From Eubacterium sp. (GTDB lineage Bacteria > Bacillota > Clostridia > Lachnospirales > Lachnospiraceae): 62,445 nt of DNA. The stretch lies in contig JAFXZW010000097.1 of the NCBI GenBank assembly GCA_017541035.1, positions 1 through 62,445 of the forward strand. The letters run 5' to 3'. The stretch's first letter is position 1, and each line of letters opens with the position of its first letter. This document shows, piece after piece, positions 1 to 62,445 of this stretch. A model generated the notes under the pieces. It did no database searches. It was not told the origin of the DNA and worked only from the letters and a program-made list of their open reading frames with translations. The position numbers were made by a program, and so were the translations under genes.

Positions 1-179
1 AACTGCTTCGCAGTTGGGCATTTACGGCCTTTCCCGCCGCCTTCGGTCGGCGGCGTGAAATCCGGCTTCGCCGGACAACTGCTTCGCAGTTGGGCATTTA
101 CGGCCTTTCCCGCCGCCTTCGGTCGGCGGCGTGAAATCCGGCTTCGCCGGACAACTGCTTCGCAGTTGGGCATTTACGG
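1..179. repeat. 76-bp tandem repeat, 2.4 copies, hairpin-rich
   Basis: Two complete identical 76-bp units (1-76 and 77-152) and a partial third (153-179). Each unit holds three short palindromes, two with a TTC loop: AACTGC/GCAGTT, GCCGCC/GGCGGC (longer loop) and TCCGGC/GCCGGA. No convincing gene lies here; the short open frames that cross it only reflect the repeat. The array begins at or before the window edge, so the copy number is a minimum. It lies downstream of atpE, where atpF would normally follow. Confidence 0.9.
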
Positions 180-210
180 AATGCAAATTCTTGAAAAGAA
201 TTTGCATTCC
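178..210. repeat. 15-bp perfect inverted repeat at the atpE stop
   Basis: The arms 178-192 and 196-210 are perfectly complementary around a 3-base loop. The right arm ends at the last base of the atpE stop codon. No T-run follows on the minus strand, so it does not look like a simple intrinsic terminator. With the adjoining hairpin array it may act as an mRNA-processing or stability element within the atp operon; that role is inference. Confidence 0.7.
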
Positions 211-656
211 TACATAACAAATATGATTAGGATTGCTACGATGAGGGCGTAGATGATGGCGGTTTCGATAAATACGAGGCCGAGCATGAGGGTGGTTCGG
301 ATGGAGCCTTCGGCCTCGGGCTGGCGGGAAATGCCTTCTGCGGATTTGGCAATGGCGATACCCATGGCGATTGCTCCGGCTGCTGCGGCAATTCCGACAG
401 CAAGGGCTGCGGCATATGCTTTGGAACCGGTTTCGGATGACAGAGATGACGCTAAAGCGGCCGCGGCCAGCTCATTTTCATCCGTTTGTGCAAGCTGATC
501 TGTGCCGTCAGCCGTGACTTCCTTTGACATTAAAGACGTCTTCTGGTCCGTTGTGTTTGCATTGACAATCATCTTGCCGGCGAAGATCCCGGCTGTCATC
601 ATCAGGATCACAACGCCGAGAATAATGGGAAGCCTCTTAAGTACCTTACTGTTCAT
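210..656 (-). CDS. atpE: F-type ATP synthase subunit c, with N-terminal leader
   Basis: Subunit of the membrane c-ring that carries ions through F0. The last 70 residues of the 148 form the usual two-helix hairpin: helix about 79-105, polar loop with RQPEA at 111-115, and helix about 120-148 with the ion-binding glutamate E131 (FIETAIIY). The first 78 residues are additional: a hydrophobic stretch at about 9-31, a possible signal-peptidase site near VNA 31-33, and a polar linker at 34-77. Ordinary c subunits have about 70-90 residues. The start at 656 is chosen because AGGAGG precedes it at good spacing; an upstream in-frame start lacks a better site. It lies 76 bp downstream of atpB, and atpF presumably lies beyond the window. 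Confidence 0.93.
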   Translation of the reverse strand: MNSKVLKRLPIILGVVILMMTAGIFAGKMIVNANTTDQKTSLMSKEVTADGTDQLAQTDENELAAAALASSLSSETGSKAYAAALAVGIAAAAGAIAMGIAIAKSAEGISRQPEAEGSIRTTLMLGLVFIETAIIYALIVAILIIFVM

Positions 657-732
657 TTTTGATTCCTCCTGGAGATCTTTATTATATTTCCGCGAAGCTG
701 ATCCTTCGCTCATATGCCTTTCTTTTGTTCCG

Positions 733-1521
733 TCACTCCGCAACCTCGCCATAGAAGGTGGCGGTCAGCATGGTCAGAACGTAGGTCTGGATCAGTGCAT
801 GGAGCAGAGTGAAGAGAATGCCTACCACAACGGGAAGAACGAAGCTCAGCTGAATGTAGTAGTACACGAGTTCCGTTACCAGCATACCGGAAAGGAGAGC
901 ACCGAAGAGACGGAAGCTCATGGATATGGGCAGGGAGAAGTCCTTCAGCGTCTTTCCCACGCCTTTCATTCCGTTACCGGCGATTCCTCCCGAAAGGATG
1001 ATCAGATAAGAAAGGCAGCCCATTACAATGGCGCCGTTGATATCCGCCAGCGGTGCCGGAAGTGATATGGAATGTCCCTGATTGGTGACTGCCTGCATGC
1101 CGAAAAGCTCAAAACAGGTTCCAACGAAAATGTATGTTCCTGCGGCAAAAAGGTAGGCTCCCAGAAATCCGTTCCTGTGAGGGCTGTTCTTTTTGGCAAG
1201 GTTTTCAAAAAAGCCAACCCACTCCTCTATCAGAAGCTGGAACTTCCCGGGCTTCATCTTGAAGTGCGGGATCACAAAGATCCGCAGAACCAGTGCGAAA
1301 AGAAGCAGGATTCCTGTCACGACGAATCCGGAGATCACGGACGGTGTAACCTTCATCCCCAGGAAAGAGATACGGTTCACATCATGCAGAACCGCGTCAC
1401 GCATAGCCTCCTGTATGGTTTCGTGCTTTTCGCTTCCTCCCAGCAGGATAATACCCACAAGGAGAGCGAGGGCGATCACCATACAGATCAGAACGCCACG
1501 CACTCTTTTTTTATTTTCCAC
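733..1521 (-). CDS. atpB: F-type ATP synthase subunit a
   Basis: Stator subunit that forms the two ion half-channels against the c-ring. The 262 residues contain five or six hydrophobic helices. The region SFRLFGALLSG carries the conserved arginine of helix 4 or 5, and the C-terminal helix LIQTYVLTMLTATFYGE is typical of the family. The GTG start at 1521 follows GGAGGT with a 9-base spacer; a TTG eight codons upstream would place the Shine-Dalgarno sequence inside the gene. It is the first gene of the operon, followed by atpE, and has a good promoter upstream. No atpI is seen upstream. Confidence 0.95.
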   Translation of the reverse strand: MENKKRVRGVLICMVIALALLVGIILLGGSEKHETIQEAMRDAVLHDVNRISFLGMKVTPSVISGFVVTGILLLFALVLRIFVIPHFKMKPGKFQLLIEEWVGFFENLAKKNSPHRNGFLGAYLFAAGTYIFVGTCFELFGMQAVTNQGHSISLPAPLADINGAIVMGCLSYLIILSGGIAGNGMKGVGKTLKDFSLPISMSFRLFGALLSGMLVTELVYYYIQLSFVLPVVVGILFTLLHALIQTYVLTMLTATFYGEVAE

Positions 1522-1583
1522 CTGCTGATCACCTCCAATCTGCAATAATCCGAGGGCGGATCACCATCCGCGCACTCCACTTT

Positions 1584-1612
1584 ATTTTAGTCCTGTCGCA
1601 TGGTAAAGTCAA
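1584..1612 (-). promoter_or_regulatory. Sigma-A-type promoter of the atp operon
   Basis: On the minus strand TTGACT (1607-1612) and TAAAAT (1584-1589) are separated by exactly 17 bases, about 60 bases upstream of the atpB start. It lies downstream of the mecA terminator, so the ATP synthase genes are probably transcribed independently. Confidence 0.75.
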
Positions 1613-1635
1613 AGGATTTACACAGAAATCGCGCA

Positions 1636-1676
1636 CAAAAAAAGCAGAATCCGATTCCTTATCGAGACTCTGCTTT
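1636..1676 (-). terminator. Intrinsic terminator of mecA
   Basis: Stem AAAGCAGA (1641-1648) / TCTGCTTT (1669-1676), followed on the minus strand by a run of T (1636-1643 read in reverse). It lies 30 bases beyond the mecA stop. Confidence 0.75.
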
Positions 1677-1706
1677 CTTTATGTTACATATGGTCGGTTC
1701 CCCGCT

Positions 1707-2591
1707 TCAGTTCAGGGAATACAGCTTTACCAGCGCATCATCCAGAACCTTCACCATGTGCTCTTCAAAAAACTCCTTTGAGGCATAGGTGATCCGGCAG
1801 CGATTGCCGAATTCATTCAGCAGCGTGATGGCTCCGGCGAATTCCTGAATAGAATTATGTTCCCTGCCCAGATAGAGATAATACCTCCGGTTTACCGGAT
1901 TCTTATATAATATACTCTCACTGTCATAACCCGGCGTCAGAAGCTGCGCAGCATGGATCACACTCTTCAGGTCCTGGAATTCGTAGATCACAAAGGGATC
2001 TACGGATCCCTCCTGGGGCGCAGACTTTTTATTTGGCGTTTCCGGCGGTTTTCTGGTAGCAGAACCTGCATTAGCGCCTATCTTTCCGGCCAGTCCGGAC
2101 ATGATATTATCGATCACATTCATGATATCCTTCGGATCAATGGAGCCTGACCTGGGTATGTTGATCTCCGCCCGGATCTCCGGTCCCTGCTGGATCTGTA
2201 CGCCGTCGGGAATCGGGCCCTCCGGACCGACCTCTTCATCTTCGTCAAAGGGAGGACCATCCTCCTCATCCATTTCCGCATCCGGTCCCTTATCGAATTC
2301 GATCCCATTGGTAAAGCGGGAGAAACGGGGATCCAGCTCCTCCGGGTTCTCCACCCGGCTGATATTCACCACCAAACCGCTCTCGGGCATGGGGATTGCT
2401 TCCACCATCATGGGATGCGCACCCTCATCAAGCCCCATTTCCTCACGGGCCAGCTCCATCAGCTCATCGAAGAGCTCCTTGGCCCCCGGAGAACCATAGG
2501 ACAGTTCGTTGATCTCCAGATTCCGCTCCTCCAGATCCTGCTGATCCAGAATAAACCGGACTTTATTCTCATTGATTCTTTCCTGTTTCAT
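1707..2591 (-). CDS. mecA: MecA-family ClpC adaptor protein
   Basis: MecA adaptors bind ClpC and substrates such as ComK and direct them to ClpCP proteolysis. The N-terminal domain (about 1-80) opens MKQERINENKVRFIL with DLEERNLEINELSYGS, as in MecA. The C-terminal domain (about 200-294) contains FVIYEFQDLKSVIHAAQLL and ends with EEHMVKVLDDALVKL. Between them lies a long acidic, proline-rich linker (roughly 85-195), which makes the 294-residue protein longer than Bacillus MecA (about 218). It is monocistronic with its own terminator. Substrates in this organism cannot be told from the sequence. Confidence 0.9.
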   Translation of the reverse strand: MKQERINENKVRFILDQQDLEERNLEINELSYGSPGAKELFDELMELAREEMGLDEGAHPMMVEAIPMPESGLVVNISRVENPEELDPRFSRFTNGIEFDKGPDAEMDEEDGPPFDEDEEVGPEGPIPDGVQIQQGPEIRAEINIPRSGSIDPKDIMNVIDNIMSGLAGKIGANAGSATRKPPETPNKKSAPQEGSVDPFVIYEFQDLKSVIHAAQLLTPGYDSESILYKNPVNRRYYLYLGREHNSIQEFAGAITLLNEFGNRCRITYASKEFFEEHMVKVLDDALVKLYSLN

Positions 2592-2651
2592 AATGTCTCT
2601 CTTTCAGAACTGTCCGGAAAACCATGCAAATAATCTGCACATTTTTCCGCT

Positions 2652-2875
2652 TGCATTCCACATTACGTCTGTATTATCATAGGAAATGAACATCGCACAT
2701 CTGAAAAGTGCGCCGCCCCGGGGGATATCCGAAATCCCGCCGAAAAAGGGCAGCCTCCCGACACGCTTTATCGCATCAGGAAAGGAGGTTATTCATCCGC
2801 AGAAGGATGAGCTGTTTACGACTTTTTTAACAAATGGGACATGCTCCGAGGAGTATGCCCCATTTGCTTTTGCAG
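2652..2875 (+). ncRNA. Possible small RNA in the mecA-ferredoxin gap
   Basis: This 320-base gap has no convincing gene. On the plus strand TTGCAT (2652) and TATTAT (2672) sit 15 bases apart, a poor spacing. Further on are a short TCATCC/GGATGA hairpin near 2795-2812, a T-run near 2823, and a long imperfect hairpin (about 2831-2873, arms beginning CAAATGGG and ending CCCATTTG) with a weak T-rich tail. A short open frame crosses it but lacks family features. It could be a small RNA, or merely the divergent mecA promoter region with the ferredoxin terminator. I could not match it to 6S, SRP or tmRNA. Confidence 0.2.
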
Positions 2876-2911
2876 GATGCCATTCCTGAGAATGGCAGCT
2901 TATGAAAGCGA

Positions 2912-3082
2912 TCAGCCCTCGGAAATAGCTCCAACCGGGCAGCCACCTGCACATGCGCCACAGCTGATGCATGTATTCTCATCGATCACGAACTTTCCGT
3001 CCTGCTCTGAGATGGCACCTACCGGGCAAGTACCGGCACAAGCACCACAGCCGATGCAAGCGTCACCGATTACAAATGCCAT
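2912..3082 (-). CDS. 2[4Fe-4S] ferredoxin, clostridial type
   Basis: Small soluble electron carrier of 56 residues. Two complete CxxCxxCxxxCP clusters are visible: C9, C12, C15, C19-P and C38, C41, C44, C48-P, arranged with the pseudo-twofold repeat of clostridial ferredoxins. The start at 3082 is set by GGAGG nine bases upstream; a longer frame upstream has no such site. It is a single gene with a promoter that carries a palindrome in its spacer. Likely partners are ferredoxin-dependent oxidoreductases, hydrogenase or Rnf, none of which is in the window. Confidence 0.95.
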   Translation of the reverse strand: MAFVIGDACIGCGACAGTCPVGAISEQDGKFVIDENTCISCGACAGGCPVGAISEG

Positions 3083-3121
3083 AGTGTTTCCCTCCTTTTC
3101 GTATAATAACAATGCGATGAT

Positions 3122-3150
3122 ATTGTACACCATTCCGAATGGTAACACAA
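3122..3150 (-). promoter_or_regulatory. Ferredoxin promoter with palindrome in the spacer
   Basis: On the minus strand TTGTGT (3145-3150) and TACAAT (3122-3127) are 17 bases apart, about 40 bases upstream of the ferredoxin start. The spacer holds a perfect inverted repeat, ACCATTC-C-GAATGGT (3129-3143). A regulator bound there would block RNA polymerase, so this is a candidate operator. Confidence 0.55.
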
Positions 3151-3217
3151 GAAAATTCACATTTTATACAACATCAAACATTTCTGCCCCGGCTGATTCC
3201 GGAGGCATTTCCCCTTA

Positions 3218-3745
3218 TCAGACCGACAGATCCGCGCCGAAACGGCTGCGCAGATCCGGATCGGAGAGAATGAACGCCTTAATCTCCCGGATGGTCTCCG
3301 TCAGCTCATCCATAGACTGAAGAACCCTGTGAAAGCTTTCATACTCCTCCTGTGAGACCTTTCCGTCCTTGGAGATCTCCACCAGTCTGCGGGAGGTTTC
3401 TTCCACAGTGTGGGCGTTGCTGATGAACCGAAGCGACAGACGTTCAAAGGAGTCGTTATTCATGTTCTGAATCTTCTCTCCCAACAGACGGTTGACGCCG
3501 ATGGCACAGACATTTCTGCAGAAGTCGTCGCAGAGGTAGGGCGCGCGGTACTGTCCGGACATGATCAGGACCTCCTCCGGATATGGCTGAACCTTGTCCA
3601 GCTCGATCCGTGCCAGACGGCTTCTCTCGATCCCGAGGCGCTCCGACGCCGTTTCCCTGCTGGAGAAGATCGGGTCTTCCTTTGCGGCTTCAATCCGCGC
3701 CTGATAATAAATATTTCTGTTCGCTTTTGATGCCCTTCTCCCCAT
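3218..3745 (-). CDS. XRE-like helix-turn-helix protein
   Basis: Protein of 175 residues with a Cro/C1-type helix-turn-helix in the first 65 residues (SRETASERLGIERSRLARIE), then a cysteine-containing segment (YLCDDFCRNVC, near 70-81) and a helical C-terminal half rich in charged residues, ending in a possible coiled coil. Its start overlaps the rsmI stop by one base (TGATG), with GGAGG at 7 bases, so it is translationally linked to rsmI. In Bacillus the abrB regulator lies just after yabC (rsmI); here a different DNA-binding family occupies that place. The target is unknown. Confidence 0.75.
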   Translation of the reverse strand: MGRRASKANRNIYYQARIEAAKEDPIFSSRETASERLGIERSRLARIELDKVQPYPEEVLIMSGQYRAPYLCDDFCRNVCAIGVNRLLGEKIQNMNNDSFERLSLRFISNAHTVEETSRRLVEISKDGKVSQEEYESFHRVLQSMDELTETIREIKAFILSDPDLRSRFGADLSV

Positions 3746-4614
3746 CAGAATTCCTCCGTTTCTTCCGCATCCTTCTGCTTCAGCAGTTCCCGGTACACCT
3801 CATTTTTCGGGATTCCTCTTTCCTTCGCCACTGCCTTCATGGCGTCCTTTTCGGTCATACCCTGAGCGACAAAATGCGCCACGTGTCCGGGGATGCTCAT
3901 TTCCTCCCAGCTCTTCTTCCGTTCCATCTCGCGTTCCTCTGCGGTTTTGCCCTGAAGAACGATCACGTATTCTCCTCTGGGTTCATCCTCCCGGAACAGC
4001 TCCTGAGCCTCCGAAAGAGTGGTGCGGAGAAAGCTTTCATGCTTTTTCGTCAATTCCTTGCAGAGCGTGAGACTCCGATCTCCCAGCGTTTCGTAAAGCT
4101 CCTTCAATGTTCCCGCCAGGTGGTGCGGGGCCTCGTACAGAACGATGGTCCGGGACTCCTCCGCCAGTTCCTGAAGGACAGTTCTTCTTTCCTTCTTTTC
4201 CCGCGGCAGAAATGCCTCAAAGGCAAAGCGCCGCGTACTCTGTCCGGAGGAAATGAGAGCATTCACCGCGGCGCAGGCTCCCGGCACGGGGATCACAGGT
4301 ATCCCGGCTGTATAACACTCCGCCACCAGAACCTCTCCCGGGTCGGATATTCCGGGCGTTCCGGCATCCGTGATCAGCGCCACATTTTTACCGGACAGCA
4401 TGTGCTCCACCAGAAGCTTTGCCTTATCATAGCGGTTAAATTCGTGGTAGCTGGTCATGGGCGTATGGATATCAAAATGTGTCAGAAGCTTCCGGCTGTT
4501 CCTTGTATCCTCAGCGGCGATCTCATCCGCCTCTCTGAGGATCCGTACGGCCCGGAAGGTAATGTCCTCCAGATTGCCGATGGGGGTTGCCACCAGATAT
4601 AATGCACCAGTCAT
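3745..4614 (-). CDS. rsmI: 16S rRNA (cytidine-1402-2'-O)-methyltransferase
   Basis: Methylates the ribose 2'-O of C1402 in the decoding centre of 16S rRNA, using SAM. The 289 residues match the family: LVATPIGNLEDITFRAVRIL at the N-terminus, EDTRNSRKLL near 35, ITDAGTPGISDPG near 80 and IPVPGACAAVNAL near 110. The C-terminal quarter is a small helical domain. GGAG lies 6-7 bases upstream of the ATG. It is part of the tmk-holB-ricT-trmN6-rsmI block and overlaps the following XRE-type gene. Confidence 0.95.
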   Translation of the reverse strand: MTGALYLVATPIGNLEDITFRAVRILREADEIAAEDTRNSRKLLTHFDIHTPMTSYHEFNRYDKAKLLVEHMLSGKNVALITDAGTPGISDPGEVLVAECYTAGIPVIPVPGACAAVNALISSGQSTRRFAFEAFLPREKKERRTVLQELAEESRTIVLYEAPHHLAGTLKELYETLGDRSLTLCKELTKKHESFLRTTLSEAQELFREDEPRGEYVIVLQGKTAEEREMERKKSWEEMSIPGHVAHFVAQGMTEKDAMKAVAKERGIPKNEVYRELLKQKDAEETEEF

Positions 4615-4678
4615 ATATTCTCCTTTTACAGGATCCTTTGGAAGCGGAATGCCTTTCTCCGGTTTTCAAGATAGCAGA

Positions 4679-5425
4679 TCACGCCTTCCCGTACCACTTC
4701 AGCAGTTCCTGTGTATAGCCTCCGTCCTTTTCATAAACCACAAGAGAGGGATGCACCGTAAGCCAGGGCTTTCCGTCCCGGACAGCCTCCAGCAGGACCA
4801 TATTCGGTTCTTTATCCGTATAGGGCTGGACAAGCTGCATACGCTTCGGCTCCAGTCTGTATTTTCGCATAAGCTCCAGGATTTCGGGGATGCGGAAGGG
4901 CTTATGCACCATGGAAAATGTCCCGCCGGGAACCAGAAGGTAAGCCGCAGCGCGAACCACATCCTCCAGCCTGACCGCAATCTCATGACGCGCCAGATTC
5001 CGTGCCGTTTCGTCATTATGTAAACCTGATTGCTCCTGTATATAAGGCGGGTTACAGGTTACTCCGTCAAAGGATGCTGCCGGAAAGATTTCCTGCACCT
5101 TGCAGATATCTCCCTGGCAGATCCGGCACCGGTTCTCCGCGTGATTCAGCTGCACACTCCGGGCAGCCATTTCCGCCACAGCCTCCTGCAGCTCCAGTCC
5201 GATGCAGGTATCACATTTTTCCTTGGCAAGGAGCAGAAGGGGGATAATGCCCGTCCCGGTCCCGAGATCGATCACCCGGTCCTTCTTCTTTGTTCCCGCA
5301 AAGGAAGAAAGCAGCACGGCATCCATTCCGAAGCAGAAAAAGGAAGGGTTCTGGATAATCCGGAACCCCTTCACTTCCAAGTCATCGATTCTTTCTCCCT
5401 TCCGGAGAAGTTCTTCCTCTGTCAC
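4679..5425 (-). CDS. trmN6: tRNA1(Val) (adenine-37-N6)-methyltransferase, TrmN6/YabB family
   Basis: SAM-dependent N6-adenine methyltransferase of 248 residues. Motif I is VIDLGTGTGIIPLLL (about 47-61), and the catalytic NPPY box is visible at TCNPPYIQ (near 125). Family start features include LEVKGFRIIQNP and FCFGMDAVLLSSF. The GTG start at 5425 has AGG upstream but is not strongly marked. It lies between ricT and rsmI, matching yabB of Bacillus. The exact adenine modified here is inferred from family membership. Confidence 0.88.
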   Translation of the reverse strand: MTEEELLRKGERIDDLEVKGFRIIQNPSFFCFGMDAVLLSSFAGTKKKDRVIDLGTGTGIIPLLLLAKEKCDTCIGLELQEAVAEMAARSVQLNHAENRCRICQGDICKVQEIFPAASFDGVTCNPPYIQEQSGLHNDETARNLARHEIAVRLEDVVRAAAYLLVPGGTFSMVHKPFRIPEILELMRKYRLEPKRMQLVQPYTDKEPNMVLLEAVRDGKPWLTVHPSLVVYEKDGGYTQELLKWYGKA

Positions 5426-5454
5426 GGTTTCTACCTGTCAGTCATCCTTTCCGC

Positions 5455-6702
5455 TTACTGCTGTCCGCCCTGTTTTCTGCTTTCACGGGGACGGTTATTG
5501 GGACGGTTTTTGCGATTGTTTACAGGTTTTTGTCCGACTTCCTTCTCCCCTTCGGGACGGCCTTCCTTGCGGAATCCGGCTTTCCTCTGCCCGTCGCGGT
5601 GATTATGGTTATCCCCCTGGGGATTCGGACGGTTTTTCTTTCCGTTCTCGCGGTTTTCCTTATTACCGCGATTCTCTTTCTCCCCGCGGTTCTCCCGGTC
5701 GCCTCGGTCCTCCCGGCTGCCTCTGCCCCGGTTTTCACGGCTTTCCTGATTACGTTCGCCGCGAGAATGACGCCCACGACGGTGCTCCTTTTCTCTTCCC
5801 GTTTCTTCTCCGGAAGCCTGATCTGAATCCTCCAGTTCCCTGAGCTGCGGATCCAGATTTCCGTCATCCGTATCGATGCGTCTTCCCCGCGGTCCCTTGC
5901 CCAGGTCTTCCACCTTGTATTCTACGATCTCTTTATTTCCTTCCTCATCCGTCACATAGATCTTTACACGCTGGCGAAGTACATTGACAGAAGCCACCTC
6001 CCCGGTCACGCCATCGTATGCCTGCACGCGGTCGCCTACATTCGGAAGCAGGGAATTCAGATACTCATAGGTATCCTCCTCATGCTTCAGACAGCACATC
6101 AGTCTTCCGCACACGCCGGAAATCTTGACCGGATTCAGGGAAAGGCTCTGTTCCTTAGCCATCTTGATGGAAACAGGGATAAAGTCCGAGAGGTAGGAAT
6201 GGCAGCACAGCTCTCGCCCACACATGCCTATCCCTCCGCGGAGCCTTGCTTCGTCCCGTACCCCCACCTGCCGAAGCTCGATCCGGGTATGAAACTGATA
6301 AGCCAGATCCTTTACCAGCTCACGGAAATCCACGCGTCCGTCTGCTGTAAAGTAAAACATGATCTTATTGTTGTCAAAGGCATATTCCGCGGCAATGAGC
6401 TTCATTTCCAGCCCTCTCTCGCGGATCTTCTGAAGGCAGATATCAAATGCCTTCTTTGCCCTTTCCTCATTGTTTTTATAACGCTCGATATCTTCCGGCG
6501 TAGCCAGCCTCTGAATGGGCTTTAAGGGTCCCTGAAGCTTCTCCTCCGGAATCTCCTTCCGCGGGATCACAACCCATCCGAATTCAATGCCCCTGGCCGT
6601 TTCCGCGATCACCTTCGTTCCCAGCTCTACCTCATGATCCCTGGGATCCAGATAGTAGATCTTACCGTTCCGCCGAAACCGGACACCGATAACCTCTTTC
6701 AT
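5455..6702 (-). CDS. ricT: PSP1-domain protein RicT (YaaT) with disordered tail
   Basis: RicT is part of the Y-complex (RicA, RicF, RicT), which in Bacillus stimulates RNase Y processing. The PSP1 core covers about 1-275 of 415 residues. It includes VIGVRFRRNGKIYYLDP, GGIGMCGRELCCHSYL with clustered cysteines, and SGVCGRLMCCLKHE, where cysteines of the Fe-S-binding family lie. From about 285 on, the protein is an R/E/N/K/G-rich low-complexity tail with repeated REN and RGR units, absent from the roughly 275-residue Bacillus protein. It follows holB by one base. Confidence 0.92.
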   Translation of the reverse strand: MKEVIGVRFRRNGKIYYLDPRDHEVELGTKVIAETARGIEFGWVVIPRKEIPEEKLQGPLKPIQRLATPEDIERYKNNEERAKKAFDICLQKIRERGLEMKLIAAEYAFDNNKIMFYFTADGRVDFRELVKDLAYQFHTRIELRQVGVRDEARLRGGIGMCGRELCCHSYLSDFIPVSIKMAKEQSLSLNPVKISGVCGRLMCCLKHEEDTYEYLNSLLPNVGDRVQAYDGVTGEVASVNVLRQRVKIYVTDEEGNKEIVEYKVEDLGKGPRGRRIDTDDGNLDPQLRELEDSDQASGEETGREKEHRRGRHSRGERNQESRENRGRGSREDRGDRENRGEKENRGNKENRENGKKNRPNPQGDNHNHRDGQRKAGFRKEGRPEGEKEVGQKPVNNRKNRPNNRPRESRKQGGQQ

Positions 6703-6703
6703 C

Positions 6704-7690
6704 TTACCTCTCCTTTAGTGTCATTATGAGAAGGCGCATAACATCTTCCAGTCTTGCATTGGCGTTCAGCCTTACCTTTGCGTTGTCGATGGCTCTGGAT
6801 TTGTCCTCCAGTTCATTAAAGGACAGATAATTCGCCTGCTCACGCAAGGTGCTGTACTCTTCCCGGAAGATCACCTTATCCGGCTTTCCGGTTACCTTCA
6901 GCATCAGGATGTCGCGATACCACATCATCATAAGATCCAGATACTCGCCGATATTCAGCTTGTACCGGGTGCAGGCCTCGATAGCCTCCTCGATATCCTC
7001 TATGTCCATATCGTAGATCTCCTTCTCCAGGCGGATCACCGAACGGACAAGCGCCTCATACTCTTCATTTGTTGCCAGCTTTACGGCCTTCCCGAGATTC
7101 CCCTGGGCATATTCCACGCAGAAATGTGCCTTTCGCTCGTCCAGTCCGTACTGCTCCATCAGATATTCCTTTACATCCCGCTCCCTTACCGGTTTCAGGG
7201 AAAGGGTCACACAACGGGAAAGGATCGTGGGCAGCAGCTTCTCCAGAGAATTCGTGATCAGGATCACCACACCGTAGGCCGGCGGCTCCTCGATCGTCTT
7301 CAGGAGTGCATTCTGCGCCGCATCATTCATCATCTGCGCGTCCGGAATAATATAGATCTTATATTTGCCGTTGTAAGGACGGATATCCATGGTCTGCACC
7401 ACCTGCTCCCGCACCTCGTCTACGGAGATCAGGTTTGGCTTCTCATGGTGAACCGTTATAATGTCCGGATGAGTACCCGCATCTGCTTTTATGCAGGAAG
7501 GACATACGTTACAGGGATCCACTTCTCCCTTCTCGCACTGCAGGGCTTTCGCATAGGAAAAGGCCAGAGACTTGCGCCCGCTGTCATCTTCTCCGCAAAG
7601 GATATACGCATGGCCGGCTCTGCCGGTTTCAATACTGCTCTTGAAGTGACGGATAATCTCCTCATGACCGATAATCTGATGAAAATCCAT
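6704..7690 (-). CDS. holB: DNA polymerase III, delta-prime subunit
   Basis: Clamp-loader subunit that helps open and place the sliding clamp. The 328 residues start MDFHQIIGHEEIIRHF. A degenerate P-loop (CGEDDSGRKSLAF) is followed by a zinc cysteine module (C-x8-C-x2-C-x2-C, about 52-66), and the SRC sensor motif lies in LEKLLPTILSRC. Delta-prime does not hydrolyse ATP, which fits the altered P-loop. GGAGG lies 7-8 bases before the ATG. It sits between tmk and ricT, as in Bacillus, but the small yaaQ and yaaR genes are absent. Confidence 0.93.
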   Translation of the reverse strand: MDFHQIIGHEEIIRHFKSSIETGRAGHAYILCGEDDSGRKSLAFSYAKALQCEKGEVDPCNVCPSCIKADAGTHPDIITVHHEKPNLISVDEVREQVVQTMDIRPYNGKYKIYIIPDAQMMNDAAQNALLKTIEEPPAYGVVILITNSLEKLLPTILSRCVTLSLKPVRERDVKEYLMEQYGLDERKAHFCVEYAQGNLGKAVKLATNEEYEALVRSVIRLEKEIYDMDIEDIEEAIEACTRYKLNIGEYLDLMMMWYRDILMLKVTGKPDKVIFREEYSTLREQANYLSFNELEDKSRAIDNAKVRLNANARLEDVMRLLIMTLKER

Positions 7691-7759
7691 AGCGAACCTC
7701 CTTCCCCAAATCCATTTTCCGGACTCCTCTCCTGGCCGGGACGATGATCTGAAAAATCC

Positions 7760-8383
7760 TTATCTCTCTATCAATTCCAAAACCTTACTCTTTATCATAC
7801 CACAAATGACAGGAATCGGTAAAGTGGCATCGACAGGATATATTCTCTCCCTGTCATTTTCCATGAGGGTATGATATCCCTCCGCCACCCTTTTATGGAA
7901 TTCCAGAGACTCCTGCTCCATCCGGTCCAGTTCCGCCTGATTCCTCTTTCTCCGTATTCCTTCTTCTGCGGAAAGGTCCATGAGAAATGTTACATCAGGC
8001 ATGTATTTTCCGATGGCGGGCCGGTTCACCGCGTAAACCGTTTCTACCCCCAGTCCCCGGGCGATTCCCTGATAAACCACGGAAGAATCCACGAATCGGT
8101 CACTGATCACGGCTTTACCTGCATCAATGGCAGGGCCGATCAGCTCCTTCACCAGCTGGGCGCGGGCCGCAGCGTAAAGAAGCATCTCCGTCTCCGGCTT
8201 CATTTCCTTATGAGCCGGATCCAGCAGCAGCTCCCGTACCGCTTCACTGATGGGTGTTCCACCGGGTTCCCGGGTGATCAGCACCTCATATCCCTGTTCC
8301 TTCAGGAACTCCGAGAGAAGCTGTATCTGTGTGGTTTTTCCGGAACCGTCCGGTCCCTCCATGGTGATAAATATCCCCTTCAT
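7760..8383 (-). CDS. tmk: Thymidylate kinase
   Basis: Phosphorylates dTMP to dTDP. The P-loop GPDGSGKTTQ lies near 11-20, the dTMP-binding segment RFVDSSVVYQG near 93-103, and the lid region RRKRNQAELDRME near 142-154. I chose the ATG at 8383 (MKGIFITMEG), with AGGAG five bases upstream. The GTG two codons earlier (8389) is also possible and would overlap the upstream GntR gene by GTGA. It is cotranscribed with the GntR-type regulator upstream and holB downstream. Confidence 0.93.
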   Translation of the reverse strand: MKGIFITMEGPDGSGKTTQIQLLSEFLKEQGYEVLITREPGGTPISEAVRELLLDPAHKEMKPETEMLLYAAARAQLVKELIGPAIDAGKAVISDRFVDSSVVYQGIARGLGVETVYAVNRPAIGKYMPDVTFLMDLSAEEGIRRKRNQAELDRMEQESLEFHKRVAEGYHTLMENDRERIYPVDATLPIPVICGMIKSKVLELIER

Positions 8384-8385
8384 TT

Positions 8386-9072
8386 TCACTCCTGCTCCGG
8401 TAATTGATTCTCGATCTGGATCATTTCCATGATCCTCTGTAGCTGGTCATAAATGTGTCCTCTCATGGACTGCTGCGCCTTGACCACATCTCCCTCCAGA
8501 ATGGCTTCCGTGATACGTGCATGCTCACGGGAGAGCTTGTCATGGGATGTGAAATCCTTCACATACTCAAAGCGATAACGGTAAACCTGCTCCCGCAGAC
8601 TGTGGGCAAGGGCGATCAGCCGTCGGTTCTGGGTTGCTTCAAAGATCACATCATGGAAGCGTTCGTCCTTTTCCACAATGGTCTCGACCTTTTTTCCCGT
8701 CAGTGCCGCATCGAAAGCATCCTTCGCTTTCACCAGCTCTCTCTTCCCTTTCTCGTCGATCCGCATGGTGGCGAGACGCACGGAAAGATCTTCGATGGCC
8801 ATACGTACCTCCAGGGCCTCCTGAAGATCCGACACGGTGATCCGCGCCACTTCTGCCCCCTTCCGGGGCAGCATGACAACAAGGCCTTCCAACTCCAGCA
8901 TGCGGATGGCTTCCCGCACCGGTGTCCTGCTGACCTCCAGGGTTTTTGCAAGCTTTTCTTCCATCAGACGCTCTCCGGGCAGAAGCTCGCCGCGGATGAT
9001 CGCATTGCGCAATGTTTTGAAAACTACCTCACGGAGCGGCAGGTATTCTGCCGGATCATATTCAAGCTTCAT
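8386..9072 (-). CDS. GntR-family regulator, FCD (FadR) type
   Basis: DNA-binding regulator of 228 residues. The winged helix is at about 10-75 (PLREVVFKTLRNAIIRGELLP, KTLEVSRTPVREAIRMLE), followed by an all-helical FCD ligand-binding domain (about 85-215) with the expected acidic and histidine residues for metal or carboxylate binding (ERFHDVIFEATQN, HARITEAILEGD). The start at 9072 follows GAGGTG. The stop touches the tmk start, so the two are coupled. Two perfect palindromes just upstream are likely operators, suggesting autoregulation. The effector is unknown; FCD proteins usually sense organic acids. Confidence 0.85.
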   Translation of the reverse strand: MKLEYDPAEYLPLREVVFKTLRNAIIRGELLPGERLMEEKLAKTLEVSRTPVREAIRMLELEGLVVMLPRKGAEVARITVSDLQEALEVRMAIEDLSVRLATMRIDEKGKRELVKAKDAFDAALTGKKVETIVEKDERFHDVIFEATQNRRLIALAHSLREQVYRYRFEYVKDFTSHDKLSREHARITEAILEGDVVKAQQSMRGHIYDQLQRIMEMIQIENQLPEQE

Positions 9073-9099
9073 GCTGCACCTCCCCCGTCGCCGTGTATT

Positions 9100-9136
9100 C
9101 TGTATACAGTATTCATTATAGCATGTTGCGCAACAT
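9100..9136. promoter_or_regulatory. Two palindromic operator candidates upstream of gntR
   Basis: CTGTATACAG (9100-9109) and ATGTTGCGCAACAT (9123-9136) are both perfect palindromes, placed 28 and 51 bases upstream of the GntR-type gene. FadR-type proteins bind short T-G-T...A-C-A palindromes, so these are plausible autoregulatory sites. Confidence 0.5.
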
Positions 9137-9281
9137 AGTTCAACCATGGCAAAGGGACGATCCCCGCCGGCTGCCTCAAGGCTATCAGCGGAAAACGCCC
9201 CCGTCGATTTTCAGTCATTAAGAGTGTTTTTCTGATCTTTTTTATTTGAATCCTCCTAACCCGACACAACCGGTCAATATG

Positions 9282-10169
9282 CTAAACAAGGTATATTCCT
9301 GCTGTGATTCCCCTGTTTCTCAGTTTTTCCTTAAATGTCAGCAGATCCGACCTGATCCCCTTCCCCTCCGGGTACATGCCGAATACAGTAGGTCCGCTGC
9401 CGGTCATAATGGTGGCGGAAACGCCTTCGTCACGAAGGATCTCTTCAATCACCCGGATCTCCGGATGCATTTCCACGGTAACCTGTTCCAGGACATTTCC
9501 CAGGCGGTTCATAACACCGGTAAGATCCTTCTGCCTCAAAGCCTGTACCATACCGTCGATATCCGGATGACGGATCTCCTCCGGCGGAAGACAGTCATAG
9601 GCGCCATATACTTCCTTTGTGGACGCGCCGAAGGACGGCTTGATAATGATGAAACGACAGTCCGGCAGCGGCGTAAGCGGAGTCAGGATCTCTCCGATCC
9701 CCTCCGAAAGCGCTGTTCCTCCCATGATGCAGTAGGGAACATCCGCCCCCAGGGTTACACCAATCTCCCGCAGTTCTTCCTCCGATACCGGGAGTTCAAA
9801 AAGCTCCGCGATTCCCCGGAGTGTCGCGGCACAGTCCGTACTTCCTCCGGCCATACCGGCTTCCATGGGGATATCCTTCACCAATGTAATGCTGACACCT
9901 TCCGTGATACCGTACTTTTCCAACATTTTCCGGGCAGCCTTCACGATCAGATTTCTCTCATCCAAAGGCATCCGTACCGCATCCGGAATCGTACTGTCCT
10001 CCGAAAGAGACAGTGTCACCCCCGGTTCAGCGGTTTTTTCGAAGGTAAGTACATCATAAAGGTCAATGGTCTGCATGATCATACGCACCAGATGATAACC
10101 GTCCTCCCGCCTTCCGGTAATATCCAGCCCCAGATTCAGCTTGGCATAAGCCTTCTTCTCTATCTTCAT
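9282..10169 (-). CDS. ispE: 4-diphosphocytidyl-2-C-methyl-D-erythritol kinase
   Basis: GHMP kinase of the MEP isoprenoid pathway, which phosphorylates CDP-methylerythritol. The 295 residues show the family marks: KAYAKLNLGLDITGRREDGYHLV at the N-terminus (read as two parts), the ATP loop PMEAGMAGGSTDCAATL (about 96-112), and GSGPTVFGMYPEG near the end. GAGGA precedes the ATG. It stands alone between the GntR gene and the serpin. The IspD-like gene at 16932-17648 may or may not supply its substrate. Confidence 0.95.
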   Translation of the reverse strand: MKIEKKAYAKLNLGLDITGRREDGYHLVRMIMQTIDLYDVLTFEKTAEPGVTLSLSEDSTIPDAVRMPLDERNLIVKAARKMLEKYGITEGVSITLVKDIPMEAGMAGGSTDCAATLRGIAELFELPVSEEELREIGVTLGADVPYCIMGGTALSEGIGEILTPLTPLPDCRFIIIKPSFGASTKEVYGAYDCLPPEEIRHPDIDGMVQALRQKDLTGVMNRLGNVLEQVTVEMHPEIRVIEEILRDEGVSATIMTGSGPTVFGMYPEGKGIRSDLLTFKEKLRNRGITAGIYLV

Positions 10170-10215
10170 TTTTCCTCATCCCCTCTCCCCGTTATTATAA
10201 GATGACAGAGTCAAA

Positions 10216-10289
10216 AGGTCCGTGCAATGCGTTTGCGCAATCGCACGAGACCTTACTTCTGAAGCGGGGGCAAAATATCTTTTGACCCC
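10216..10289. other. Two hairpins between ispE and the serpin gene
   Basis: In this 164-base gap AGGTCCGTGC (10216-10225) pairs with GCACGAGACCT (10243-10253), with one bulged base. GGGGCAAAA (10267-10275) pairs with TTTTGACCCC (10280-10289). Neither has a clear T-run. They may terminate the serpin transcript or be part of the ispE leader. Confidence 0.4.
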
Positions 10290-10333
10290 AACATCATTAT
10301 ATACAGAAACCGCAGATTTAGAAAGGGGAGATA

Positions 10334-11857
10334 TCATTTCATCGTATTCTGTACCCCAAGAAAGACTGGAATGCCGGTTTGGAAGTCAATGATTCCGTAG
10401 ATAAAGGGGCGGTCCAGCTTGATCTCAATGATTTCAGGATTCAGATCCAAGGCTGCCGCCTCCGTCACCGCAATCTCTGTCGCTGCAGCTGCCTTCGTTC
10501 CCTTCCTGTCTACCTCGATCATGGCCTTATGCACCACCCGGTCAACGGAGATCCGTTCACTGTCCTCCGTGATCATCTTACCGAATTCTGCACTCCCGGC
10601 GAAGGCCTTCTGTACTCCCAAAGCCTTCATAATGTCATTCATTTCCGTGCCGTACTCCGCTTTGAATTCCGGGAACTCTACCTGAAGGGTCGGCTCAAAA
10701 TCCGCTTCCAGTATGGCATCGGAGAATGCCTTCTTCTCTGCAAGGATTTTTTTCAGGTACTCCTCTGCTGTCACACCCTCCGGCGGAAGAAGCCCCAGGA
10801 AACAATAGCCTCTGCCGCTGTATGCCTTAAGGAAGCCTTTTCCCCCGGCAATCTGAACGTACCCGTGCTCCTCGCTCTGAAGCATCGTCACCTTTGATTT
10901 CGAGCTGTCAGCATTTGTGAAGTTTGCATTCTTCCTGACCATATACTCACTGACAGGCGTCTTCCATTCCCCGTCAAAAGCTATGGCATTCATCAGCACC
11001 AGCGATGCCTGCGGATCCAGATACTCCACAATCTTCGGAATTCGCTCTCTGGTGTTCTCCTTTACCCAGTTATTGATATCCGTAACCGTACTGTCATCAA
11101 AGGGCGCCGCAAAAAGCTCTGCCCGGTAGTAATTCACCGCATCGGAAATGTAATTCTCCGTCAGCTTTACATTTCCGTCCTTTTTCACCCATACGGAATT
11201 TGCCACATTCCAGTCTGTGCCCTTCTGCATTCTACCTGCCAGCGTAGCCATTTCCGCGTTCAATACTGTCGGCGTGGCATTTGTACCCGGTATCAGCAGT
11301 TCCATCAGCTCCTTCTGTGTCTCACTCCCGTCATCGGTGCCGGCGGTCAGCATACCAAGGGCCATCTGCAGGGAAACCGGGCTGATCAGATAATTCTGAT
11401 TTGGTTTTCCCTCCATCTCCATGGTCTTCTGCAAAAGCTTTACTGCCCCCGTGGAAAGTGCCCTCCTGTGATTATCCTGCATGGGCGTTTTGGTAAGCTC
11501 TGCCTGCTGAACGCCCTCAGCCAGATTGACGACATTTGCCTTAATGACGGAAGGATCGGATGGTTCATCCGTTCCGGTCTGCGCACCCGCTTCCGTTACG
11601 GTTCCTTCACCCGATTGCCCGGCGCCATTTTGCGTCTGCTCCTCCTTACCGAGAAGGATACCAAGGGCGATAAAGCCTGCCAGCATAACTGCCGCAAGGG
11701 AAATGCCGATCACCGCCCATTTCGTCCTCCGGGCATTGATCGATTTCTTCCCATGATCCCGGTTTTTCTCATCCGCTGCCAGTATGAAGTCATCGTTCAG
11801 ATCCGTTATCCCGTCCATCAGGCGATCAGCCGCCTCTCTTCTTCTCTCATCGCTCAT
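10334..11857 (-). CDS. Membrane-anchored serpin with anti-sigma-like N-terminus
   Basis: Protein of 507 residues in three parts. Residues 1-45 are cytoplasmic and charged (EAADRLMDGITDLNDDFILAA), resembling short N-terminal segments of anti-sigma proteins. One transmembrane helix lies at about 47-70. After a linker, a full serpin domain runs from about 125 to 507. The reactive-loop hinge KGTKAAAATEIAVTEAAAL fits the inhibitory consensus with small side chains, and DRPFIYGIID is the C-terminal serpin strand. The start at 11857 follows AGAGGGGGT and overlaps the sigma-factor stop by ATGA, so the two are coupled. It probably inhibits extracellular serine or cysteine proteases. A role in holding the sigma factor is inference. 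Confidence 0.85.
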   Translation of the reverse strand: MSDERRREAADRLMDGITDLNDDFILAADEKNRDHGKKSINARRTKWAVIGISLAAVMLAGFIALGILLGKEEQTQNGAGQSGEGTVTEAGAQTGTDEPSDPSVIKANVVNLAEGVQQAELTKTPMQDNHRRALSTGAVKLLQKTMEMEGKPNQNYLISPVSLQMALGMLTAGTDDGSETQKELMELLIPGTNATPTVLNAEMATLAGRMQKGTDWNVANSVWVKKDGNVKLTENYISDAVNYYRAELFAAPFDDSTVTDINNWVKENTRERIPKIVEYLDPQASLVLMNAIAFDGEWKTPVSEYMVRKNANFTNADSSKSKVTMLQSEEHGYVQIAGGKGFLKAYSGRGYCFLGLLPPEGVTAEEYLKKILAEKKAFSDAILEADFEPTLQVEFPEFKAEYGTEMNDIMKALGVQKAFAGSAEFGKMITEDSERISVDRVVHKAMIEVDRKGTKAAAATEIAVTEAAALDLNPEIIEIKLDRPFIYGIIDFQTGIPVFLGVQNTMK

Positions 11858-12423
11858 ACAGACACCCCCTCTCCTTCCAGATATTTCTTCAGACGGCCCC
11901 GCATCCGATAGAGGCGGTCTGCTGCCTTTCCGGGAGACAAATGGAAACGTTCCGCCAGTTCCTCCAGTGCTTCCCCATACCAGTATCGGAGCACGAACAG
12001 CTTCCTGTTCTCCTCTTTTTCGCTCCTTAACCACTTTTCCATCGTCTGCACCAGCAGCATATGCTCCATCGCCTGCTCCACATTGTTATCTGCCGGGATG
12101 CAATCCTCCAGCTCAGAGAGAAGGACATTTGCATCCTCATTCCTTTTCTCCGCTTTCTTTTTCCGAAGCAGCGTCAGCGACATATTTCTCACGATCCTTC
12201 CCAGATAGGCCTTCAGACTCTTCGGAACCGTCGGCGGGATTGTATTCCAAAGCTTCAGATAGGAATCATCCACGCATTCCTCCGCGTCCTCATGGGATTG
12301 TAGAATCCGAAAGGAAAGCGTCCGGGAGAAACTGCCGTACTGCCGATCCGTCATTTCGATAGCCGTTTCGTTTCGTTCCTGATAAAGTGCTATGATTCTT
12401 TTGTCAATCGATTCATTCTCCAT
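11854..12423 (-). CDS. ECF-type RNA polymerase sigma factor
   Basis: Sigma-70-like protein of 189 residues. Region 2 is at about 25-90 (SHEDAEECVDDSYLKLWNTIPP, AYLGRIVRNMSLTLLRKKKA) and region 4 at about 130-180 (ENRKLFVLRYWYGEALEELAERF, SPGKAADRLYRMRGRLKKYL). The linker is short, as in extracytoplasmic-function sigma factors. The ATG at 12423 has AAGGA about 8-9 bases upstream; an ATG three codons earlier is less well placed. It is coupled to the serpin gene downstream. This pairing resembles sigma/anti-sigma operons. Confidence 0.88.
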   Translation of the reverse strand: MENESIDKRIIALYQERNETAIEMTDRQYGSFSRTLSFRILQSHEDAEECVDDSYLKLWNTIPPTVPKSLKAYLGRIVRNMSLTLLRKKKAEKRNEDANVLLSELEDCIPADNNVEQAMEHMLLVQTMEKWLRSEKEENRKLFVLRYWYGEALEELAERFHLSPGKAADRLYRMRGRLKKYLEGEGVSV

Positions 12424-12675
12424 TGTTCCCATCCTTTGTAACCCCTTTACCTATAGAGACGCATTTTCCTCACTGTTATCGGTTATAAAAAAAATCACAC
12501 AAAAACCTTCTTGCATATCCCCCTTACCTGTGATAGCTTGTAGTATGCTACTCAACAGTGCCTTCAACAGGCAGCTGAGGGGATGTCTTTCACCTGATTC
12601 TGCGTCTTTAGGATCACCTTTAAGTATTATACCATAAAAAGTAGCATATCTCTGTATCATTACAAAGGAATCGCA

Positions 12676-14415
12676 ATGAAACAATATATTTCAGAAATGC
12701 TGGATGCATATACCGGGCGGTCGCTCTCCCCCTGGCATATGCCCGGACACAAAAGAAAACCGGTTCTCGGCGGGATGTGGGACACTTTATTCGCAAGGGA
12801 CGTGACCGAGGTCCCCGGAACGGACGATTATCATCATCCGGAGGAAGCGATCCTCAGATCCCAGCAGGAGGCTGCCGCTGTGTACGGTGCGGCTTACAGT
12901 CATTATCTGGTGAACGGATCCACAGCAGGGATTCTGGCCGGGGTTCTGGCTCTTGCGGAGCTTCATAAAGAGAAATATGATAACACGCCGGTCTTTCTTG
13001 TGGCGAAAAATGTACATCGCTCCGTCCACCACGCCCTGCGGCTGGCAGGTGCGGAATGTGTGGAACTGAGCCCCTCTGAGGATCCTGACTACGGCCCGGT
13101 TCTCCCGGAGGAGGTGGAGAGTGCCTTGAAATCCTTCGCGCTGTCGCCCGGCCCTTCGAGGCAAATACAGTCCCAAAAGACCCAATCCTTTCAGGATGGC
13201 CCATCCTCCTTCAGGTGTACGGGACACAGCAAAGGAGCACCCGGGTTACAGGATGACTCATCCTCCTTCCGTCATCCCGAGGGATCTCTTCTCTCTCAGA
13301 AAATCGCCGGATGTATCCTGACATCCCCCACCTATGCCGGAGCCGTGTCACCGCTTCGGGAGATTCATATTCTCCTGCAAAATGAAGGCATCCCCCTTCT
13401 TGTGGACGAGGCCCATGGAGCACATTTCCCTTTTATGGAAGAGCTGAAAAATGCCGGTGGAATCGCCTGTGGGGCAGAACTTGTTGTTCAGAGTCTTCAT
13501 AAAACTCTGCCCGCACTGACTCAAACTGCGATTCTCCATGTAAACGGCCACGGAGAAGAAGTAGAAAAACTGAACGCAGAAGTAAAAAGACAGCTGGCTG
13601 TCGTACAGTCCAGTTCCCCCTCATATATCCTTCTATCGTCTGCGGAAGCAGCAATTGCCTGGGCAGCGGAATCCAAAAGGGAATTTGATAACTATACGGT
13701 TCGTCTGCTGGCCTTTCGCAGGCGGTTGGCCGCTTCGATAAAATGTTTCTCTCTGGTGGACTATCCGGTGCTTCAGGATCCTACACGCATCACCCTGCGG
13801 TTACAAGACGGCCTATCCGCCTGCAAGCTTAAGCAGAAGCCGCGAAACCGACGTCAGGAATCGGGAAGCAATGTCCATGGGCAATGTCAGGCAACGGATA
13901 ACGGTGGACCAGTGCAATGTCAGACACCGGATAGCAATGAGACAGAAAAAGTCTCATTTACTGGGGATACAGCCAGCTTCCCCACAGGACTCCGTGCAGC
14001 CGCATGGCTGGAGGAGCATTGGGGCATTGTTGCTGAGCTCGCCGGAAGCAGAGAACTGATCCTGATCTCCACCGTGGCCGACACGGAGGAAGACCTGAAC
14101 CGGCTGTATCACGCACTTACGGAGCTTGACAGGCTCTGCCGCTCCGGAAATGATTTCTCACAGTATTCCGATCTAAATGCCTCGAATACATTTATCCTTC
14201 AGGATGACCGGACTGAGGATCAGAGCCAACCGTCTTTCAAATGTGCGGATCCTTCCGGCATTTCCCTTCCCCAGGTAGGAATGACCGCCGAACAGGACAT
14301 CTATGCCTATCCTCCGGGAATCCTCCTGATACGAAAAGGGGAACGCATCACCGCGGATGCTATTCAACGCATTCATGAGGAGCTTCGTGCAGGGCGCAAA
14401 ATAAAAGGGTGCTGA
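12676..14415 (+). CDS. Orn/Lys/Arg decarboxylase family protein with three inserts
   Basis: PLP enzyme of the group I decarboxylase fold (YaaO/SpeA type), probably acting on arginine or lysine in polyamine synthesis. Visible marks are PWHMPGHKR (19-27), VPGTDDYHHPE (46-56), LVNGSTAGI (78-86), DEAHGAH (244-250) and the PLP lysine K276 in SLHKT. At 579 residues it is about 100 longer than short relatives. The excess lies in three low-complexity segments (about 155-208, 388-428 and 497-535) with TCATCC/AGGATGAC-like DNA, as in dispersed repeats of this genome. All keep the frame. AAGGA precedes the ATG. In Bacillus this gene lies just upstream of tmk. Whether the enzyme is active is unknown. Confidence 0.88.
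   Translation: MKQYISEMLDAYTGRSLSPWHMPGHKRKPVLGGMWDTLFARDVTEVPGTDDYHHPEEAILRSQQEAAAVYGAAYSHYLVNGSTAGILAGVLALAELHKEKYDNTPVFLVAKNVHRSVHHALRLAGAECVELSPSEDPDYGPVLPEEVESALKSFALSPGPSRQIQSQKTQSFQDGPSSFRCTGHSKGAPGLQDDSSSFRHPEGSLLSQKIAGCILTSPTYAGAVSPLREIHILLQNEGIPLLVDEAHGAHFPFMEELKNAGGIACGAELVVQSLHKTLPALTQTAILHVNGHGEEVEKLNAEVKRQLAVVQSSSPSYILLSSAEAAIAWAAESKREFDNYTVRLLAFRRRLAASIKCFSLVDYPVLQDPTRITLRLQDGLSACKLKQKPRNRRQESGSNVHGQCQATDNGGPVQCQTPDSNETEKVSFTGDTASFPTGLRAAAWLEEHWGIVAELAGSRELILISTVADTEEDLNRLYHALTELDRLCRSGNDFSQYSDLNASNTFILQDDRTEDQSQPSFKCADPSGISLPQVGMTAEQDIYAYPPGILLIRKGERITADAIQRIHEELRAGRKIKGC
13138..13299. repeat. Repeat-derived in-frame insert in the decarboxylase gene
   Basis: Several ATCC/GGAT-rich half-palindromes occur here, including TTTCAGGATGGC, CAGGATGACTCATCC and GTCATCCCGAGGGATC. 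The last is a variant of the dispersed repeat at 17666-17887. Similar inserts occupy about 13837-13959 and 14164-14280. All are multiples of three and contain no stop codon. Confidence 0.55.
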
Positions 14416-14433
14416 CTTTCGCAGCACCCTTTT
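14403..14433. terminator. Bidirectional intrinsic terminator
   Basis: Stem AAAAGGGTGCTG (14403-14414) / CAGCACCCTTTT (14422-14433) with T-runs on both sides. It lies at the end of the decarboxylase gene (plus) and 29 bases beyond the stop of the convergent membrane-protein gene (minus), serving both. Confidence 0.85.
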
Positions 14434-14461
14434 ATTTTTCTGTTTCTGTTTCCTATTTTGA

Positions 14462-15688
14462 TTATTCTTTGGAGCCCTTATCACCAAAGGGATCATTGGA
14501 ATACATGGCAAATGGATCCATTTCAGGGATGTCATATCCTGTATTGGGAGACGCATCATTCGGTGTTTCGGATGATCCGAAATCCGACAGATCCATGGTA
14601 TCCATACGATTAAGCACATCGGAAGTATCCTCGTCTGCAGTCGAACTGCCGTATCCCGGCATGTCAATTCCGCCTGCAGTATCCGCGCTGCTGCTTCCGT
14701 AGCCCGGCATATCGATTCCGCCGACCGGATTAGAACTTCCGTAGCCAGGCATGTCAATACCGCCTGAAGTATCCGCACTACTGCTTCCGTAGCCGGGCAT
14801 GTCAATTCCGCCGTTCTTATTCGGCATATCGATTCCACCGTTCTGACCCGGCATGTCGATTCCACCGCTCAGATTTGCATTGGTTACTCCGTACCCCGGG
14901 GCCGCCGCGTCCGGCATACCGGTCCCATCTGCATTATTCTGTGCATTACCGGCATTGCCTTCAGCACCTGTCGGATTCAGGAACGGATTCAAAGCAGGAT
15001 CAGCTGCATTTGCACGAGCAATATCCTGCACATTCTCCATTTCCTTCTTCTTCTTTTTGAAAGCAAATGAAACAAAGAGAAGAATGACACCAAGGAGAAG
15101 GAGAAAGCCGAAAACCAGGAAGCCACGGAAACGGCTGTTGGTAGCGTCGAGAGTGAGATTAAGGATTCGTGGGAACTGATCCGTAGTCACACCGGCTTTG
15201 CTCAATGCTTCCTTGTAGAATGCCTGGATCTTCGAATCCATATTCGTGATCTGTCCGGTCAGAGTAAGACTGGTGCCCGGCCAGGTCTCTGTCTCACCCG
15301 TGAGAAGACTCCAGGTAGGATCTACCATAGCCTCCAGCTGCTTGATATCGGACTTATCCTTCAGTGTAACCGACATCACCGTACCGTCATCCAGTACAAC
15401 AACATAGTGCTGCTCGGTTCCGGCCGGAATAAAGCCATTGATCTTATGTTGGGTTTCCGCATAATTTCCGAGAACCAGGCGAAGATTCAGCGTGGCATAA
15501 TCTCCCTTCGTCGGTTCCTTACCTTCCATAACTGCCTGATTGAGATTGATCGTATTCCCCATGAATACGTAATCCCAACGCGCGATTGCATAAACGATTG
15601 CGCCGACGAAACAAAGGATCGAAACGATCAGCATCGCTTTCATATTTCCCTTGGCCTGCTTTGCAGACATTGCCTGTGTCGATGCCAT
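14462..15688 (-). CDS. Two-TM membrane protein with GGIDMPGYG repeats
   Basis: Protein of 408 residues without a recognised function. Transmembrane helices lie at about 16-36 and 192-212. Between them is a probably extracytoplasmic domain of about 155 residues. After KKKKKEM, the C-terminal part (about 235-408) is low-complexity and probably cytoplasmic. It holds six copies of GGIDMP, four of them extended to GGIDMPGYGSS, plus a run of DMDT/PFA-type residues at the end. AGGGGG precedes the ATG. Proteins of this type with Gly/Pro/Asn-rich tails recur at 22859-25071. Confidence 0.7.
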   Translation of the reverse strand: MASTQAMSAKQAKGNMKAMLIVSILCFVGAIVYAIARWDYVFMGNTINLNQAVMEGKEPTKGDYATLNLRLVLGNYAETQHKINGFIPAGTEQHYVVVLDDGTVMSVTLKDKSDIKQLEAMVDPTWSLLTGETETWPGTSLTLTGQITNMDSKIQAFYKEALSKAGVTTDQFPRILNLTLDATNSRFRGFLVFGFLLLLGVILLFVSFAFKKKKKEMENVQDIARANAADPALNPFLNPTGAEGNAGNAQNNADGTGMPDAAAPGYGVTNANLSGGIDMPGQNGGIDMPNKNGGIDMPGYGSSSADTSGGIDMPGYGSSNPVGGIDMPGYGSSSADTAGGIDMPGYGSSTADEDTSDVLNRMDTMDLSDFGSSETPNDASPNTGYDIPEMDPFAMYSNDPFGDKGSKE

Positions 15689-15769
15689 AATTACCCCCTT
15701 TTCACATGAAATGATACATTTTTCAACAAAACACGGCTATTATACCTAAAGACTCCGGAAAAATCAACA

Positions 15770-16801
15770 TCAAAACCGATTACACTCCAGCATCATCCCA
15801 ACGCCCTCTTCAAGTCCGATTATCGCCCGCCAGCCAAGAGCCTCCAGTTTTGACGCATCCAGAGAAGAATTCTGCATCTGATTAAAGGCCTTCCTCTCCT
15901 GATCCGTCGGATTTTCAAAGCGGACATTCTGTCCGGCCAGTCGGGCCATCATCTCTGCGAATTCCCGAATGGTCACAACGGAATCCCTGTTGGAAATGTT
16001 ATATGCCTCCCCGGGCATCCCCTGAAGCAGCACCGTGAGGATAGCCGAAGCGCAGTCATAGGAATGACAGTAGGACCGAAGCTGATCCCCGGCGCTTTTC
16101 ATGACGATGTCCTTTTTCTCCAGAACATTTTTCAGAAACTGGGCCGGCGCACGGTCATCCGATGCCGGGATCCAGGAACCGTAAATGTGCCCGGGGCGCA
16201 CGATGCAAACCTCCTGTCCGTACTCTTCCATGAAGGAGGCGCACAAAGTCTCAGCCGCTCTCTTTCCCATCGGATAGCAGGAACGCGGATTCAGCTGATC
16301 CACATAGTAAGCATCCTCCTCCCGATAAGGCTCCCGGGAATCCCTGTTGCCGTACACCTCACTGGAGGAAAGGCACAGGACTCGTTTTACATTTCCGGTC
16401 TTTGCCGCCTGAAGGACCTTCTCCAATCCGAGGAGATTACCCATCAGGGTTTCCACAGGTTGCTCACGATACAGGCGGGGGCTGCAGTTTCCTGCGCAGT
16501 GAATGATCAGATCCCCTTCATAGGAGAGCTCATCCTTGAGCACATCGAAACGAAGAAAATCCGGTTGCTCATCCGCGTAGGAAAAGCGTTCCCGGATTAC
16601 TTCCTCCCTCCGTCCGGAGGCTGTAATATGGATATTCATTTGCCAGGTGCGATTCATTTCCAGCAGAAGATCGATCACGGAGGATCCGATCAGTCCGGAC
16701 GCGCCGGTCACCAGGATCCGTTTTCCCGAAAGGGCTTCTCTTCCCGGGATCGCCTCCACTGCTCTCTCAACCGCTTCCCGGTTACAAGGCAGAAACTTCA
16801 T
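15770..16801 (-). CDS. NAD-dependent sugar epimerase/dehydratase (extended SDR)
   Basis: Extended short-chain dehydrogenase of 343 residues, acting on a nucleotide sugar. The NAD-binding loop TGASGLIGSS lies at about 32-41, CLSSSEVYGNRD carries the catalytic serine region near 143-154, and YPMGK (near 177-181) is the YxxxK pair. IIHCAGNCSPRLY resembles UDP-glucuronate decarboxylase relatives. GAGGT lies upstream of the ATG. The next gene downstream by transcription is independent, but upstream lie the TarI-like cytidylyltransferase and the LTA-synthase-like gene, so a role in a surface polymer is likely. The substrate is not determined. Confidence 0.85.
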   Translation of the reverse strand: MKFLPCNREAVERAVEAIPGREALSGKRILVTGASGLIGSSVIDLLLEMNRTWQMNIHITASGRREEVIRERFSYADEQPDFLRFDVLKDELSYEGDLIIHCAGNCSPRLYREQPVETLMGNLLGLEKVLQAAKTGNVKRVLCLSSSEVYGNRDSREPYREEDAYYVDQLNPRSCYPMGKRAAETLCASFMEEYGQEVCIVRPGHIYGSWIPASDDRAPAQFLKNVLEKKDIVMKSAGDQLRSYCHSYDCASAILTVLLQGMPGEAYNISNRDSVVTIREFAEMMARLAGQNVRFENPTDQERKAFNQMQNSSLDASKLEALGWRAIIGLEEGVGMMLECNRF

Positions 16802-16819
16802 TATTTACCTCAATCTATA

Positions 16820-16930
16820 GATCCTTCGCTGCGCTCAGGATGACAGGTTATTATCACTCCGTCACCCGGCGCAGTTTCACGCGGACAGACTATTATCACT
16901 CCGTCGCCCGGCGCCGCTTCACGCGGACAG
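16820..16930. repeat. One HPERSEGS-type repeat and a 42-bp tandem duplication
   Basis: A single copy of the ATCCTTCGCT...CTCAGGATGAC repeat lies at 16820-16845. Two 42-bp units follow (16847-16888 and 16889-16930), differing at a few bases; the second ends one base before the cytidylyltransferase stop. No gene is seen here. Confidence 0.8.
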
Positions 16931-16931
16931 G

Positions 16932-17648
16932 CTACTTCAGCCAATCGTCTTTCTTCATGCTCAGAAATGCTTTGAAGGTTTCCAGATCTTCCTTCGTGGT
17001 CAGCTTGATATTTCTCTCGGAGCCCTTTGCAAAGTACAGGCGTTCTCCCAGTTCCACCATCATGGTGTTCGTATAAGCCGATCCGTAGATACCGATCTCC
17101 TTTTCAAAAGCCTCATGATATGCGGAATCCAGTCGTCCGAAGCGGTAGGCCTGGGGCGTAGTCACCTTTCGCAGGGTCTCCCGCGGGATGTATTTCACGG
17201 TGGAAATGTCATCATCCACCACAAAAATCTGATCATTATAGGGTGTGGACGTCACCGCATTTCCGTACTGTTTGCATTTCTCGATCACATCTGTCAGAAC
17301 GTATTCATCTACCATGGGGCGGATACCGTCATGAATGATCACGATGTCGTCCTCACCGCAGATTCCCTCCAGATTGTATACGCCGTTCCGTATGGATTCC
17401 TGACCTGTCGCGCCACCGGAAATGACCCACTGCAGCTTCGTGATTCCGAACTGCTTCGCATAGGCCCGCAGCACGTCGTGCCAGCCATCGATACAGACGA
17501 CCTCAATGGCATCGATCTGGGGATGCTTCTGAAATCCCTCCAGCGTGTAGATCAGCACCGGCTTGTCATTCACATTGATGAACTGCTTGGGGATATCCTG
17601 CCCCATGCGACTGCCGACTCCGCCGGCGATGATCACCGCTACGTTCAT
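16932..17648 (-). CDS. IspD/TarI-family cytidylyltransferase
   Basis: CTP-dependent transferase of 238 residues. The nucleotide loop AVIIAGGVGSRMGQDIPKQF lies at 3-22, and DIVIIHDGIRPMV near 101-113. The AGG-VGSRMG form with IPKQF and the sequence VTTPQAYRF are closer to TarI (ribitol-5-phosphate) and related sugar-alcohol enzymes than to typical IspD, though automated annotation may call it ispD. ATG 17648 is chosen because GGAGG lies five bases before it; an ATG four codons upstream lacks a site. It lies between the LTA-synthase-like gene and the SDR gene. Both functions remain possible, and ispE at 9282 would need an IspD. Confidence 0.85.
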   Translation of the reverse strand: MNVAVIIAGGVGSRMGQDIPKQFINVNDKPVLIYTLEGFQKHPQIDAIEVVCIDGWHDVLRAYAKQFGITKLQWVISGGATGQESIRNGVYNLEGICGEDDIVIIHDGIRPMVDEYVLTDVIEKCKQYGNAVTSTPYNDQIFVVDDDISTVKYIPRETLRKVTTPQAYRFGRLDSAYHEAFEKEIGIYGSAYTNTMMVELGERLYFAKGSERNIKLTTKEDLETFKAFLSMKKDDWLK

Positions 17649-17665
17649 ATGGTCCTCCATTTTAT

Positions 17666-17887
17666 TCTGTCATTCCGACACTTTATGCTGAAGAACTCTT
17701 CGTCCTGAAGATCCTTCGCTTCGCTCAGGATGACATTCTTCTGTCATTTTGATACTTTAAGCTGAAGAACCCTTCGTTCTGAAGATCCTTCGCTTCGCTC
17801 AGGATGACATGCTTCTGTCATTTTGATACTTTAAGCTGAAGAACCCTTCGTCCTGAAGATCCTTCGCTTCGCTCAGGATGACATGCC
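17666..17887. repeat. 74-bp tandem repeat, three copies
   Basis: Units 17666-17739, 17740-17813 and 17814-17887 fill the whole gap between two minus-strand genes; the last ends three bases before the sulfatase stop. Each contains ATCCTTCGCTTCGCTCAGGA, the well-known [16 protein letters not shown]-encoding palindrome found scattered in many bacterial genomes. Copies 2 and 3 are almost identical. Confidence 0.95.
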
Positions 17888-17890
17888 TCA

Positions 17891-20788
17891 TCATGGTGTT
17901 ACAGCATTTCCGGCATTTCCATCATTTCCGGCATCCGCACCGTTTCCGGCATCCGCGCCGTTTCCGGCATTTCCATCATTTCCGGCGTCTGCACCGTTTC
18001 CGGCATTTCCGTTATTCGTTCCGGTACCCCCGTTTCCGTTCTGATCAACGGTTCCCGTGCCGTTCTCCGACCAGACAACCGGCGCCTTAGTATAATCGTA
18101 TTTCTTCTCAATATCCGGGAAGAGTCCCAGGTTATACAGATGTCCGAAATAATCCGTTTCCAGGACGCCGTACATGTAGTTGATCTTGTTATTGACGATC
18201 TTCTGTATCCGGTCCTCGTAATCCTCCGGCAGCTTTTCCGCTGCGCTCTTCGGCGTGAATTCCCCGTTCAGATAGGTTCCCTTATCTGTCTTCCACTCAC
18301 GGAAGAGGTTGAACATGATGGGTTCCGCATCGGAGAAGACATCACGTCCGGGAAGCAGACGGGAATCCCAGTAGGTTCCGAACAGATTCGACAGTGTCGG
18401 AAGGATATCGATGGAGCATACAGGTGTATCCACCACGATGGGATCCATCTTCTCCAGGCAGCCGCTCCAGATGATCAGGCGGTTGTGGTCACGCTGCAGA
18501 TAGTTTGTTACATTGTAGCCGTACAGCTCGGAAAGCAGAGGCATCTGGCCCAGGGCCGCGTCATTATCCAGACCGTAGGGGAAATGATCCGCCGAGATAA
18601 CGATCACCGTATCATCCAGAATTCCGGCTTTTTCGAGATTCTCAACAAGCCAGGTAAGGCCTGCCTCCAGCTCCAGATTACATGCGATATATGCCTTTAC
18701 ATCGTTGGAATATGGCAGATTCTGTACTTCATCCCAGTGCTTGCGCGACTGACTGTTGGATTCCTTACTGTAAGCCGAGTGACCGCTGACAGTCATGTAA
18801 TAAATGTTGAAGGGCTGCTTATTCACATACTGACCGAAGGTACCCTTGAACATTTCCAGGTCACTCTCCGGCCAGCCGCCGGTGATGTAGGCCTCGGCGC
18901 CGTTTCCGACGCCCTCATACCCGTCACAGTAGCCCAGGTTCACATGTGTCTTATGGCGGCTGTAATAGGTATACTCGTTGTTGTGGTACATTTTACCGTA
19001 GTAACCCAGCCGGTCAAGCTGACTTCCCATGGTGAAATAGTTGTTATAGGTTGCCAGCTGCTTCATGGACTGACCGCCCATGGTAGGAAGCATACCGATC
19101 AGGTTGGAATACTCACCACCCGTGGTTCCCGCACTGGCAGGCTGATAATAATCCGTAAAGTTGATACCCTTTGTCGCCATCCGGTAAAGGGTCGGTGTCA
19201 GATTCTTATCAATGATATCACCGCTGAAGGCTTCCGCGGACATGAAGATCAGGTTCTTCCCTTCAAAAAGGCCGGTATACTCATTCTTCATGGACGCGTT
19301 GAGGGAAGCTACGTATTTATCCAGCTCCGCATAGGTACCATTATCATTCTTAGCCACATCCGAGAAGGAAATGGGATACCTGTTCGGAGTATATACTACA
19401 GGCTCCGGTTCTGTCGAAGCCTCCTCCGTATTTGTTCCGTCCTGCGTCCCCGTGGTTGTCGTCTTTGGGCCTGACGTTGATGTGGTATCCTTGGCCACAT
19501 GGCTGTCGTCCACATCACCAAGATCGAATTCCTGATTCTTATTCGCTCCTGTCATCTTCCGCCAGACTTCCTTCCGGATACCGGTCATGAGACCGAAATC
19601 CGTCACGGCGCTCTCAAAGTAATACTGGTCGCCGTATACCAGACGATACTTCTTTACCATGAGGATCAGAAGCAGGCACCCGATATAAAGGGCAGCCATG
19701 GTAATGGCCATTTTGATCTTACGCTTGCTGCCTGTCTTCATGGAAAGCAGGTGTCTCTTATCGAAGGCAAGCTCAAACACCAGGAAAAGAACGGTAGGCA
19801 GTATGTACAGAATGATGTGCACGATACCCTGGGAGGATGTGATCAGACGGAAGATATCCGCCTTGAATCCGCCCGCAGCGTCCGCCGCACCGTAAATGAC
19901 CGTATTCAGGTCATAGAATACCTTAAACTGCAGGTAAACAAAATATTCGATCAGGAATGGGATCACCGGCAGGAAGATCAGAAATGCCTTGATCCACATA
20001 TTTACCGTTCTGTTTCTCGAAATAGAGGAAAGAAGGGATGCGATCAGTCCGAAGAACACAGAAAAAAGGAGGATATAGATGGTCTGCATCCCCCAGAAAT
20101 TCCTCACTGTGGTCAGATTGAAAATAGCCTCATAGTAGAAATAGATCACCGGGATCATCGCACGGGAGATAAAGAAGAACAGCTTCTTATGATCCTTGTA
20201 GAAGTCTCCGATCCGCTCCTCTACAGGAACCTTCTCACGTCTCCCGCTGCTTCTCTCGTAGTTCTCTTCTTCCTGCGCTTCTCTTTCGGCGGCGTAACGA
20301 CGGTCTCTCTCCTGAACGGCTGCCGGACGTGCATTTCTCTTCGCACCCCCGGGAAGTCGTACTTCACGGGAAGCTGCCCCTGCAGAAGCTCTGCCTGATG
20401 AGCCGGCTGTGTTCCGGGATGCAGAGCTTTCTGCTGCGGAACTGCGCGTTGAGGCGGTTCCTGCCGTGCTCCGCGCCGTGCCGGTCGTACTACGAGTTGT
20501 TCCGGTCGTACTCCTCGCTGCGCCGGAAGCGCCTCCTACCGGGCCCGATGTACTCCTGGGCTTCGGCCTTACTTCCGTATCTCTCCTTACGGATCTTGAT
20601 TCTTCACCTGCCATATTGCTCCTGTCACTGCTGCTTCTTCGTGCCTCCGGCGTCCTGCTTTCGGTACCCTTCATAGGACGTTTTCCGGAAATGATATCCT
20701 CTTCTTCCTGTTCCAGTTGCCGGATAAACTCCAGATCCTCTTCCGAAAGCTGGATTGCGCCATCCGGACGCTCATCAAAATCACTCAT
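17891..20788 (-). CDS. LTA-synthase-like sulfatase family membrane protein
   Basis: Protein of 965 residues. Residues 1-195 are disordered and S/T/R-rich. About 205-390 hold five transmembrane helices. The extracellular sulfatase-fold domain (about 490-880) has GKNLIFMSAEAFSG (metal-binding E), SAGTTGGEYSNLIGM with the candidate catalytic threonine, and VIVISADHFPYG (metal-binding D and H). It ends with about 60 residues of G/N/A/D repeats (NAGNGADAGND). LtaS-type enzymes transfer glycerol phosphate to lipoteichoic acid; some relatives act on other substrates. The start at 20788 follows AAGGA. A strong promoter lies upstream. Downstream are TarI-like and SDR genes. Confidence 0.88.
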   Translation of the reverse strand: MSDFDERPDGAIQLSEEDLEFIRQLEQEEEDIISGKRPMKGTESRTPEARRSSSDRSNMAGEESRSVRRDTEVRPKPRSTSGPVGGASGAARSTTGTTRSTTGTARSTAGTASTRSSAAESSASRNTAGSSGRASAGAASREVRLPGGAKRNARPAAVQERDRRYAAEREAQEEENYERSSGRREKVPVEERIGDFYKDHKKLFFFISRAMIPVIYFYYEAIFNLTTVRNFWGMQTIYILLFSVFFGLIASLLSSISRNRTVNMWIKAFLIFLPVIPFLIEYFVYLQFKVFYDLNTVIYGAADAAGGFKADIFRLITSSQGIVHIILYILPTVLFLVFELAFDKRHLLSMKTGSKRKIKMAITMAALYIGCLLLILMVKKYRLVYGDQYYFESAVTDFGLMTGIRKEVWRKMTGANKNQEFDLGDVDDSHVAKDTTSTSGPKTTTTGTQDGTNTEEASTEPEPVVYTPNRYPISFSDVAKNDNGTYAELDKYVASLNASMKNEYTGLFEGKNLIFMSAEAFSGDIIDKNLTPTLYRMATKGINFTDYYQPASAGTTGGEYSNLIGMLPTMGGQSMKQLATYNNYFTMGSQLDRLGYYGKMYHNNEYTYYSRHKTHVNLGYCDGYEGVGNGAEAYITGGWPESDLEMFKGTFGQYVNKQPFNIYYMTVSGHSAYSKESNSQSRKHWDEVQNLPYSNDVKAYIACNLELEAGLTWLVENLEKAGILDDTVIVISADHFPYGLDNDAALGQMPLLSELYGYNVTNYLQRDHNRLIIWSGCLEKMDPIVVDTPVCSIDILPTLSNLFGTYWDSRLLPGRDVFSDAEPIMFNLFREWKTDKGTYLNGEFTPKSAAEKLPEDYEDRIQKIVNNKINYMYGVLETDYFGHLYNLGLFPDIEKKYDYTKAPVVWSENGTGTVDQNGNGGTGTNNGNAGNGADAGNDGNAGNGADAGNGADAGNDGNAGNAVTP

Positions 20789-20840
20789 TCTCTGATTCCT
20801 TTACTATTTAAATGGACCATATCTGCTAAATAACTTATCT

Positions 20841-20869
20841 ATTATATCCTATTAAATGGAAAATGGCAA
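20841..20869 (-). promoter_or_regulatory. Promoter of the LTA-synthase-like gene
   Basis: On the minus strand TTGCCA (20864-20869) and a consensus TATAAT (20841-20846) are 17 bases apart, 53 bases upstream of the start. It overlaps the region just beyond the MscS stop. Confidence 0.75.
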
Positions 20870-20873
20870 GACA

Positions 20874-21725
20874 CTATGCTCCATCCTTCATAACCACATT
20901 GATATACCGGAACGGAATCTCGATTCCTGCCTCCTTCATGGCATTCATGACGCGAAGATTGATGTCGCTCTTCACCTCTTCCGACGGGTGGTCCGGTTGG
21001 AAATATACCGTAGTAGCCATAACCAGGCTGCTGTCCTCATATGCGATGAAATATACGGGTCCGTATTCATTTTTATTCTTCCAGGCAGGAATCGTGAAAG
21101 GAGATTCCTCCACTGCCTTACGGATCACCGCCATGGCCTTCTCCACATCTGTTCCGTAGGCCACATTAAACCGAAAATGGATCGATCTGATCTTGGTATT
21201 ATAGCTCATATTGCGGATCACACAGCTATTCACCTTTGAATTCGGAATGATCCTGACAACCGAATCGATCTCCTTAATTACCACATGCCTTTGCGTGATA
21301 TCCGTAACGATCCCCATCACGCCGTTATCCATTTCCACACGGTCACCGATCTCAAAAGGCTTGTTAATACTGATCATCAGCCCGCAGAAAAGGTCACTGA
21401 TGACCGGCCCCGCAGCAAGACCTATCACAGCAGCCATGATGGTAGTTCCCTGAAAGATAGTCTTTCCGAAATCCGCCGTGGCAGAGGAGCTGGTCAGTAC
21501 CCAGACAACTGCTACGGTAATGATCACGATCCGGATCACATTTCTCGTGAAACGCAGCTTGATGGATTTCTTCTCCAGCATCCGCTTTGCAAAGATTCTT
21601 TTCTCTATCTTCAGAAGGATAAAAGTCACAACAAAAGCGATCGCCGAGAAAATCAGTAATTCCAGAACCTTCCCCAGCATATCATCCTTCGAAAAGTATT
21701 CTTCCAGATTGAAAGCAAGCAGCAT
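20874..21725 (-). CDS. MscS-family mechanosensitive channel
   Basis: Small-conductance mechanosensitive channel protein of 283 residues, releasing solutes at osmotic downshock. Transmembrane helices lie at about 20-40, 64-84 and 95-120. The pore-lining helix region includes GTTIMAAVIGLAAGPVISDL, and the MscS beta domain is recognisable at NKPFEIGDRVEMDNGVMG and VVIKEIDSVVRIIPNS. The C-terminal domain is present. The ATG at 21725 has AGAGG at 8 bases; the GTG six codons upstream lacks a site. Confidence 0.9.
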   Translation of the reverse strand: MLLAFNLEEYFSKDDMLGKVLELLIFSAIAFVVTFILLKIEKRIFAKRMLEKKSIKLRFTRNVIRIVIITVAVVWVLTSSSATADFGKTIFQGTTIMAAVIGLAAGPVISDLFCGLMISINKPFEIGDRVEMDNGVMGIVTDITQRHVVIKEIDSVVRIIPNSKVNSCVIRNMSYNTKIRSIHFRFNVAYGTDVEKAMAVIRKAVEESPFTIPAWKNKNEYGPVYFIAYEDSSLVMATTVYFQPDHPSEEVKSDINLRVMNAMKEAGIEIPFRYINVVMKDGA

Positions 21726-21751
21726 ACAAAATACCTCTTTCACGTTATGAG

Positions 21752-21780
21752 AAAGCCCCGGTTTTTCATGCCGGGGCTTT
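21752..21780 (-). terminator. Hairpin downstream of the small membrane-protein gene
   Basis: Stem AAAGCCCCGG / CCGGGGCTTT (21752-21761 and 21771-21780), beginning 10 bases beyond the stop at 21790. The T-tract is short on either strand, so termination may be partial and allow read-through to mscS. Confidence 0.6.
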
Positions 21781-21789
21781 CTCCATATC

Positions 21790-22113
21790 TCAGGCCTCTT
21801 CTTTTACTTTAAGAAATGGGATCTTCTCCAGAGGAATCTTCTCCGTCGGGATCTTCTCCATAACCTTTTCCTTCGCGTCATTCACCGCAGCTCTCACCTT
21901 TTCAGATCTCGTGTAAGCCAGATATCCTGCCGCTGCAACCACACCGATCACAACAACCCGACGGACAAAAGCCCTTCTTTTCTTCTTGAGCTTCTTCTTA
22001 ACGGTTGCCTTAACAGCCTTTTCGATCCCTGCTTTCGCCTTTTCCTTTTCGGAGTCCTCCATATCTGCCAGAATATTTTCCAGCATTCCATCGAAGTCCT
22101 TATCCAGTTTCAT
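21790..22113 (-). CDS. Small single-TM protein of unknown function
   Basis: Protein of 107 residues, not recognised. An N-terminal charged helical part (about 1-45, LDKDFDGMLENILADMEDSE) is followed by a basic KKKLKKKRRAFVRR stretch, one transmembrane helix (about 51-66) and a charged tail with repeated EKIP units. GGGAGG lies seven bases before the ATG. It lies downstream of the lemA terminator and upstream of mscS. Confidence 0.7.
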   Translation of the reverse strand: MKLDKDFDGMLENILADMEDSEKEKAKAGIEKAVKATVKKKLKKKRRAFVRRVVVIGVVAAAGYLAYTRSEKVRAAVNDAKEKVMEKIPTEKIPLEKIPFLKVKEEA

Positions 22114-22208
22114 TCATATTCCTCCCTTCACATTTTCGGGTCTTGTTTCAACCAAAATCAGAAAATATTATAAAGAATAAAACTTCGAGTGTCAAGGGAG
22201 ATGAAAAC

Positions 22209-22233
22209 GCCGGCAGGGGGAAATCCTGCCGGC
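22209..22233 (-). terminator. Intrinsic terminator of the LemA operon
   Basis: Perfect GC-rich stem GCCGGCAGG (22209-22217) / CCTGCCGGC (22225-22233), followed on the minus strand by GTTTTC. It lies 18 bases beyond the LemA stop. Confidence 0.75.
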
Positions 22234-22250
22234 ATTCTGAGGGTTTTATA

Positions 22251-22799
22251 TTAAAATGTCATTCTGACATCCTGACGACGAATCTCATCTGCTACAAAGA
22301 ATTCTCTCTGAACAGCGCCAATGCTGCTTGCCACCATGCTGCTGGGGAAGGTGACCAGCTTCGTATTGTAAGCTGTCACATTTGCATTGTACAGTCTGCG
22401 GGATGCCTGAAGATGCTCTTCTACATCCGCGATGGTTCTCTGAAGCTCCAGGAAATTCGTGTTGGAGCGAAGCTCCGGATAATTCTCAGCCAGGATACGG
22501 ATCTGCCCGGACAGCTGATCCATCTGACCGTTGACCATGTTTCTCTCCGACATGGACATGCCGGAACGCATTGCCGTGATCTGCGTCAGGGTAGCTAACT
22601 CATGCTCCCTGTATCCCCTTACCACATCCAGCATCTTGGTGAGGGTGTCATATCTCTTCGTCAGCGCGACATCGATTCCCGAAAGCGCCTCATCCACCTT
22701 CAGCGCAGCCACCTTGATGGAATTGGAAAGGGAGATCCAGGTGATCACAAAGATCAGGATTATGCCTAAAACAACTCCGATAATAATTGCAGCAGTCAT
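22251..22799 (-). CDS. LemA-family protein
   Basis: Membrane-anchored helical protein of 182 residues with an N-terminal transmembrane helix (about 3-24), then long coiled helices. The family pattern is clear: VALTKRYDTLTKMLDVVRGY and ENYPELRSNTNFLELQ, with AYNTKLVTFPSSMVA near the C-terminus. The ATG at 22799 follows AAGGAG. The gene lies 59 bases after a DUF3137 gene, a frequent partner of LemA. LemA function is not settled; envelope maintenance has been proposed. Confidence 0.92.
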   Translation of the reverse strand: MTAAIIIGVVLGIILIFVITWISLSNSIKVAALKVDEALSGIDVALTKRYDTLTKMLDVVRGYREHELATLTQITAMRSGMSMSERNMVNGQMDQLSGQIRILAENYPELRSNTNFLELQRTIADVEEHLQASRRLYNANVTAYNTKLVTFPSSMVASSIGAVQREFFVADEIRRQDVRMTF

Positions 22800-22858
22800 T
22801 GTTACTCCTTTCTCTCCCTTTTCCGAGGGAGAAACCAAACCCGGTTTGCCGGGACATT

Positions 22859-24070
22859 TTACGGTAAACAGTTCAATATTTCGATCAGTGCTTCGATCAC
22901 TTTGACATCCCTTAGCATCCTCTCCCTCTCCCGGGGATACTCGATAGCTCTTGTTGTCTGTGCATCAAAAGCATCTACGCGATTATCCAGTCCGATGTAC
23001 AGCTTTTGCTGTACGATCACCATGGTGACCCTGCCGTACATCTGATGCAGATATTTCAGCCGCTGCATCATGGCCGGCGTCAGGATGTAGAAAGCATCAT
23101 GCGGATTCATTGCCTTAACGGCAAATTCCTTGTTGAACTCCACATCCTCCATTTCCACCTTGTCCAGCTTCAGCCTGTTATCCGGGGTACCCGCATAGCG
23201 AAAATCCTTTGAATGAACCATGACAGGCATCGTCTGCTTTCTGGTATAATCAAATGAGAACATACGGCCCTGAAAATATGTGACCGTGTAGGAGTTCCTT
23301 CCGCTGTTGTTGTGGTACTGTACCGTTACATCCGCCTGTTCAAAACGGACTCCGCGCCACAAGGCACAAAGGTAATCCTCCGAATGGTACCGGTTCCCCA
23401 TGCGTACCAGACCGGTATGCCGTACCCACATTTCGTCGAAGCCCCTCTTCCAGTCATAGAATACATCCTGAAAATGTTCCATCAGAAGCTGCTTTACGAA
23501 GGTTTCCTTATAAAGCGCCTTCAGCCGGTCCTTCTTCTTCCTGATTCCGGGCAAAAGTACGATCAGCGCAACAACCGGCACAAGTACCATCATGAACAGA
23601 GCCATTCCTCTGAGGGCAAGAACGTTTCTTGCAAAAATAAGAGAGAGAAAGATCGGTGCGATCAGAGCAATTACCAAAAAGATATAACGGGAATTGATGG
23701 ACTTCCGAAGTCCCTCCATCTCCTGAAGAGTAAGATAAATACCGGACGTATTCATCTGCCCTCCGTTCGGAGTGTTCGGCCGGTTACCCATTCCATTATT
23801 CATCTGCCCGTAACCCATTCCGTTATTTATCTGCCGGTTACCCATTCCGTTATTCATCTGTCCGTAGGCAGGATTGTCGTAAGGATTCATCGCTCTCCCG
23901 GGCGCTCCGCCGCCTCCGTAGCCCATGCCCGGCATTCCTAACAGACCGCCGGACACCGTTCCCTGCGTATTTCCAACGGATGAAGGTGTACCCGGATTAT
24001 CCCGGATGAGCCGATATTTATCAGGATTCATCATGTCCTGACTTGGATTCAGATCAAACGGATCCTGCAT
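22859..24070 (-). CDS. DUF3137-type membrane protein with Gly/Asn/Met-rich N-terminus
   Basis: Protein of 403 residues. Residues 1-110 are low-complexity, with repeats of MGNRQINNGMGYGQMNNG type. Two transmembrane helices lie at about 130-175, separated by a short loop. The soluble C-terminal part contains LYKETFVKQLLMEHF and a globular domain fitting DUF3137, the usual LemA neighbour. The ATG at 24070 is chosen because AAGGAGGTG lies just upstream; the longer frame has no site. It is transcribed with lemA. Confidence 0.75.
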   Translation of the reverse strand: MQDPFDLNPSQDMMNPDKYRLIRDNPGTPSSVGNTQGTVSGGLLGMPGMGYGGGGAPGRAMNPYDNPAYGQMNNGMGNRQINNGMGYGQMNNGMGNRPNTPNGGQMNTSGIYLTLQEMEGLRKSINSRYIFLVIALIAPIFLSLIFARNVLALRGMALFMMVLVPVVALIVLLPGIRKKKDRLKALYKETFVKQLLMEHFQDVFYDWKRGFDEMWVRHTGLVRMGNRYHSEDYLCALWRGVRFEQADVTVQYHNNSGRNSYTVTYFQGRMFSFDYTRKQTMPVMVHSKDFRYAGTPDNRLKLDKVEMEDVEFNKEFAVKAMNPHDAFYILTPAMMQRLKYLHQMYGRVTMVIVQQKLYIGLDNRVDAFDAQTTRAIEYPRERERMLRDVKVIEALIEILNCLP

Positions 24071-24237
24071 GGCTCTCACCTCCTTCCAGCCGCCCTGCGG
24101 ATTCACTCACTCTCCGACCTGCCGGAAAAACATTTCGGAAAGCTGCTTGACATAAACTACATTACAAAAAATCAGCGAAAAAGTAAAGCGATAACTTCAA
24201 CCGGTACGTTCTTTTTCGTTCATAAAGTGAACGATTA

Positions 24238-24263
24238 AATGCCGCCGGAAATCCGACGGCATT
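24238..24263 (-). terminator. Terminator-like hairpin
   Basis: Stem AATGCCGCCGGA (24238-24249) / TCCGACGGCATT (24252-24263), 14 bases beyond the stop of the membrane protein at 24277. The T-run is short. Confidence 0.65.
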
Positions 24264-24276
24264 TATTATCAATCTG

Positions 24277-25071
24277 TTAATCTTCCCAATAATTCTTTTT
24301 CTGGATGAGTGCCATTACGGGGCGTACCAGAAGAAGAATGATCGCGATCAGACACATCCACATAACAAAGCCATAGCCTGATGATACCGATCCGCCCAGC
24401 AATGAAGTGGTGTCTTTGCCCTTATACATATTTACTACATTGCGGAAGTTACTGTTGAAAACAGCCAACAGCCAGACAATGAAGGATGCACAGGGAATAT
24501 AAAACTGCGAGAAGGGCAGTGCCCTGAATTTTGCCGCAACATTATTAAGCGAGGGAACATAGCTTCCGAACTCGATAAAGGATGCACAAAGTCCGAAGAT
24601 GATCAGCAGGAAACCATAAAGCTTGAGAATTCCGCCATCGGAAGCAAAAAGACCCGCTCCCGAGCTCTGTGAAAAGCTTCCCAGGGATGCTTTAAAATAC
24701 ACCCAGCGCGGCAGAAAGCCCGACAGGATGAGCAAGATGCTTCCGACATATGCGCAAACCTTGATCGGATTTTGTCTGATGGCTTCGATCAATGATGCTC
24801 CGCCTGCCGGATTGCCCATGGTCTGGCTCCTGAACTGCTGTGCACCGGGCTGCTGAGCATTCGGATCAAACTGATTGGGAGCAAACTGATTGGAGTTTAC
24901 CTGTTGTTGTGCGTTGGGATCATTTGCTGCGTTGTCATATTTCGCAAAAGGATCCTCCTGATACTGTGCGAAGGGATCTGCCTGTGCATTCGGATTGACC
25001 TGCTGGCCATTCGGATTGCTGTCGGGCTGATACTCGGGTTGTCCTCCCTGAGGAAACTGCTGCTCGTCCAT
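24277..25071 (-). CDS. Four-TM membrane protein with Gln/Asn/Pro-rich N-terminus
   Basis: Protein of 264 residues of unknown function. The first 95 residues are Q/N/P-rich (QFPQGGQPEYQPDSNPNGQQ and similar), followed by four transmembrane helices at about 105-127, 151-173, 192-212 and 230-254. AAGGA lies upstream. The Q/N-rich head resembles those of the neighbouring DUF3137 protein and the GGIDMP-repeat protein, suggesting related membrane scaffolds; that is inference. Confidence 0.7.
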   Translation of the reverse strand: MDEQQFPQGGQPEYQPDSNPNGQQVNPNAQADPFAQYQEDPFAKYDNAANDPNAQQQVNSNQFAPNQFDPNAQQPGAQQFRSQTMGNPAGGASLIEAIRQNPIKVCAYVGSILLILSGFLPRWVYFKASLGSFSQSSGAGLFASDGGILKLYGFLLIIFGLCASFIEFGSYVPSLNNVAAKFRALPFSQFYIPCASFIVWLLAVFNSNFRNVVNMYKGKDTTSLLGGSVSSGYGFVMWMCLIAIILLLVRPVMALIQKKNYWED

Positions 25072-25280
25072 TTTACCATCCTTTCCGCATCACACCCTTA
25101 CCGGAGGCGGATGCAATACCACACTTTCTCCTGTTGCTCCGGATATAAAGCGAAAAAAACGGTGCATGACCGCCGGGCAACAGATTTCCTTTATAAAATT
25201 AACATAAATAGCCAAATCCTGCAACAAAAAGATAATCTGCTATTCTTCTTGCGAATGAAAATGCGGATCCCGCGGTATTC

Positions 25281-25309
25281 TTGACAATGCAGTCCCTCTG
25301 TGTTATGCT
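25281..25309 (+). promoter_or_regulatory. Consensus sigma-A promoter of tyrA-aroA
   Basis: Perfect TTGACA (25281-25286), 17-base spacer, then TATGCT (25304-25309), 32 bases upstream of the tyrA start. No palindrome or attenuator is seen in the short leader. Confidence 0.85.
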
Positions 25310-25340
25310 TTAGTGCATTAAAGCGAGAAAGAGGAGAATC

Positions 25341-26216
25341 ATGGATACAGATTTTAACTCAGCAAATATCAAAACCGTCGGAATCGTAGGACTGGGGCTC
25401 ATCGGTGGCTCTTATGCAAAGGCCTATCACACTTATGCCGACTGCCGCGTTCTTGGCTGCAACCGTACACACGCCGTTACGGAAAAAGCCCTCGCAGAAG
25501 GGGTGCTGGACGGTGAACTGACGGAAGACACCCTTCCGGACTGTGATCTCGTCATAGTGACACTCTATCCCGGTGCAATCATCGATTATGTCACGGAAAA
25601 TGCGGCACGCTTTAAGAAGGATTCGTTGGTGATTGATGCCGGCGGACTGAAACGTAATATCTGTGCCGGTCTTTTTCCCGTTGCGAAGGAGAACGGTTTC
25701 TTCTTTATCGGCGGACATCCCATGGCAGGAAAGCATGTGTCCGGCTATGACTACAGCACCGGTGAGCTGTTCCGGAATGCATCCATGATCCTGGTTCCCG
25801 ATACGGATACTGATCCTGCCCTCCTCACACGGGCGGAAGCTGCTCTCGCACCCTGTCAGTTTGGTAAATTCACCGTCTGCACGCCGGAACGGCACGATGC
25901 CATGATCGCCTTCACATCCGAGCTTGCCCATATCGTATCCAACGCCTACGTAAAGAGTCCCACGGCCCGTCAGCATGACGGTTTTTCCGCCGGAAGCTAC
26001 CGGGATCTCACCCGTGTCGCTTTTTTGAACGAGACCATGTGGACGGAGATCTTTATGGAGAACCGGGATTGTCTCATCTTTGAGCTGAACTCCATTATCC
26101 ACTCCCTGGAGGAATACAGGGACGCCATGGAAAAAAAGGACAGCGAAGCACTCTGGCAGCTGCTGCATGAAGGAAAGCTTGCGAAGGAAGAGATCGACGG
26201 ATTTTACACGAACTGA
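25341..26216 (+). CDS. tyrA: Prephenate dehydrogenase
   Basis: Oxidatively decarboxylates prephenate to 4-hydroxyphenylpyruvate in tyrosine synthesis, using NAD. The dinucleotide loop GLGLIGGSYAKAY lies at about 16-28. GGHPMAGKHVSGYDYS (near 123-138) is the family's active-site segment, and SAGSYRDLTRVA follows near 219. At 291 residues it lacks a C-terminal ACT domain. AGAGGAG lies at good spacing. Its stop is 14 bases upstream of aroA, so the two form an operon. Confidence 0.95.
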   Translation: MDTDFNSANIKTVGIVGLGLIGGSYAKAYHTYADCRVLGCNRTHAVTEKALAEGVLDGELTEDTLPDCDLVIVTLYPGAIIDYVTENAARFKKDSLVIDAGGLKRNICAGLFPVAKENGFFFIGGHPMAGKHVSGYDYSTGELFRNASMILVPDTDTDPALLTRAEAALAPCQFGKFTVCTPERHDAMIAFTSELAHIVSNAYVKSPTARQHDGFSAGSYRDLTRVAFLNETMWTEIFMENRDCLIFELNSIIHSLEEYRDAMEKKDSEALWQLLHEGKLAKEEIDGFYTN

Positions 26217-26230
26217 AAAAGAGGTACCCC

Positions 26231-27568
26231 ATGCCAAATCCCTATATCCAATTTCAGTCAGACCTGAGTGCCGTTACCCTTTCCCACCCGAAGAGGATCT
26301 CCGGTGGTACCGTAGCTGCGATCCCTTCGAAATCCCACGCACATCGTCTGCTCATAGCTGCGGCTCTTTCCGATACGCCGGTATTCCTGTACTGCCCTTT
26401 CAGTTCCAGAGACATCGATGCCACAGCTTCCTGTCTTTCCGCTATGGGCGCTGCGATCACACGTGAAGAAAAGGGCTTTCGCGTAATGCCTTTCTCATCC
26501 GAAACGGCTTCTCATCCGCTTCACCCCGGGGAAAGCGGTTCCACTCTGCGTTTTCTTCTCCCCGTGCTGGGCGCCCTTGGCAGGACAGCCGAGTTGCATC
26601 TGGAAGGGCGGCTTCCGGAGCGTCCCCTCCATCCGCTGGATTCGGAAATGGAACGTCACGGCATCTCCTTATCCGGAAAGGGCGAACCCACGCTCCGCAT
26701 TTCCGGAAAACTGACTCCCGGTGAATATACCATCGATGGCGGGATCTCTTCCCAGTATATCACCGGCCTTCTTTTTGCTCTTCCTCTTCTTGACGGAGAT
26801 TCGGTTCTTACCGTAACCGGGAAACTGGAATCACGCCCCTATGTGGATATTACACTGCAGGTACTGCGGGAATTCGGCATCCGGGTAAGGGAAGAATTAC
26901 CTGCTGCGGATGGCACTTCCGTAATCTTCCGCATTTCCGGAAAACAGCAGTATCACAGCTGCGCTCCGGAGCTCCGGGTCGAAGGTGGCTGGTCTAATAC
27001 AGCCGTCTTCGTCACTGCCGGTGCTCTTTTGAATAAACCCGTAACCGTTACCGGCTGCCGCATGGACAGCCCCCAGGGAGACCGTATCATCGTGGAGCTG
27101 CTCCGGCAGTTCGGTGCGGATATCCGTATCAATACGGTTTCCGAACTTGGTAACATTACCATTTCCGGCGGACATCTGCGCGGGATCGAGATCGATGCCG
27201 CCCAGATTCCCGATCTGGTTCCCATCCTTTCCGTAGCTGCGGCTTTCGCAGAGGGAACCACCATCATCCGGAATATCGAACGTCTTCGGATCAAGGAAAG
27301 CGACCGCATTGCCACAGTATGCGCCCTGATCTCCGGATTGGGCGGATCGATTGCAGAAAAAAAAGAGGCCGAAGCCTCTTTCCTTGCCATTACCGGCGCA
27401 CCCTCCCTTCCGGGAGGAACTGTGTCCTCATTTAACGATCACCGGATCGCCATGTCGGCCGCCATTGCCTCCCTCCGGACAGAGGGCAGTGTCACTCTGC
27501 TTTCTCCCATGGCCGTAGAGAAGTCCTACCCCGGATTTTATAACGATCTGGCGCAGATCCTGGTCTGA
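26231..27568 (+). CDS. aroA: 3-phosphoshikimate 1-carboxyvinyltransferase (EPSP synthase)
   Basis: Joins phosphoenolpyruvate to shikimate-3-phosphate. It has 445 residues and recognisable active-site segments: IPSKSHAHRLLIAAAL near 31-46, HPGESGSTLRFLLPVLGALG near 97-116, and near the C-terminus ERLRIKESDRIATVC and SSFNDHRIAMSAAIA. In the PEP-binding loop the sequence is GESGSTLRF, where many enzymes have GNAGTAMR/GNSGTTMR. This resembles class II EPSP synthases, but resistance to inhibitors cannot be judged. It is cotranscribed with tyrA. Confidence 0.95.
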   Translation: MPNPYIQFQSDLSAVTLSHPKRISGGTVAAIPSKSHAHRLLIAAALSDTPVFLYCPFSSRDIDATASCLSAMGAAITREEKGFRVMPFSSETASHPLHPGESGSTLRFLLPVLGALGRTAELHLEGRLPERPLHPLDSEMERHGISLSGKGEPTLRISGKLTPGEYTIDGGISSQYITGLLFALPLLDGDSVLTVTGKLESRPYVDITLQVLREFGIRVREELPAADGTSVIFRISGKQQYHSCAPELRVEGGWSNTAVFVTAGALLNKPVTVTGCRMDSPQGDRIIVELLRQFGADIRINTVSELGNITISGGHLRGIEIDAAQIPDLVPILSVAAAFAEGTTIIRNIERLRIKESDRIATVCALISGLGGSIAEKKEAEASFLAITGAPSLPGGTVSSFNDHRIAMSAAIASLRTEGSVTLLSPMAVEKSYPGFYNDLAQILV

Positions 27569-27572
27569 TCAC

Positions 27573-28226
27573 TCAGTCTTCCTCGTTCAGGGTATTGATC
27601 ACGTAGCGGTAGCACTCTGCTACGATAAAGAGCAGGATTCCCAGATAGAAAAGGAAGCATCCCGCTCCCGGCAGACGGATGACAAACATACCGTTATCAT
27701 CCCCGTGATAACGGACATACTGACTGATCATGGATTTCCAGCCATCATAGGTATTCTGCACCCTCTGAAAGACCAGGGTATGAACCGAATTATGTGTCAG
27801 GATGATCTTTGCCAGTATTGCGACGACGGGAAGTGCCGCCCGGCTGATCAGGCGGAACCGGGTGATCAGCCGATCCGGCAGGAACTTACTCTCCGCTGCG
27901 GTTCCCGGCCGGAACTGATCCCGAAAAGAAAGATACAGGAATGCAATGCCAACCAGCAGGATCATAATAAAACAAAATGCGATCAGCAGCTTTTTTCCCG
28001 CTCCTCCGATATAACTCCTTGAAAAAACATATTTCACGACATCAAAAAGACAGCAGCGTTCCGTGATCAGCTTATCCGCCTTCACGAAAACCACTCTCCA
28101 GCTGAGAAAAGGGGACACCAGCAGGAAAACACCCGCGGCAATTCCTGCGATCCGGCAGAACACAACCGGTCCCTTCCTCTCATAGAAGGGGAGTTCTTTT
28201 TTTACTTGCCTTTTCTCTTCCGCCAT
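27573..28226 (-). CDS. Four-TM membrane protein of unknown function
   Basis: Protein of 217 residues, not recognised. Transmembrane helices lie at about 20-42, 63-86, 125-147 and 188-210. The loop between helices three and four contains YDGWKSMISQYVRYHGDD. It follows the nucleotidyltransferase gene by seven bases, so it is cotranscribed with it. Its ribosome binding site is weak (GCAGGG close to the ATG). It converges with aroA, leaving only four bases between the stops. Confidence 0.65.
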   Translation of the reverse strand: MAEEKRQVKKELPFYERKGPVVFCRIAGIAAGVFLLVSPFLSWRVVFVKADKLITERCCLFDVVKYVFSRSYIGGAGKKLLIAFCFIMILLVGIAFLYLSFRDQFRPGTAAESKFLPDRLITRFRLISRAALPVVAILAKIILTHNSVHTLVFQRVQNTYDGWKSMISQYVRYHGDDNGMFVIRLPGAGCFLFYLGILLFIVAECYRYVINTLNEED

Positions 28227-28233
28227 CCCTGCT

Positions 28234-29166
28234 CTACCATTCTCCCTGCGGATATACGCCCTTCTCCGTCAGCCCAGCCAGATCCCTGATAACCGCATCC
28301 ATATCTTCTTTATACGTCATTCCAAACCATGTGGAAGGCGTAGGAAGGACTACCGCTCTTGCTTTCCCTCGGTCCATCATATCCTGTACCGCATCCGAAA
28401 GCGTCTCCTCGAATTTGATCGGATTCTCTGCGATTCCCCTGCGCAGTCTGTCAGGGAAGGATATGCTCTGATCTCTTAGGAAACCGGCGCGAAAGGCCCA
28501 CATATTCATAGATGCCTTGGCATCCTGCGGGATTGCCTCCCAGGTCTCTCCATGATCCAGAGTAAAATATCCCAGGCCGTTCTCCAGCTTGATTTCCTTT
28601 CTTTCATCAATCCGAAGAAGCGCACCGTCTTCATCCGTCTTGCAGATACCTCTGGATACCGTCCCTTTTTCCGAAAGAGTCTTTACTGCTTCATATCCGA
28701 TAATCCCGTGACAGTTCTCGTCCGCATTTTCCTCTGCCAGATAGTTGTAAGCGATGCGGAAGGATTCCACACCGTAATAATCATCCGCATTGACTGTAAG
28801 GAAGGGACGTCCATCCAGAGCTTCCCTACAGCAAAACAGGGCATGAGTGGTTCCCCAGGGTTTTTCACGTCCCTCCGGCAGCTCGCAGCCCTCCGGAAGC
28901 ATATCCAGCTCCTGGCGGACGTAGCTGACATTCATCCTATCTGCAATACGATTCCCGATCTTCTCACGGAACTCATCCTCGAAGGATCCGCGGATGATAA
29001 AAAGCACGTCCCGGAAGCCTCCCCGGAATGCGTCATAGATTGCGTACTCCATTAACGTATGGCCCGCTTCATCCACCGGTGTGATCTGCTTCAATCCACC
29101 AAAACGGCTTCCCATTCCCGCTGCCATAACGACCAATACTGGGGTATTCTGCTTCTGCTGTTTCAT
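28234..29166 (-). CDS. Sugar-phosphate nucleotidyltransferase family protein
   Basis: NTP-transferase fold, 310 residues. The nucleotide loop VVMAAGMGSRFGGLKQITPV lies at 11-30, followed by LTVNADDYYG (near 121-130) with the metal-binding aspartates. It is related to UTP- or dTTP-sugar nucleotidyltransferases, but the sugar cannot be named. GAGGA lies upstream of the ATG. The LCP gene lies 31 bases upstream on the same strand, pointing to cell-envelope polymer synthesis. Confidence 0.82.
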   Translation of the reverse strand: MKQQKQNTPVLVVMAAGMGSRFGGLKQITPVDEAGHTLMEYAIYDAFRGGFRDVLFIIRGSFEDEFREKIGNRIADRMNVSYVRQELDMLPEGCELPEGREKPWGTTHALFCCREALDGRPFLTVNADDYYGVESFRIAYNYLAEENADENCHGIIGYEAVKTLSEKGTVSRGICKTDEDGALLRIDERKEIKLENGLGYFTLDHGETWEAIPQDAKASMNMWAFRAGFLRDQSISFPDRLRRGIAENPIKFEETLSDAVQDMMDRGKARAVVLPTPSTWFGMTYKEDMDAVIRDLAGLTEKGVYPQGEW

Positions 29167-29197
29167 ATGCTATCCTCTTTCTTCTCGCACTTTCCGA

Positions 29198-30682
29198 TCA
29201 GGGTGCATTTTCCGTGATCTGTTCCTGAGTCATCACTTCCCCGTTCAGTACCTTACGGATCAGTTCATTTGCGTAGGCTATGGAGGCATCATCCTGAAGT
29301 ACCACGGATCGTTCTCCGCCACCCGCCGAGTAGCACGGCCGCATAGCTGCCTTTCCCTTTACACTGTACTGAAGGATCGTCCAGCTCTTATCAGTCTGCA
29401 GCTGCTCCTGTACCAGTTCACCAAGCTCATCCTTGGACATGCTGGTCTCAAAGCTGTCAGCCAAACTGTCCAGAACCGCTGTGTAGTTTTTCAAAAGCTT
29501 TGAAGACTCCAGTGAACCGATAACCGCCTTGATTACCGCCATCTGATTACGTCCTCTCTGGAAATCTCCGTCTGAGAAGGAATACCGTTCTCTGGCGAAG
29601 GCAAGTGCTGCATCACCGGAAAGGTGATTGATCCCCTTCTGGTAGGAGTAAGAATTGGGTCCCATCACTGTACTGAAGGCATACTGGGAATCCACATCCA
29701 CGCCGCCCAGTGCATCAATGATATTCTCGAAGCCCGAGAAATTCAGTCTGAGGAAATGATCGATGGATACATCATACAACATTTCCAATGTTCCCATGGA
29801 TACATCGATTCCGTAAATACCCGCATGCGTCAGCTTATCCCTCTCTCCGTTGGTAACCGGGAAGGGTACCCAGTAATCACGTGGTGTGGAAAGCAGCAGG
29901 ATCTGCCGGGTATTGCGGTTTACAACCGCAAGAATATTCACATCACTTCGTGCCTTCACCGATACCGAGCCGAAGGTATCGATCCCGCTGATGTACATAA
30001 CAAAGGAGCCAGCCTGTTTCGGCACTTCCTCCTTCTTTTCCGGTTCCTGAACAGGAACCTCCGTTTCAATCTGCTTTTCCAGAAGAACCCGCAGTCCCTC
30101 GGAGTAATTCGACATTTCCTCCGATCCGTCCAGTGCATCCACAAAGCCCGAATTAACGATAAATGCATTGATCAGATCCGCATCCAGTGCCTGAGCCAGA
30201 TCAAAGATCGAGGCAAATTCCTGCGTCGCAAGGGTCACGCCGAAATCCTTCTCGATCTGGGCAATGGCCTCATTGACCTTATCCCTCTCTCCCTCCTTCA
30301 GGATACCGAATTTATACGAATTTTTGACGGCATCATTAATGGACTGTGCCGCATCGTCCTTTTTCACATAGACATTGACTACTGTGATCTCCGTGGTCGT
30401 TCCCGTTACCTTGTCCAGCGCCTTATCCGTATGACGGAGCAGATAAATGCCGTAGCAGAGACCTCCTATCACCAGTACGGAGAGTACGATGCCTACGATT
30501 CCCGATGTCTTTCTGATCTGCATCAGAACCACCAGGATCGGAAGGATGCCCAGTGCAATCCCCGCAAAAAGAAGGTATTTCATGGGGATCACTTTCGTTG
30601 ATATCGCAAACCAAATGAAAAGAATAGAAATAACAAACTCAACTGCGGCCAGGATACAGCCGATCATTTTTCTGGTACTCAT
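29198..30682 (-). CDS. LCP (LytR-CpsA-Psr) family protein
   Basis: LCP enzymes attach polymers such as wall teichoic acid or capsule to peptidoglycan. The 494-residue protein has transmembrane helices at about 8-28, 35-53 and 61-82, an extracellular accessory part (about 95-220), and the LCP domain (about 235-410) with SDVNILAVVNRNTRQILLLS, STPRDYWVPFP, GVDVDSQYAFS and FARERYSFSDGDFQRGRNQM. The arginine and aspartate residues for polyprenyl-pyrophosphate binding are present. AGGAC lies upstream. It is followed by the nucleotidyltransferase gene. Confidence 0.92.
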   Translation of the reverse strand: MSTRKMIGCILAAVEFVISILFIWFAISTKVIPMKYLLFAGIALGILPILVVLMQIRKTSGIVGIVLSVLVIGGLCYGIYLLRHTDKALDKVTGTTTEITVVNVYVKKDDAAQSINDAVKNSYKFGILKEGERDKVNEAIAQIEKDFGVTLATQEFASIFDLAQALDADLINAFIVNSGFVDALDGSEEMSNYSEGLRVLLEKQIETEVPVQEPEKKEEVPKQAGSFVMYISGIDTFGSVSVKARSDVNILAVVNRNTRQILLLSTPRDYWVPFPVTNGERDKLTHAGIYGIDVSMGTLEMLYDVSIDHFLRLNFSGFENIIDALGGVDVDSQYAFSTVMGPNSYSYQKGINHLSGDAALAFARERYSFSDGDFQRGRNQMAVIKAVIGSLESSKLLKNYTAVLDSLADSFETSMSKDELGELVQEQLQTDKSWTILQYSVKGKAAMRPCYSAGGGERSVVLQDDASIAYANELIRKVLNGEVMTQEQITENAP

Positions 30683-30793
30683 TATTTACATGTCCTCGCT
30701 TCCCTAACGCTTTATTCTACCTTGAATCCCTCTGCTGTTCAAGTGCTTTTTTCACAACCCTTTGAATTTGGCCTACCCGGTTTTGCAAAATCG

Positions 30794-30802
30794 TGTTATG
30801 AT
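30794..30802 (+). promoter_or_regulatory. Extended -10 promoter of rsmG
   Basis: TGT-TATGAT (30794-30802) is an extended -10 element about 50 bases upstream of the rsmG start. No good -35 is seen at 17 bases, as expected for extended -10 promoters. Confidence 0.5.
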
Positions 30803-30852
30803 GATGCGTGATGAAGAAATCCCGGATCAATGCCGGGAGAAAGGAATCCCGC

Positions 30853-31587
30853 ATGGAACGCATTCAAAATGTCCTTCAATCCGCCGGCATCGCCGTTTCC
30901 GGGCAGCAGCTGGAACAACTGAATGACTATTATCAAATGGTGATCGAAACAAATCAGGTGATGAATCTGACGGCCATTACAGAGAAAGAAGAGTTCATCC
31001 TCCTGCACTATCTGGACAGCCTGGCGCCCCTTTATGCCGCGCCGGAGCTGAAACCTCTCTTCGGCATTCCGGGGAAGGAATCCGTCCGGATGATCGATGT
31101 GGGAACCGGAGCCGGATTCCCGGGAATCCCTCTGAAGATCATCTGCCCCGCCCTGGAGGTCACCCTTCTGGATTCCCTTCAGAAGAGGGTACATTTTCTG
31201 GACAAGGTGATCGGGGCGCTCTCTCTCTCCGGCATTACCGCGATCCACAGCCGTGCCGAGGACGCAGCGCGTGTCCCGGGTCTCAGGGACAGCTTTGATC
31301 TGGCTGTCTCCCGAGCCGTTGCGAATCTGTCCGCGCTGTCGGAATATGTGCTTCCTTTTGTGAAGCCCGGCGGTACATTTCTGGCCTATAAATCGGGAGA
31401 GGTCAGGGAAGAACTTGCCTCAGCCCGAAATGCCATCCGCCTTCTGGGCGGTGAGGCGGAAGCTCCGGTCTCCGTCACTCTTCCCGATTCCGACGTGGCG
31501 CGCACCTTCGTCCCGATCCGGAAAGGGAAGCCCACGCCGAAGGCCTATCCGCGCAAGGCCGGAACGGCAAAAAAGCAGCCCCTCTGA
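30853..31587 (+). CDS. rsmG: 16S rRNA (guanine-527-N7)-methyltransferase
   Basis: Methylates G527 of 16S rRNA. Loss of this gene gives low-level streptomycin resistance in other bacteria. The 244 residues include NLTAITEKEEFILLHYLDSL near 39-58, the SAM motif VGTGAGFPGIPLK near 86-98, and VSRAVANLSALSEYVLP near 154-170. The start at 30853 follows AAGGA at 7 bases; a longer frame would have a weaker site. It is followed by the exonuclease gene. Unusually for Firmicutes it is not in line with mnmEG but converges with them. Confidence 0.95.
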   Translation: MERIQNVLQSAGIAVSGQQLEQLNDYYQMVIETNQVMNLTAITEKEEFILLHYLDSLAPLYAAPELKPLFGIPGKESVRMIDVGTGAGFPGIPLKIICPALEVTLLDSLQKRVHFLDKVIGALSLSGITAIHSRAEDAARVPGLRDSFDLAVSRAVANLSALSEYVLPFVKPGGTFLAYKSGEVREELASARNAIRLLGGEAEAPVSVTLPDSDVARTFVPIRKGKPTPKAYPRKAGTAKKQPL

Positions 31588-31661
31588 TGCCCTCTTGCAT
31601 AGACGCAGGAAAGATGATAAAATACCTACATCATTATGTCGACAAAAAAGGAACCTGTTGT

Positions 31662-32699
31662 ATGAAATATATCGTTATGGACCTGGAGTGGAACCAGAGT
31701 GCTTACGGAAGATCTGGCGAGCACCCCCGGCTCCCCTTTGAAATCATAGAGATCGGCGCGGTGAAGCTGAACCACAAATATCAGCTGGAATCCGAATTTC
31801 GAGAACTGATCACTCCCCGAGTTTACCGAAAATTGCATCACACTATACGAAAGATGCTCTCCTACGACGAAAAGGAGCTGCAGGAGGACGGAAGCCCGTT
31901 CCCGGAGGTATGCAAACGCTTCCTCGAATGGTGCGGAAAGGACGCCGTCTTCTGCACCTGGGGGATGTCCGATCTGTTCTATCTGCAGAACAATATGGAC
32001 TTCTACCATATGGACATGCTTCCCTACCCGGTGCATTATTACAATATCCAACAGATCTACGCGGATAAATACGATCCACGACACATGATCTGCAAGCTGG
32101 AGAAGGCGGTCGAGGCCCTGGGGCTTCCCGAAGACGAACCCTTCCACGCAGCCATCAGCGATGCCCGTTATACCGCAAAGGTACTGGCGGCCGCCAAGCT
32201 TGGGAACATCAAGAAGAAATACACCATCGACCTTTACCAGCGACCAAAATCACCGGAGGATATCATTAATGACCGACACGATGAGGTGATCGACTACATT
32301 TCCGTTGAGTATCCTTCCCGGCAGCTGGCCATGGCGGACGATGGCGTGGTCGAACTGAGATGTCCCAAATGCGGGCGCCTCACCATTCCCATGGTGGACT
32401 GGTTTATGAATGCACAGAACACGGAAATGGCCGTCGGAAGATGTACGCGCCACGGCTTTGCAGAAGGCAGGATCCGCTTCCGGAATACGCCCGGCAGTGA
32501 GGAAGCCGTTTACGCAGTGAAACGCATCACCCGTACCACGCAGGAGGGATATGAATCCCTGATGTCCCGGCAATCCGAGATCCGAGAGAAGAAAAAACAG
32601 AAAAGACATGAATCCGAAAGGCGAAGATCCGAGACCCGGCGCGCACACGCCAGGAAGTCCCAGAGATCCCGCAGCCAACATAAAAAAACCGCCCAGTAA
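31662..32699 (+). CDS. DEDDh-type 3'-5' exonuclease with zinc-ribbon-like middle and basic tail
   Basis: 345 residues. The exonuclease domain (about 1-185) carries D-E at MDLEWNQ (D6, E8), a second aspartate in the WGMSDLFYL segment, and H-x-A-x-x-D in HAAISDARYT, the DEDDh set of KapD/ERI-like nucleases. A short CxxC at RCPKCGRL (with a later C) may bind zinc. The last 50 residues are very basic (REKKKQKRHESERRRS), which suits binding nucleic acid. ATG 31662 is chosen because it opens the exonuclease fold; the frame upstream overlaps the rsmG stop. The substrate, RNA or DNA, is not known. Confidence 0.82.
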   Translation: MKYIVMDLEWNQSAYGRSGEHPRLPFEIIEIGAVKLNHKYQLESEFRELITPRVYRKLHHTIRKMLSYDEKELQEDGSPFPEVCKRFLEWCGKDAVFCTWGMSDLFYLQNNMDFYHMDMLPYPVHYYNIQQIYADKYDPRHMICKLEKAVEALGLPEDEPFHAAISDARYTAKVLAAAKLGNIKKKYTIDLYQRPKSPEDIINDRHDEVIDYISVEYPSRQLAMADDGVVELRCPKCGRLTIPMVDWFMNAQNTEMAVGRCTRHGFAEGRIRFRNTPGSEEAVYAVKRITRTTQEGYESLMSRQSEIREKKKQKRHESERRRSETRRAHARKSQRSRSQHKKTAQ

Positions 32700-32714
32700 T
32701 ACGGGCGGTTTTTT
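32683..32714. terminator. Bidirectional intrinsic terminator
   Basis: Stem AAAAAACCGCCC / GGGCGGTTTTTT (32683-32694 and 32703-32714), with T-runs on both strands. It ends the plus-strand rsmG-exonuclease transcript and the minus-strand mnmE-mnmG transcript. Confidence 0.9.
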
Positions 32715-32737
32715 ATATGCGCTCAATGCCGGTGCCG

Positions 32738-34675
32738 CTATATTTTCAAATGCAGCATCAGCATGGTCACATCCGATGGCGAGACGCCGGAGATGCGGGA
32801 GGCCTGGCCGATGGATACCGGGCGTACGGCTTCCAGCTTCTGGCGGGCTTCCTTGCGGAGATTCTTCACCTGTCCATAGTCCAGATCCGCAGGAATCCTT
32901 TTCTCCTCCATCCTTCGGAAATGTGCCACCTGCTGTTCCTGTCTTGTAATATATCCCTCGTACTTGAGAGTAATCTCGATCTGCTCCGCGATCTCCGGAG
33001 TGATCCCCTCCTTCGGACGTTCGGGATCGATGGGGGCAAGTGCTTCATAGCTGAATTCCGGTCTCCGAAGAAGCTCCCCCAAAGAGGTGGCGGTCTTCAG
33101 TTCCGCGCTTTCATGTTCCCGAAGAAAGCTCTGTACCTCGCCGGATGCGCCCAGCATGGTCTTCTTCAGACGTTCCAGCTCGGATTCGATCATCCTTTTC
33201 TTCGCGAGGAAGACCTGATAACGTTCCTCTGAGATCAGGCCGATCTCATGGCCGATGGGTGTGAGCCGCAGATCCGCATTGTCCTGGCGGAGCAGCAGAC
33301 GGTATTCCGCGCGGCTGGTCATCATCCGGTAGGGCTCGGCTGTTTCCTTGGTAACCAGATCATCGATCAGAACCCCGATATAGCCGTCGGACCGGGAAAG
33401 CACCACTGGTTCCCGACCCAGCAGCTTGAGAGCCGCATTGATCCCGGCCATCAGTCCCTGGGCTCCCGCCTCCTCGTATCCGGAGCTGCCGTTGATCTGA
33501 CCGGCTGCATAGAGTCCCTTTACAGAACGAAATTCCAGCGTTGGCATAAGCTCTGTCGCATAGATGCAGTCATACTCGATCGCATACGCATTTCGCACGA
33601 TCTTTGCATGCTCCAGTCCCGGTACGGAGTGTACCATGCGGTACTGCACATCCTCCGGAAGGGAGGAGGGCATGCCATCGAGGTACATTTCATCCGTAAA
33701 CTCGCCCTCCGGCTCGATAAAGAGCTGATGACGATCCTTATCCGGGAATTTCATGATCTTATCCTCGATGGAGGGACAGTACCGGGGACCGGTTCCCTGG
33801 ATCACCCCGGAGTAAAGGGGGGAGCGGTCGATATTCTCGCGAATGATCTGATGCGTCTCCTCGTTCGTGTAGGTGAGCCAGCAGGACAGCTGCTCCCGCT
33901 CAAGATCCTCGGAACGGTTGGTAAAGGAGAAGGGGACGATCTTCTCATCACCCTTCTGCTCGATGGTTTTTGAAAAATCAATGGATTTACGGTCAATCCT
34001 GGGGGGTGTACCGGTTTTGAAGCGCCGTATCCTGATTCCCTTCTCAGCCATGGAATCGGACAGGTGGTTAGCGGCAGAGAGTCCGTTGGGGCCTGTGTAG
34101 CTGATGGTATCTCCGTAAATGCAGCGCGCCTTGAGATATACACCGGTGCAGAGGATCACCGCACGGGCATGGTAGACCGCACCGGAACAGGTACGGACGC
34201 CTGTAATACGGAGTCCTTTCAGATCCTTCGCTTCGCTCAGGATGACACCCTCGGCACTGGCTGGGGTTGTGTCCGAGGGTTCCACGATCAGTTCCGTCAC
34301 TTCCTGCTGGCGCAGGGTAAGGTGGGGCTCACGCTGCAGAGTACGGCGCATTTCCTTTGTATATTCGCCCTTGTCCGCCTGGGCCCGAAGGGAATGGACT
34401 GCAGGTCCCTTGGAGCTGTTCAGCATCTTTGACTGAATAAATGTCTTGTCGATATTTTTCCCCATCTCACCACCCAGTGCATCAATCTCCCGCACCAGGT
34501 GTCCCTTGGAGCTTCCGCCGATATTGGGGTTGCAGGGCATCAGAGCAACACTGTCCATGCTGACAGTAAAAAGAATGGTCTCCAGGCCCAGGCGTGCCGC
34601 AGCAAGCGCAGCTTCACAGCCCGCATGGCCTGCCCCTACCACCACAATATCATAGGATTCTTCCACGTGCGCCAT
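32738..34675 (-). CDS. mnmG: tRNA uridine-34 carboxymethylaminomethyl-modification enzyme MnmG
   Basis: FAD protein that with MnmE builds the cmnm5 group on U34 of several tRNAs. The 645 residues are a little longer than usual. The FAD-binding motif [20 protein letters not shown] lies at 11-30, and [22 protein letters not shown] near 48-69. The family signature [11 protein letters not shown] is present near 295. At about 133-156 the sequence TELIVE is followed by an extra segment containing [12 protein letters not shown] before [14 protein letters not shown]; this is the translation of a dispersed repeat. AAGGA lies upstream of the ATG. It is cotranscribed with mnmE. Confidence 0.95.
34208..34279. 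repeat. Dispersed repeat inserted in frame in mnmG
   Basis: About 72 bases without counterpart in ordinary mnmG. The core 34221-34246 (AGATCCTTCGCTTCGCTCAG and GATGAC) is the same palindrome as in the array at 17666-17887. Its length is a multiple of three and it has no stop, so the reading frame is kept. Confidence 0.8.
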
Positions 34676-34695
34676 ATTCCCGATTCCTTTCCCTT

Positions 34696-36156
34696 CTACT
34701 TTCCCATACAGAACTCACGGAAGATCTTATCTGCCAGATCATCCTCCAGCGTTTCCCCGATGATCCTTCCCAGGGCCTCATACGCTGCCAAAAGATCGAT
34801 AGTATAAAAGTCTTCGCCCACACCGGCTGCAAGACTCTCTTCCACACGTCCGAGGGCTTCCTCCGCATCCTTCAGAGCTTCCACATGACGGGTATTCAGA
34901 AGATAATTCTCCCCATTTTCCAGCAGCTGTCCCGCAAAGAAAAGCTCCTGGACCGCATCCGAAAGGCGTTCCTTCCCTTCCCCGGTCGCGGCGGAGATCT
35001 CAAGAATGCGAACCTCCCCAGGCGCCTTTTTCCCTTCAAGGATCTCCCGGACAGTCTCCGGTGTAACCTGAGTCATCAGATCATTTTTATTCAGAAGAAC
35101 GATCAGCGGAGAAGCCGTATCGGTTTTCTCCCCGCTCTCCGGATCCGTCAGCTTAAGGAGCATCTCCCTGTCCGCTTCCGAAAGCGGTTCCGCAGCATCG
35201 ATGACGAACAGGATGAGCTCCGCAGAGCGAAGAGCTTCCCGTGCACGCTGCACACCGATCTGCTCGACGACATCCTCCGTCTCCCGGATCCCTGCCGTAT
35301 CCACCAGTACCAGCTGCACACCGCCGAGTACCGTCTTCTCCTCCAGTGTATCCCGCGTGGTTCCCGCAATCTCCGTTACGATGGCGCGTTCTTCGCCGAG
35401 GAGAAGATTCAGCACGGAGGATTTCCCGGCGTTCGGTCTTCCCACGATTGCCGTGCGGATCCCCTCCCGAAGCAGTCTTCCTTCCCTTGCAGTGCCAAGC
35501 ATTTCCAGAAGCTTCTTTTTGCAGTCCTTAAGAACAGGGGTCAAATGTTCCGCATAACCATCCAGACTGTAATTCTCCGGATCATCCAACGCGGATTCGA
35601 TATAGGCCGTTTCATACAGCAGTTTTTCCCGAAGCTCCGTTACGTTGCGGGACAATCCGCCCTGCAGCTGCCGGAGGGACGCATCCAACGCTCTGGCATT
35701 CTCTGCCGCGATCACGTCCATGACGGCTTCCGCTTCCGAAAGATCGATCCTTCCGCCGAGAAAGGCTCTCTTCGTAAACTCTCCGGGTTCTGCCAGCCGG
35801 GCTCCCGCGGAAAGGAGCTCCTCCTGCACACGGCGCATCACCAAAGCCCCGCCATGACAGGACAGCTCCACCACATCCTCAGTCGTATAGGTATGAGGTG
35901 CCCGCATGACAAGGGCAATCACCTCATCCAAAGGCTCCCCGGAAGGTTTTTCCGCTTCAGCCGCAGCTGTATCTTCAGGACTGTATAAATGTCCATAAGC
36001 TGCGGTATAGCTTTTCAGCTCCCGCAGCTTCTTCTTTCCGTAAAAAAGCCTGTCGGCAATGTCAATCGCCGAAGGCCCGCTGAGACGCACGATCCCGATC
36101 CCCGCATTACCGCTGCCGGTGGCGATCGCACAGATTGTATCCTTTTCTCCGGTCAT
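34696..36156 (-). CDS. mnmE: tRNA modification GTPase MnmE
   Basis: Partner of MnmG in U34 modification. The 486 residues start [21 protein letters not shown], as in the family. The N-terminal folate-binding domain contains [12 protein letters not shown] and [21 protein letters not shown]. The G domain (about 230-390) has [19 protein letters not shown] and NKND. The last residues FREFCMGK end with the conserved cysteine motif CxGK. A short A/E/P-rich stretch near 70-80 makes it slightly longer than average. The start at 36156 follows GGGAG at 8 bases. It lies 20 bases upstream of mnmG. Confidence 0.95.
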
Positions 36157-36264
36157 TTCCTCTTCTCCCTGCAGTCGGACTAAAAACATCATAAAGGAGC
36201 TTGCGATGCCCGAAATGTCTTCCGTCGTTTCGGAGTTTTCCCCTTTAAGAACCATAGGCCTCTC

Positions 36265-36642
36265 TCACATAGGATGCAGGGACGCATGCTCAGCCTTAAT
36301 GTGCATAAAGGCATAGGCAGCCGCCCAGTTCCGGCTGGTCTCCGTCATCACCGCCTTCAGCGGAAAGTCACATTTATCGTATGCTTTCAGCCCATCGATA
36401 ATGACGCCCAGCTTCTGATCGGGAATTCCCGAAAAAATAAGCAGAGGCATGTCGAATTCCGGCCCGTCATAGGGAAGAGGCAGCTCCTGCATGGGCTTCA
36501 GCCCCGCCAGCGATGCAAGCGTTCGGTTGTATTTCGGCTTTTCCACATAAATGATCTGCAGCTTCATGGGAGCCAGCAGATTCCGGAGATCATTTCGTAC
36601 CGATCTGTCCGGGATCGCAAACATAAGAACCGTTTCCTTCAT
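36265..36642 (-). CDS. DUF3783-type protein of unknown function
   Basis: Small soluble protein of 125 residues. PLLIFSGIPDQKLGVIIDGLK and KAVMTETSRNWAAAYAFMHIKAEHASLHPM (read in parts) resemble DUF3783, found in clostridia without a known role. The ATG at 36642 has GAGGA at 7 bases and is preferred over a GTG two codons upstream. It lies upstream of mnmE, separated by about 108 bases. Confidence 0.65.
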   Translation of the reverse strand: MKETVLMFAIPDRSVRNDLRNLLAPMKLQIIYVEKPKYNRTLASLAGLKPMQELPLPYDGPEFDMPLLIFSGIPDQKLGVIIDGLKAYDKCDFPLKAVMTETSRNWAAAYAFMHIKAEHASLHPM

Positions 36643-36659
36643 TTTCACTTCCTCATGTC

Positions 36660-37199
36660 TTACTTACTCTTATACTGCGTCAGATTCATCGAAAGGATCG
36701 GCGTGTACTCCTGGGTATACTGTACGATCCGCGAAAGGATACTGGACTTCTCCTCCCCAAGCTCCGACAAAGGCCAGACAAAGGCGTTGATCTTGCTGGT
36801 GTAGACCGCGACCATCTTCCCGGTCATTTTGATCTTGTAGATCAGATCCCATCCCAGTTCCAGTCTTTCCTCACCCTGACTTACAATCATCATGTCCGGA
36901 AGCAATGTGTACTCAACAGGAGTCTGGTAGGACGGACTGGTCTCCATCTGCTTTTTCGCGCGGGAGCGCAGCAGTAACGGATTTGCCACAAGACACATCA
37001 GGGCAATGATCACATAGGCCGCCAGGCCTGTCATATCTATACTGTCCCGGAAGAAGATCTCCCGCACGGCCATGACAATGCCGGCCAGGCCCAGCAGGAT
37101 GCTGAAGATCCCGCCGAACCGGTTGTAATAGGAAGACAGCATAAAGCTGGTCAGCGCCTCCCTTGTCATATTGATCTGAAATGTCTTTTCCTGAACCAT
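36660..37199 (-). CDS. YcxB-like membrane protein
   Basis: Protein of 179 residues with two transmembrane helices (about 28-47 and 56-75) followed by a soluble C-terminal part (PDMMIVSQGEERLELGWDLI, YKIKMTGKMVAVYT) with the PH-like pattern of YcxB-family proteins. Function unknown. GGA lies near the ATG. It follows metY by 14 bases and precedes the DUF3783 gene closely, so the three genes may be cotranscribed. Confidence 0.7.
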   Translation of the reverse strand: MVQEKTFQINMTREALTSFMLSSYYNRFGGIFSILLGLAGIVMAVREIFFRDSIDMTGLAAYVIIALMCLVANPLLLRSRAKKQMETSPSYQTPVEYTLLPDMMIVSQGEERLELGWDLIYKIKMTGKMVAVYTSKINAFVWPLSELGEEKSSILSRIVQYTQEYTPILSMNLTQYKSK

Positions 37200-37213
37200 T
37201 TCCCTAATCCTGT

Positions 37214-38491
37214 CTATTGCACCGCCGCCAGAGCCTGCTCCAGGTCTGCGATGATATCATCCACATGCTCGATTCCCACGGAAAGGCGGATCAGATCCGC
37301 ACCGACTCCGCCTGCCTCCAGTTCCGCATCCGACAACTGCCGATGGGTAGAGGATGCCGGGTGAAGCACACAGGTATGGGCATCTGCCACATGAGTCGCG
37401 ATGATGGCTACCTTCAGATGCTTCATGAATTCCTCGGCTGCGGCTCTGCCGCCCTTTACACCAAAGGAAATGACGCCGCAGCTGCCGTTGGGAAGATATT
37501 TCTTTGCCCGCTCATAATATTTATTTCCGGGAAGTCCGGGATAGTTCACCCAGCTGACCTTCTCATGCTTATTCAGATATTCCGCAACAGCCTCTGCATT
37601 TCTGCAATGCCTCTCCATGCGGACTGCCAGAGACTCGAGACCCATATTGAGATAGAATGCATTCTGCGGAGACTGGATCGATCCCAGGTCACGCATCAGC
37701 TGAGCGGTACATTTTGTGATAAATGCACCTTCCTTGCCGAACTTCTCCGCATAGGTGATTCCATGGTAGGATTCGTCCGGAGTGCAGAGGCCGGGGAACT
37801 TATCCGCGTGAGCCATCCAGTCAAAATGACCGGAATCCACAATGGCACCGCCGACTGCCACATCATGACCATCCATGTATTTCGTGGTGGAATGGATCAC
37901 GATATCCGCGCCCCATTCGATGGGACGGCAGTTAATGGGGGTTGCAAAGGTATTATCCACGATCAGCGGAACTCCATGAGCGTGCGCCGCCTTAGCAAAA
38001 CGTTCGATATCAAAAACGATCAGTGCGGGATTCGCAATGGTCTCCCCGAACACCACCTTGGTATTGGGACGGAAGGCCGCCTCCAGCTCCTCGTCGCTGC
38101 AATCCGGATCCACGAAGGTGAATTCAATTCCCATTTTCCGCATGGTCACATTGAAGAGGTTAAATGTTCCTCCGTATATCGTAGCCGAAGCAACCACATG
38201 ATCCCCTGCATTTGCCAGATTAAACACGGAGAAGAAGCTGGCTGCCTGCCCGGAGGAGGTCAGCATGGCTGCGCTTCCTCCCTCCAGCTCCGCGATCTTT
38301 GCGGCTACCAGATCATTTGTCGGATTCTGCAGCCGGGTATAAAAATAACCGGAAGCTTCCAGATCGAACAGCTTTCCCATATCCTCACTGGTATCGTACT
38401 TAAAAGTGGTGCTCTGGATAATGGGCAGCATACGGGATTCCCCGTTCTTCGGTGCGTAACCTCCCTGGATACATATGGTTTCTCGTTTCAT
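37214..38491 (-). CDS. metY: O-acetylhomoserine sulfhydrylase-type PLP enzyme
   Basis: Forms homocysteine (or methionine) from O-acetylhomoserine and sulfide, or a related thiol. The 425 residues belong to the Cys/Met metabolism PLP family: FKYDTSEDMGKLFDLEASGY near 30-49, TSSGQAASFFSVFNLANAGD near 78-97, and DIVIHSTTKYMDGHDVAVGG with the PLP lysine near 204. The C-terminus LIRLSVGIEHVDDIIADLEQAL is typical. GGAGGA precedes the ATG. No S-box riboswitch is seen in the 104-base leader. Confidence 0.92.
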   Translation of the reverse strand: MKRETICIQGGYAPKNGESRMLPIIQSTTFKYDTSEDMGKLFDLEASGYFYTRLQNPTNDLVAAKIAELEGGSAAMLTSSGQAASFFSVFNLANAGDHVVASATIYGGTFNLFNVTMRKMGIEFTFVDPDCSDEELEAAFRPNTKVVFGETIANPALIVFDIERFAKAAHAHGVPLIVDNTFATPINCRPIEWGADIVIHSTTKYMDGHDVAVGGAIVDSGHFDWMAHADKFPGLCTPDESYHGITYAEKFGKEGAFITKCTAQLMRDLGSIQSPQNAFYLNMGLESLAVRMERHCRNAEAVAEYLNKHEKVSWVNYPGLPGNKYYERAKKYLPNGSCGVISFGVKGGRAAAEEFMKHLKVAIIATHVADAHTCVLHPASSTHRQLSDAELEAGGVGADLIRLSVGIEHVDDIIADLEQALAAVQ

Positions 38492-38595
38492 TTTCCTTCC
38501 TCCTGCTTGTAATATATGATGATAGGCACAAAGAATCGAGCGACCCGACTGTGCGGCCGCCTCTCTTCCGTCGGTATGTGGATGTGGGTAAAATA

Positions 38596-39132
38596 TCAGC
38601 AGGTGCCGTTCTCTCCGACACCCTCCGGCATCTCATATCGTTCCACAACCTCACCCTTTTCATTCACTTTCCCAACCACTCTGGCGGGAACCCCTTCCAC
38701 AAGGGCATAGTCCGGCACGTCCCTCGTAACAACAGCGCCTGCCGCAACGATACAATACCTTCCGAGGGTATTTCCGCAGACGATCGTGGCATTCGCTCCG
38801 ATGGAAGCTCCCTCCTTTACAAGGGTCTTCTTATAGTTGGCACGACCTTTGGGATATCTTGACCGGGGTGTCAGATCATTTGTGAAAACACAGGACGGTC
38901 CGCAGAATACGCCATCCTCCAGCGTCACGCCTTCATACAGTGAAACATTATTCTGCACCTTACAGTCATTTCCCACTGTCACATTTGTTGCAACATTCAC
39001 ATTCTGTCCGAAGGAGCAGTTCTTCCCGATCACGGCACCGGACTGGATATGACAGAAATACCAGATCTTCGTTCCTTCGCCGATCGTAACATTGTCATCA
39101 ATATAGCTGCTTTCATGCACAAAATAACTCAT
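38596..39132 (-). CDS. Hexapeptide-repeat acyltransferase (WbpD/WlbB type)
   Basis: Left-handed beta-helix transferase of 178 residues with many I/V-G-x-x-x hexapeptide repeats (DNVTIGEGTKIWYFC, AVIGKNCSFGQNVNVATNVT). The sequence IWYFCHIQSGAVIGKNC resembles N-acetyltransferases that make 2,3-diacetamido sugars. PRSRYPKGRANYKKTLVKEG and YCIVAAGAVVTRDVPDYALVEGVPAR (read in parts) are typical. AGGAAAG lies upstream. It is a lone gene between metY and the HD-GYP gene. The acceptor sugar is not known. Confidence 0.85.
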   Translation of the reverse strand: MSYFVHESSYIDDNVTIGEGTKIWYFCHIQSGAVIGKNCSFGQNVNVATNVTVGNDCKVQNNVSLYEGVTLEDGVFCGPSCVFTNDLTPRSRYPKGRANYKKTLVKEGASIGANATIVCGNTLGRYCIVAAGAVVTRDVPDYALVEGVPARVVGKVNEKGEVVERYEMPEGVGENGTC

Positions 39133-39306
39133 TTTTTCTTTCCTGTCAGATTAGATAAATCCTGTCTCAAACCACATTTTTCCGTTTATTGTACCACCGA
39201 CAAACCACCGATGCAACCTTCAGCCGGGGGACAATCCCCGCCGGCAAAGGGGATCTCCTGCCGGGTGAGTATCATCTTTGGGTGGATCAGAACCGTCCCC
39301 GGCGGA

Positions 39307-40401
39307 TCAGACATCCTGAAGTTTCAGACGTACTTCGTTGATCTTCGGATATGCCCGGTCAAAAGCTTCCACAACTTTTGTGTCAAACTGGGTTCCTTTT
39401 CCCTTCATGATCTCTTCTCTTGCTTTATCCTCATGCCATGCTTCCTTGTAGCTTCGCTTGCTCGTCAAAGCGTCGTATACGTCCGCAACAGCCACAATCT
39501 TACCTTCAATACTGATCTCCTCATCCTTCTTCCCCAGAGGATAACCGCGTCCGTCCGGACGTTCGTGATGCTCAAGCGCAACCGTACGCGCCATGTGCAT
39601 TACATCCCCCTCGACCTCATTCAGAAGATCTCCGCCATAGCCCGGATGCTTTTTGATCTCGGCAAATTCCTCATCCGTAAGCCTTGCCGGTTTTTCAAGT
39701 ATCTCAGCCGGAATAAGCAGTTTCCCCACATCATGCATCGTGGATGCAAGGCGTATCCTGTCCGCTTCGTCGTTGCCTAACCCCATTTCCTTAGCAATGA
39801 TCTTTGAATACTCCGCAACCCGCCGTACATGCTTCCCGGTCTGTTCGGATTTGTTCTCCGTTATTTCGGCAAAGGACATGATCATTTCTTCCTGTATCCG
39901 TTTTGTCTCGTCTGCCTTTTCCTGAAGAAAGGTTCCGTATTCGAAAATGTAATACATGAGCCTCATAAGCAAAAAAGCGACCAGAGCCATCAGGGGATTA
40001 TACACGATCAGGATCAGCATGGTCCAGGAATATCGTCTGAGGCGATCGGAAACCACTTCATTAAACGGAGTATCATCATGGATCATTTCATCCATGAGCT
40101 TCCCAAGCTTGGTGGTAAAGATCAGCATAACAACCATAGATCCAGCCAGTATGAAGCCTCCGATCATCATCTGGTAACGCTCCGGGACATCGGAAGCAAT
40201 GTTTACAATAAATGAGATCAGGAAGATTTCATTATCTGCAAATAAATGCCTGATTTTTTCAACCTCTTCCGGCTGAACGAGTGGAACAAGCATTATGATC
40301 CCGCCGAAAACAATGGCAATGATAATAAAAACCCTGACTACTATCAGTCCGCCTTTGATGAATTTACTGATCTTTCTTATCTTTTGCTTTGTCTGTTCCA
40401 T
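39307..40401 (-). CDS. HD-GYP domain membrane protein, putative c-di-GMP phosphodiesterase
   Basis: 364 residues. Three or four hydrophobic helices occupy about 18-160. The HD-GYP domain (about 185-345) has KHVRRVAEYSKIIAKEMG, STMHDVGKLLIP with the HD pair, and LEHHERPDGRGYPLG with the GYP motif. Family members usually hydrolyse c-di-GMP. LTSKRSYKEAWHEDKAREEIMKGKGTQFD (read in parts) completes the domain. AGGAGC lies upstream of the ATG. No diguanylate cyclase is seen in the window. Confidence 0.9.
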   Translation of the reverse strand: MEQTKQKIRKISKFIKGGLIVVRVFIIIAIVFGGIIMLVPLVQPEEVEKIRHLFADNEIFLISFIVNIASDVPERYQMMIGGFILAGSMVVMLIFTTKLGKLMDEMIHDDTPFNEVVSDRLRRYSWTMLILIVYNPLMALVAFLLMRLMYYIFEYGTFLQEKADETKRIQEEMIMSFAEITENKSEQTGKHVRRVAEYSKIIAKEMGLGNDEADRIRLASTMHDVGKLLIPAEILEKPARLTDEEFAEIKKHPGYGGDLLNEVEGDVMHMARTVALEHHERPDGRGYPLGKKDEEISIEGKIVAVADVYDALTSKRSYKEAWHEDKAREEIMKGKGTQFDTKVVEAFDRAYPKINEVRLKLQDV

Positions 40402-40497
40402 TTACTGCTCCTCATTGCAGCTTTCCGGGAATGACAGCCTGCGCCTCCCGGTCCTTCCTGATACAGCCTCTTTGCCAGCCGGGAACCGTCCCGTTAA

Positions 40498-41613
40498 TCA
40501 TGCCATCTGCAATATGATATCACGTGCCACGGATTCTTCCACCTGCTCGGCATATACACCGGGAGAGAATTCCTTTATCGAGCCAATGCCGTCCTGCAGC
40601 ACGAATCTGAGCTTTCCGTCCCTGACCTTCTTATCGGTGTACAGTTTTTTTACCAGAGCTTCCCGGTCTATGTAGTCAGGAATCGCTGTTGGGAGACCGG
40701 CCTTCTCAAGGAGCCGAACCACCCGGTCCCTGTCTGCCGCCACAAGCAGTCCCAAATGTACTGCAAGATCCACCTCTGCCACAAGGCCGATGGAAACCGC
40801 CTCTCCATGCAGCAGCCTGTATTCACTGAGGGTCTCTATCGCCCTGCCCACGGTATGTCCCAGATTCAGCACCTCCCGAAGCCCGGACTCCCGTTCATCC
40901 TTCATGACAACCTCATATTTGATCCGACAGTTGGTTTCGGCGATATGGCTGCAGACATCCGGCTCCAGCGCCAGGATCTCCTCCATGTGTGTATCCAGAT
41001 AGTCAAAGAATTCTCTGTCCGCAAGGCACGCATGCTTGATCGTCTCAGCAAGACCGCTTCTTATCTGACGTTCCGGCAGGGTCTTCCATGCAGCGATATC
41101 AATATAAACCTTCTCCGGTTGATTGAAGAGCCCGATCAGATTCGTGGCCCGGGGCGTATCCACTGCCGTTTTCCCTCCCACGGAAGCATCCGCTGCCGCA
41201 AGTAATGTCGTTGCGTAATTGATAAAAGGCACCCCTCTTCCGAAGGTCCCGGCAAGGAAGCCCGCCAGATCCGTTACCACACCGCCTCCGACGGCAATGA
41301 CGCAGCAGTCCCGGCGATACTCCTTTTCCAGCATCGCATCCTCAAGCTCTGCCTTTACCTCCCTGGTCTTGCTTTCTTCACCGGCCGGGAAGGTGAACAT
41401 TTCCGCCTGATATCCGGCCTCCAGGAGCTTTTCACAGATTGGACGCCCGTACAGCGGCTCCACCTCACTGTCCGTGATCACCGCAAACCGATGCAGCTTT
41501 CCCACCAGCCCATTTGCAATATCTTCTATCAGCCTTTCCTGCAATCCGTAACCGATCTCCACATCGTAGGAGTCATCCACTACCTTCTTCAACTCGACGC
41601 GATATGTGCTCAT
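40498..41613 (-). CDS. aroB: 3-dehydroquinate synthase
   Basis: Second step of the shikimate pathway: DAHP to 3-dehydroquinate, using NAD and zinc. The 371 residues include EESKTREVKAELEDAML near 80, AVGGGVVTDLAGFLAGTFGRG near 105-125, INYATTLLAAADASVGGKTAV near 131-151, and the zinc-binding LNLGHTVGRAIE near 254. AAGGA lies eight bases before the ATG. It lies just downstream of the tRNA-Ala terminator and is separate from the tyrA-aroA operon. Confidence 0.95.
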   Translation of the reverse strand: MSTYRVELKKVVDDSYDVEIGYGLQERLIEDIANGLVGKLHRFAVITDSEVEPLYGRPICEKLLEAGYQAEMFTFPAGEESKTREVKAELEDAMLEKEYRRDCCVIAVGGGVVTDLAGFLAGTFGRGVPFINYATTLLAAADASVGGKTAVDTPRATNLIGLFNQPEKVYIDIAAWKTLPERQIRSGLAETIKHACLADREFFDYLDTHMEEILALEPDVCSHIAETNCRIKYEVVMKDERESGLREVLNLGHTVGRAIETLSEYRLLHGEAVSIGLVAEVDLAVHLGLLVAADRDRVVRLLEKAGLPTAIPDYIDREALVKKLYTDKKVRDGKLRFVLQDGIGSIKEFSPGVYAEQVEESVARDIILQMA

Positions 41614-41639
41614 TTTTCCGATCCTTTCTGACTCATATA

Positions 41640-41672
41640 AAAGAAACAGGGAGACCTTCTGCAGATCTCCCT
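41640..41672 (-). terminator. Terminator of the tRNA-Ala gene
   Basis: Stem AGGGAGA (41648-41654) / TCTCCCT (41666-41672), followed on the minus strand by a T-rich tract. It lies 33 bases beyond the tRNA and upstream of aroB. Confidence 0.75.
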
Positions 41673-41704
41673 ATGATCCGCCCGGCGGATCCGCTCTCAT
41701 ATTC

Positions 41705-41777
41705 TGGAGCTAATCGGACTCGAACCGACGACCTCTTGCATGCCATGCAAGCGTTCTCCCAACTGAACTATAGCCCC
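41705..41777 (-). tRNA. tRNA-Ala (anticodon GGC)
   Basis: Complete cloverleaf of 73 nt. Acceptor arms are GGGGCTA/TAGCTCC with one G-U pair and discriminator A. The D arm is GTTC/GAAC. The anticodon stem CTTGC/GCAAG encloses loop ATGGCAT, anticodon GGC. The T arm contains GGTTCGAGTCC. No CCA is encoded. It has its own promoter and terminator. Confidence 0.97.
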
Positions 41778-41817
41778 GCGGCATCCAATTCGCCTCTCGT
41801 CACTTATGACATGTGCC

Positions 41818-41846
41818 ATTTTACCATACCCGTGTTAAAAATGCAA
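41818..41846 (-). promoter_or_regulatory. Promoter of the tRNA-Ala gene
   Basis: On the minus strand TTGCAT (41841-41846), a 17-base spacer and TAAAAT (41818-41823). The predicted transcript start lies about 35 bases upstream of the tRNA. Confidence 0.7.
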
Positions 41847-41873
41847 AAACAACTTATGGTTTTTTCCGTTGAT

Positions 41874-42353
41874 TTACTTGTGATACGGTTCATTTCGCAG
41901 GATACGAAACGCCCTGTAGATCTGCTCCAGCAGGATGACGCGCATCAGCTGATGAGGAAATGTCATGGCGGAGAAGCTGAGCTTCCTGTCAGCCCGGGAA
42001 AGGACTGCATCCGACAGGCCGAGGGAACCTCCGATCACAAACTGGATATGGCTGACGCCACCCACCGAAAGCTGTTCCAGATCCATGGCAAAGCCTTCGC
42101 TGGAGCGGCCTTTCCCGTCTATGGCAAGCGCGATCACCGTAGCATTTGCCGCCATTTTCGAAAGAAGCCTCTCACCCTCTCTTTCCCTGATCTGCCGTTC
42201 TTCGGCTTCGGAGGCACTGTCAGGCGTCTTCTCATCCGGCACTTCGATCTCGCAAAGCCTGCAGTAACGGCTGAGACGTTTCTTATATTCCTCCAGAGCA
42301 TCCCGGAAATATTTTTCTTTGATCTTTCCGACGCACAGAATATCGATCTGCAT
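41874..42353 (-). CDS. rlmH: 23S rRNA (pseudouridine-1915-N3)-methyltransferase
   Basis: SPOUT-type methyltransferase of 159 residues, acting on helix 69 of 23S rRNA. IDILCVGKIKEKYFRDALEEY opens the protein, AIDGKGRSSEGFA lies near 92, FVIGGSLGLSDAVLSRAD near 117, and LSFSAMTFPHQLMRVILLEQ (part) near the end, all typical. AGGAGG lies at good spacing before the ATG. Confidence 0.96.
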   Translation of the reverse strand: MQIDILCVGKIKEKYFRDALEEYKKRLSRYCRLCEIEVPDEKTPDSASEAEERQIREREGERLLSKMAANATVIALAIDGKGRSSEGFAMDLEQLSVGGVSHIQFVIGGSLGLSDAVLSRADRKLSFSAMTFPHQLMRVILLEQIYRAFRILRNEPYHK

Positions 42354-42461
42354 AATGCCTCCTCTCCCGGCCCATCATGTAAAAATTCATAGTTTGCAGG
42401 CATCTCTGCCGGCCCTACGCCCCGGATGTGAAGCATCCGAGGGGGACTGAATCGTTACTCT

Positions 42462-43571
42462 CTATCTGATAAGAATATAAAGCAAATACAGCACCACCAG
42501 GAAGATCAGGCTTATGATCGAGAATTTCAGGATATATCCCTCTCCCTTTCTTTTCGTTTTCGCGTAGAATTTATAGGTGATCAGACTGGCCATACTTGCG
42601 ATCAGGGTGCCGAGTCCACCCAGATTGACGCCGATCACCAGAAGGCTTCCCTGCTTTGTAAAGGCCGAAAGCAGCATAGCCGCCGGAACATTACTGATAA
42701 TCTGGGAAGACAGTATGGCGGTCAGCGCCACATTCTGATCAACGATTTCCGTAAGTGTATTCCGGATGGCATCGATGCGTCCGATATTTCCAATCAGGAT
42801 GAAGAAGAAGACAAATGTGAGCAGCAGGGAAAAGTCCACCTTCAGGATTGCCCGCCAGTCCAGGATCAGCACCAGAGCAGTGACAATTCCCAGCATGATC
42901 AGGTAATGCAGCGTGCCGGCCACCGTTGCCAGACAGACGAAGAAAAGCGCCATATAGACCAGCAAACGGGGAATGTTCGGCATGGGAGCCTTTTCCACAT
43001 TGGCGTTATCCGCCGTGTGATCCGTCCGGTTCAGGAGCAGCACCCCAAAGACCAGAAGCACAAGAGATGCCAGAGTGTAGGGGAACATCAGCCTTAAAAA
43101 TCCGGTCAGTGTAAATCCGTATTCCGTGAAAAGGTAGAGGTTCTGCGGATTCCCGATCGGCGTCAGCATACTTCCGAGGTTTGCCCCGATCGTCATCAGG
43201 ATCAGCGTATAGATCGTGCGGCGACGGTCTCCAAAGGCTTCCAGCAGCATGAGTGCAAAGGGAACCAGAGTAACCAGTGCTACATCATTTGTGAGAAGCA
43301 TGCTGAGGAAGAAGGACAGCAGAACAAGAAAAAGGGAGATATACCTCTCCGAGCGTATCCTTCCCAGAAGCTTTCCCGTGAGCCAGGAAAATGTTCCGAT
43401 CCGCACCAGCGCACTGACCACAAGCATCAGGGAAAAAAGGATTGCCAGCACGCGAAAATTAATATAATCCAGATATTTCCCGTCCGGATGTACGAAGAAA
43501 CAGGATATCAGTGCCAGCAGGCCGGATACAACAAGGATGGTATCGGTTTTTATGAATTTAATGACTTTCAC
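42462..43571 (-). CDS. SLC13/ArsB-superfamily anion or citrate transporter
   Basis: Integral membrane protein of 369 residues with about 10 hydrophobic helices. The motif TNDVALVTLVPFALMLLEAFG near 93-113 and TIGANLGSMLTPIGNPQNLYL near 132-152 (parts) mark the ion-transporter superfamily of citrate, arsenite and NhaD-like carriers. SNVPAAMLLSAFTKQG near the second half is the matching repeat. The protein is somewhat short for the family. The start at 43571 is GTG. The substrate is unknown. Confidence 0.85.
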   Translation of the reverse strand: MKVIKFIKTDTILVVSGLLALISCFFVHPDGKYLDYINFRVLAILFSLMLVVSALVRIGTFSWLTGKLLGRIRSERYISLFLVLLSFFLSMLLTNDVALVTLVPFALMLLEAFGDRRRTIYTLILMTIGANLGSMLTPIGNPQNLYLFTEYGFTLTGFLRLMFPYTLASLVLLVFGVLLLNRTDHTADNANVEKAPMPNIPRLLVYMALFFVCLATVAGTLHYLIMLGIVTALVLILDWRAILKVDFSLLLTFVFFFILIGNIGRIDAIRNTLTEIVDQNVALTAILSSQIISNVPAAMLLSAFTKQGSLLVIGVNLGGLGTLIASMASLITYKFYAKTKRKGEGYILKFSIISLIFLVVLYLLYILIR

Positions 43572-43666
43572 GTTCCATGTGCCTCTTTCGGTTTTCTTGA
43601 GATCAGAATTGACATAGGAAGTGGTTGAAGTGTGAATAACAACCTATTCTCCTGAAGAAGTGCATC

Positions 43667-44674
43667 CTACTTTGCTTCTTTACGTCCCGCCTCAATAATG
43701 GCTTTAAAAAAAGTAAGGGATGTATCATAATCTGTGTAATTCCCGGCGTCTTCACTCTTACTAATCACTTTTGCCACAGCCACTTCCGGATGAAACTGTA
43801 ATCCAAGACAAAATGAAAGATTCTGATTCTCTACAGCCTCTATCATCTCCACGCCATCCGTATCATATGTCCCCACCACACTGAGCGGAGTTCCTTTTAC
43901 GCTGAGCACAGCCTGATGATGCCAGGAAGGCACATTCTCAATTCGCGTTTTTTCAACCACTTTGTAAAACAGAGAGTCTTCTGATCCCGTAACGGAATGA
44001 GCTGCAAAACTCTTTCTTTCCGGATCTCTGTGTGCATAATGATACTCCACACCGATTTGAGAAAAGTATTTTGGAATATCCTGAACCATCTCTCCTCCTG
44101 ACACTACAGAAAGCATCTGCATTCCTCTGCAAATAGCCAGCAATGGAATATCATTATCCAGGCAGTAGGAAATCAGAATATAGTCTGAAACATCCCTTTC
44201 CGGACTAAAATCACTGTCCTCTTCGATTCCATGCCATCCCTGTGCCTCCTTATAAAGAGTCGGACTGATATCCCATCCTCCCGGGACTACGACACAATCA
44301 ACATCTCCAAGAACCTCTTCCACGTTGGAATGATGCCAGGTATTTTGCTTCACCAACCTGGCGGCTTCCTCGGAAAGAAATCCGTGTTCATCCGCAGCAT
44401 TTACCAATTTCCCGTCTTCTGTATAATCCAAATCCGCCGATTTGATCATATCCAGTATTTTTACCGTCCCGCCGGCCTCCTCCAAGGCTGTAATGGTGCT
44501 GGTGTAACTGACGGAATCCTGCACATTGCTCCACGCAAGAGAAACAACCTGTTTTCCTGTAGCATCCCTTGTTTCTCTTTCCTGCTTTGTTGGGGAGCAC
44601 CCGGCAAATGACAATATCATCATCACGATTGCCAGCAGTAATCTGAAATATATCAATGCCCCTTTACTCTTCAT
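43667..44674 (-). CDS. Lipoprotein with class I glutamine amidotransferase-like (peptidase C26) domain
   Basis: 335 residues. A signal peptide ends in a lipobox (LSFAGC), so the protein is probably anchored on the outer face of the membrane. The C26 fold is clear: VVPGGWDISPTLY, LLAICRGMQMLSV with the nucleophile cysteine, and LGLQFHPEVA with the catalytic histidine and glutamate. Family members hydrolyse gamma-glutamyl bonds such as gamma-glutamyl-GABA, but those are cytoplasmic; an exported form is less usual. GGAG lies upstream of the ATG. Confidence 0.85.
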   Translation of the reverse strand: MKSKGALIYFRLLLAIVMMILSFAGCSPTKQERETRDATGKQVVSLAWSNVQDSVSYTSTITALEEAGGTVKILDMIKSADLDYTEDGKLVNAADEHGFLSEEAARLVKQNTWHHSNVEEVLGDVDCVVVPGGWDISPTLYKEAQGWHGIEEDSDFSPERDVSDYILISYCLDNDIPLLAICRGMQMLSVVSGGEMVQDIPKYFSQIGVEYHYAHRDPERKSFAAHSVTGSEDSLFYKVVEKTRIENVPSWHHQAVLSVKGTPLSVVGTYDTDGVEMIEAVENQNLSFCLGLQFHPEVAVAKVISKSEDAGNYTDYDTSLTFFKAIIEAGRKEAK

Positions 44675-44730
44675 TTTTTCTTCTCCATACTATCGCAGGG
44701 CCCATTCTTGCAGCCTTATCACGCAAATCG

Positions 44731-44763
44731 AAAAACCTCTTCGGGCAAAGCACCCGAAGAGGT
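44731..44763 (-). terminator. Intrinsic terminator of the DUF3048 gene
   Basis: Perfect 11-bp stem ACCTCTTCGGG / CCCGAAGAGGT (44735-44745 and 44753-44763) followed by TTTTT on the minus strand, 13 bases beyond the stop. Confidence 0.85.
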
Positions 44764-44776
44764 CTCATAGTCGCAT

Positions 44777-45949
44777 TTACTGCTCCTCACCGTTAAAGAG
44801 CACTCCCTTATACCCATCGCCGTAGGTCTTTGGGCTGACAACGATCCATGTCTTGCCGGGATTCATTTTGATCTCTTCCCCGGAAGCATCATACCATCTG
44901 GTAGAATAATTATTATATCTCCAGGTTACATTAATGCGCTTTCCGCCTGTACAGTAAACGCCTTCGCCCGAGCCTGTCCAGTCGATATCCTGGCTTCCGG
45001 CTTCTTCATAGCCAGCCAGCGCCCTGTGGGGTACATACTGGATCAGGATGTTCGTCACCTTCAGCTGCTCGCCGGTCTGTCCGTCCACATGCTTTCCTTC
45101 GAACTGGTAACGGTAGTATACCTGCTCTGCCTCATTATACTCGAACCACGGAAGGTTCTTACGGAAGTAAGGAACGGAAACCTTCGTTGCGGTATCACCG
45201 TCCGCAAGGTCCGTGAACTCACTGGCAAACTTATGGTTACACTCATAGTAGGAACGGTGCGTCTTGCTGTAGCCCTTGGCCTCCATCTGCTTCAGCACCT
45301 GATCCGGATAGGTAAAGGCATTATACGGCGCCACTCTCGAATTATCGCGGTTGAGACCGGGATCCTTGATCAGATCCACAAATTCCAGATACGGGTAATG
45401 CTGCCAGTACAGATCATAATGGTTTGCATAATCAGAAGCCCCGCAGAAGAGATGGATCGTATCATACTCCACCGTCTTCCGGTTGAAATAATGCCGTGTG
45501 GAACGCAGCGCCTCGAACTTCTCTACCTTGTCATATTCGGTAAAGATCGGCATCAGACGCGTTGTCCGGGCTTCCGTTACCATTTCATAGATAATGTCCG
45601 CAAAGGACAGTCCGTAGGACGGAAGTGCCTGGGGAACATTACAGTACTGTGCGGAGATCGGTCGCAGATTCTCGTATTTTTCATCGATCCAGAGTCCTGT
45701 CAGAGGATTCAGGATCATTCCGTCCTTCTTCAGGGTAATCCCCGTCGGATCATGGATCAGGGAGGACTCTGCCACACTGAGTCCCGCCGAAGCCGATGTT
45801 GTGGGTTGTGTTGTTCCCGCCTGTGTTGTTGCCTCTCCTGTCGTTGTTGCTTCTTCGTTACTGCCGCAGCCGGTGATCATCATGGTAAGTCCGAGAATAA
45901 CTGCAGCCGCTTTATATTTTAATCTATGTTTGATCTTTCGATTATTCAT
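44777..45949 (-). CDS. DUF3048 (YerB-like) lipoprotein
   Basis: 390 residues. A signal peptide ends in the lipobox MITGC, followed by a T/A/E-rich linker (about 28-55). The main domain has NPLTGLWIDEKYENLRPISA near 80-99, ADIIYEMVTEARTTRLMPIFTEY near 121-143 and ALRSTRHYFNRKTVEYDTIHLFCGAS (parts), all typical of DUF3048, found widely in Firmicutes. Function unknown. AGAGGA lies ten bases before the ATG. It has its own terminator. Confidence 0.88.
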   Translation of the reverse strand: MNNRKIKHRLKYKAAAVILGLTMMITGCGSNEEATTTGEATTQAGTTQPTTSASAGLSVAESSLIHDPTGITLKKDGMILNPLTGLWIDEKYENLRPISAQYCNVPQALPSYGLSFADIIYEMVTEARTTRLMPIFTEYDKVEKFEALRSTRHYFNRKTVEYDTIHLFCGASDYANHYDLYWQHYPYLEFVDLIKDPGLNRDNSRVAPYNAFTYPDQVLKQMEAKGYSKTHRSYYECNHKFASEFTDLADGDTATKVSVPYFRKNLPWFEYNEAEQVYYRYQFEGKHVDGQTGEQLKVTNILIQYVPHRALAGYEEAGSQDIDWTGSGEGVYCTGGKRINVTWRYNNYSTRWYDASGEEIKMNPGKTWIVVSPKTYGDGYKGVLFNGEEQ

Positions 45950-46035
45950 TTCTGATATATCCTCTATTCTGATAAAAATTACACCCTAAATAATACCCCC
46001 AATACGCCATTTTAGCAAGTAAAAATAAAGCAACA

Positions 46036-46052
46036 CCCGGAAATGTACCGGG
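46036..46052 (-). terminator. Weak terminator after the HAD gene
   Basis: Short stem CCCGG / CCGGG followed on the minus strand by TGTTGCTTTATTTTT. It lies 26 bases beyond the HAD gene stop. Confidence 0.5.
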
Positions 46053-46077
46053 CCCCGCCAGAAAAACCATCTTTACT

Positions 46078-46566
46078 TCAGTCAGCCCGGACATGCTCCA
46101 TAAAAATCATGGGGTGGGCCGTGCAGAATGGCGTCTGCGCCATGTACATACCCAATGTATCATCATTATCATCCATCAGAACCACCGATTCCGGAGCGAT
46201 TCCGGGGAACAATTCCTTCACCTTATTCATGACGATCTGCGGCTTCTCCCGGGCCTCCAGCGTATAAAAGCAATGAGAGACCGGAATGCCATAGAGCCTT
46301 TCCACCATTTCCGACTTCCATGCTTCATGGCCGTGGGGTTCTCTTGATATACAGAAAAGCCTTGCCGCATCATGTCCCTGAATGTACTCGTAGAGAGGCA
46401 TCAGTCTTTTGCAATCAGCGTAAATATTGATATCCCGAAACTCCGGTGTCCCGTCCAGTTCATGATGGGCGTGATGTTTCCCATAGTTATAGCTGGTCAG
46501 GGTTCCGTCGATATCAAAGAAAACCACCGTATCCGGTTTATGCAAGATTTCCCAAATATCACTCAT
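46078..46566 (-). CDS. HAD-superfamily hydrolase
   Basis: Protein of 162 residues. Motif I FFDIDGTLTS lies at about 15-24 with the nucleophile and general-acid aspartates. ARLFCISREPHGHEAW near 75 may hold motif II (S), and VVLMDDNDDTLG near 132-143 carries the motif IV acidic residues. GKHHAHHELDG is an unusual histidine cluster after motif I. The ATG at 46566 follows GGAGAG; a longer frame upstream is unsupported. The substrate is unknown. It lies downstream of the response-regulator gene, with a 40-base gap. Confidence 0.8.
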   Translation of the reverse strand: MSDIWEILHKPDTVVFFDIDGTLTSYNYGKHHAHHELDGTPEFRDINIYADCKRLMPLYEYIQGHDAARLFCISREPHGHEAWKSEMVERLYGIPVSHCFYTLEAREKPQIVMNKVKELFPGIAPESVVLMDDNDDTLGMYMAQTPFCTAHPMIFMEHVRAD

Positions 46567-46606
46567 TTTTTCTCTCTCCGGCTTCTTGACAGGTCTTATC
46601 CGGCAG

Positions 46607-47419
46607 CTATTCCTCCTCTTCCAGCATGTAGCTGATCTCATCCAGCTCCGCGTGAACAAGCTCGGCCCAGCTGTACTGATTCATATAATCACCCAGATAG
46701 GGATATCTGGATTCATTCTTTTTCGAAAGCCATTCAAAAAGATCACATTCAATCTTATCCATGACGATCGCCATACTGCCGCGCTGTTTGATAATGATAT
46801 CATTCAGCTTCAGGTCCGCCAGCGTATTCTGCAGATCCTGCCGCAGATTGCTCAGATAAGAGGATTTCACCTTCGGGTCTCCATCATCCTCCCAGAGAGA
46901 TGCGATGATCTCACCATTCGTCGTCTGCACGCCCTTATTATTGATCAGAAGCGCCACGATTTCTTTGGTCTTTGAATACTTAAAGGCAACCGGGATCCCT
47001 TCGACAAAAAGCTCAAAATTTCCGAAGGTCTGCGCAAATACCCTTTTCCCGTGCTCTTTTCCCGCAGGATTTCTGAGTTCCTTAATCTCCTGCGCCATAT
47101 CTTCCTTTGCAGGAGGCATGAGCACACACCCGCTGGCCCGAAGCGCCATGGCCTCAAAGGCATCTGCGCGGTTCTTTGTCATCAGAATGAGGTTAATGCT
47201 CGGATAAATATCCTTCAGATACCTTCCCAAAAGCAGCCCGTCTATCTCCGGAAGATTCGCATCCAGAACCGCCACATCTACCCTCTCTTTTCTTGCCTTC
47301 GCCAGTGCACTTGGGCTGTCCGAATATGGGAGCAGCTTCTCATCGGGTAAAATGGCCCCCAACATTTCCTCAAGCTGCTTCAATATCGTTTTATTCTTTT
47401 CCACCAGCAGAATCGTCAT
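46607..47419 (-). CDS. Response-regulator-like protein with winged-helix output, degenerate receiver
   Basis: 270 residues. The receiver-like domain (about 1-115) keeps the phospho-acceptor position D53 (VAVLDANLPEIDG) and T81, but the acidic pair near the N-terminus is E7-K8, and the conserved lysine is replaced near M101 (VLMPPAKE). The second part (about 125-225) resembles the winged-helix domain of SARP/OmpR-type regulators (KTKEIVALLINNKGVQTTNGEIIASLWED), followed by an acidic helical tail. It overlaps the upstream gene by ATGA. No histidine kinase is nearby. It probably acts without classical phosphorylation; this is inference. Confidence 0.8.
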   Translation of the reverse strand: MTILLVEKNKTILKQLEEMLGAILPDEKLLPYSDSPSALAKARKERVDVAVLDANLPEIDGLLLGRYLKDIYPSINLILMTKNRADAFEAMALRASGCVLMPPAKEDMAQEIKELRNPAGKEHGKRVFAQTFGNFELFVEGIPVAFKYSKTKEIVALLINNKGVQTTNGEIIASLWEDDGDPKVKSSYLSNLRQDLQNTLADLKLNDIIIKQRGSMAIVMDKIECDLFEWLSKKNESRYPYLGDYMNQYSWAELVHAELDEISYMLEEEE

Positions 47420-47943
47420 TTTCCTTTCCTCCCCAGAACCCCCAGATCAACCGCAAGAAGCTTTTGATTCTGACGTTCCTCCTCCGATAAAAGAAGCGGA
47501 TTCTTCTCTCCGACCAGCAGCATATCTCCCTGTTCCGCCACCGACGTATGGAGTGGTCCAGCCTTCAGATCAGAAATGACCAGTGCAGCGAAGCGGTCAT
47601 AATTGTCATCATCGATCAGCGGGAAATGATACTTCATCCGGTACCAGTGCTCAGGATCGAAGCCAGCCGTCCCAATATACAGACGGTCCGCCGTTTCCTC
47701 TACCTCATCCGGTCCCGCCAGACTGCCGGCCTCCAGATTCATGTCATCGCAGAACAGCATGGCATAAACACGAAGGATCTGCTCGCGGACGGTTTGCTTC
47801 CGTCCCCTCACCTCGATCTCCATATCCATGATCCTGTAATATTCCTCTCTTGCCTCTTTGCTGGTATCAAATGCACTGATTGCCTCATAAAGTTTGTGCC
47901 CGATCGTCATCTGACCTTCATCTTTTTCCATATTTTTCTCCAT
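47416..47943 (-). CDS. Unknown soluble protein coupled to the response regulator
   Basis: 175 residues with no recognised domain. It is acidic and helical in the first half (YEAISAFDTSKEAREEYYRI); the middle has LRVYAMLFCDDMNLEAGSL, and the C-terminus LLLSEEERQNQKLLAVDLGVL. ATG 47943 is chosen for AGGAG at 5 bases; an upstream in-frame start lacks a site. Its stop overlaps the response-regulator start by ATGA, so the two are translated together. It may control or sense for that regulator. Confidence 0.65.
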   Translation of the reverse strand: MEKNMEKDEGQMTIGHKLYEAISAFDTSKEAREEYYRIMDMEIEVRGRKQTVREQILRVYAMLFCDDMNLEAGSLAGPDEVEETADRLYIGTAGFDPEHWYRMKYHFPLIDDDNYDRFAALVISDLKAGPLHTSVAEQGDMLLVGEKNPLLLSEEERQNQKLLAVDLGVLGRKGK

Positions 47944-48010
47944 ATGTACTCCTGCAGCTTTCATCCTGAAGCCTTTTTTATTTTAACAGATTTTTCCCGA
48001 AGATAAAAGA

Positions 48011-48039
48011 GCGACGTCTCTCATTTTGAGAAACGCCGC
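48011..48039 (-). terminator. Terminator of the VOC gene
   Basis: Imperfect stem GCGACGTCTCTC (48011-48022) / GAGAAACGCCGC (48028-48039), followed on the minus strand by TCTTTTATC. Confidence 0.55.
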
Positions 48040-48057
48040 CCAAAAAGATCAATCAGT

Positions 48058-48438
48058 TTAGCGATCTTCTTTTCTGATATGTTCCGCAATACTGATGGAA
48101 AAACCGGACGGCGAAACCATCATTGTGGAGATGGAAGATCCGGTATTGGTGATCTTCTCTCCCTGGGCATTCGTGAAGCCCTTTGCCTTCAGCATCTCGT
48201 AAGCTTCGTTGAAATCTCTGACATTCATACGGATGCTGGTCATATCCTGCGGGAGCTTATCCACCTGTGTGATATCCACATGGAATCCATTTGCATCCTT
48301 CATTCTGACACTGGTAATGTCCTCGTCATTGATTCCCTCTTTTTTATGTCGTCTCTCGAAGCCAAGTTCCTCAAAAAGCTTGATGATAGATTCTGAGTCG
48401 TGAGTAATGATCAGCGGGTTAAAAGATGTAATCTGCAT
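48058..48438 (-). CDS. VOC (glyoxalase/bleomycin-resistance) family protein
   Basis: Small protein of 126 residues with the beta-alpha-beta-beta-beta pattern of VOC domains: FNPLIITHDSESIIKLFEELGFERRH at the N-terminus (parts), VDITQVDKLPQDMTSIRMNV in the middle, and SISTMMVSPSGFSISIAEHI (part) at the end. Metal ligands cannot be fixed by eye, so enzyme activity is unknown. The start at 48438 follows GGAGG at good spacing. It is a single gene with its own terminator. Confidence 0.8.
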   Translation of the reverse strand: MQITSFNPLIITHDSESIIKLFEELGFERRHKKEGINDEDITSVRMKDANGFHVDITQVDKLPQDMTSIRMNVRDFNEAYEMLKAKGFTNAQGEKITNTGSSISTMMVSPSGFSISIAEHIRKEDR

Positions 48439-48529
48439 GTTTTTTACCTCCAATAACAAAAACATATTTTTATTTAAACGCGGATCCTCCGCGAATAAAT
48501 CACTTTCTTCGGGTACAGCCCCATTTTTT

Positions 48530-50008
48530 TCAGAATGTAAGAGTATCTAGTTCATCAACCAGTCCGGAAAGCTTGTTCATGTAATGCTCCACCTTTTGAT
48601 GATCCTTTGCGGAAAGAGTCTTCACCTTCCGGATCTTCCGGATCAGGCGCATGTAGCAGAGGAACGAAGCCTTCTTTTTGACATCGTTGATTCTTTCCTC
48701 GTCTTCGGTTCCCAGATAGCGTATCAGGAAACAGTCAAAGAACTTCTGTGCCGTCTCGTAGGAAAAGCCCATAAAGTCCTCTACGACTGCCGGATCATCC
48801 TCTCCCAGAATCACATAGAAATACATGAGATCACTGAGCTCCGATATGGGATATCCTCTGGATATCCGGTCCATATCGATCAGGAGAGGCTCACCGTTCT
48901 GCAGGAACACATTTCCCGAATGGAAATCACCATGAACCAGATTGTCGCATTCCGGAATCGTCTCAACCAGATTCATACAGCGTTCTGCAAGTTCCTCATA
49001 TTCACCGGCAAAGCAGTCGTTCACCCGCGCCCGAAGAGTCTCCTTCATGTCCGGGAATTCATCCTCCGGTGTAACAGTCAGTCCATGGATCAGGAGAGCC
49101 AGATCCGCCATCAGATTAGCGTATTCCCCGACCCGGCCGATGTCCTTTGCGATGCAGGAGGAAACCGTTTCGGAATCCACCAGCTCAAACATGGCACCAT
49201 ACTGTTTTCCGACAGATACGATTCCGAAGGAAATCTCGGTCGGAATTCCCAGAATAAATGCCTTCCGGCACAGGGCGATCTCCCGCTCCACATCACTGTA
49301 GGTATTGTTACGGTTATAGACCTTGATCACTAGCTCATCATCGTAACGATAGACATCTCCCTTCGCTCCGCGTCCGAGCAGCTTGCAGCCCTCGACCGAC
49401 ACTTCCTTGTACTTCTTGAACTTGGCTTTCTCTGAGTCAAATGTTCCCGGCCAGATGGAATTGATATGCTTGATCAGCTCCTTGAACGCGCCTGTCCGGT
49501 TAAGCGACAGCTCTACGATCTCCGCGACACTCCGGTAATACCAGCAATGCTCAGCCGGGTCACTCTCATGCAGCATCGACCACAGCTTCTCGCCATTCTC
49601 ACCGTAGATCCGTGCCAGAGAACGGATGTTGGCCAGCTTATCCGCGAGCCACAGCATCTGTACGCCAACATCATCCGTGTTCTTAAGAACCTTCAGGGAT
49701 TCTTCCTTCCGGCGCTTCCAGGTGGCGCGCCTGTCCTCTCCCGGATAATCATTTTCGGACTCGGAGGCTACCAGAAAGGCAACCCTTTTTCCGAAGCGTT
49801 TTTCGATCTCCGGCATCGTTCCATCCGTATCCTCAACAACATCATGCAGCATACCAGCTGCAATCAGCTCCTGATCATCAGACATGGTGGAAAGGATCTG
49901 CGCCACCTCCATGGGATGCAAAATGTACGGAACATTCTTAAATTTACGAACCTTACCCTGATACATGATCGTCGCGTAAATGATCGCTTCTTCCAACATA
50001 CTCATCAT
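48530..50008 (-). CDS. HD (MESH1/SpoT-like) hydrolase fused to an APH/choline-kinase-like domain
   Basis: 492 residues with two domains. Residues 1-195 match the RelA/SpoT hydrolase fold: H31, HD at 55-56, ED at 59-60 and D123 in LADKLANIRS, as in MESH1-type (p)ppGpp hydrolases; no synthetase domain is seen. Residues 205-470 resemble a phosphotransferase: glycine loop LGRGAKGDVY (211-220), K229 in LVIKVY, catalytic HGD at 359-361 with N366 (LVHGDFHSGNVFL), and metal-binding D378 (LLIDMD). AGGA precedes the ATG. It is the last gene of the amylase-hydrolase-condensation-ACP operon, 127 bases after the ACP gene. The substrates of both domains are inferred only. Confidence 0.85.
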   Translation of the reverse strand: MMSMLEEAIIYATIMYQGKVRKFKNVPYILHPMEVAQILSTMSDDQELIAAGMLHDVVEDTDGTMPEIEKRFGKRVAFLVASESENDYPGEDRRATWKRRKEESLKVLKNTDDVGVQMLWLADKLANIRSLARIYGENGEKLWSMLHESDPAEHCWYYRSVAEIVELSLNRTGAFKELIKHINSIWPGTFDSEKAKFKKYKEVSVEGCKLLGRGAKGDVYRYDDELVIKVYNRNNTYSDVEREIALCRKAFILGIPTEISFGIVSVGKQYGAMFELVDSETVSSCIAKDIGRVGEYANLMADLALLIHGLTVTPEDEFPDMKETLRARVNDCFAGEYEELAERCMNLVETIPECDNLVHGDFHSGNVFLQNGEPLLIDMDRISRGYPISELSDLMYFYVILGEDDPAVVEDFMGFSYETAQKFFDCFLIRYLGTEDEERINDVKKKASFLCYMRLIRKIRKVKTLSAKDHQKVEHYMNKLSGLVDELDTLTF

Positions 50009-50135
50009 GATGTTATTCCTGCCCTTTCCTCTCGTTTTTCGATTCTCACATCCGCGACAACCACAAGCCGCATTTTATCATAAACACTGTCACACTACTG
50101 TCACACTCTTCCCGGTCATGAGAATGGCATCCGCC

Positions 50136-50369
50136 TTAGTTCTCTTTCTGCTTTTTCCTGATATACTTCATGATATCATCTACAGTGGTAATACCCGTAA
50201 GCTCTTCCTCCACGATGGTGATATCAAATACATCCTCGACCTCTCCCATCATGCTCATCAGGGCAAAGGACGTAAGTCCCAAATCCTCACCAAGCCGGGA
50301 ATCCTTCTTGATCTCGCTGGGATCAATGTCCACATATTTTACCAGTATCTCTTTTAATTTTGCCAACAT
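50136..50369 (-). CDS. Acyl or peptidyl carrier protein
   Basis: 77-residue carrier protein, all helical. The phosphopantetheine site is S34 in GEDLGLTSFALMSMM, where LTSF replaces the usual LDSL. Helix 3 reads VEDVFDITIVEEEL. The acidic surface and length match stand-alone carrier proteins of NRPS-like or fatty-acyl systems. GGAGG lies upstream. It sits between the condensation-domain gene (64 bases upstream) and the HD-kinase gene. No fatty-acid synthesis gene is adjacent, so a specialised role is likely. Confidence 0.88.
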   Translation of the reverse strand: MLAKLKEILVKYVDIDPSEIKKDSRLGEDLGLTSFALMSMMGEVEDVFDITIVEEELTGITTVDDIMKYIRKKQKEN

Positions 50370-50433
50370 ACTTTCTTCCTCCGAATATTCTTGAAACAGG
50401 GGCCCGGGCCTCAGTCAGGGATGTACTGCTATG

Positions 50434-51849
50434 CTACATCCAGTCAAGGATTTCTCCGATGGTACGGTTCGGATCCTCAATACCATAGAAGAGCGCCCTG
50501 CAAAGATAATAATAGAATTTCTCAAGCTCATCCTCAGACACTTCGTTCTTCTGATATTCGAAGTGGAATGATATTCCATTGTCCGTAGGCCTGTGCATTA
50601 CGGTAACATATACATGCTGCATGGCAACACCGTTTGTATACCACTGGCTCTTATATTTCATATCGGGAATATTATGTCCCTTAAGTCCTGCCGCGGAGAG
50701 CGGCTGGTAGGTGAGTGTCGTGCAATCATAGGATGCTCCCTGCGGGACTCCGTAATGAGCTCCGACCTCACCCATATACCGGATCGGATCATAATTGGCA
50801 TGGCGCAGCAGTTCATTTTCCTTAGCCTGAACGATCTTTAATGCTTCCATAAAGGTCGTTTCGGGTTCGATTACGGTACGCAGCGGCCAGAAATGGATCC
50901 TTGTTCCGCCGGACTGGGATTCAAGCAAAGTACCTCTTCTTGCAACGGCATTCTTCACGCTGATATCCTTCTCCCCGCCGGAGAACTTGGAGAATACCGT
51001 CCGGAGTCCGAGGAGAAGAAGGACTGCCACAGGAACCTTATTCTGCTTACTGAATTCAATGAGACGTTGTGTCGGTTCATCCTCGAGATCATAAACCTTA
51101 ATATCCGCCTCGATATTTCCTGTCGGATAGCAGGCCCTGAGATCGGGATTCTTCATGGCCTCACGCAGCTCCAGCAGACGGTTTCGCGAGCTGAAGGGAG
51201 TGTAGATCGGCTCATCTGCTTCCAGCTGTTTATACCAGTATTCCTGATCTCTCTTCATAGCCGGGCTGTCCTGCTCATAAGCAAGGTCTATCTTCAGCTG
51301 CTGCAGATAGCTCTTGGGAGGCTTCGGTGCTTCCACATTCTCGAAGCTCTTCGCGCAGTACAGCTGAAGAACATAGCTGTAAAAGGCTATGATGGCTGTA
51401 GAGTCCATGGTCATATGATGAACCTTCATATAGAGTCCCTCATAATTGCCCGGCAGACGTATCAGAACGATTTCGTTCATGGGTCCGCCGTCCATGTGAA
51501 AAGGAATGCGGCTCCAGCGCCTCATCTCCTCATGAGCATCCTCTTCCTGCCAGCCGGAGAAGTCCACCAGCTTTATCTCACGATCCTCATGGGGGATAAG
51601 ATACTGCACGGGATTACCATCCTCATCCATGTTGATGCGAAGACGCATTGACTCAAACTTCTCATATCCGTCATAGATACATTCCCTTAAAACATCAAAA
51701 TTCGTCTGTCCGTATTCAATGTAAAACCCAGTCGCAATATTCAGCAATTCTTCCCTTTTGCAGGCCATAACCGTGTAAAAATGAATCCTCTGCGCCGCCG
51801 TCAAAGGATAGGTCTGCATAACCGCACCGTTAAAACTGATTTCCTTCAT
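50434..51849 (-). CDS. Free-standing condensation-domain protein
   Basis: 471 residues in one condensation (C) domain, as in NRPS systems. The active-site HHxxxD is H144-H145-x3-D149 (MKVHHMTMDSTA). Other marks are TYPLTAAQRIHFYTVMAC at the N-terminus and VPVAVLLLLGLRTVFSKFSGG in the second half. No adenylation, thioesterase or carrier domain is attached. Such proteins join an acyl group from a carrier to an amine or alcohol. The start at 51849 follows AGGAG at 5 bases. It lies between the alpha/beta hydrolase (31 bases upstream) and the carrier-protein gene, its likely partner. Confidence 0.88.
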   Translation of the reverse strand: MKEISFNGAVMQTYPLTAAQRIHFYTVMACKREELLNIATGFYIEYGQTNFDVLRECIYDGYEKFESMRLRINMDEDGNPVQYLIPHEDREIKLVDFSGWQEEDAHEEMRRWSRIPFHMDGGPMNEIVLIRLPGNYEGLYMKVHHMTMDSTAIIAFYSYVLQLYCAKSFENVEAPKPPKSYLQQLKIDLAYEQDSPAMKRDQEYWYKQLEADEPIYTPFSSRNRLLELREAMKNPDLRACYPTGNIEADIKVYDLEDEPTQRLIEFSKQNKVPVAVLLLLGLRTVFSKFSGGEKDISVKNAVARRGTLLESQSGGTRIHFWPLRTVIEPETTFMEALKIVQAKENELLRHANYDPIRYMGEVGAHYGVPQGASYDCTTLTYQPLSAAGLKGHNIPDMKYKSQWYTNGVAMQHVYVTVMHRPTDNGISFHFEYQKNEVSEDELEKFYYYLCRALFYGIEDPNRTIGEILDWM

Positions 51850-51880
51850 ACACACTCCTTTCCACTTATGGTTAGTCCGC

Positions 51881-52882
51881 TTATATATCTTTGAGGAACT
51901 CCTTCTCCGTCTCCTCATAGAGCTCTGTATTTTCAAAAATGCTGGATCCGTGTCCTGCATTTTCAACCATTAACAGCTGTTTACGGGATTTGCAGGCTTC
52001 ATAATTCTGCTCGGACATGATCGTCGGAACGAATTTGTCTTCCTTACCGTGTACAAAAAGGACGGGAACCTTGTTGTCCTTCAGAGCCTCCTGCGTAGAA
52101 TATTCATCAAAACGGTAGCCGACAACTTTTTTGGAATACATGCCGTTCAGATTGATGATGGGCGATGTGATCGGGATGTGGTAGTTCTTCTTCATCACAT
52201 GGGAGAATATCTCCGCAGGAGAAGTAAAGGCGCAGTCCGCGATCACGGCGCTGACGCTGTTCTGGACACTTTCCAAGCCCAGAGCCATCAGGACGGTGGT
52301 GCCCCCCATGGATGTTCCGTGCAGGACGATCTTAATGTCTCCGCCAAAACGTTCATGCGCATACTCGATCCATTTCTCCGTATCAAAACGGTCAAGGATT
52401 CCGAAGCCTACATATTCGCCTTCGCTTTCTCCGTGCGCGCGAAGGTCGAGAAGCAGGACCTCATACCCTTCCCGATGGAAGAAGTATGCATGGGTGGAAT
52501 TATCCATTGCCTTGCTCGTATACCCGTGATGCAGGATAACCAGCTTCTTCGAGGGCTTTTCCGCAGGGATATAAACCGCATGAAGCTTGATCCCGTCTCT
52601 GGCCGTAATGAAGATATCCTCCTTGGATACCCCTTCCGCCCAGACTCCTATGTATTCCATTTTCTTTGCGTACTCTGCCATCTTCTCGGTATCGGCAAAT
52701 TCCGCTACGATCGACTCATCCACTCCGTTCGGACGGGGAAGTGTCTTTTTAAAAAGGATAGCAGACGCTATGCCGGTAATACCCGCAGCGACCCCCGCAC
52801 CCGCAAGACCTCCGACCACGACCTTTCCAAATGTGTTACCATCATCTTTGCCCAACGTCTCTTCCTCCTCTTTTTTATCCAT
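51881..52882 (-). CDS. Membrane-anchored alpha/beta hydrolase
   Basis: 333 residues. After a short charged start, a glycine/alanine-rich hydrophobic stretch (about 20-44) may anchor the protein. The hydrolase fold has the oxyanion loop LVILHHGYTS (near 115), the nucleophile in HGTSMGGTT (near 193-201, serine of GxSxG), an acidic residue after VPVLFVHGKEDKF and histidine in VENAGHGSSIF. It resembles BAAT/DUF-type peptidases and lipases. GGAGC lies upstream. It is 13 bases after the amylase gene. It might release or process the product of the condensation system. Confidence 0.85.
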   Translation of the reverse strand: MDKKEEEETLGKDDGNTFGKVVVGGLAGAGVAAGITGIASAILFKKTLPRPNGVDESIVAEFADTEKMAEYAKKMEYIGVWAEGVSKEDIFITARDGIKLHAVYIPAEKPSKKLVILHHGYTSKAMDNSTHAYFFHREGYEVLLLDLRAHGESEGEYVGFGILDRFDTEKWIEYAHERFGGDIKIVLHGTSMGGTTVLMALGLESVQNSVSAVIADCAFTSPAEIFSHVMKKNYHIPITSPIINLNGMYSKKVVGYRFDEYSTQEALKDNKVPVLFVHGKEDKFVPTIMSEQNYEACKSRKQLLMVENAGHGSSIFENTELYEETEKEFLKDI

Positions 52883-52895
52883 TTGTTCCTGCTCC

Positions 52896-54641
52896 TTATC
52901 TGAAACTATTAGCCCAGTTCACAAGTGAATTATGCCAGATATTATCCTCAACATCCTTACGCATCTGATCCGTCACGGGTCCGTTTTTAGCCATCTTTGC
53001 AAGTATCACTGCCTGAAGCTGCTCCACAGTCATCTCCTCATAGGGGATATCCGGAACAGGCACTGTCTCCTTCTGTGCTTTCTCCTGTTTCGTTCGCTCC
53101 TGCTTTTTCTTCTCGTCAGGCTTCTGTCCTGATTTCGTTGCTTCAGCAGTCTTTGGGTCCGGTGCCTTTGCTCCGGCGGACTTCTGTCCCGGTGCCTTTG
53201 CTTCGGCGGACTTCTGCTCCGGTTTCTTCTCTGAAGCTTTCTGTTCTTCCTTTGCATCCGGCCCGGCGGTCTTTATCTCTGTTACGGAAAGCTTGCTGCT
53301 CTTCGCCTTCCCGCCCTCAGCCGGTGCATAGATCTCCCCGTTATTGGGCTGTATGCGTATCTGAAGTCTTCCTCCTGAAGCCGTCAGTTTTTCACCATAT
53401 AAAAGACCGATGTACTCACCGTCTGCAGCCGGAACATTTATCTCTGCCGCATTGTCATCATTATTCACCGCTACGACCAGCCTTCCGCGGCCATAGGCAA
53501 ACTGACGGTTGGTCAGGCAAAGCTCCCTGTAATCCTCGCTTGTCAGATCCTGCCGGTACTCCTTATGGATTCTGCCCAGCGCCGTGATCAGCTTCGTACA
53601 GGGATTTTTTTCATAATCCTTTGCATGCTCCTTCAGGTCAATGTACGGACGAAGGGAATCATCCGAAAACTGTTCCTTTCTGCCTTCGATCCCGAACTCA
53701 CTTCCGTAATAGATTGAAGGGATTCCGGGGAGCGTGAACAGCATGATATGCACGGGCGTGAAATGTGCCTTATTCTTCAGCTTCGTAATGATCCGCTCCA
53801 CATCATGATTATCCACGAAATTGTAAAGCCTGATGGCTCTGGAGATCATGCCGTTGGTGTAGCGTATCGTGTGAGCGATCTCAAAGAAATTGTGATCGTT
53901 CATGCCGCTGTATAACCCTTTGTGAAGAGTATAGTTCGTCACACTGTGCAGGGTATTCGCATTCGCCCATCGGGAATAATCTCCGTGGATCACCTCGCCC
54001 ATAAGCCAGAAATCAGGTTTCACGGAATCTGCTGTCCGCCGCAGGTCCTTCATGAACTCGAAATCCAGTACATCCGCCGCATCAAGCCGCAGACCATCTA
54101 TATCAAATTCCTTTACCCAGAAACGGATCACATCGCAGATATAATCCTTGACTGCCGGATTCCTCTGATTCAGCTTGACCAGAAGATTGTAGCCTCCCCA
54201 GTTTTCGTAGGAAAAGCCGTCGTTATATTCATTATTTCCGTAGAAATTCACATTACAGTACCAGTCTCTGTATGCGGATCCTTCCCTTTTTTCCCGGATA
54301 TCCTTAAATGCGAAGAAGTCACGTCCCGTATGATTGAAAACTCCATCCAGAATAACCCTGATCCCCGCATCGTGACATTTCTTCACGAAATTCGTCAGAT
54401 CCTCATTCGTTCCCAGTCTTGAGTCCAGCTTCTTATAATCCGTAGTTTCATAACCATGCCCTACCGATTCAAAAAGAGGACCGATATAAAGCGCGTTCAC
54501 TCCGATCTTTTTTAAATGATCGATCCATGGAACCAAAGTGTTCAACCTGTGTACCGGTTCGCCGTAGTCGTTCTGCTTCGGTGCCCCGGTAAGTCCCAAC
54601 GGATAAATGTGATAGAACACTGCCTCATCATACCATGCCAT
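52896..54641 (-). CDS. GH13 alpha-amylase-family glycoside hydrolase with disordered C-terminus
   Basis: 581 residues, no signal peptide, so probably cytoplasmic. The (beta/alpha)8 barrel is complete: VILDGVFNHTG near 96-106, nucleophile D187 in GLRLDAAD, acid/base E216 in WLMGEVIHGD, and third acid D280 in FVDNHDVERI. A beta-sandwich domain follows at about 390-440. From about 450 the chain is K/E/A/P/Q-rich (QKSAEAKAPGQKSAGAKAPD), then ends in a short folded-looking segment YEEMTVEQLQAVILAKMAK. It is the first gene of the condensation-domain operon. Its role is likely maltodextrin or glycogen hydrolysis. Confidence 0.92.
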   Translation of the reverse strand: MAWYDEAVFYHIYPLGLTGAPKQNDYGEPVHRLNTLVPWIDHLKKIGVNALYIGPLFESVGHGYETTDYKKLDSRLGTNEDLTNFVKKCHDAGIRVILDGVFNHTGRDFFAFKDIREKREGSAYRDWYCNVNFYGNNEYNDGFSYENWGGYNLLVKLNQRNPAVKDYICDVIRFWVKEFDIDGLRLDAADVLDFEFMKDLRRTADSVKPDFWLMGEVIHGDYSRWANANTLHSVTNYTLHKGLYSGMNDHNFFEIAHTIRYTNGMISRAIRLYNFVDNHDVERIITKLKNKAHFTPVHIMLFTLPGIPSIYYGSEFGIEGRKEQFSDDSLRPYIDLKEHAKDYEKNPCTKLITALGRIHKEYRQDLTSEDYRELCLTNRQFAYGRGRLVVAVNNDDNAAEINVPAADGEYIGLLYGEKLTASGGRLQIRIQPNNGEIYAPAEGGKAKSSKLSVTEIKTAGPDAKEEQKASEKKPEQKSAEAKAPGQKSAGAKAPDPKTAEATKSGQKPDEKKKQERTKQEKAQKETVPVPDIPYEEMTVEQLQAVILAKMAKNGPVTDQMRKDVEDNIWHNSLVNWANSFR

Positions 54642-54721
54642 ATTAACCTCCCGAGAATAAACATTCTCTTTTCATTTGTATTGGGGAATATCCCCTTCCA
54701 TGAAGATAGAAATACTTTTTC

Positions 54722-54750
54722 ATTATACATGAAAACCACCTTTTCCTCAA
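54722..54750 (-). promoter_or_regulatory. Promoter of the amylase-condensation operon
   Basis: On the minus strand TTGAGG (54745-54750), a 17-base spacer and consensus TATAAT (54722-54727), about 80 bases upstream of the amylase start. No other clear promoter is seen before the later genes of the operon. Confidence 0.6.
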
Positions 54751-54880
54751 CCAAAACCGGTCATATAACCCGACCGGCTTCCATACGATCCCGGTGTTCT
54801 CTCCCTGTCCCCATACCCGGCCTCATCAGGGGTGTATCATTGGTTACGCAAATGATAGGCACGATGATGTATCCATTAGA

Positions 54881-54910
54881 AAAAGAGACCGGCTGTAAAT
54901 CGCCGGTCTC
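54881..54910 (-). terminator. Intrinsic terminator of the feo operon
   Basis: Stem GAGACCGGC (54885-54893) / GCCGGTCTC (54902-54910), followed by TTTTTC on the minus strand, 22 bases beyond the stop of the Cys-rich protein. Confidence 0.85.
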
Positions 54911-54931
54911 CCATGCATTCCTTCATTGAGG

Positions 54932-55132
54932 TCAGTTCAGACGCTCTCTTACATTCATTTTACTCCTTGGACAGCCGCTGCAGGAACTGCAGCAGCCTCC
55001 GCAGCTTTTGCAGCTTCCTCCGCAGATCACCGACTTTCCGGCCTTCTTATCGCGGATCATACTGCAAATGATCAGCGCCACAACCACAAGGAGGACGATG
55101 AGTACAAGTATCGTTCCGACTATTTCATTCAT
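54932..55132 (-). CDS. FeoB-associated Cys-rich membrane protein
   Basis: 66-residue protein with an N-terminal transmembrane helix (about 4-27) and a cytoplasmic tail with cysteine motifs (CGGSCKSCGGCCSSCSGC). It matches small cysteine-rich proteins found after feoB in many Firmicutes. They are thought to assist ferrous iron transport, perhaps by binding iron at the inner side. GGAGG lies 6-7 bases before the ATG. It lies 67 bases downstream of feoB. Confidence 0.9.
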   Translation of the reverse strand: MNEIVGTILVLIVLLVVVALIICSMIRDKKAGKSVICGGSCKSCGGCCSSCSGCPRSKMNVRERLN

Positions 55133-55199
55133 ATCCGCATCCTCCTATCTCCCGATGATAGTTTCCTTCATCCGGGCAGCGACCGGCATTCCTGTCCTG

Positions 55200-57614
55200 T
55201 TATGCACTCTTTTTCATTTTGATCTCCAGCTTCTGGCTCTCCTTATACGGCCGGAAGAGCAGATATGCGAAGCCGATCAGCAACAGGAATGCAACGATCA
55301 CCCATGCGCTGAAGGTTCCGGTGAACAGCATACCGATCTGATATACACAGAGTGCGACTACATATGCGAAAGCACACTGGTAACCGATCGCAAACCAGGT
55401 CCACTTTGCGGAGTTCATTTCCCTCTTGATCGCACCGATGGCTGCAAAGCAGGGTGCGCACAGCAGGTTAAACAGCAGGAAGGAATATCCTGCCAGGCGC
55501 GTCAGTCCCTCGAAATCCAGGACTCCGAAGACGCCGACAACCTCTTCCTTTGCCACAAGACCCATGACGGTTGCCACCGTCGCACGGATATTGTCGAAGC
55601 CGAGGGGTGCAAAGATCCATGAAATACCGCTTCCGATCTTGCCCAGAATACTGTCTTCCAGGGCAACATCCGGATTGAAGCCAAAGGCTCCGTCCACCCA
55701 GCCAAAGGACTTGCCAGCCCAGATCAGGATGGAAGAAAGCAGGATGATGGTTCCGGCCTTCTTGATGAAGGACCAGCCGCGCTCCCACATGGAACGAAGT
55801 ACAGCCCCCACCTTCGGTGCATGGTACGCCGGCAGCTCCATAACGAAGGGTGCCGGGTCTCCTGCAAATATTTTCGTCTTCTTCAGGATGATACCGGAAA
55901 GAACGATAGCCGCAACTCCGATGAAATAAGCACTCCACGCAACCCATGCGGAGCCATGGAACAGAGCCGCAGCGATCAGGGAAATGATGGGCAGCTTTGC
56001 CCCGCAGGGGATAAATGTTGTTGTCATGATCGTCATACGACGGTCTCTTTCATTTTCAATGGTACGGCTTGCCATGATACCCGGCACGCCGCAGCCGGTT
56101 CCGATCAGTACCGGAATGAAGGACTTACCCGATAGCCCGAACTTCCGGAAGATACGGTCCATGATAAATGCCACGCGGGCCATGTAGCCACACTCCTCCA
56201 GAATTGCAAGGAAGATAAAGAGTACCAGCATCTGCGGAACAAATCCGAGTACTGCACCCACACCGGCGATGATTCCGTCCAGGATGAGACTCTTCAGCCA
56301 TTCCGCGCAATTCATGGCATCCAGGCCTTTCTCTGCCAGGGCCGGAATACTCGGAACCCAGGTTCCGTATTCGGAGGGATCCGGCGAATCGAATTCACCC
56401 TCTTCGTTCAACGCCCCGGATGCTTCCAGCACCTCGTCAATGGCGTAACCCTTTTCGATCAGATCATCCGCGTAGGTCCCGTAAGCCTCCGTAAAGCCAT
56501 CCAGATCCCCGTCTTCAAAAGCCCCCTTCAGGTCTTCGGCACCGATGACATTTTTATCTTCCGCTGCCTGATCGATCACTGCTTTTACTTCATCAACAAA
56601 AACATGCTCTTCCGCCCACTTCTCGGTGTCTGCATCAAAATCTCCACTCATTCCGAAGAGGTGGAAGCCATCACCGAAAAGGTTGTCATTGGTCCAGTCT
56701 GTAGCCCACCCGCCTATCGTGGAGATCGACACATAATATACGATGAACATGATCACCGCAAAGATCGGAAGCGCCAGCCAACGGTTGGTTACGATCCTGT
56801 CGATCTTATCGGAAGTATTCATTTTGGTTCCGGTATGTTTCTTTTTCAGCACACCGGAAATGATGGATGAAATGTAGTTATACCGCTCATTTGTGATGAT
56901 GCTTTCCGTGTCATCGTCGAAGGCCTTTTCCATTTCCGCTATCTCTGCGGAAACATCCGGAAGTCCTTCCGCCATTTCAGCGACCTTATCATCCCGCTCC
57001 AGAAGCTTGATGGCGAAGAAGCGGCGTTCTTCTGCTTTGATGCCTGAAGGAAGCTTCTCCTCTACCCGCTGAATATAGTCCTCAACCTCTTTGGAGAAGG
57101 AGTGTTTTCTTTCCGCGACCCTGCCTGCTTTGGCAAGTTCAATGGCCTTTTCCGTAACCTGATCGATACCTGTGCCCTTCATGGCGGAGATCTCAAGCAC
57201 CGGAACCCCCAGCTTGTCGGAGAGGGCCTTCGTATTGATCTTGTCTCCGTTCTTCTCCACCAGATCCATCATATTGACAGCGATCACTACCGGGATACCC
57301 AGCTCCAGCACCTGCGTTGTCAGGTACAGATTTCGCTCAAGGTTGGTGCCGTCAACGATATTGATGATGGCGTCCGGCCGCTGCCCGATCAGATAATTTC
57401 TCGCCACCACTTCTTCCAGCGTATAGGGTGACAGCGAATAAATACCGGGAAGATCCTCGATTCGGACCTCCTTATTCCCTTTCAGCTTTCCTTCCTTCTT
57501 CTCGACAGTAACGCCGGGCCAGTTTCCTACATACTGGTTGGCTCCTGTCAGCGCATTGAATAATGTTGTCTTCCCGCAGTTCGGATTTCCTGCGAGGGCG
57601 ATACGTATGCTCAT
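55200..57614 (-). CDS. feoB: Ferrous iron transporter FeoB
   Basis: 804-residue inner-membrane protein. The N-terminal G domain has G1 GNPNCGKTT (9-17), G3 DLPG (54-57) and G4 NMMD (114-117), followed by the GDI-type helical region (to about 265). The transmembrane part starts near 278. Between the first membrane segment and KSLILDGIIAGVGAVLGFVP lies an acidic segment of about 110 residues (about 315-430), larger than in typical FeoB. Gate motifs GCGVPGIMASR and PCGAKLPI are intact. It is preceded by two feoA genes, and an operator-like box lies in the gap. Confidence 0.95.
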   Translation of the reverse strand: MSIRIALAGNPNCGKTTLFNALTGANQYVGNWPGVTVEKKEGKLKGNKEVRIEDLPGIYSLSPYTLEEVVARNYLIGQRPDAIINIVDGTNLERNLYLTTQVLELGIPVVIAVNMMDLVEKNGDKINTKALSDKLGVPVLEISAMKGTGIDQVTEKAIELAKAGRVAERKHSFSKEVEDYIQRVEEKLPSGIKAEERRFFAIKLLERDDKVAEMAEGLPDVSAEIAEMEKAFDDDTESIITNERYNYISSIISGVLKKKHTGTKMNTSDKIDRIVTNRWLALPIFAVIMFIVYYVSISTIGGWATDWTNDNLFGDGFHLFGMSGDFDADTEKWAEEHVFVDEVKAVIDQAAEDKNVIGAEDLKGAFEDGDLDGFTEAYGTYADDLIEKGYAIDEVLEASGALNEEGEFDSPDPSEYGTWVPSIPALAEKGLDAMNCAEWLKSLILDGIIAGVGAVLGFVPQMLVLFIFLAILEECGYMARVAFIMDRIFRKFGLSGKSFIPVLIGTGCGVPGIMASRTIENERDRRMTIMTTTFIPCGAKLPIISLIAAALFHGSAWVAWSAYFIGVAAIVLSGIILKKTKIFAGDPAPFVMELPAYHAPKVGAVLRSMWERGWSFIKKAGTIILLSSILIWAGKSFGWVDGAFGFNPDVALEDSILGKIGSGISWIFAPLGFDNIRATVATVMGLVAKEEVVGVFGVLDFEGLTRLAGYSFLLFNLLCAPCFAAIGAIKREMNSAKWTWFAIGYQCAFAYVVALCVYQIGMLFTGTFSAWVIVAFLLLIGFAYLLFRPYKESQKLEIKMKKSA

Positions 57615-57758
57615 CTTTGTCCCTTTCTTTCCTGCTATCCCGAATGGATGATCGGATCCTGTCAGGCATTCAGGATAATATGCCGGTACACTTATTTTAT
57701 GTATAGAATCTTCGGCAACGATTCAAAATGGAAAAAATCGCAGTCGTACAGTACCGGC

Positions 57759-57774
57759 GTTAGTCTTTACTAAC
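57759..57774. promoter_or_regulatory. GTTAG-N6-CTAAC box upstream of feoB
   Basis: Inverted repeat GTTAG-TCTTTA-CTAAC, with the same half-sites and spacing as the two boxes at the feo promoter. It lies in the 176-base gap between the second feoA and feoB, and may control an internal feoB promoter. Confidence 0.6.
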
Positions 57775-57790
57775 CTTCAGTCAAAAAAAA

Positions 57791-58012
57791 TTACTGCACC
57801 TCTATCATTTCCGCATCCGCTTTACGAACCGACAATTCATAGCCTCTCACGGTAATCTCAACGGGATCACCCAGCGGTGCAACCTTCCTCACATAAAGCT
57901 CGACGCCCTTTGTGATCCCCATGTCCATGATCCGGCGTCGGACCGCGCCTTCCCCCTGCAGTTTTACCACAGTGGCCGTCTCGCCGATCTTCACATCTCT
58001 TAGCGTTTTCAA
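57791..58012 (-). CDS. feoA: FeoA-domain protein
   Basis: 73 residues of the SH3-like FeoA fold: LRDVKIGETATVVKLQGEGA, RRRIMDMGITKGVELYVRKV and GDPVEITVRGYELSVRKADAE. FeoA works with FeoB in ferrous iron uptake. The start is a TTG at 58012, supported by AGGAGG at 7 bases. It lies 11 bases downstream of the first feoA, and feoB follows. Confidence 0.93.
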   Translation of the reverse strand: MKTLRDVKIGETATVVKLQGEGAVRRRIMDMGITKGVELYVRKVAPLGDPVEITVRGYELSVRKADAEMIEVQ

Positions 58013-58023
58013 GGTCCTTCCTC

Positions 58024-58233
58024 CTAAATAAAAATCTTTCCTGCCAGTTCTTCACTGACAGCCACCCGGCTTTCCTTTACCTTCACGATCAGGTTCTTCC
58101 CTACCGCACTTACGACACTGACCTGCCCGCCGACATTAAATCCAAGGTCTGTCAGGTGTTTCCTTACTTCCGGATTTCCTCCGATCTTTTTGATGATCTG
58201 AGGCCGTCCCATTTCTGCATAGATCAAAGGCAT
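58024..58233 (-). CDS. feoA: FeoA-domain protein, first copy
   Basis: 69 residues, also an SH3-like FeoA fold: KIGGNPEVRKHLTDLGFNVGGQVSVVSAVG and NLIVKVKESRVAVSEELAGKIF (parts). It is distinct from the second copy. ATG 58233 is chosen with GGAGGAG at 7 bases; a GTG one codon upstream is less likely. It is the first gene of the feo operon, with the promoter and two boxes about 60-110 bases upstream. Confidence 0.9.
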   Translation of the reverse strand: MPLIYAEMGRPQIIKKIGGNPEVRKHLTDLGFNVGGQVSVVSAVGKNLIVKVKESRVAVSEELAGKIFI

Positions 58234-58293
58234 CACGGTACTCCTCCCTTATTTTATTTGGTATAGACACGTTAACAGTTTTGAATAACAAAA

Positions 58294-58345
58294 GTTAGCA
58301 AGTTCTAACCATAACAAGTATAGTTAGTGCTTGCTAACCTGTCAA
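58294..58345 (-). promoter_or_regulatory. feo promoter with two GTTAG-N6-CTAAC operators
   Basis: On the minus strand TTGACA (58340-58345), a 17-base spacer and TATACT (58317-58322). The box 58323-58338 (GTTAG-N6-CTAAC) fills the spacer. A second box, 58294-58309, lies just downstream of the -10. The half-sites resemble those bound by DtxR/IdeR-type iron regulators (TTAG...CTAA). Iron repression of the feo genes is the expected outcome. Confidence 0.8.
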
Positions 58346-58496
58346 GTGTTATTTTTTCATTTTTTAACCGTGAAACATCCTCCGGATGAATCTCGCTCTT
58401 CTCTCCATCATCCGAACCGTTATTTTGTTTTTCGATCGGCTTTAGCAACAAAAGCTGATCAAAACTCCCGTACTCTCCGGAAGCAACATCCCCGGT

Positions 58497-58592
58497 CACT
58501 CCTCCCTTCCGAAGGCGACATCCCCGATCACTCCTCCCTTCCGAAGGCGACATCCCCGATCACTCCTCCCTTCCGAAGGCGACATCCCCGGT
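58497..58592. repeat. 32-bp tandem repeat, three copies
   Basis: Units 58497-58528, 58529-58560 and 58561-58592 are nearly identical. The third unit includes the stop codon and last codons of the rhodanese gene, so the array seems to have grown from the gene's 3' end. The rest of the 323-base gap to feoA holds the feo promoter region and no gene. Confidence 0.9.
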
Positions 58593-59204
58593 CCAGTCGA
58601 TGATTCCGCCAAATTCGTAAATCCGGGTGTATCCCATATCCGCCAGTTTCTGCGATGCTTCTTTACTTCTTCTCCCGCTCCGGCAATAGATCAAAATGAT
58701 CTGGTCCTTGTCGGGCAGCTTCGACGGCGGAGTATCCTGTATATCCTCATTCGAAATCAGGATCGCGCCGGGAATATGTCCTTCCATATACTCATCTATC
58801 CGCCGGACATCCACGATCACATGCCCATCGTCCTTCTCCATCATCTTCCGTGCTTCTTCCTGCGAGATCTGTGTATATACGCCGTTTGCAGCAGGTTCCT
58901 TCTCCTGCGACGGGTATTCCGTAGACGGAGGTATTTCTCCTTGATCTTCTTTCATTTCGTTTCCCGAAGTATCTTCCGAGGCTGGTTCAACGACAGGCTC
59001 AGATGTGCGTTCCGAGGTGGGCTCGGTGACGGACCCGGATGTGCGTTCCGAGGCTGGCTCGAACGCTTCCGTTACCGTCTGAGACTCTGCTTTCGAATCA
59101 CTATCCGTGGTGGACTGCATCTTCTTCTCTCCCGTATTTCCGGATGCACAGCCTCCGAGAAGAAATGTGAGCAATAATCCTGATATGATCAACTTCCTTT
59201 TCAT
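58560..59204 (-). CDS. Lipoprotein with rhodanese domain
   Basis: 214 residues. A signal peptide ends in the lipobox LLGGC. A low-complexity linker (about 25-100) contains repeats of PASERTSG/PTSERTSEPV type. The rhodanese domain (about 105-214) has DVRRIDEYMEGHIPGAILIS, and the active-site loop is YCRSGRRS with cysteine followed by a full loop, so sulfurtransfer is possible. The ATG at 59204 has GGAG at 6 bases. A run of nine G/C lies about 28 bases upstream of the start. Confidence 0.88.
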   Translation of the reverse strand: MKRKLIISGLLLTFLLGGCASGNTGEKKMQSTTDSDSKAESQTVTEAFEPASERTSGSVTEPTSERTSEPVVEPASEDTSGNEMKEDQGEIPPSTEYPSQEKEPAANGVYTQISQEEARKMMEKDDGHVIVDVRRIDEYMEGHIPGAILISNEDIQDTPPSKLPDKDQIILIYCRSGRRSKEASQKLADMGYTRIYEFGGIIDWTGDVAFGREE

Positions 59205-59232
59205 GTCATTCTCCTTCATAGTGAATATCTGA

Positions 59233-59241
59233 GGGGGGGGG
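59233..59241. other. G9 homopolymer upstream of the rhodanese lipoprotein
   Basis: Nine consecutive G (C on the coding strand), 28 bases before the start codon. Such tracts can vary in length by slippage. It may be phase-variable or simply a sequencing-prone site. Confidence 0.6.
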
Positions 59242-59365
59242 ACATTTAATCCTTACACTCAGTCAGACAGTCGTTTTACGGTATCCGGAAACCGATCATT
59301 TGAACCAGGGGACTGGGAATCTTGCGGCTGCTTTGCGGTATCCGGACGGGAATTTTGAGGCAGGA

Positions 59366-60049
59366 TTAACCCTTGATCTTCAGGGTCCGCAGATATTCCT
59401 TCTGCTCCGGCGTGATCCTGTAGCTTTCTACAGCCTTCTGGATCGTCTTATTATTCGTCCAACGATCCAGTCTATGTTCCTCAATATAGGGCAGCACCGT
59501 TTCATACTGCTTAGCCAGTGCCGTAGCAAAATACCAGGCAATCATCATATTTACATAGTATTCCTCTGACCGCAGCTTCGATACCCATTCCGGATATTTT
59601 GGATCAAAATCCGCATCCAGAAAATGCTCCATCAACATTCCCACGCCGAAGCGGATGGTGTAGGTTTCTTTCGCCTTGATCCAGACCTTTATGTGCTTCA
59701 GCAGCTCCATCTTGTGTTTCTTAAAGATCTTCGGCGACATCTGATCGCAGGTAGCCCAGTTATCCACATAAGGGAGAAAAATCTCCACCCCTGTAATGCA
59801 TTGCTCGTAGTCCTTCATTTCCGAAAGGATAAAAGCATGCAGCTGATTCTCGTCAAAATAGTCATGCGGCAGAGCATCCAGAAAATCCCCAATATCCTCA
59901 CGCTTTACCAGTTCTTTCGCCAGCTTTCGGAGCTCCGGCGTCCGGACACCTATCACCGATGTCACATTCGGGATTATCCGGATTTGCAGATCCCGATATC
60001 CCTGATCCTGACGATCAAATAACTCTTTTCGTATTTCCTCTGTAATCAT
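59366..60049 (-). CDS. AlkD-type DNA alkylation repair protein
   Basis: 227-residue all-helical HEAT-like repeat protein. VIGVRTPELRKLAKELVKRE, FILSEMKDYEQCITGVEIFL and VDNWATCDQMSPKIFKKH fit the AlkD family of 3-methyladenine/7-methylguanine glycosylases; the WATCD stretch contains the conserved tryptophan-aspartate region. ATG 60049 is chosen since GAGGAG lies 9 bases upstream; an ATG three codons earlier has no room for a site. It is a lone gene next to the GNAT-deaminase fusion. Confidence 0.88.
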   Translation of the reverse strand: MITEEIRKELFDRQDQGYRDLQIRIIPNVTSVIGVRTPELRKLAKELVKREDIGDFLDALPHDYFDENQLHAFILSEMKDYEQCITGVEIFLPYVDNWATCDQMSPKIFKKHKMELLKHIKVWIKAKETYTIRFGVGMLMEHFLDADFDPKYPEWVSKLRSEEYYVNMMIAWYFATALAKQYETVLPYIEEHRLDRWTNNKTIQKAVESYRITPEQKEYLRTLKIKG

Positions 60050-60075
60050 TCCCAACATCTCCTCTGAACGATTGG

Positions 60076-60115
60076 AACGATTGGGGACGGTTCTCCCAGA
60101 ACCGTCCCCATCGTT
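60076..60115. repeat. GGGGACGGTTCT hairpin repeat
   Basis: Perfect 13-bp stem (60082-60094 with 60098-60110), loop CCC, extended by AACGA/TCGTT after a one-base bulge. No T-run follows. Related half-copies lie at about 39285-39300 and 62305-62322. It fills the gap between two minus-strand genes. Confidence 0.8.
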
Positions 60116-60118
60116 ACA

Positions 60119-61033
60119 CTACCTGATCCACCACTCCGGCGTCAGCTCTCCCATCTTCATGATCCGCTCCTCTTTATAATTCATCATGATCTCGATGTCT
60201 TTATATTTTCCCGGCATCAGCTGTACCATGAGTTCACGACAGGCCCCACAAGGTGCTCCGCTGGAACCATCGGGCAGGATTGCTATCACCTTCTTAATCT
60301 CCTGGTCTCCATTGGTGATCATATTAAAAACAGCATTCCGCTCCGCACAGATACCAAGGGTTGAGCAGGTATCGATACAAACGCCGGTGTATATCCTGCC
60401 GGTACCGGACAGGATTGCTGCAGAAACCTCGCCGCAGGTAATATATTCGGATAACCTCCGTTCATTTCGTACGGCTACTGCGGCATCATACAGTCTGTCC
60501 CATTGCCACTGATCCTTTGTCATGCTGCTCACATGGCCGGTCCTTTTCTCCTGCATCAGGGGAACATCCACATTTTCCGACTTCCACTGATACCTGAATC
60601 TGCATTTTTCCTGAACACGCTTTGACTTGGTGTTCCCCTCATAATATCCGATCCATACCTTCCGCATCCCACAGTCTTCAAATGCGTGGCGGAGCATTTC
60701 CCTCACCGCCTCAGGCATGAGGCCCTGTCCCCAAAAGGGCTTTCCGATCCAGTAACCCATCTCACACTCATCATCCCGGTCGGACAGATCATTATGACCG
60801 TTTAGTTTCAGTTCAATGGCGCCGATCGCCTTCCCATCTTCTTTGAGGCAGATCGCATAAGCTTCTTCCCCATTCAGAACATTTCGGATCACATCCAAAC
60901 TCTCATCCACACTCCGGTGCGACGGCCATCCTGCAATGGGGCCCACATCAGGATCACTGGCATATTTGTACATATCCTCTGCATCACTGTCCTCCCAGCG
61001 ACGCAGAATCAGACGTTTTGTTTCAAGTATCAT
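60119..61033 (-). CDS. GNAT acetyltransferase fused to cytidine deaminase-like domain
   Basis: 304 residues in two domains. Residues 1-172 are a GNAT N-acetyltransferase (ETKRLILRRWEDSDAEDMY, and the acetyl-CoA loop GYWIGKPFWGQGLMPEAV). Residues 176-304 are a zinc deaminase of the cytidine/blasticidin-S type: CAER at 229-232 (zinc C229, catalytic E231) and PCGAC at 261-265 (zinc C262 and C265), with AAVAVRNERRLS at its start. No linker stop or frameshift is seen. GAGG lies before the ATG. Its role is probably nucleoside salvage or antibiotic inactivation; it has no neighbours of known function. Confidence 0.88.
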   Translation of the reverse strand: MILETKRLILRRWEDSDAEDMYKYASDPDVGPIAGWPSHRSVDESLDVIRNVLNGEEAYAICLKEDGKAIGAIELKLNGHNDLSDRDDECEMGYWIGKPFWGQGLMPEAVREMLRHAFEDCGMRKVWIGYYEGNTKSKRVQEKCRFRYQWKSENVDVPLMQEKRTGHVSSMTKDQWQWDRLYDAAVAVRNERRLSEYITCGEVSAAILSGTGRIYTGVCIDTCSTLGICAERNAVFNMITNGDQEIKKVIAILPDGSSGAPCGACRELMVQLMPGKYKDIEIMMNYKEERIMKMGELTPEWWIR

Positions 61034-61304
61034 GATTCCGTACCTCTTTCCTTCTTAGTTCCTGTTCATTTTATCATTATCCCGAATGAGCCCTGAAGAC
61101 GACTAAAGTCCCATAAGTCCGGAAACCACTCTATTCTACATTTCTAAAGGGTGAGAGCACTCGCCTTCCATTTTAAACGACAACGATGAATTACCGCACC
61201 CCTGACTGCTCCCACTGGCAAGCCCGTGGGTTTTTCGCCGCAAATTAATAACGCTATTGATGAGTGTGGAAGTTCATCCTGATTCCGGATTGTTATCCTT
61301 GAGG
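61034..61304. other. Gap with a weak terminator-like hairpin
   Basis: No gene is seen. On the plus strand a CCCAC...GTGGG hairpin at about 61214-61232 is followed by TTTTTC. The AAGCCCGTGGG part resembles ends of IS200/IS605-type elements, but no transposase remnant is present. Confidence 0.3.
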
Positions 61305-62246
61305 TCACATCAAATCCTGTTCATCTGTAGTTAACGATTTCCCAATAAGGTCATTCGAATTTTTCATGATTATATCAAACATACTCATTTGTGTATACTT
61401 TTCCGGCAGCTCATGCAGATATCCAAAACACTCTTCCGGGGTACATAGTATGTTGTTCTCCCTGCAGACGCTTGTAAACTTTCGCATAAGCAGGTCATTG
61501 TTCGGACTTTGCAATTCGTAAGCATTGCCATAGGTCTTGATATACCTCTGCTTCAGCCCCGGAAAATGCCTGTCCAGCGCAGCGTAATAGTATTCCCTGT
61601 CTCCATCCCGGAGTGTAAGCCCCATTCCAAAGCATATGATTCCCTTTACCCCGACACGCACGCACGCATTAAGGATCTTCTCAATATTTTCTTCCGTGTC
61701 ATTGATAAATGGGAGAATAGGACTCAGCCAGACAATCGTCGGGATATTTCTTTTCTGCATTTCTTCGAGAATTATTATTCGCCGTTTTGTATTGCACACA
61801 TTTGGCTCAATGATCCGGCACAAATCGTCCTCATAGGTTGTCAGCGTAACCTGAACCACACATTTTGCCTTCTTATGGATTTCATCCAGAAGATCTATGT
61901 CCTGAAGGATTCTGTCGGATTTCGTCTGGATCGCTGCGCCAAATCCATATTTCAGAATAATCTCAAGGCATCTTCGTGTCAGTCGAAGTTCCTCTTCACA
62001 ATGCATATATGGATCAGACATGGAACCGGTTCCGATCATGCATTTCTTTCGCTTCGAACGAAGCGCAGCCTCGAGCAGCTCCGGAGCATTCTGCTTAACC
62101 TCGATATCTTCAAAGGGATGTGTAAACCGGTAACACCTGCTGCGGCTGTCGCAGTAAATACAGCCATGGGAGCACCCTCTGTAAATATTCATTCCATAGT
62201 GCCCACCGTTCCCGGTAAGTATCCCTTTAGCATCCACAAAATGCAT
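61305..62246 (-). CDS. Radical SAM protein, SPL-like family
   Basis: 313 residues. The [4Fe-4S]-SAM motif is CSHGCIYC at C25, C29 and C32 (CxxxCxxC). It follows GGHYGMNIYRG, typical of the SPL/Rv2578c-like radical SAM group. Later motifs are CMIGTGSMSDPYMHCEEELR near 88-107 and GAAIQTKSDRILQDIDLL near 126-143. I set the start at ATG 62246, with GGGAG at 9 bases; the upstream TTG at 62291 is less likely. Whether it repairs spore photoproduct is unclear; most relatives are uncharacterised. Confidence 0.85.
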   Translation of the reverse strand: MHFVDAKGILTGNGGHYGMNIYRGCSHGCIYCDSRSRCYRFTHPFEDIEVKQNAPELLEAALRSKRKKCMIGTGSMSDPYMHCEEELRLTRRCLEIILKYGFGAAIQTKSDRILQDIDLLDEIHKKAKCVVQVTLTTYEDDLCRIIEPNVCNTKRRIIILEEMQKRNIPTIVWLSPILPFINDTEENIEKILNACVRVGVKGIICFGMGLTLRDGDREYYYAALDRHFPGLKQRYIKTYGNAYELQSPNNDLLMRKFTSVCRENNILCTPEECFGYLHELPEKYTQMSMFDIIMKNSNDLIGKSLTTDEQDLM

Positions 62247-62304
62247 GACTTTGATCTCCCAATCGTTCCATTTTACGCTGCTATTCGGCAAATCACTCCG
62301 CGGG

Positions 62305-62335
62305 ACGATTGGGGACGGTTCTGGGACGCCCCAAT
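62305..62335. repeat. GGGGACGGTTCT repeat near the right edge
   Basis: Contains ATTGGGGACGGTTCT (62308-62322) and closes with CCCCAAT (62329-62335), giving a 7-bp inverted repeat. It is related to the hairpin at 60076-60115. The remaining 110 bases to the window end show no gene. Confidence 0.6.
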
Positions 62336-62445
62336 GTCATTAAGTTAGTAATCATGTTCATTCATAATAATAGCAGAATAAAGGGGTTGTGAACAGTTTG
62401 TTTTAGTTCCAGCCCCCAAAGCGTACGATTTGCTTTCCTTTAGAC

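Follow-up and report, generated by a model that had tools for sequence, protein, structure and literature searches.

The window, which here denotes the whole 62,445-nt contig JAFXZW010000097.1 of assembly GCA_017541035.1 (Eubacterium sp., genome label G000), carries five genes on the minus strand, separated by gaps of 13, 31, 64 and 127 bases, as a preliminary description of the sequence had stated. Read in the direction of these genes, they encode a GH13 amylase-like protein of 581 aa (52896..54641; Pfam alpha-amylase 1.5e-54), an alpha/beta hydrolase of 333 aa with an N-terminal hydrophobic segment (51881..52882; Pfam hydrolase families, best 8.3e-19), a 471 aa condensation (C) protein that stands alone and is of the fatty-acid-amide (FAA) type (50434..51849; Pfam, PDB match and tree), an acyl carrier protein (ACP, also “T”) of 77 aa (50136..50369; Pfam PP-binding 1.6e-9) and a 492 aa fusion of an HD_4 and an APH (phosphotransferase) domain, referred to here as the HD-kinase (48530..50008; Pfam HD_4 2.4e-21, APH 2.3e-11). 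The domains named beforehand were thus recovered with Pfam and NCBIfam, namely the condensation domain with the motif HHMTMDS, the carrier with its serine in DLGLTS, the hydrolase with GTSMG and the HD_4-APH fusion. The best start of the C gene is the ATG at 51849, which lies behind AAGGAG, while the list of open reading frames begins it at the TTG at 51966.

The good promoter that had been placed in front of the five genes corresponds to a promoter-like site 5' of the amylase gene (TTGAGG-17-TATAAT, 54722..54750, minus strand), which has a 10/12 match, but the scan gives no more sites of this kind for the region than for shuffled sequences (11 sites versus 10.4). A second promoter-like site with a 10/12 match (GTGACA-16-TATGAT, 50077..50104, minus strand) lies in the 127-base gap 5' of the HD-kinase gene. 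The possible end of the unit is a terminator-like hairpin of 15 pairs on the minus strand (48009..48041); since this is the nearest strong site of its kind downstream, a sixth gene (48058-48465) may belong to the same unit. This small gene, located 3' of the HD-kinase fusion, gave no Pfam match at 0.001, and its homologs are found in two or three copies less than about 4 kb from the HD-kinase genes of L162, L168 and L169. Just upstream of the amylase gene and on the same strand, FeoB and two small FeoA-like proteins of ferrous iron transport are encoded (54932-58236; gene names judged from sequence).

The C protein matches the Pfam Condensation model with 1.3e-32 and 113.5 bits (cut-off 30.6), and its best match among the PDB sequences is 12KH (E 4.5e-102, aligned over residues 12-469), the sole other PDB match having a value of 7.4e-6. 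According to the parts of PMC13142362 drawn on here, 12KH is OaaC of Coprococcus eutactus, a stand-alone condensation domain that couples an ACP-bound fatty acid to a free amine and gave no product with oleoyl-CoA, and the class motif of stand-alone C proteins is (D/H)HxxxDS. The HHMTMDS of the window C fits this motif, of which the second His and the Asp are invariant in a 12-row alignment. In a larger set of 87 C rows, drawn from the window, L009-L024, 20 genus loci and the 50 loci of the family and class samples described below, 86 have both residues, and the remaining row is without a match to the pattern. The profile scores of the family, at least 273 bits versus at most 122 bits, set it apart from the C domains of NRPS. 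As judged from its sequence, the window C is therefore a member of the stand-alone C family of the Clostridia FAA/CTA cassettes. It groups with a carrier-dependent condensation domain and not with unrelated acyltransferases, which supports the earlier proposal of an acyl-conjugation pathway in which C and carrier act together. An AlphaFold model of the window C has a mean pLDDT of 72, and its fold matches are NRPS condensation domains (starter type, e.g. RzmA) with an identity of only about 12-20%; 12KH is absent among the 50 fold matches listed.

Within the genus, members of the C family occur in 29 of 61 genomes (30 with a match, one of which is an NRPS). Searched with a profile of the 12-row C alignment, the family sample gave matches at ≤1e-20 in 53 of 347 genomes, of which 50 score at least 273 bits and three only at NRPS level, and the class sample in 45 of 392 genomes, 24 of them with at least 278 bits; some genomes are shared between these two samples. 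In the phylum sample, 9 of 398 genomes match at 1e-25 and only the genome of the window itself exceeds 122 bits. The best-scoring family and class matches for which a locus was obtained form a set of 50 (L069-L118), which excludes another six class loci with scores at NRPS level. ACP and an acyl-AMP ligase (A) follow C in 49 of these 50 loci, while the fiftieth (L117) ends with C, and the usual order in the relatives is hydrolase, C, ACP and A. The ligase is an AMP-binding protein nearest to the fatty acyl-CoA ligases, with scores below the cut-offs of the named families.

The genome of the window contains two cassettes, named here type I, with the order hydrolase-C-ACP-A on contig C68, and type II, which is the cassette of the window. 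The two C proteins share 32% identity and the two ACPs 34%. Six type-I loci of the genus are accompanied by a convergent TetR-type regulator, Pfam-checked in two of them. Relatives of the type-II cassette were found at 16 loci, with the order hydrolase-C-ACP-A in metagenome-assembled genomes labelled Lachnospiraceae, Oscillospiraceae, Ruminococcaceae or Clostridia; L009 among them is apparently the same contig as that of G033, and the other genomes (L010-L024) lie outside the 61-genome genus search. The order hydrolase-C-carrier is thus conserved in relatives, a check that the preliminary description had named.

Ser191, Asp282 and His311 of the hydrolase are invariant in ten of ten aligned type-II hydrolases and are predicted to form its catalytic triad. 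The AlphaFold model is of medium confidence (mean pLDDT 71, residues 1-63 unreliable), and a fold search with it returned general esterase/lipase matches. A hydrolase of this family precedes C in at least 33 of the 50 family and class loci, and an SCP2-type lipid-binding gene precedes the hydrolase in at least 18 (L078-L080, L082-L085, L087, L089-L097 and L106), both counts being lower bounds because the upstream stretch covered at most 1.5 kb per locus. Both genes, found next to many cassettes, may serve to supply fatty acids, a role for which they are candidates absent from the cited parts of PMC13142362 and PMC13060934. An SCP2-type gene was also seen near five type-II loci (L016, L017, L019, L022 and L024).

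The FAA cassettes of gut Clostridia were reportedly discovered by Chang et al. in work published in Nature Microbiology in 2021. As far as the available parts of two articles go, the three-gene set is named CTA, tied to acyl amine production and linked to relief of fatty acid toxicity in Blautia (PMC13060934), and the lipid amides of FAA cassettes are described as acting on receptors of the host and as possibly shielding the bacterium against free fatty acids (PMC13060934; PMC13142362). The existence of these cassettes answers the earlier statement that no named system has such a set, and a pathway outside the named systems was rejected, as the C protein belongs to a described family. The window locus resembles the FAA/CTA cassettes in its stand-alone C followed by an ACP, the genes lying directly side by side (gap 64), in the membership of its C in the OaaC family and in the (D/H)HxxxDS motif. 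It differs from them in having no ligase gene in the same operon, which belongs to the definition used in the cited parts of PMC13060934, in the second cassette of the same genome, in the hydrolase before C and in the amylase nearby. The cluster of OaaC, unlike the window locus, encodes its own ligase, OaaA, and OaaC takes aminovaleric acid and, in vitro, also GABA. Canonical NRPS are built of C-A-carrier modules, whereas the window C lies outside any module, its neighbours being separate ORFs with no A among them. The words or word stems “hydrolase”, “amylase”, “paralog” and “duplicat” are absent from the main texts of PMC13142362 and PMC13060934. Among the papers listed, which include no subscription papers, none concerns a ligase-less FAA cassette by its title and the opening of its abstract, so this variant is provisionally regarded as new to the literature. 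A survey that requires C and A together, as one definition in the cited parts of PMC13060934 does, would miss ligase-less cassettes, so the count of FAA cassettes in Clostridia may be too low.

The lack of an adenylation enzyme, already noted in the preliminary description, holds at the locus. The gap of the window in which relatives carry the acyl-AMP ligase gene (50009..50135, minus strand) contains no ligase remnant, nor do three sibling loci (best E 0.09). A search for the lost gene in the window genome found as its best match the type-I A on another contig. To trace the loss, a C tree was constructed with 51 rows, comprising 25 of the 50 family and class loci but neither OaaC nor NRPS C domains; rows of more than 500 residues were trimmed to the last 470, and the long branch L118 may be misplaced. 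The type-II C of the window belongs to a clade of 18 rows (support 100/100), 14 of which have A and four of which lack it, namely the window (G000), G033, G006 and G023, all from the genus of the window. In these four genomes, the ACP gene has no A behind it, and a type-II A was not found elsewhere either. Each of them also has a type-I C. G000 and G006 hold an intact type-I A. In G033 this gene is cut off by the contig end, and its remainder may be a C-terminal piece seen on a different contig. In G023, where the contig stops in the type-I C, a type-I A was not found; G023 and G033 are 80% and 79% complete. Missing sequence is not the reason for the absent type-II A in G006, since this genome consists of a single contig. 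All 15 genomes reached through L010-L024 have A together with a single C of the family, in 14 of them directly after the ACP and in L018 at the start of another contig. This distribution indicates that the missing A is a derived loss and not the usual state of these cassettes.

Within the clade, L022, which has A, is sister to the window and G033 with a support of 100/99, while G006 and G023 stand outside a 14-row group (98/93); the fork of the window and G033 is weaker (93/75). As the rows without A belong to two clades, parsimony suggests that A was probably lost twice, although there may instead have been one loss followed by a later regain. In an A tree, the A of L022 branches without resolution at the base of the type-II A group, a position that neither speaks against vertical inheritance nor establishes it. 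A comparison of the ACPs at 33 diagnostic sites gave only a weak signal for convergence of the A-less ACPs on type-I ACPs, as the counts overlap: those of cassettes without A are type-I-like at 4 to 7 sites and those with A at 0 to 12, the value of 12 belonging to L023, which was excluded from the type-II consensus (L050 was dropped as a copy of L009). Sites 43, 46 and 49 carry the type-I residue in the window and in G033 and another residue in L022.

The window cassette, without its own A in a genome in which another cassette has a ligase, probably borrows that ligase; the association of A loss with a second cassette comprises about two events in one genus. We favour, as somewhat more likely than not, that the window locus is a second, ligase-less FAA cassette that is charged by the C68 ligase and makes an N-acyl amide. 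In this mechanism, the C68 ligase would activate a fatty acid as acyl-AMP and load the phosphopantetheine of the window ACP as well as that of its own ACP, and the window C would pass the acyl group to a free small amine. If it is C that chooses the amine, two different products would be expected from two C proteins supplied by a single ligase. For the membrane-anchored hydrolase, a guess from its fold is that it releases fatty acids from their esters or cleans carriers that were loaded wrongly. The likely benefit to the cell would be that toxic free fatty acids are removed, an effect reported for Blautia. The wider proposal, in which one acyl-AMP ligase serves two ACP/C pairs and the second pair, whose ligase was shed at least twice, makes a different amide, is advanced more tentatively, as plausible rather than probable. 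If it is true, these systems would diversify through the C protein rather than through the ligase. The ligase-less cassette also represents a natural test of the specificity of a ligase for its carrier.

Charging by another acyl-AMP ligase, such as that on contig C114, or by acyl transfer from fatty acid synthesis, is unlikely but carries some weight; the cassette would then acylate its acceptor with other acyl chains. The genome contains other stand-alone ligases, among them the C114 protein of 575 aa, whose score against the A profile is 411 bits. Counterparts of it occur in G033 and G006, and it is 47% identical to type-II A, over a piece of about 218 residues, compared with 39% over 472 for the type-I ligase. 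The window ACP, in addition, matches fatty-acid ACP models, with scores below their cut-offs. Counterparts of C114 are, however, also present in G041 and G005, both without a type-II C, so C114 is not tied to the loss of A, and by total score it is the type-I ligase that resembles the lost gene most closely in G000, G006 and G033. In the window genome, no PF01648 (phosphopantetheinyl transferase) match was obtained despite many carrier-using enzymes; the same search was positive in 10 of 14 control genomes.

It is improbable that the five genes form one dedicated pathway whose C protein acylates a sugar or phosphorylated acceptor that the amylase, hydrolase and HD-kinase provide or modify. The short gaps on one strand speak for such a pathway, as does the amylase, which is a recurrent neighbour of type-II cassettes at 13 loci, namely 10 of the 15 type-II loci outside the genus, the window, G006 and G023 in the flanks examined (those of L012, L018 and L023 are cut, which limits the count). 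It is placed either upstream, in the same or in divergent orientation, or downstream, and in G033 it lies on a short contig beside a different neighbour. Against this stand L020 and L021, with no amylase within about 10 kb on either side, and five of the nine genus genomes (of 61) with a long amylase (>500 bits), which have no type-II C; neither amylase nor HD-kinase occurs within ≤1.5 kb on either side of the 50 family and class loci. The amylase is thus a neighbour and not a core part. The HD-kinase adjoins a cassette in G041 (L056) and L016, and in L020 and L021 it is found some 5 kb past A. However, among the 13 full-length copies in the 61 genus genomes (there is also one partial copy), only those of the window and G041 are beside a C cassette; the surrounding stretches examined of the other 11 hold no C, ACP or A, and one of them shows a weak (29-bit) hydrolase match. 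The HD-kinase had been counted as part of the set; as a core part it was rejected on these grounds, and it is probably a loosely linked, separate unit unrelated to the cassette. Nothing found points to the storage-linked product that had also been suggested.

That the cassette is a decaying remnant after ligase loss, as the missing A and the absence of another ligase of its type among those found in the genome might suggest, is very improbable and was rejected, since C and ACP appear from their dN/dS values (NG86) to be still under strong purifying selection in both A-less pairs (window-G033: C 0.037, ACP 0.066; G006-G023: C 0.123, ACP 0.139; rough values, as dS is above 1), and all four A-less cassettes keep open frames and the second His and Asp of the motif.

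The amylase of the window has a low-complexity linker followed by a conserved C-terminal tail. This tail of about 50 residues (window 52896-53050) resembles a docking segment and occurs as well in amylases from genomes that lack a type-II C. In one of the five genus genomes with a long amylase but no type-II C (G046), a piece of the hydrolase family lies divergent from the amylase at the contig end. At L056 (G041 contig C45, 2-3699), a third C paralog is accompanied by ACP and A and immediately adjoins an HD-kinase gene 68% identical to that of the window, with no hydrolase in between.
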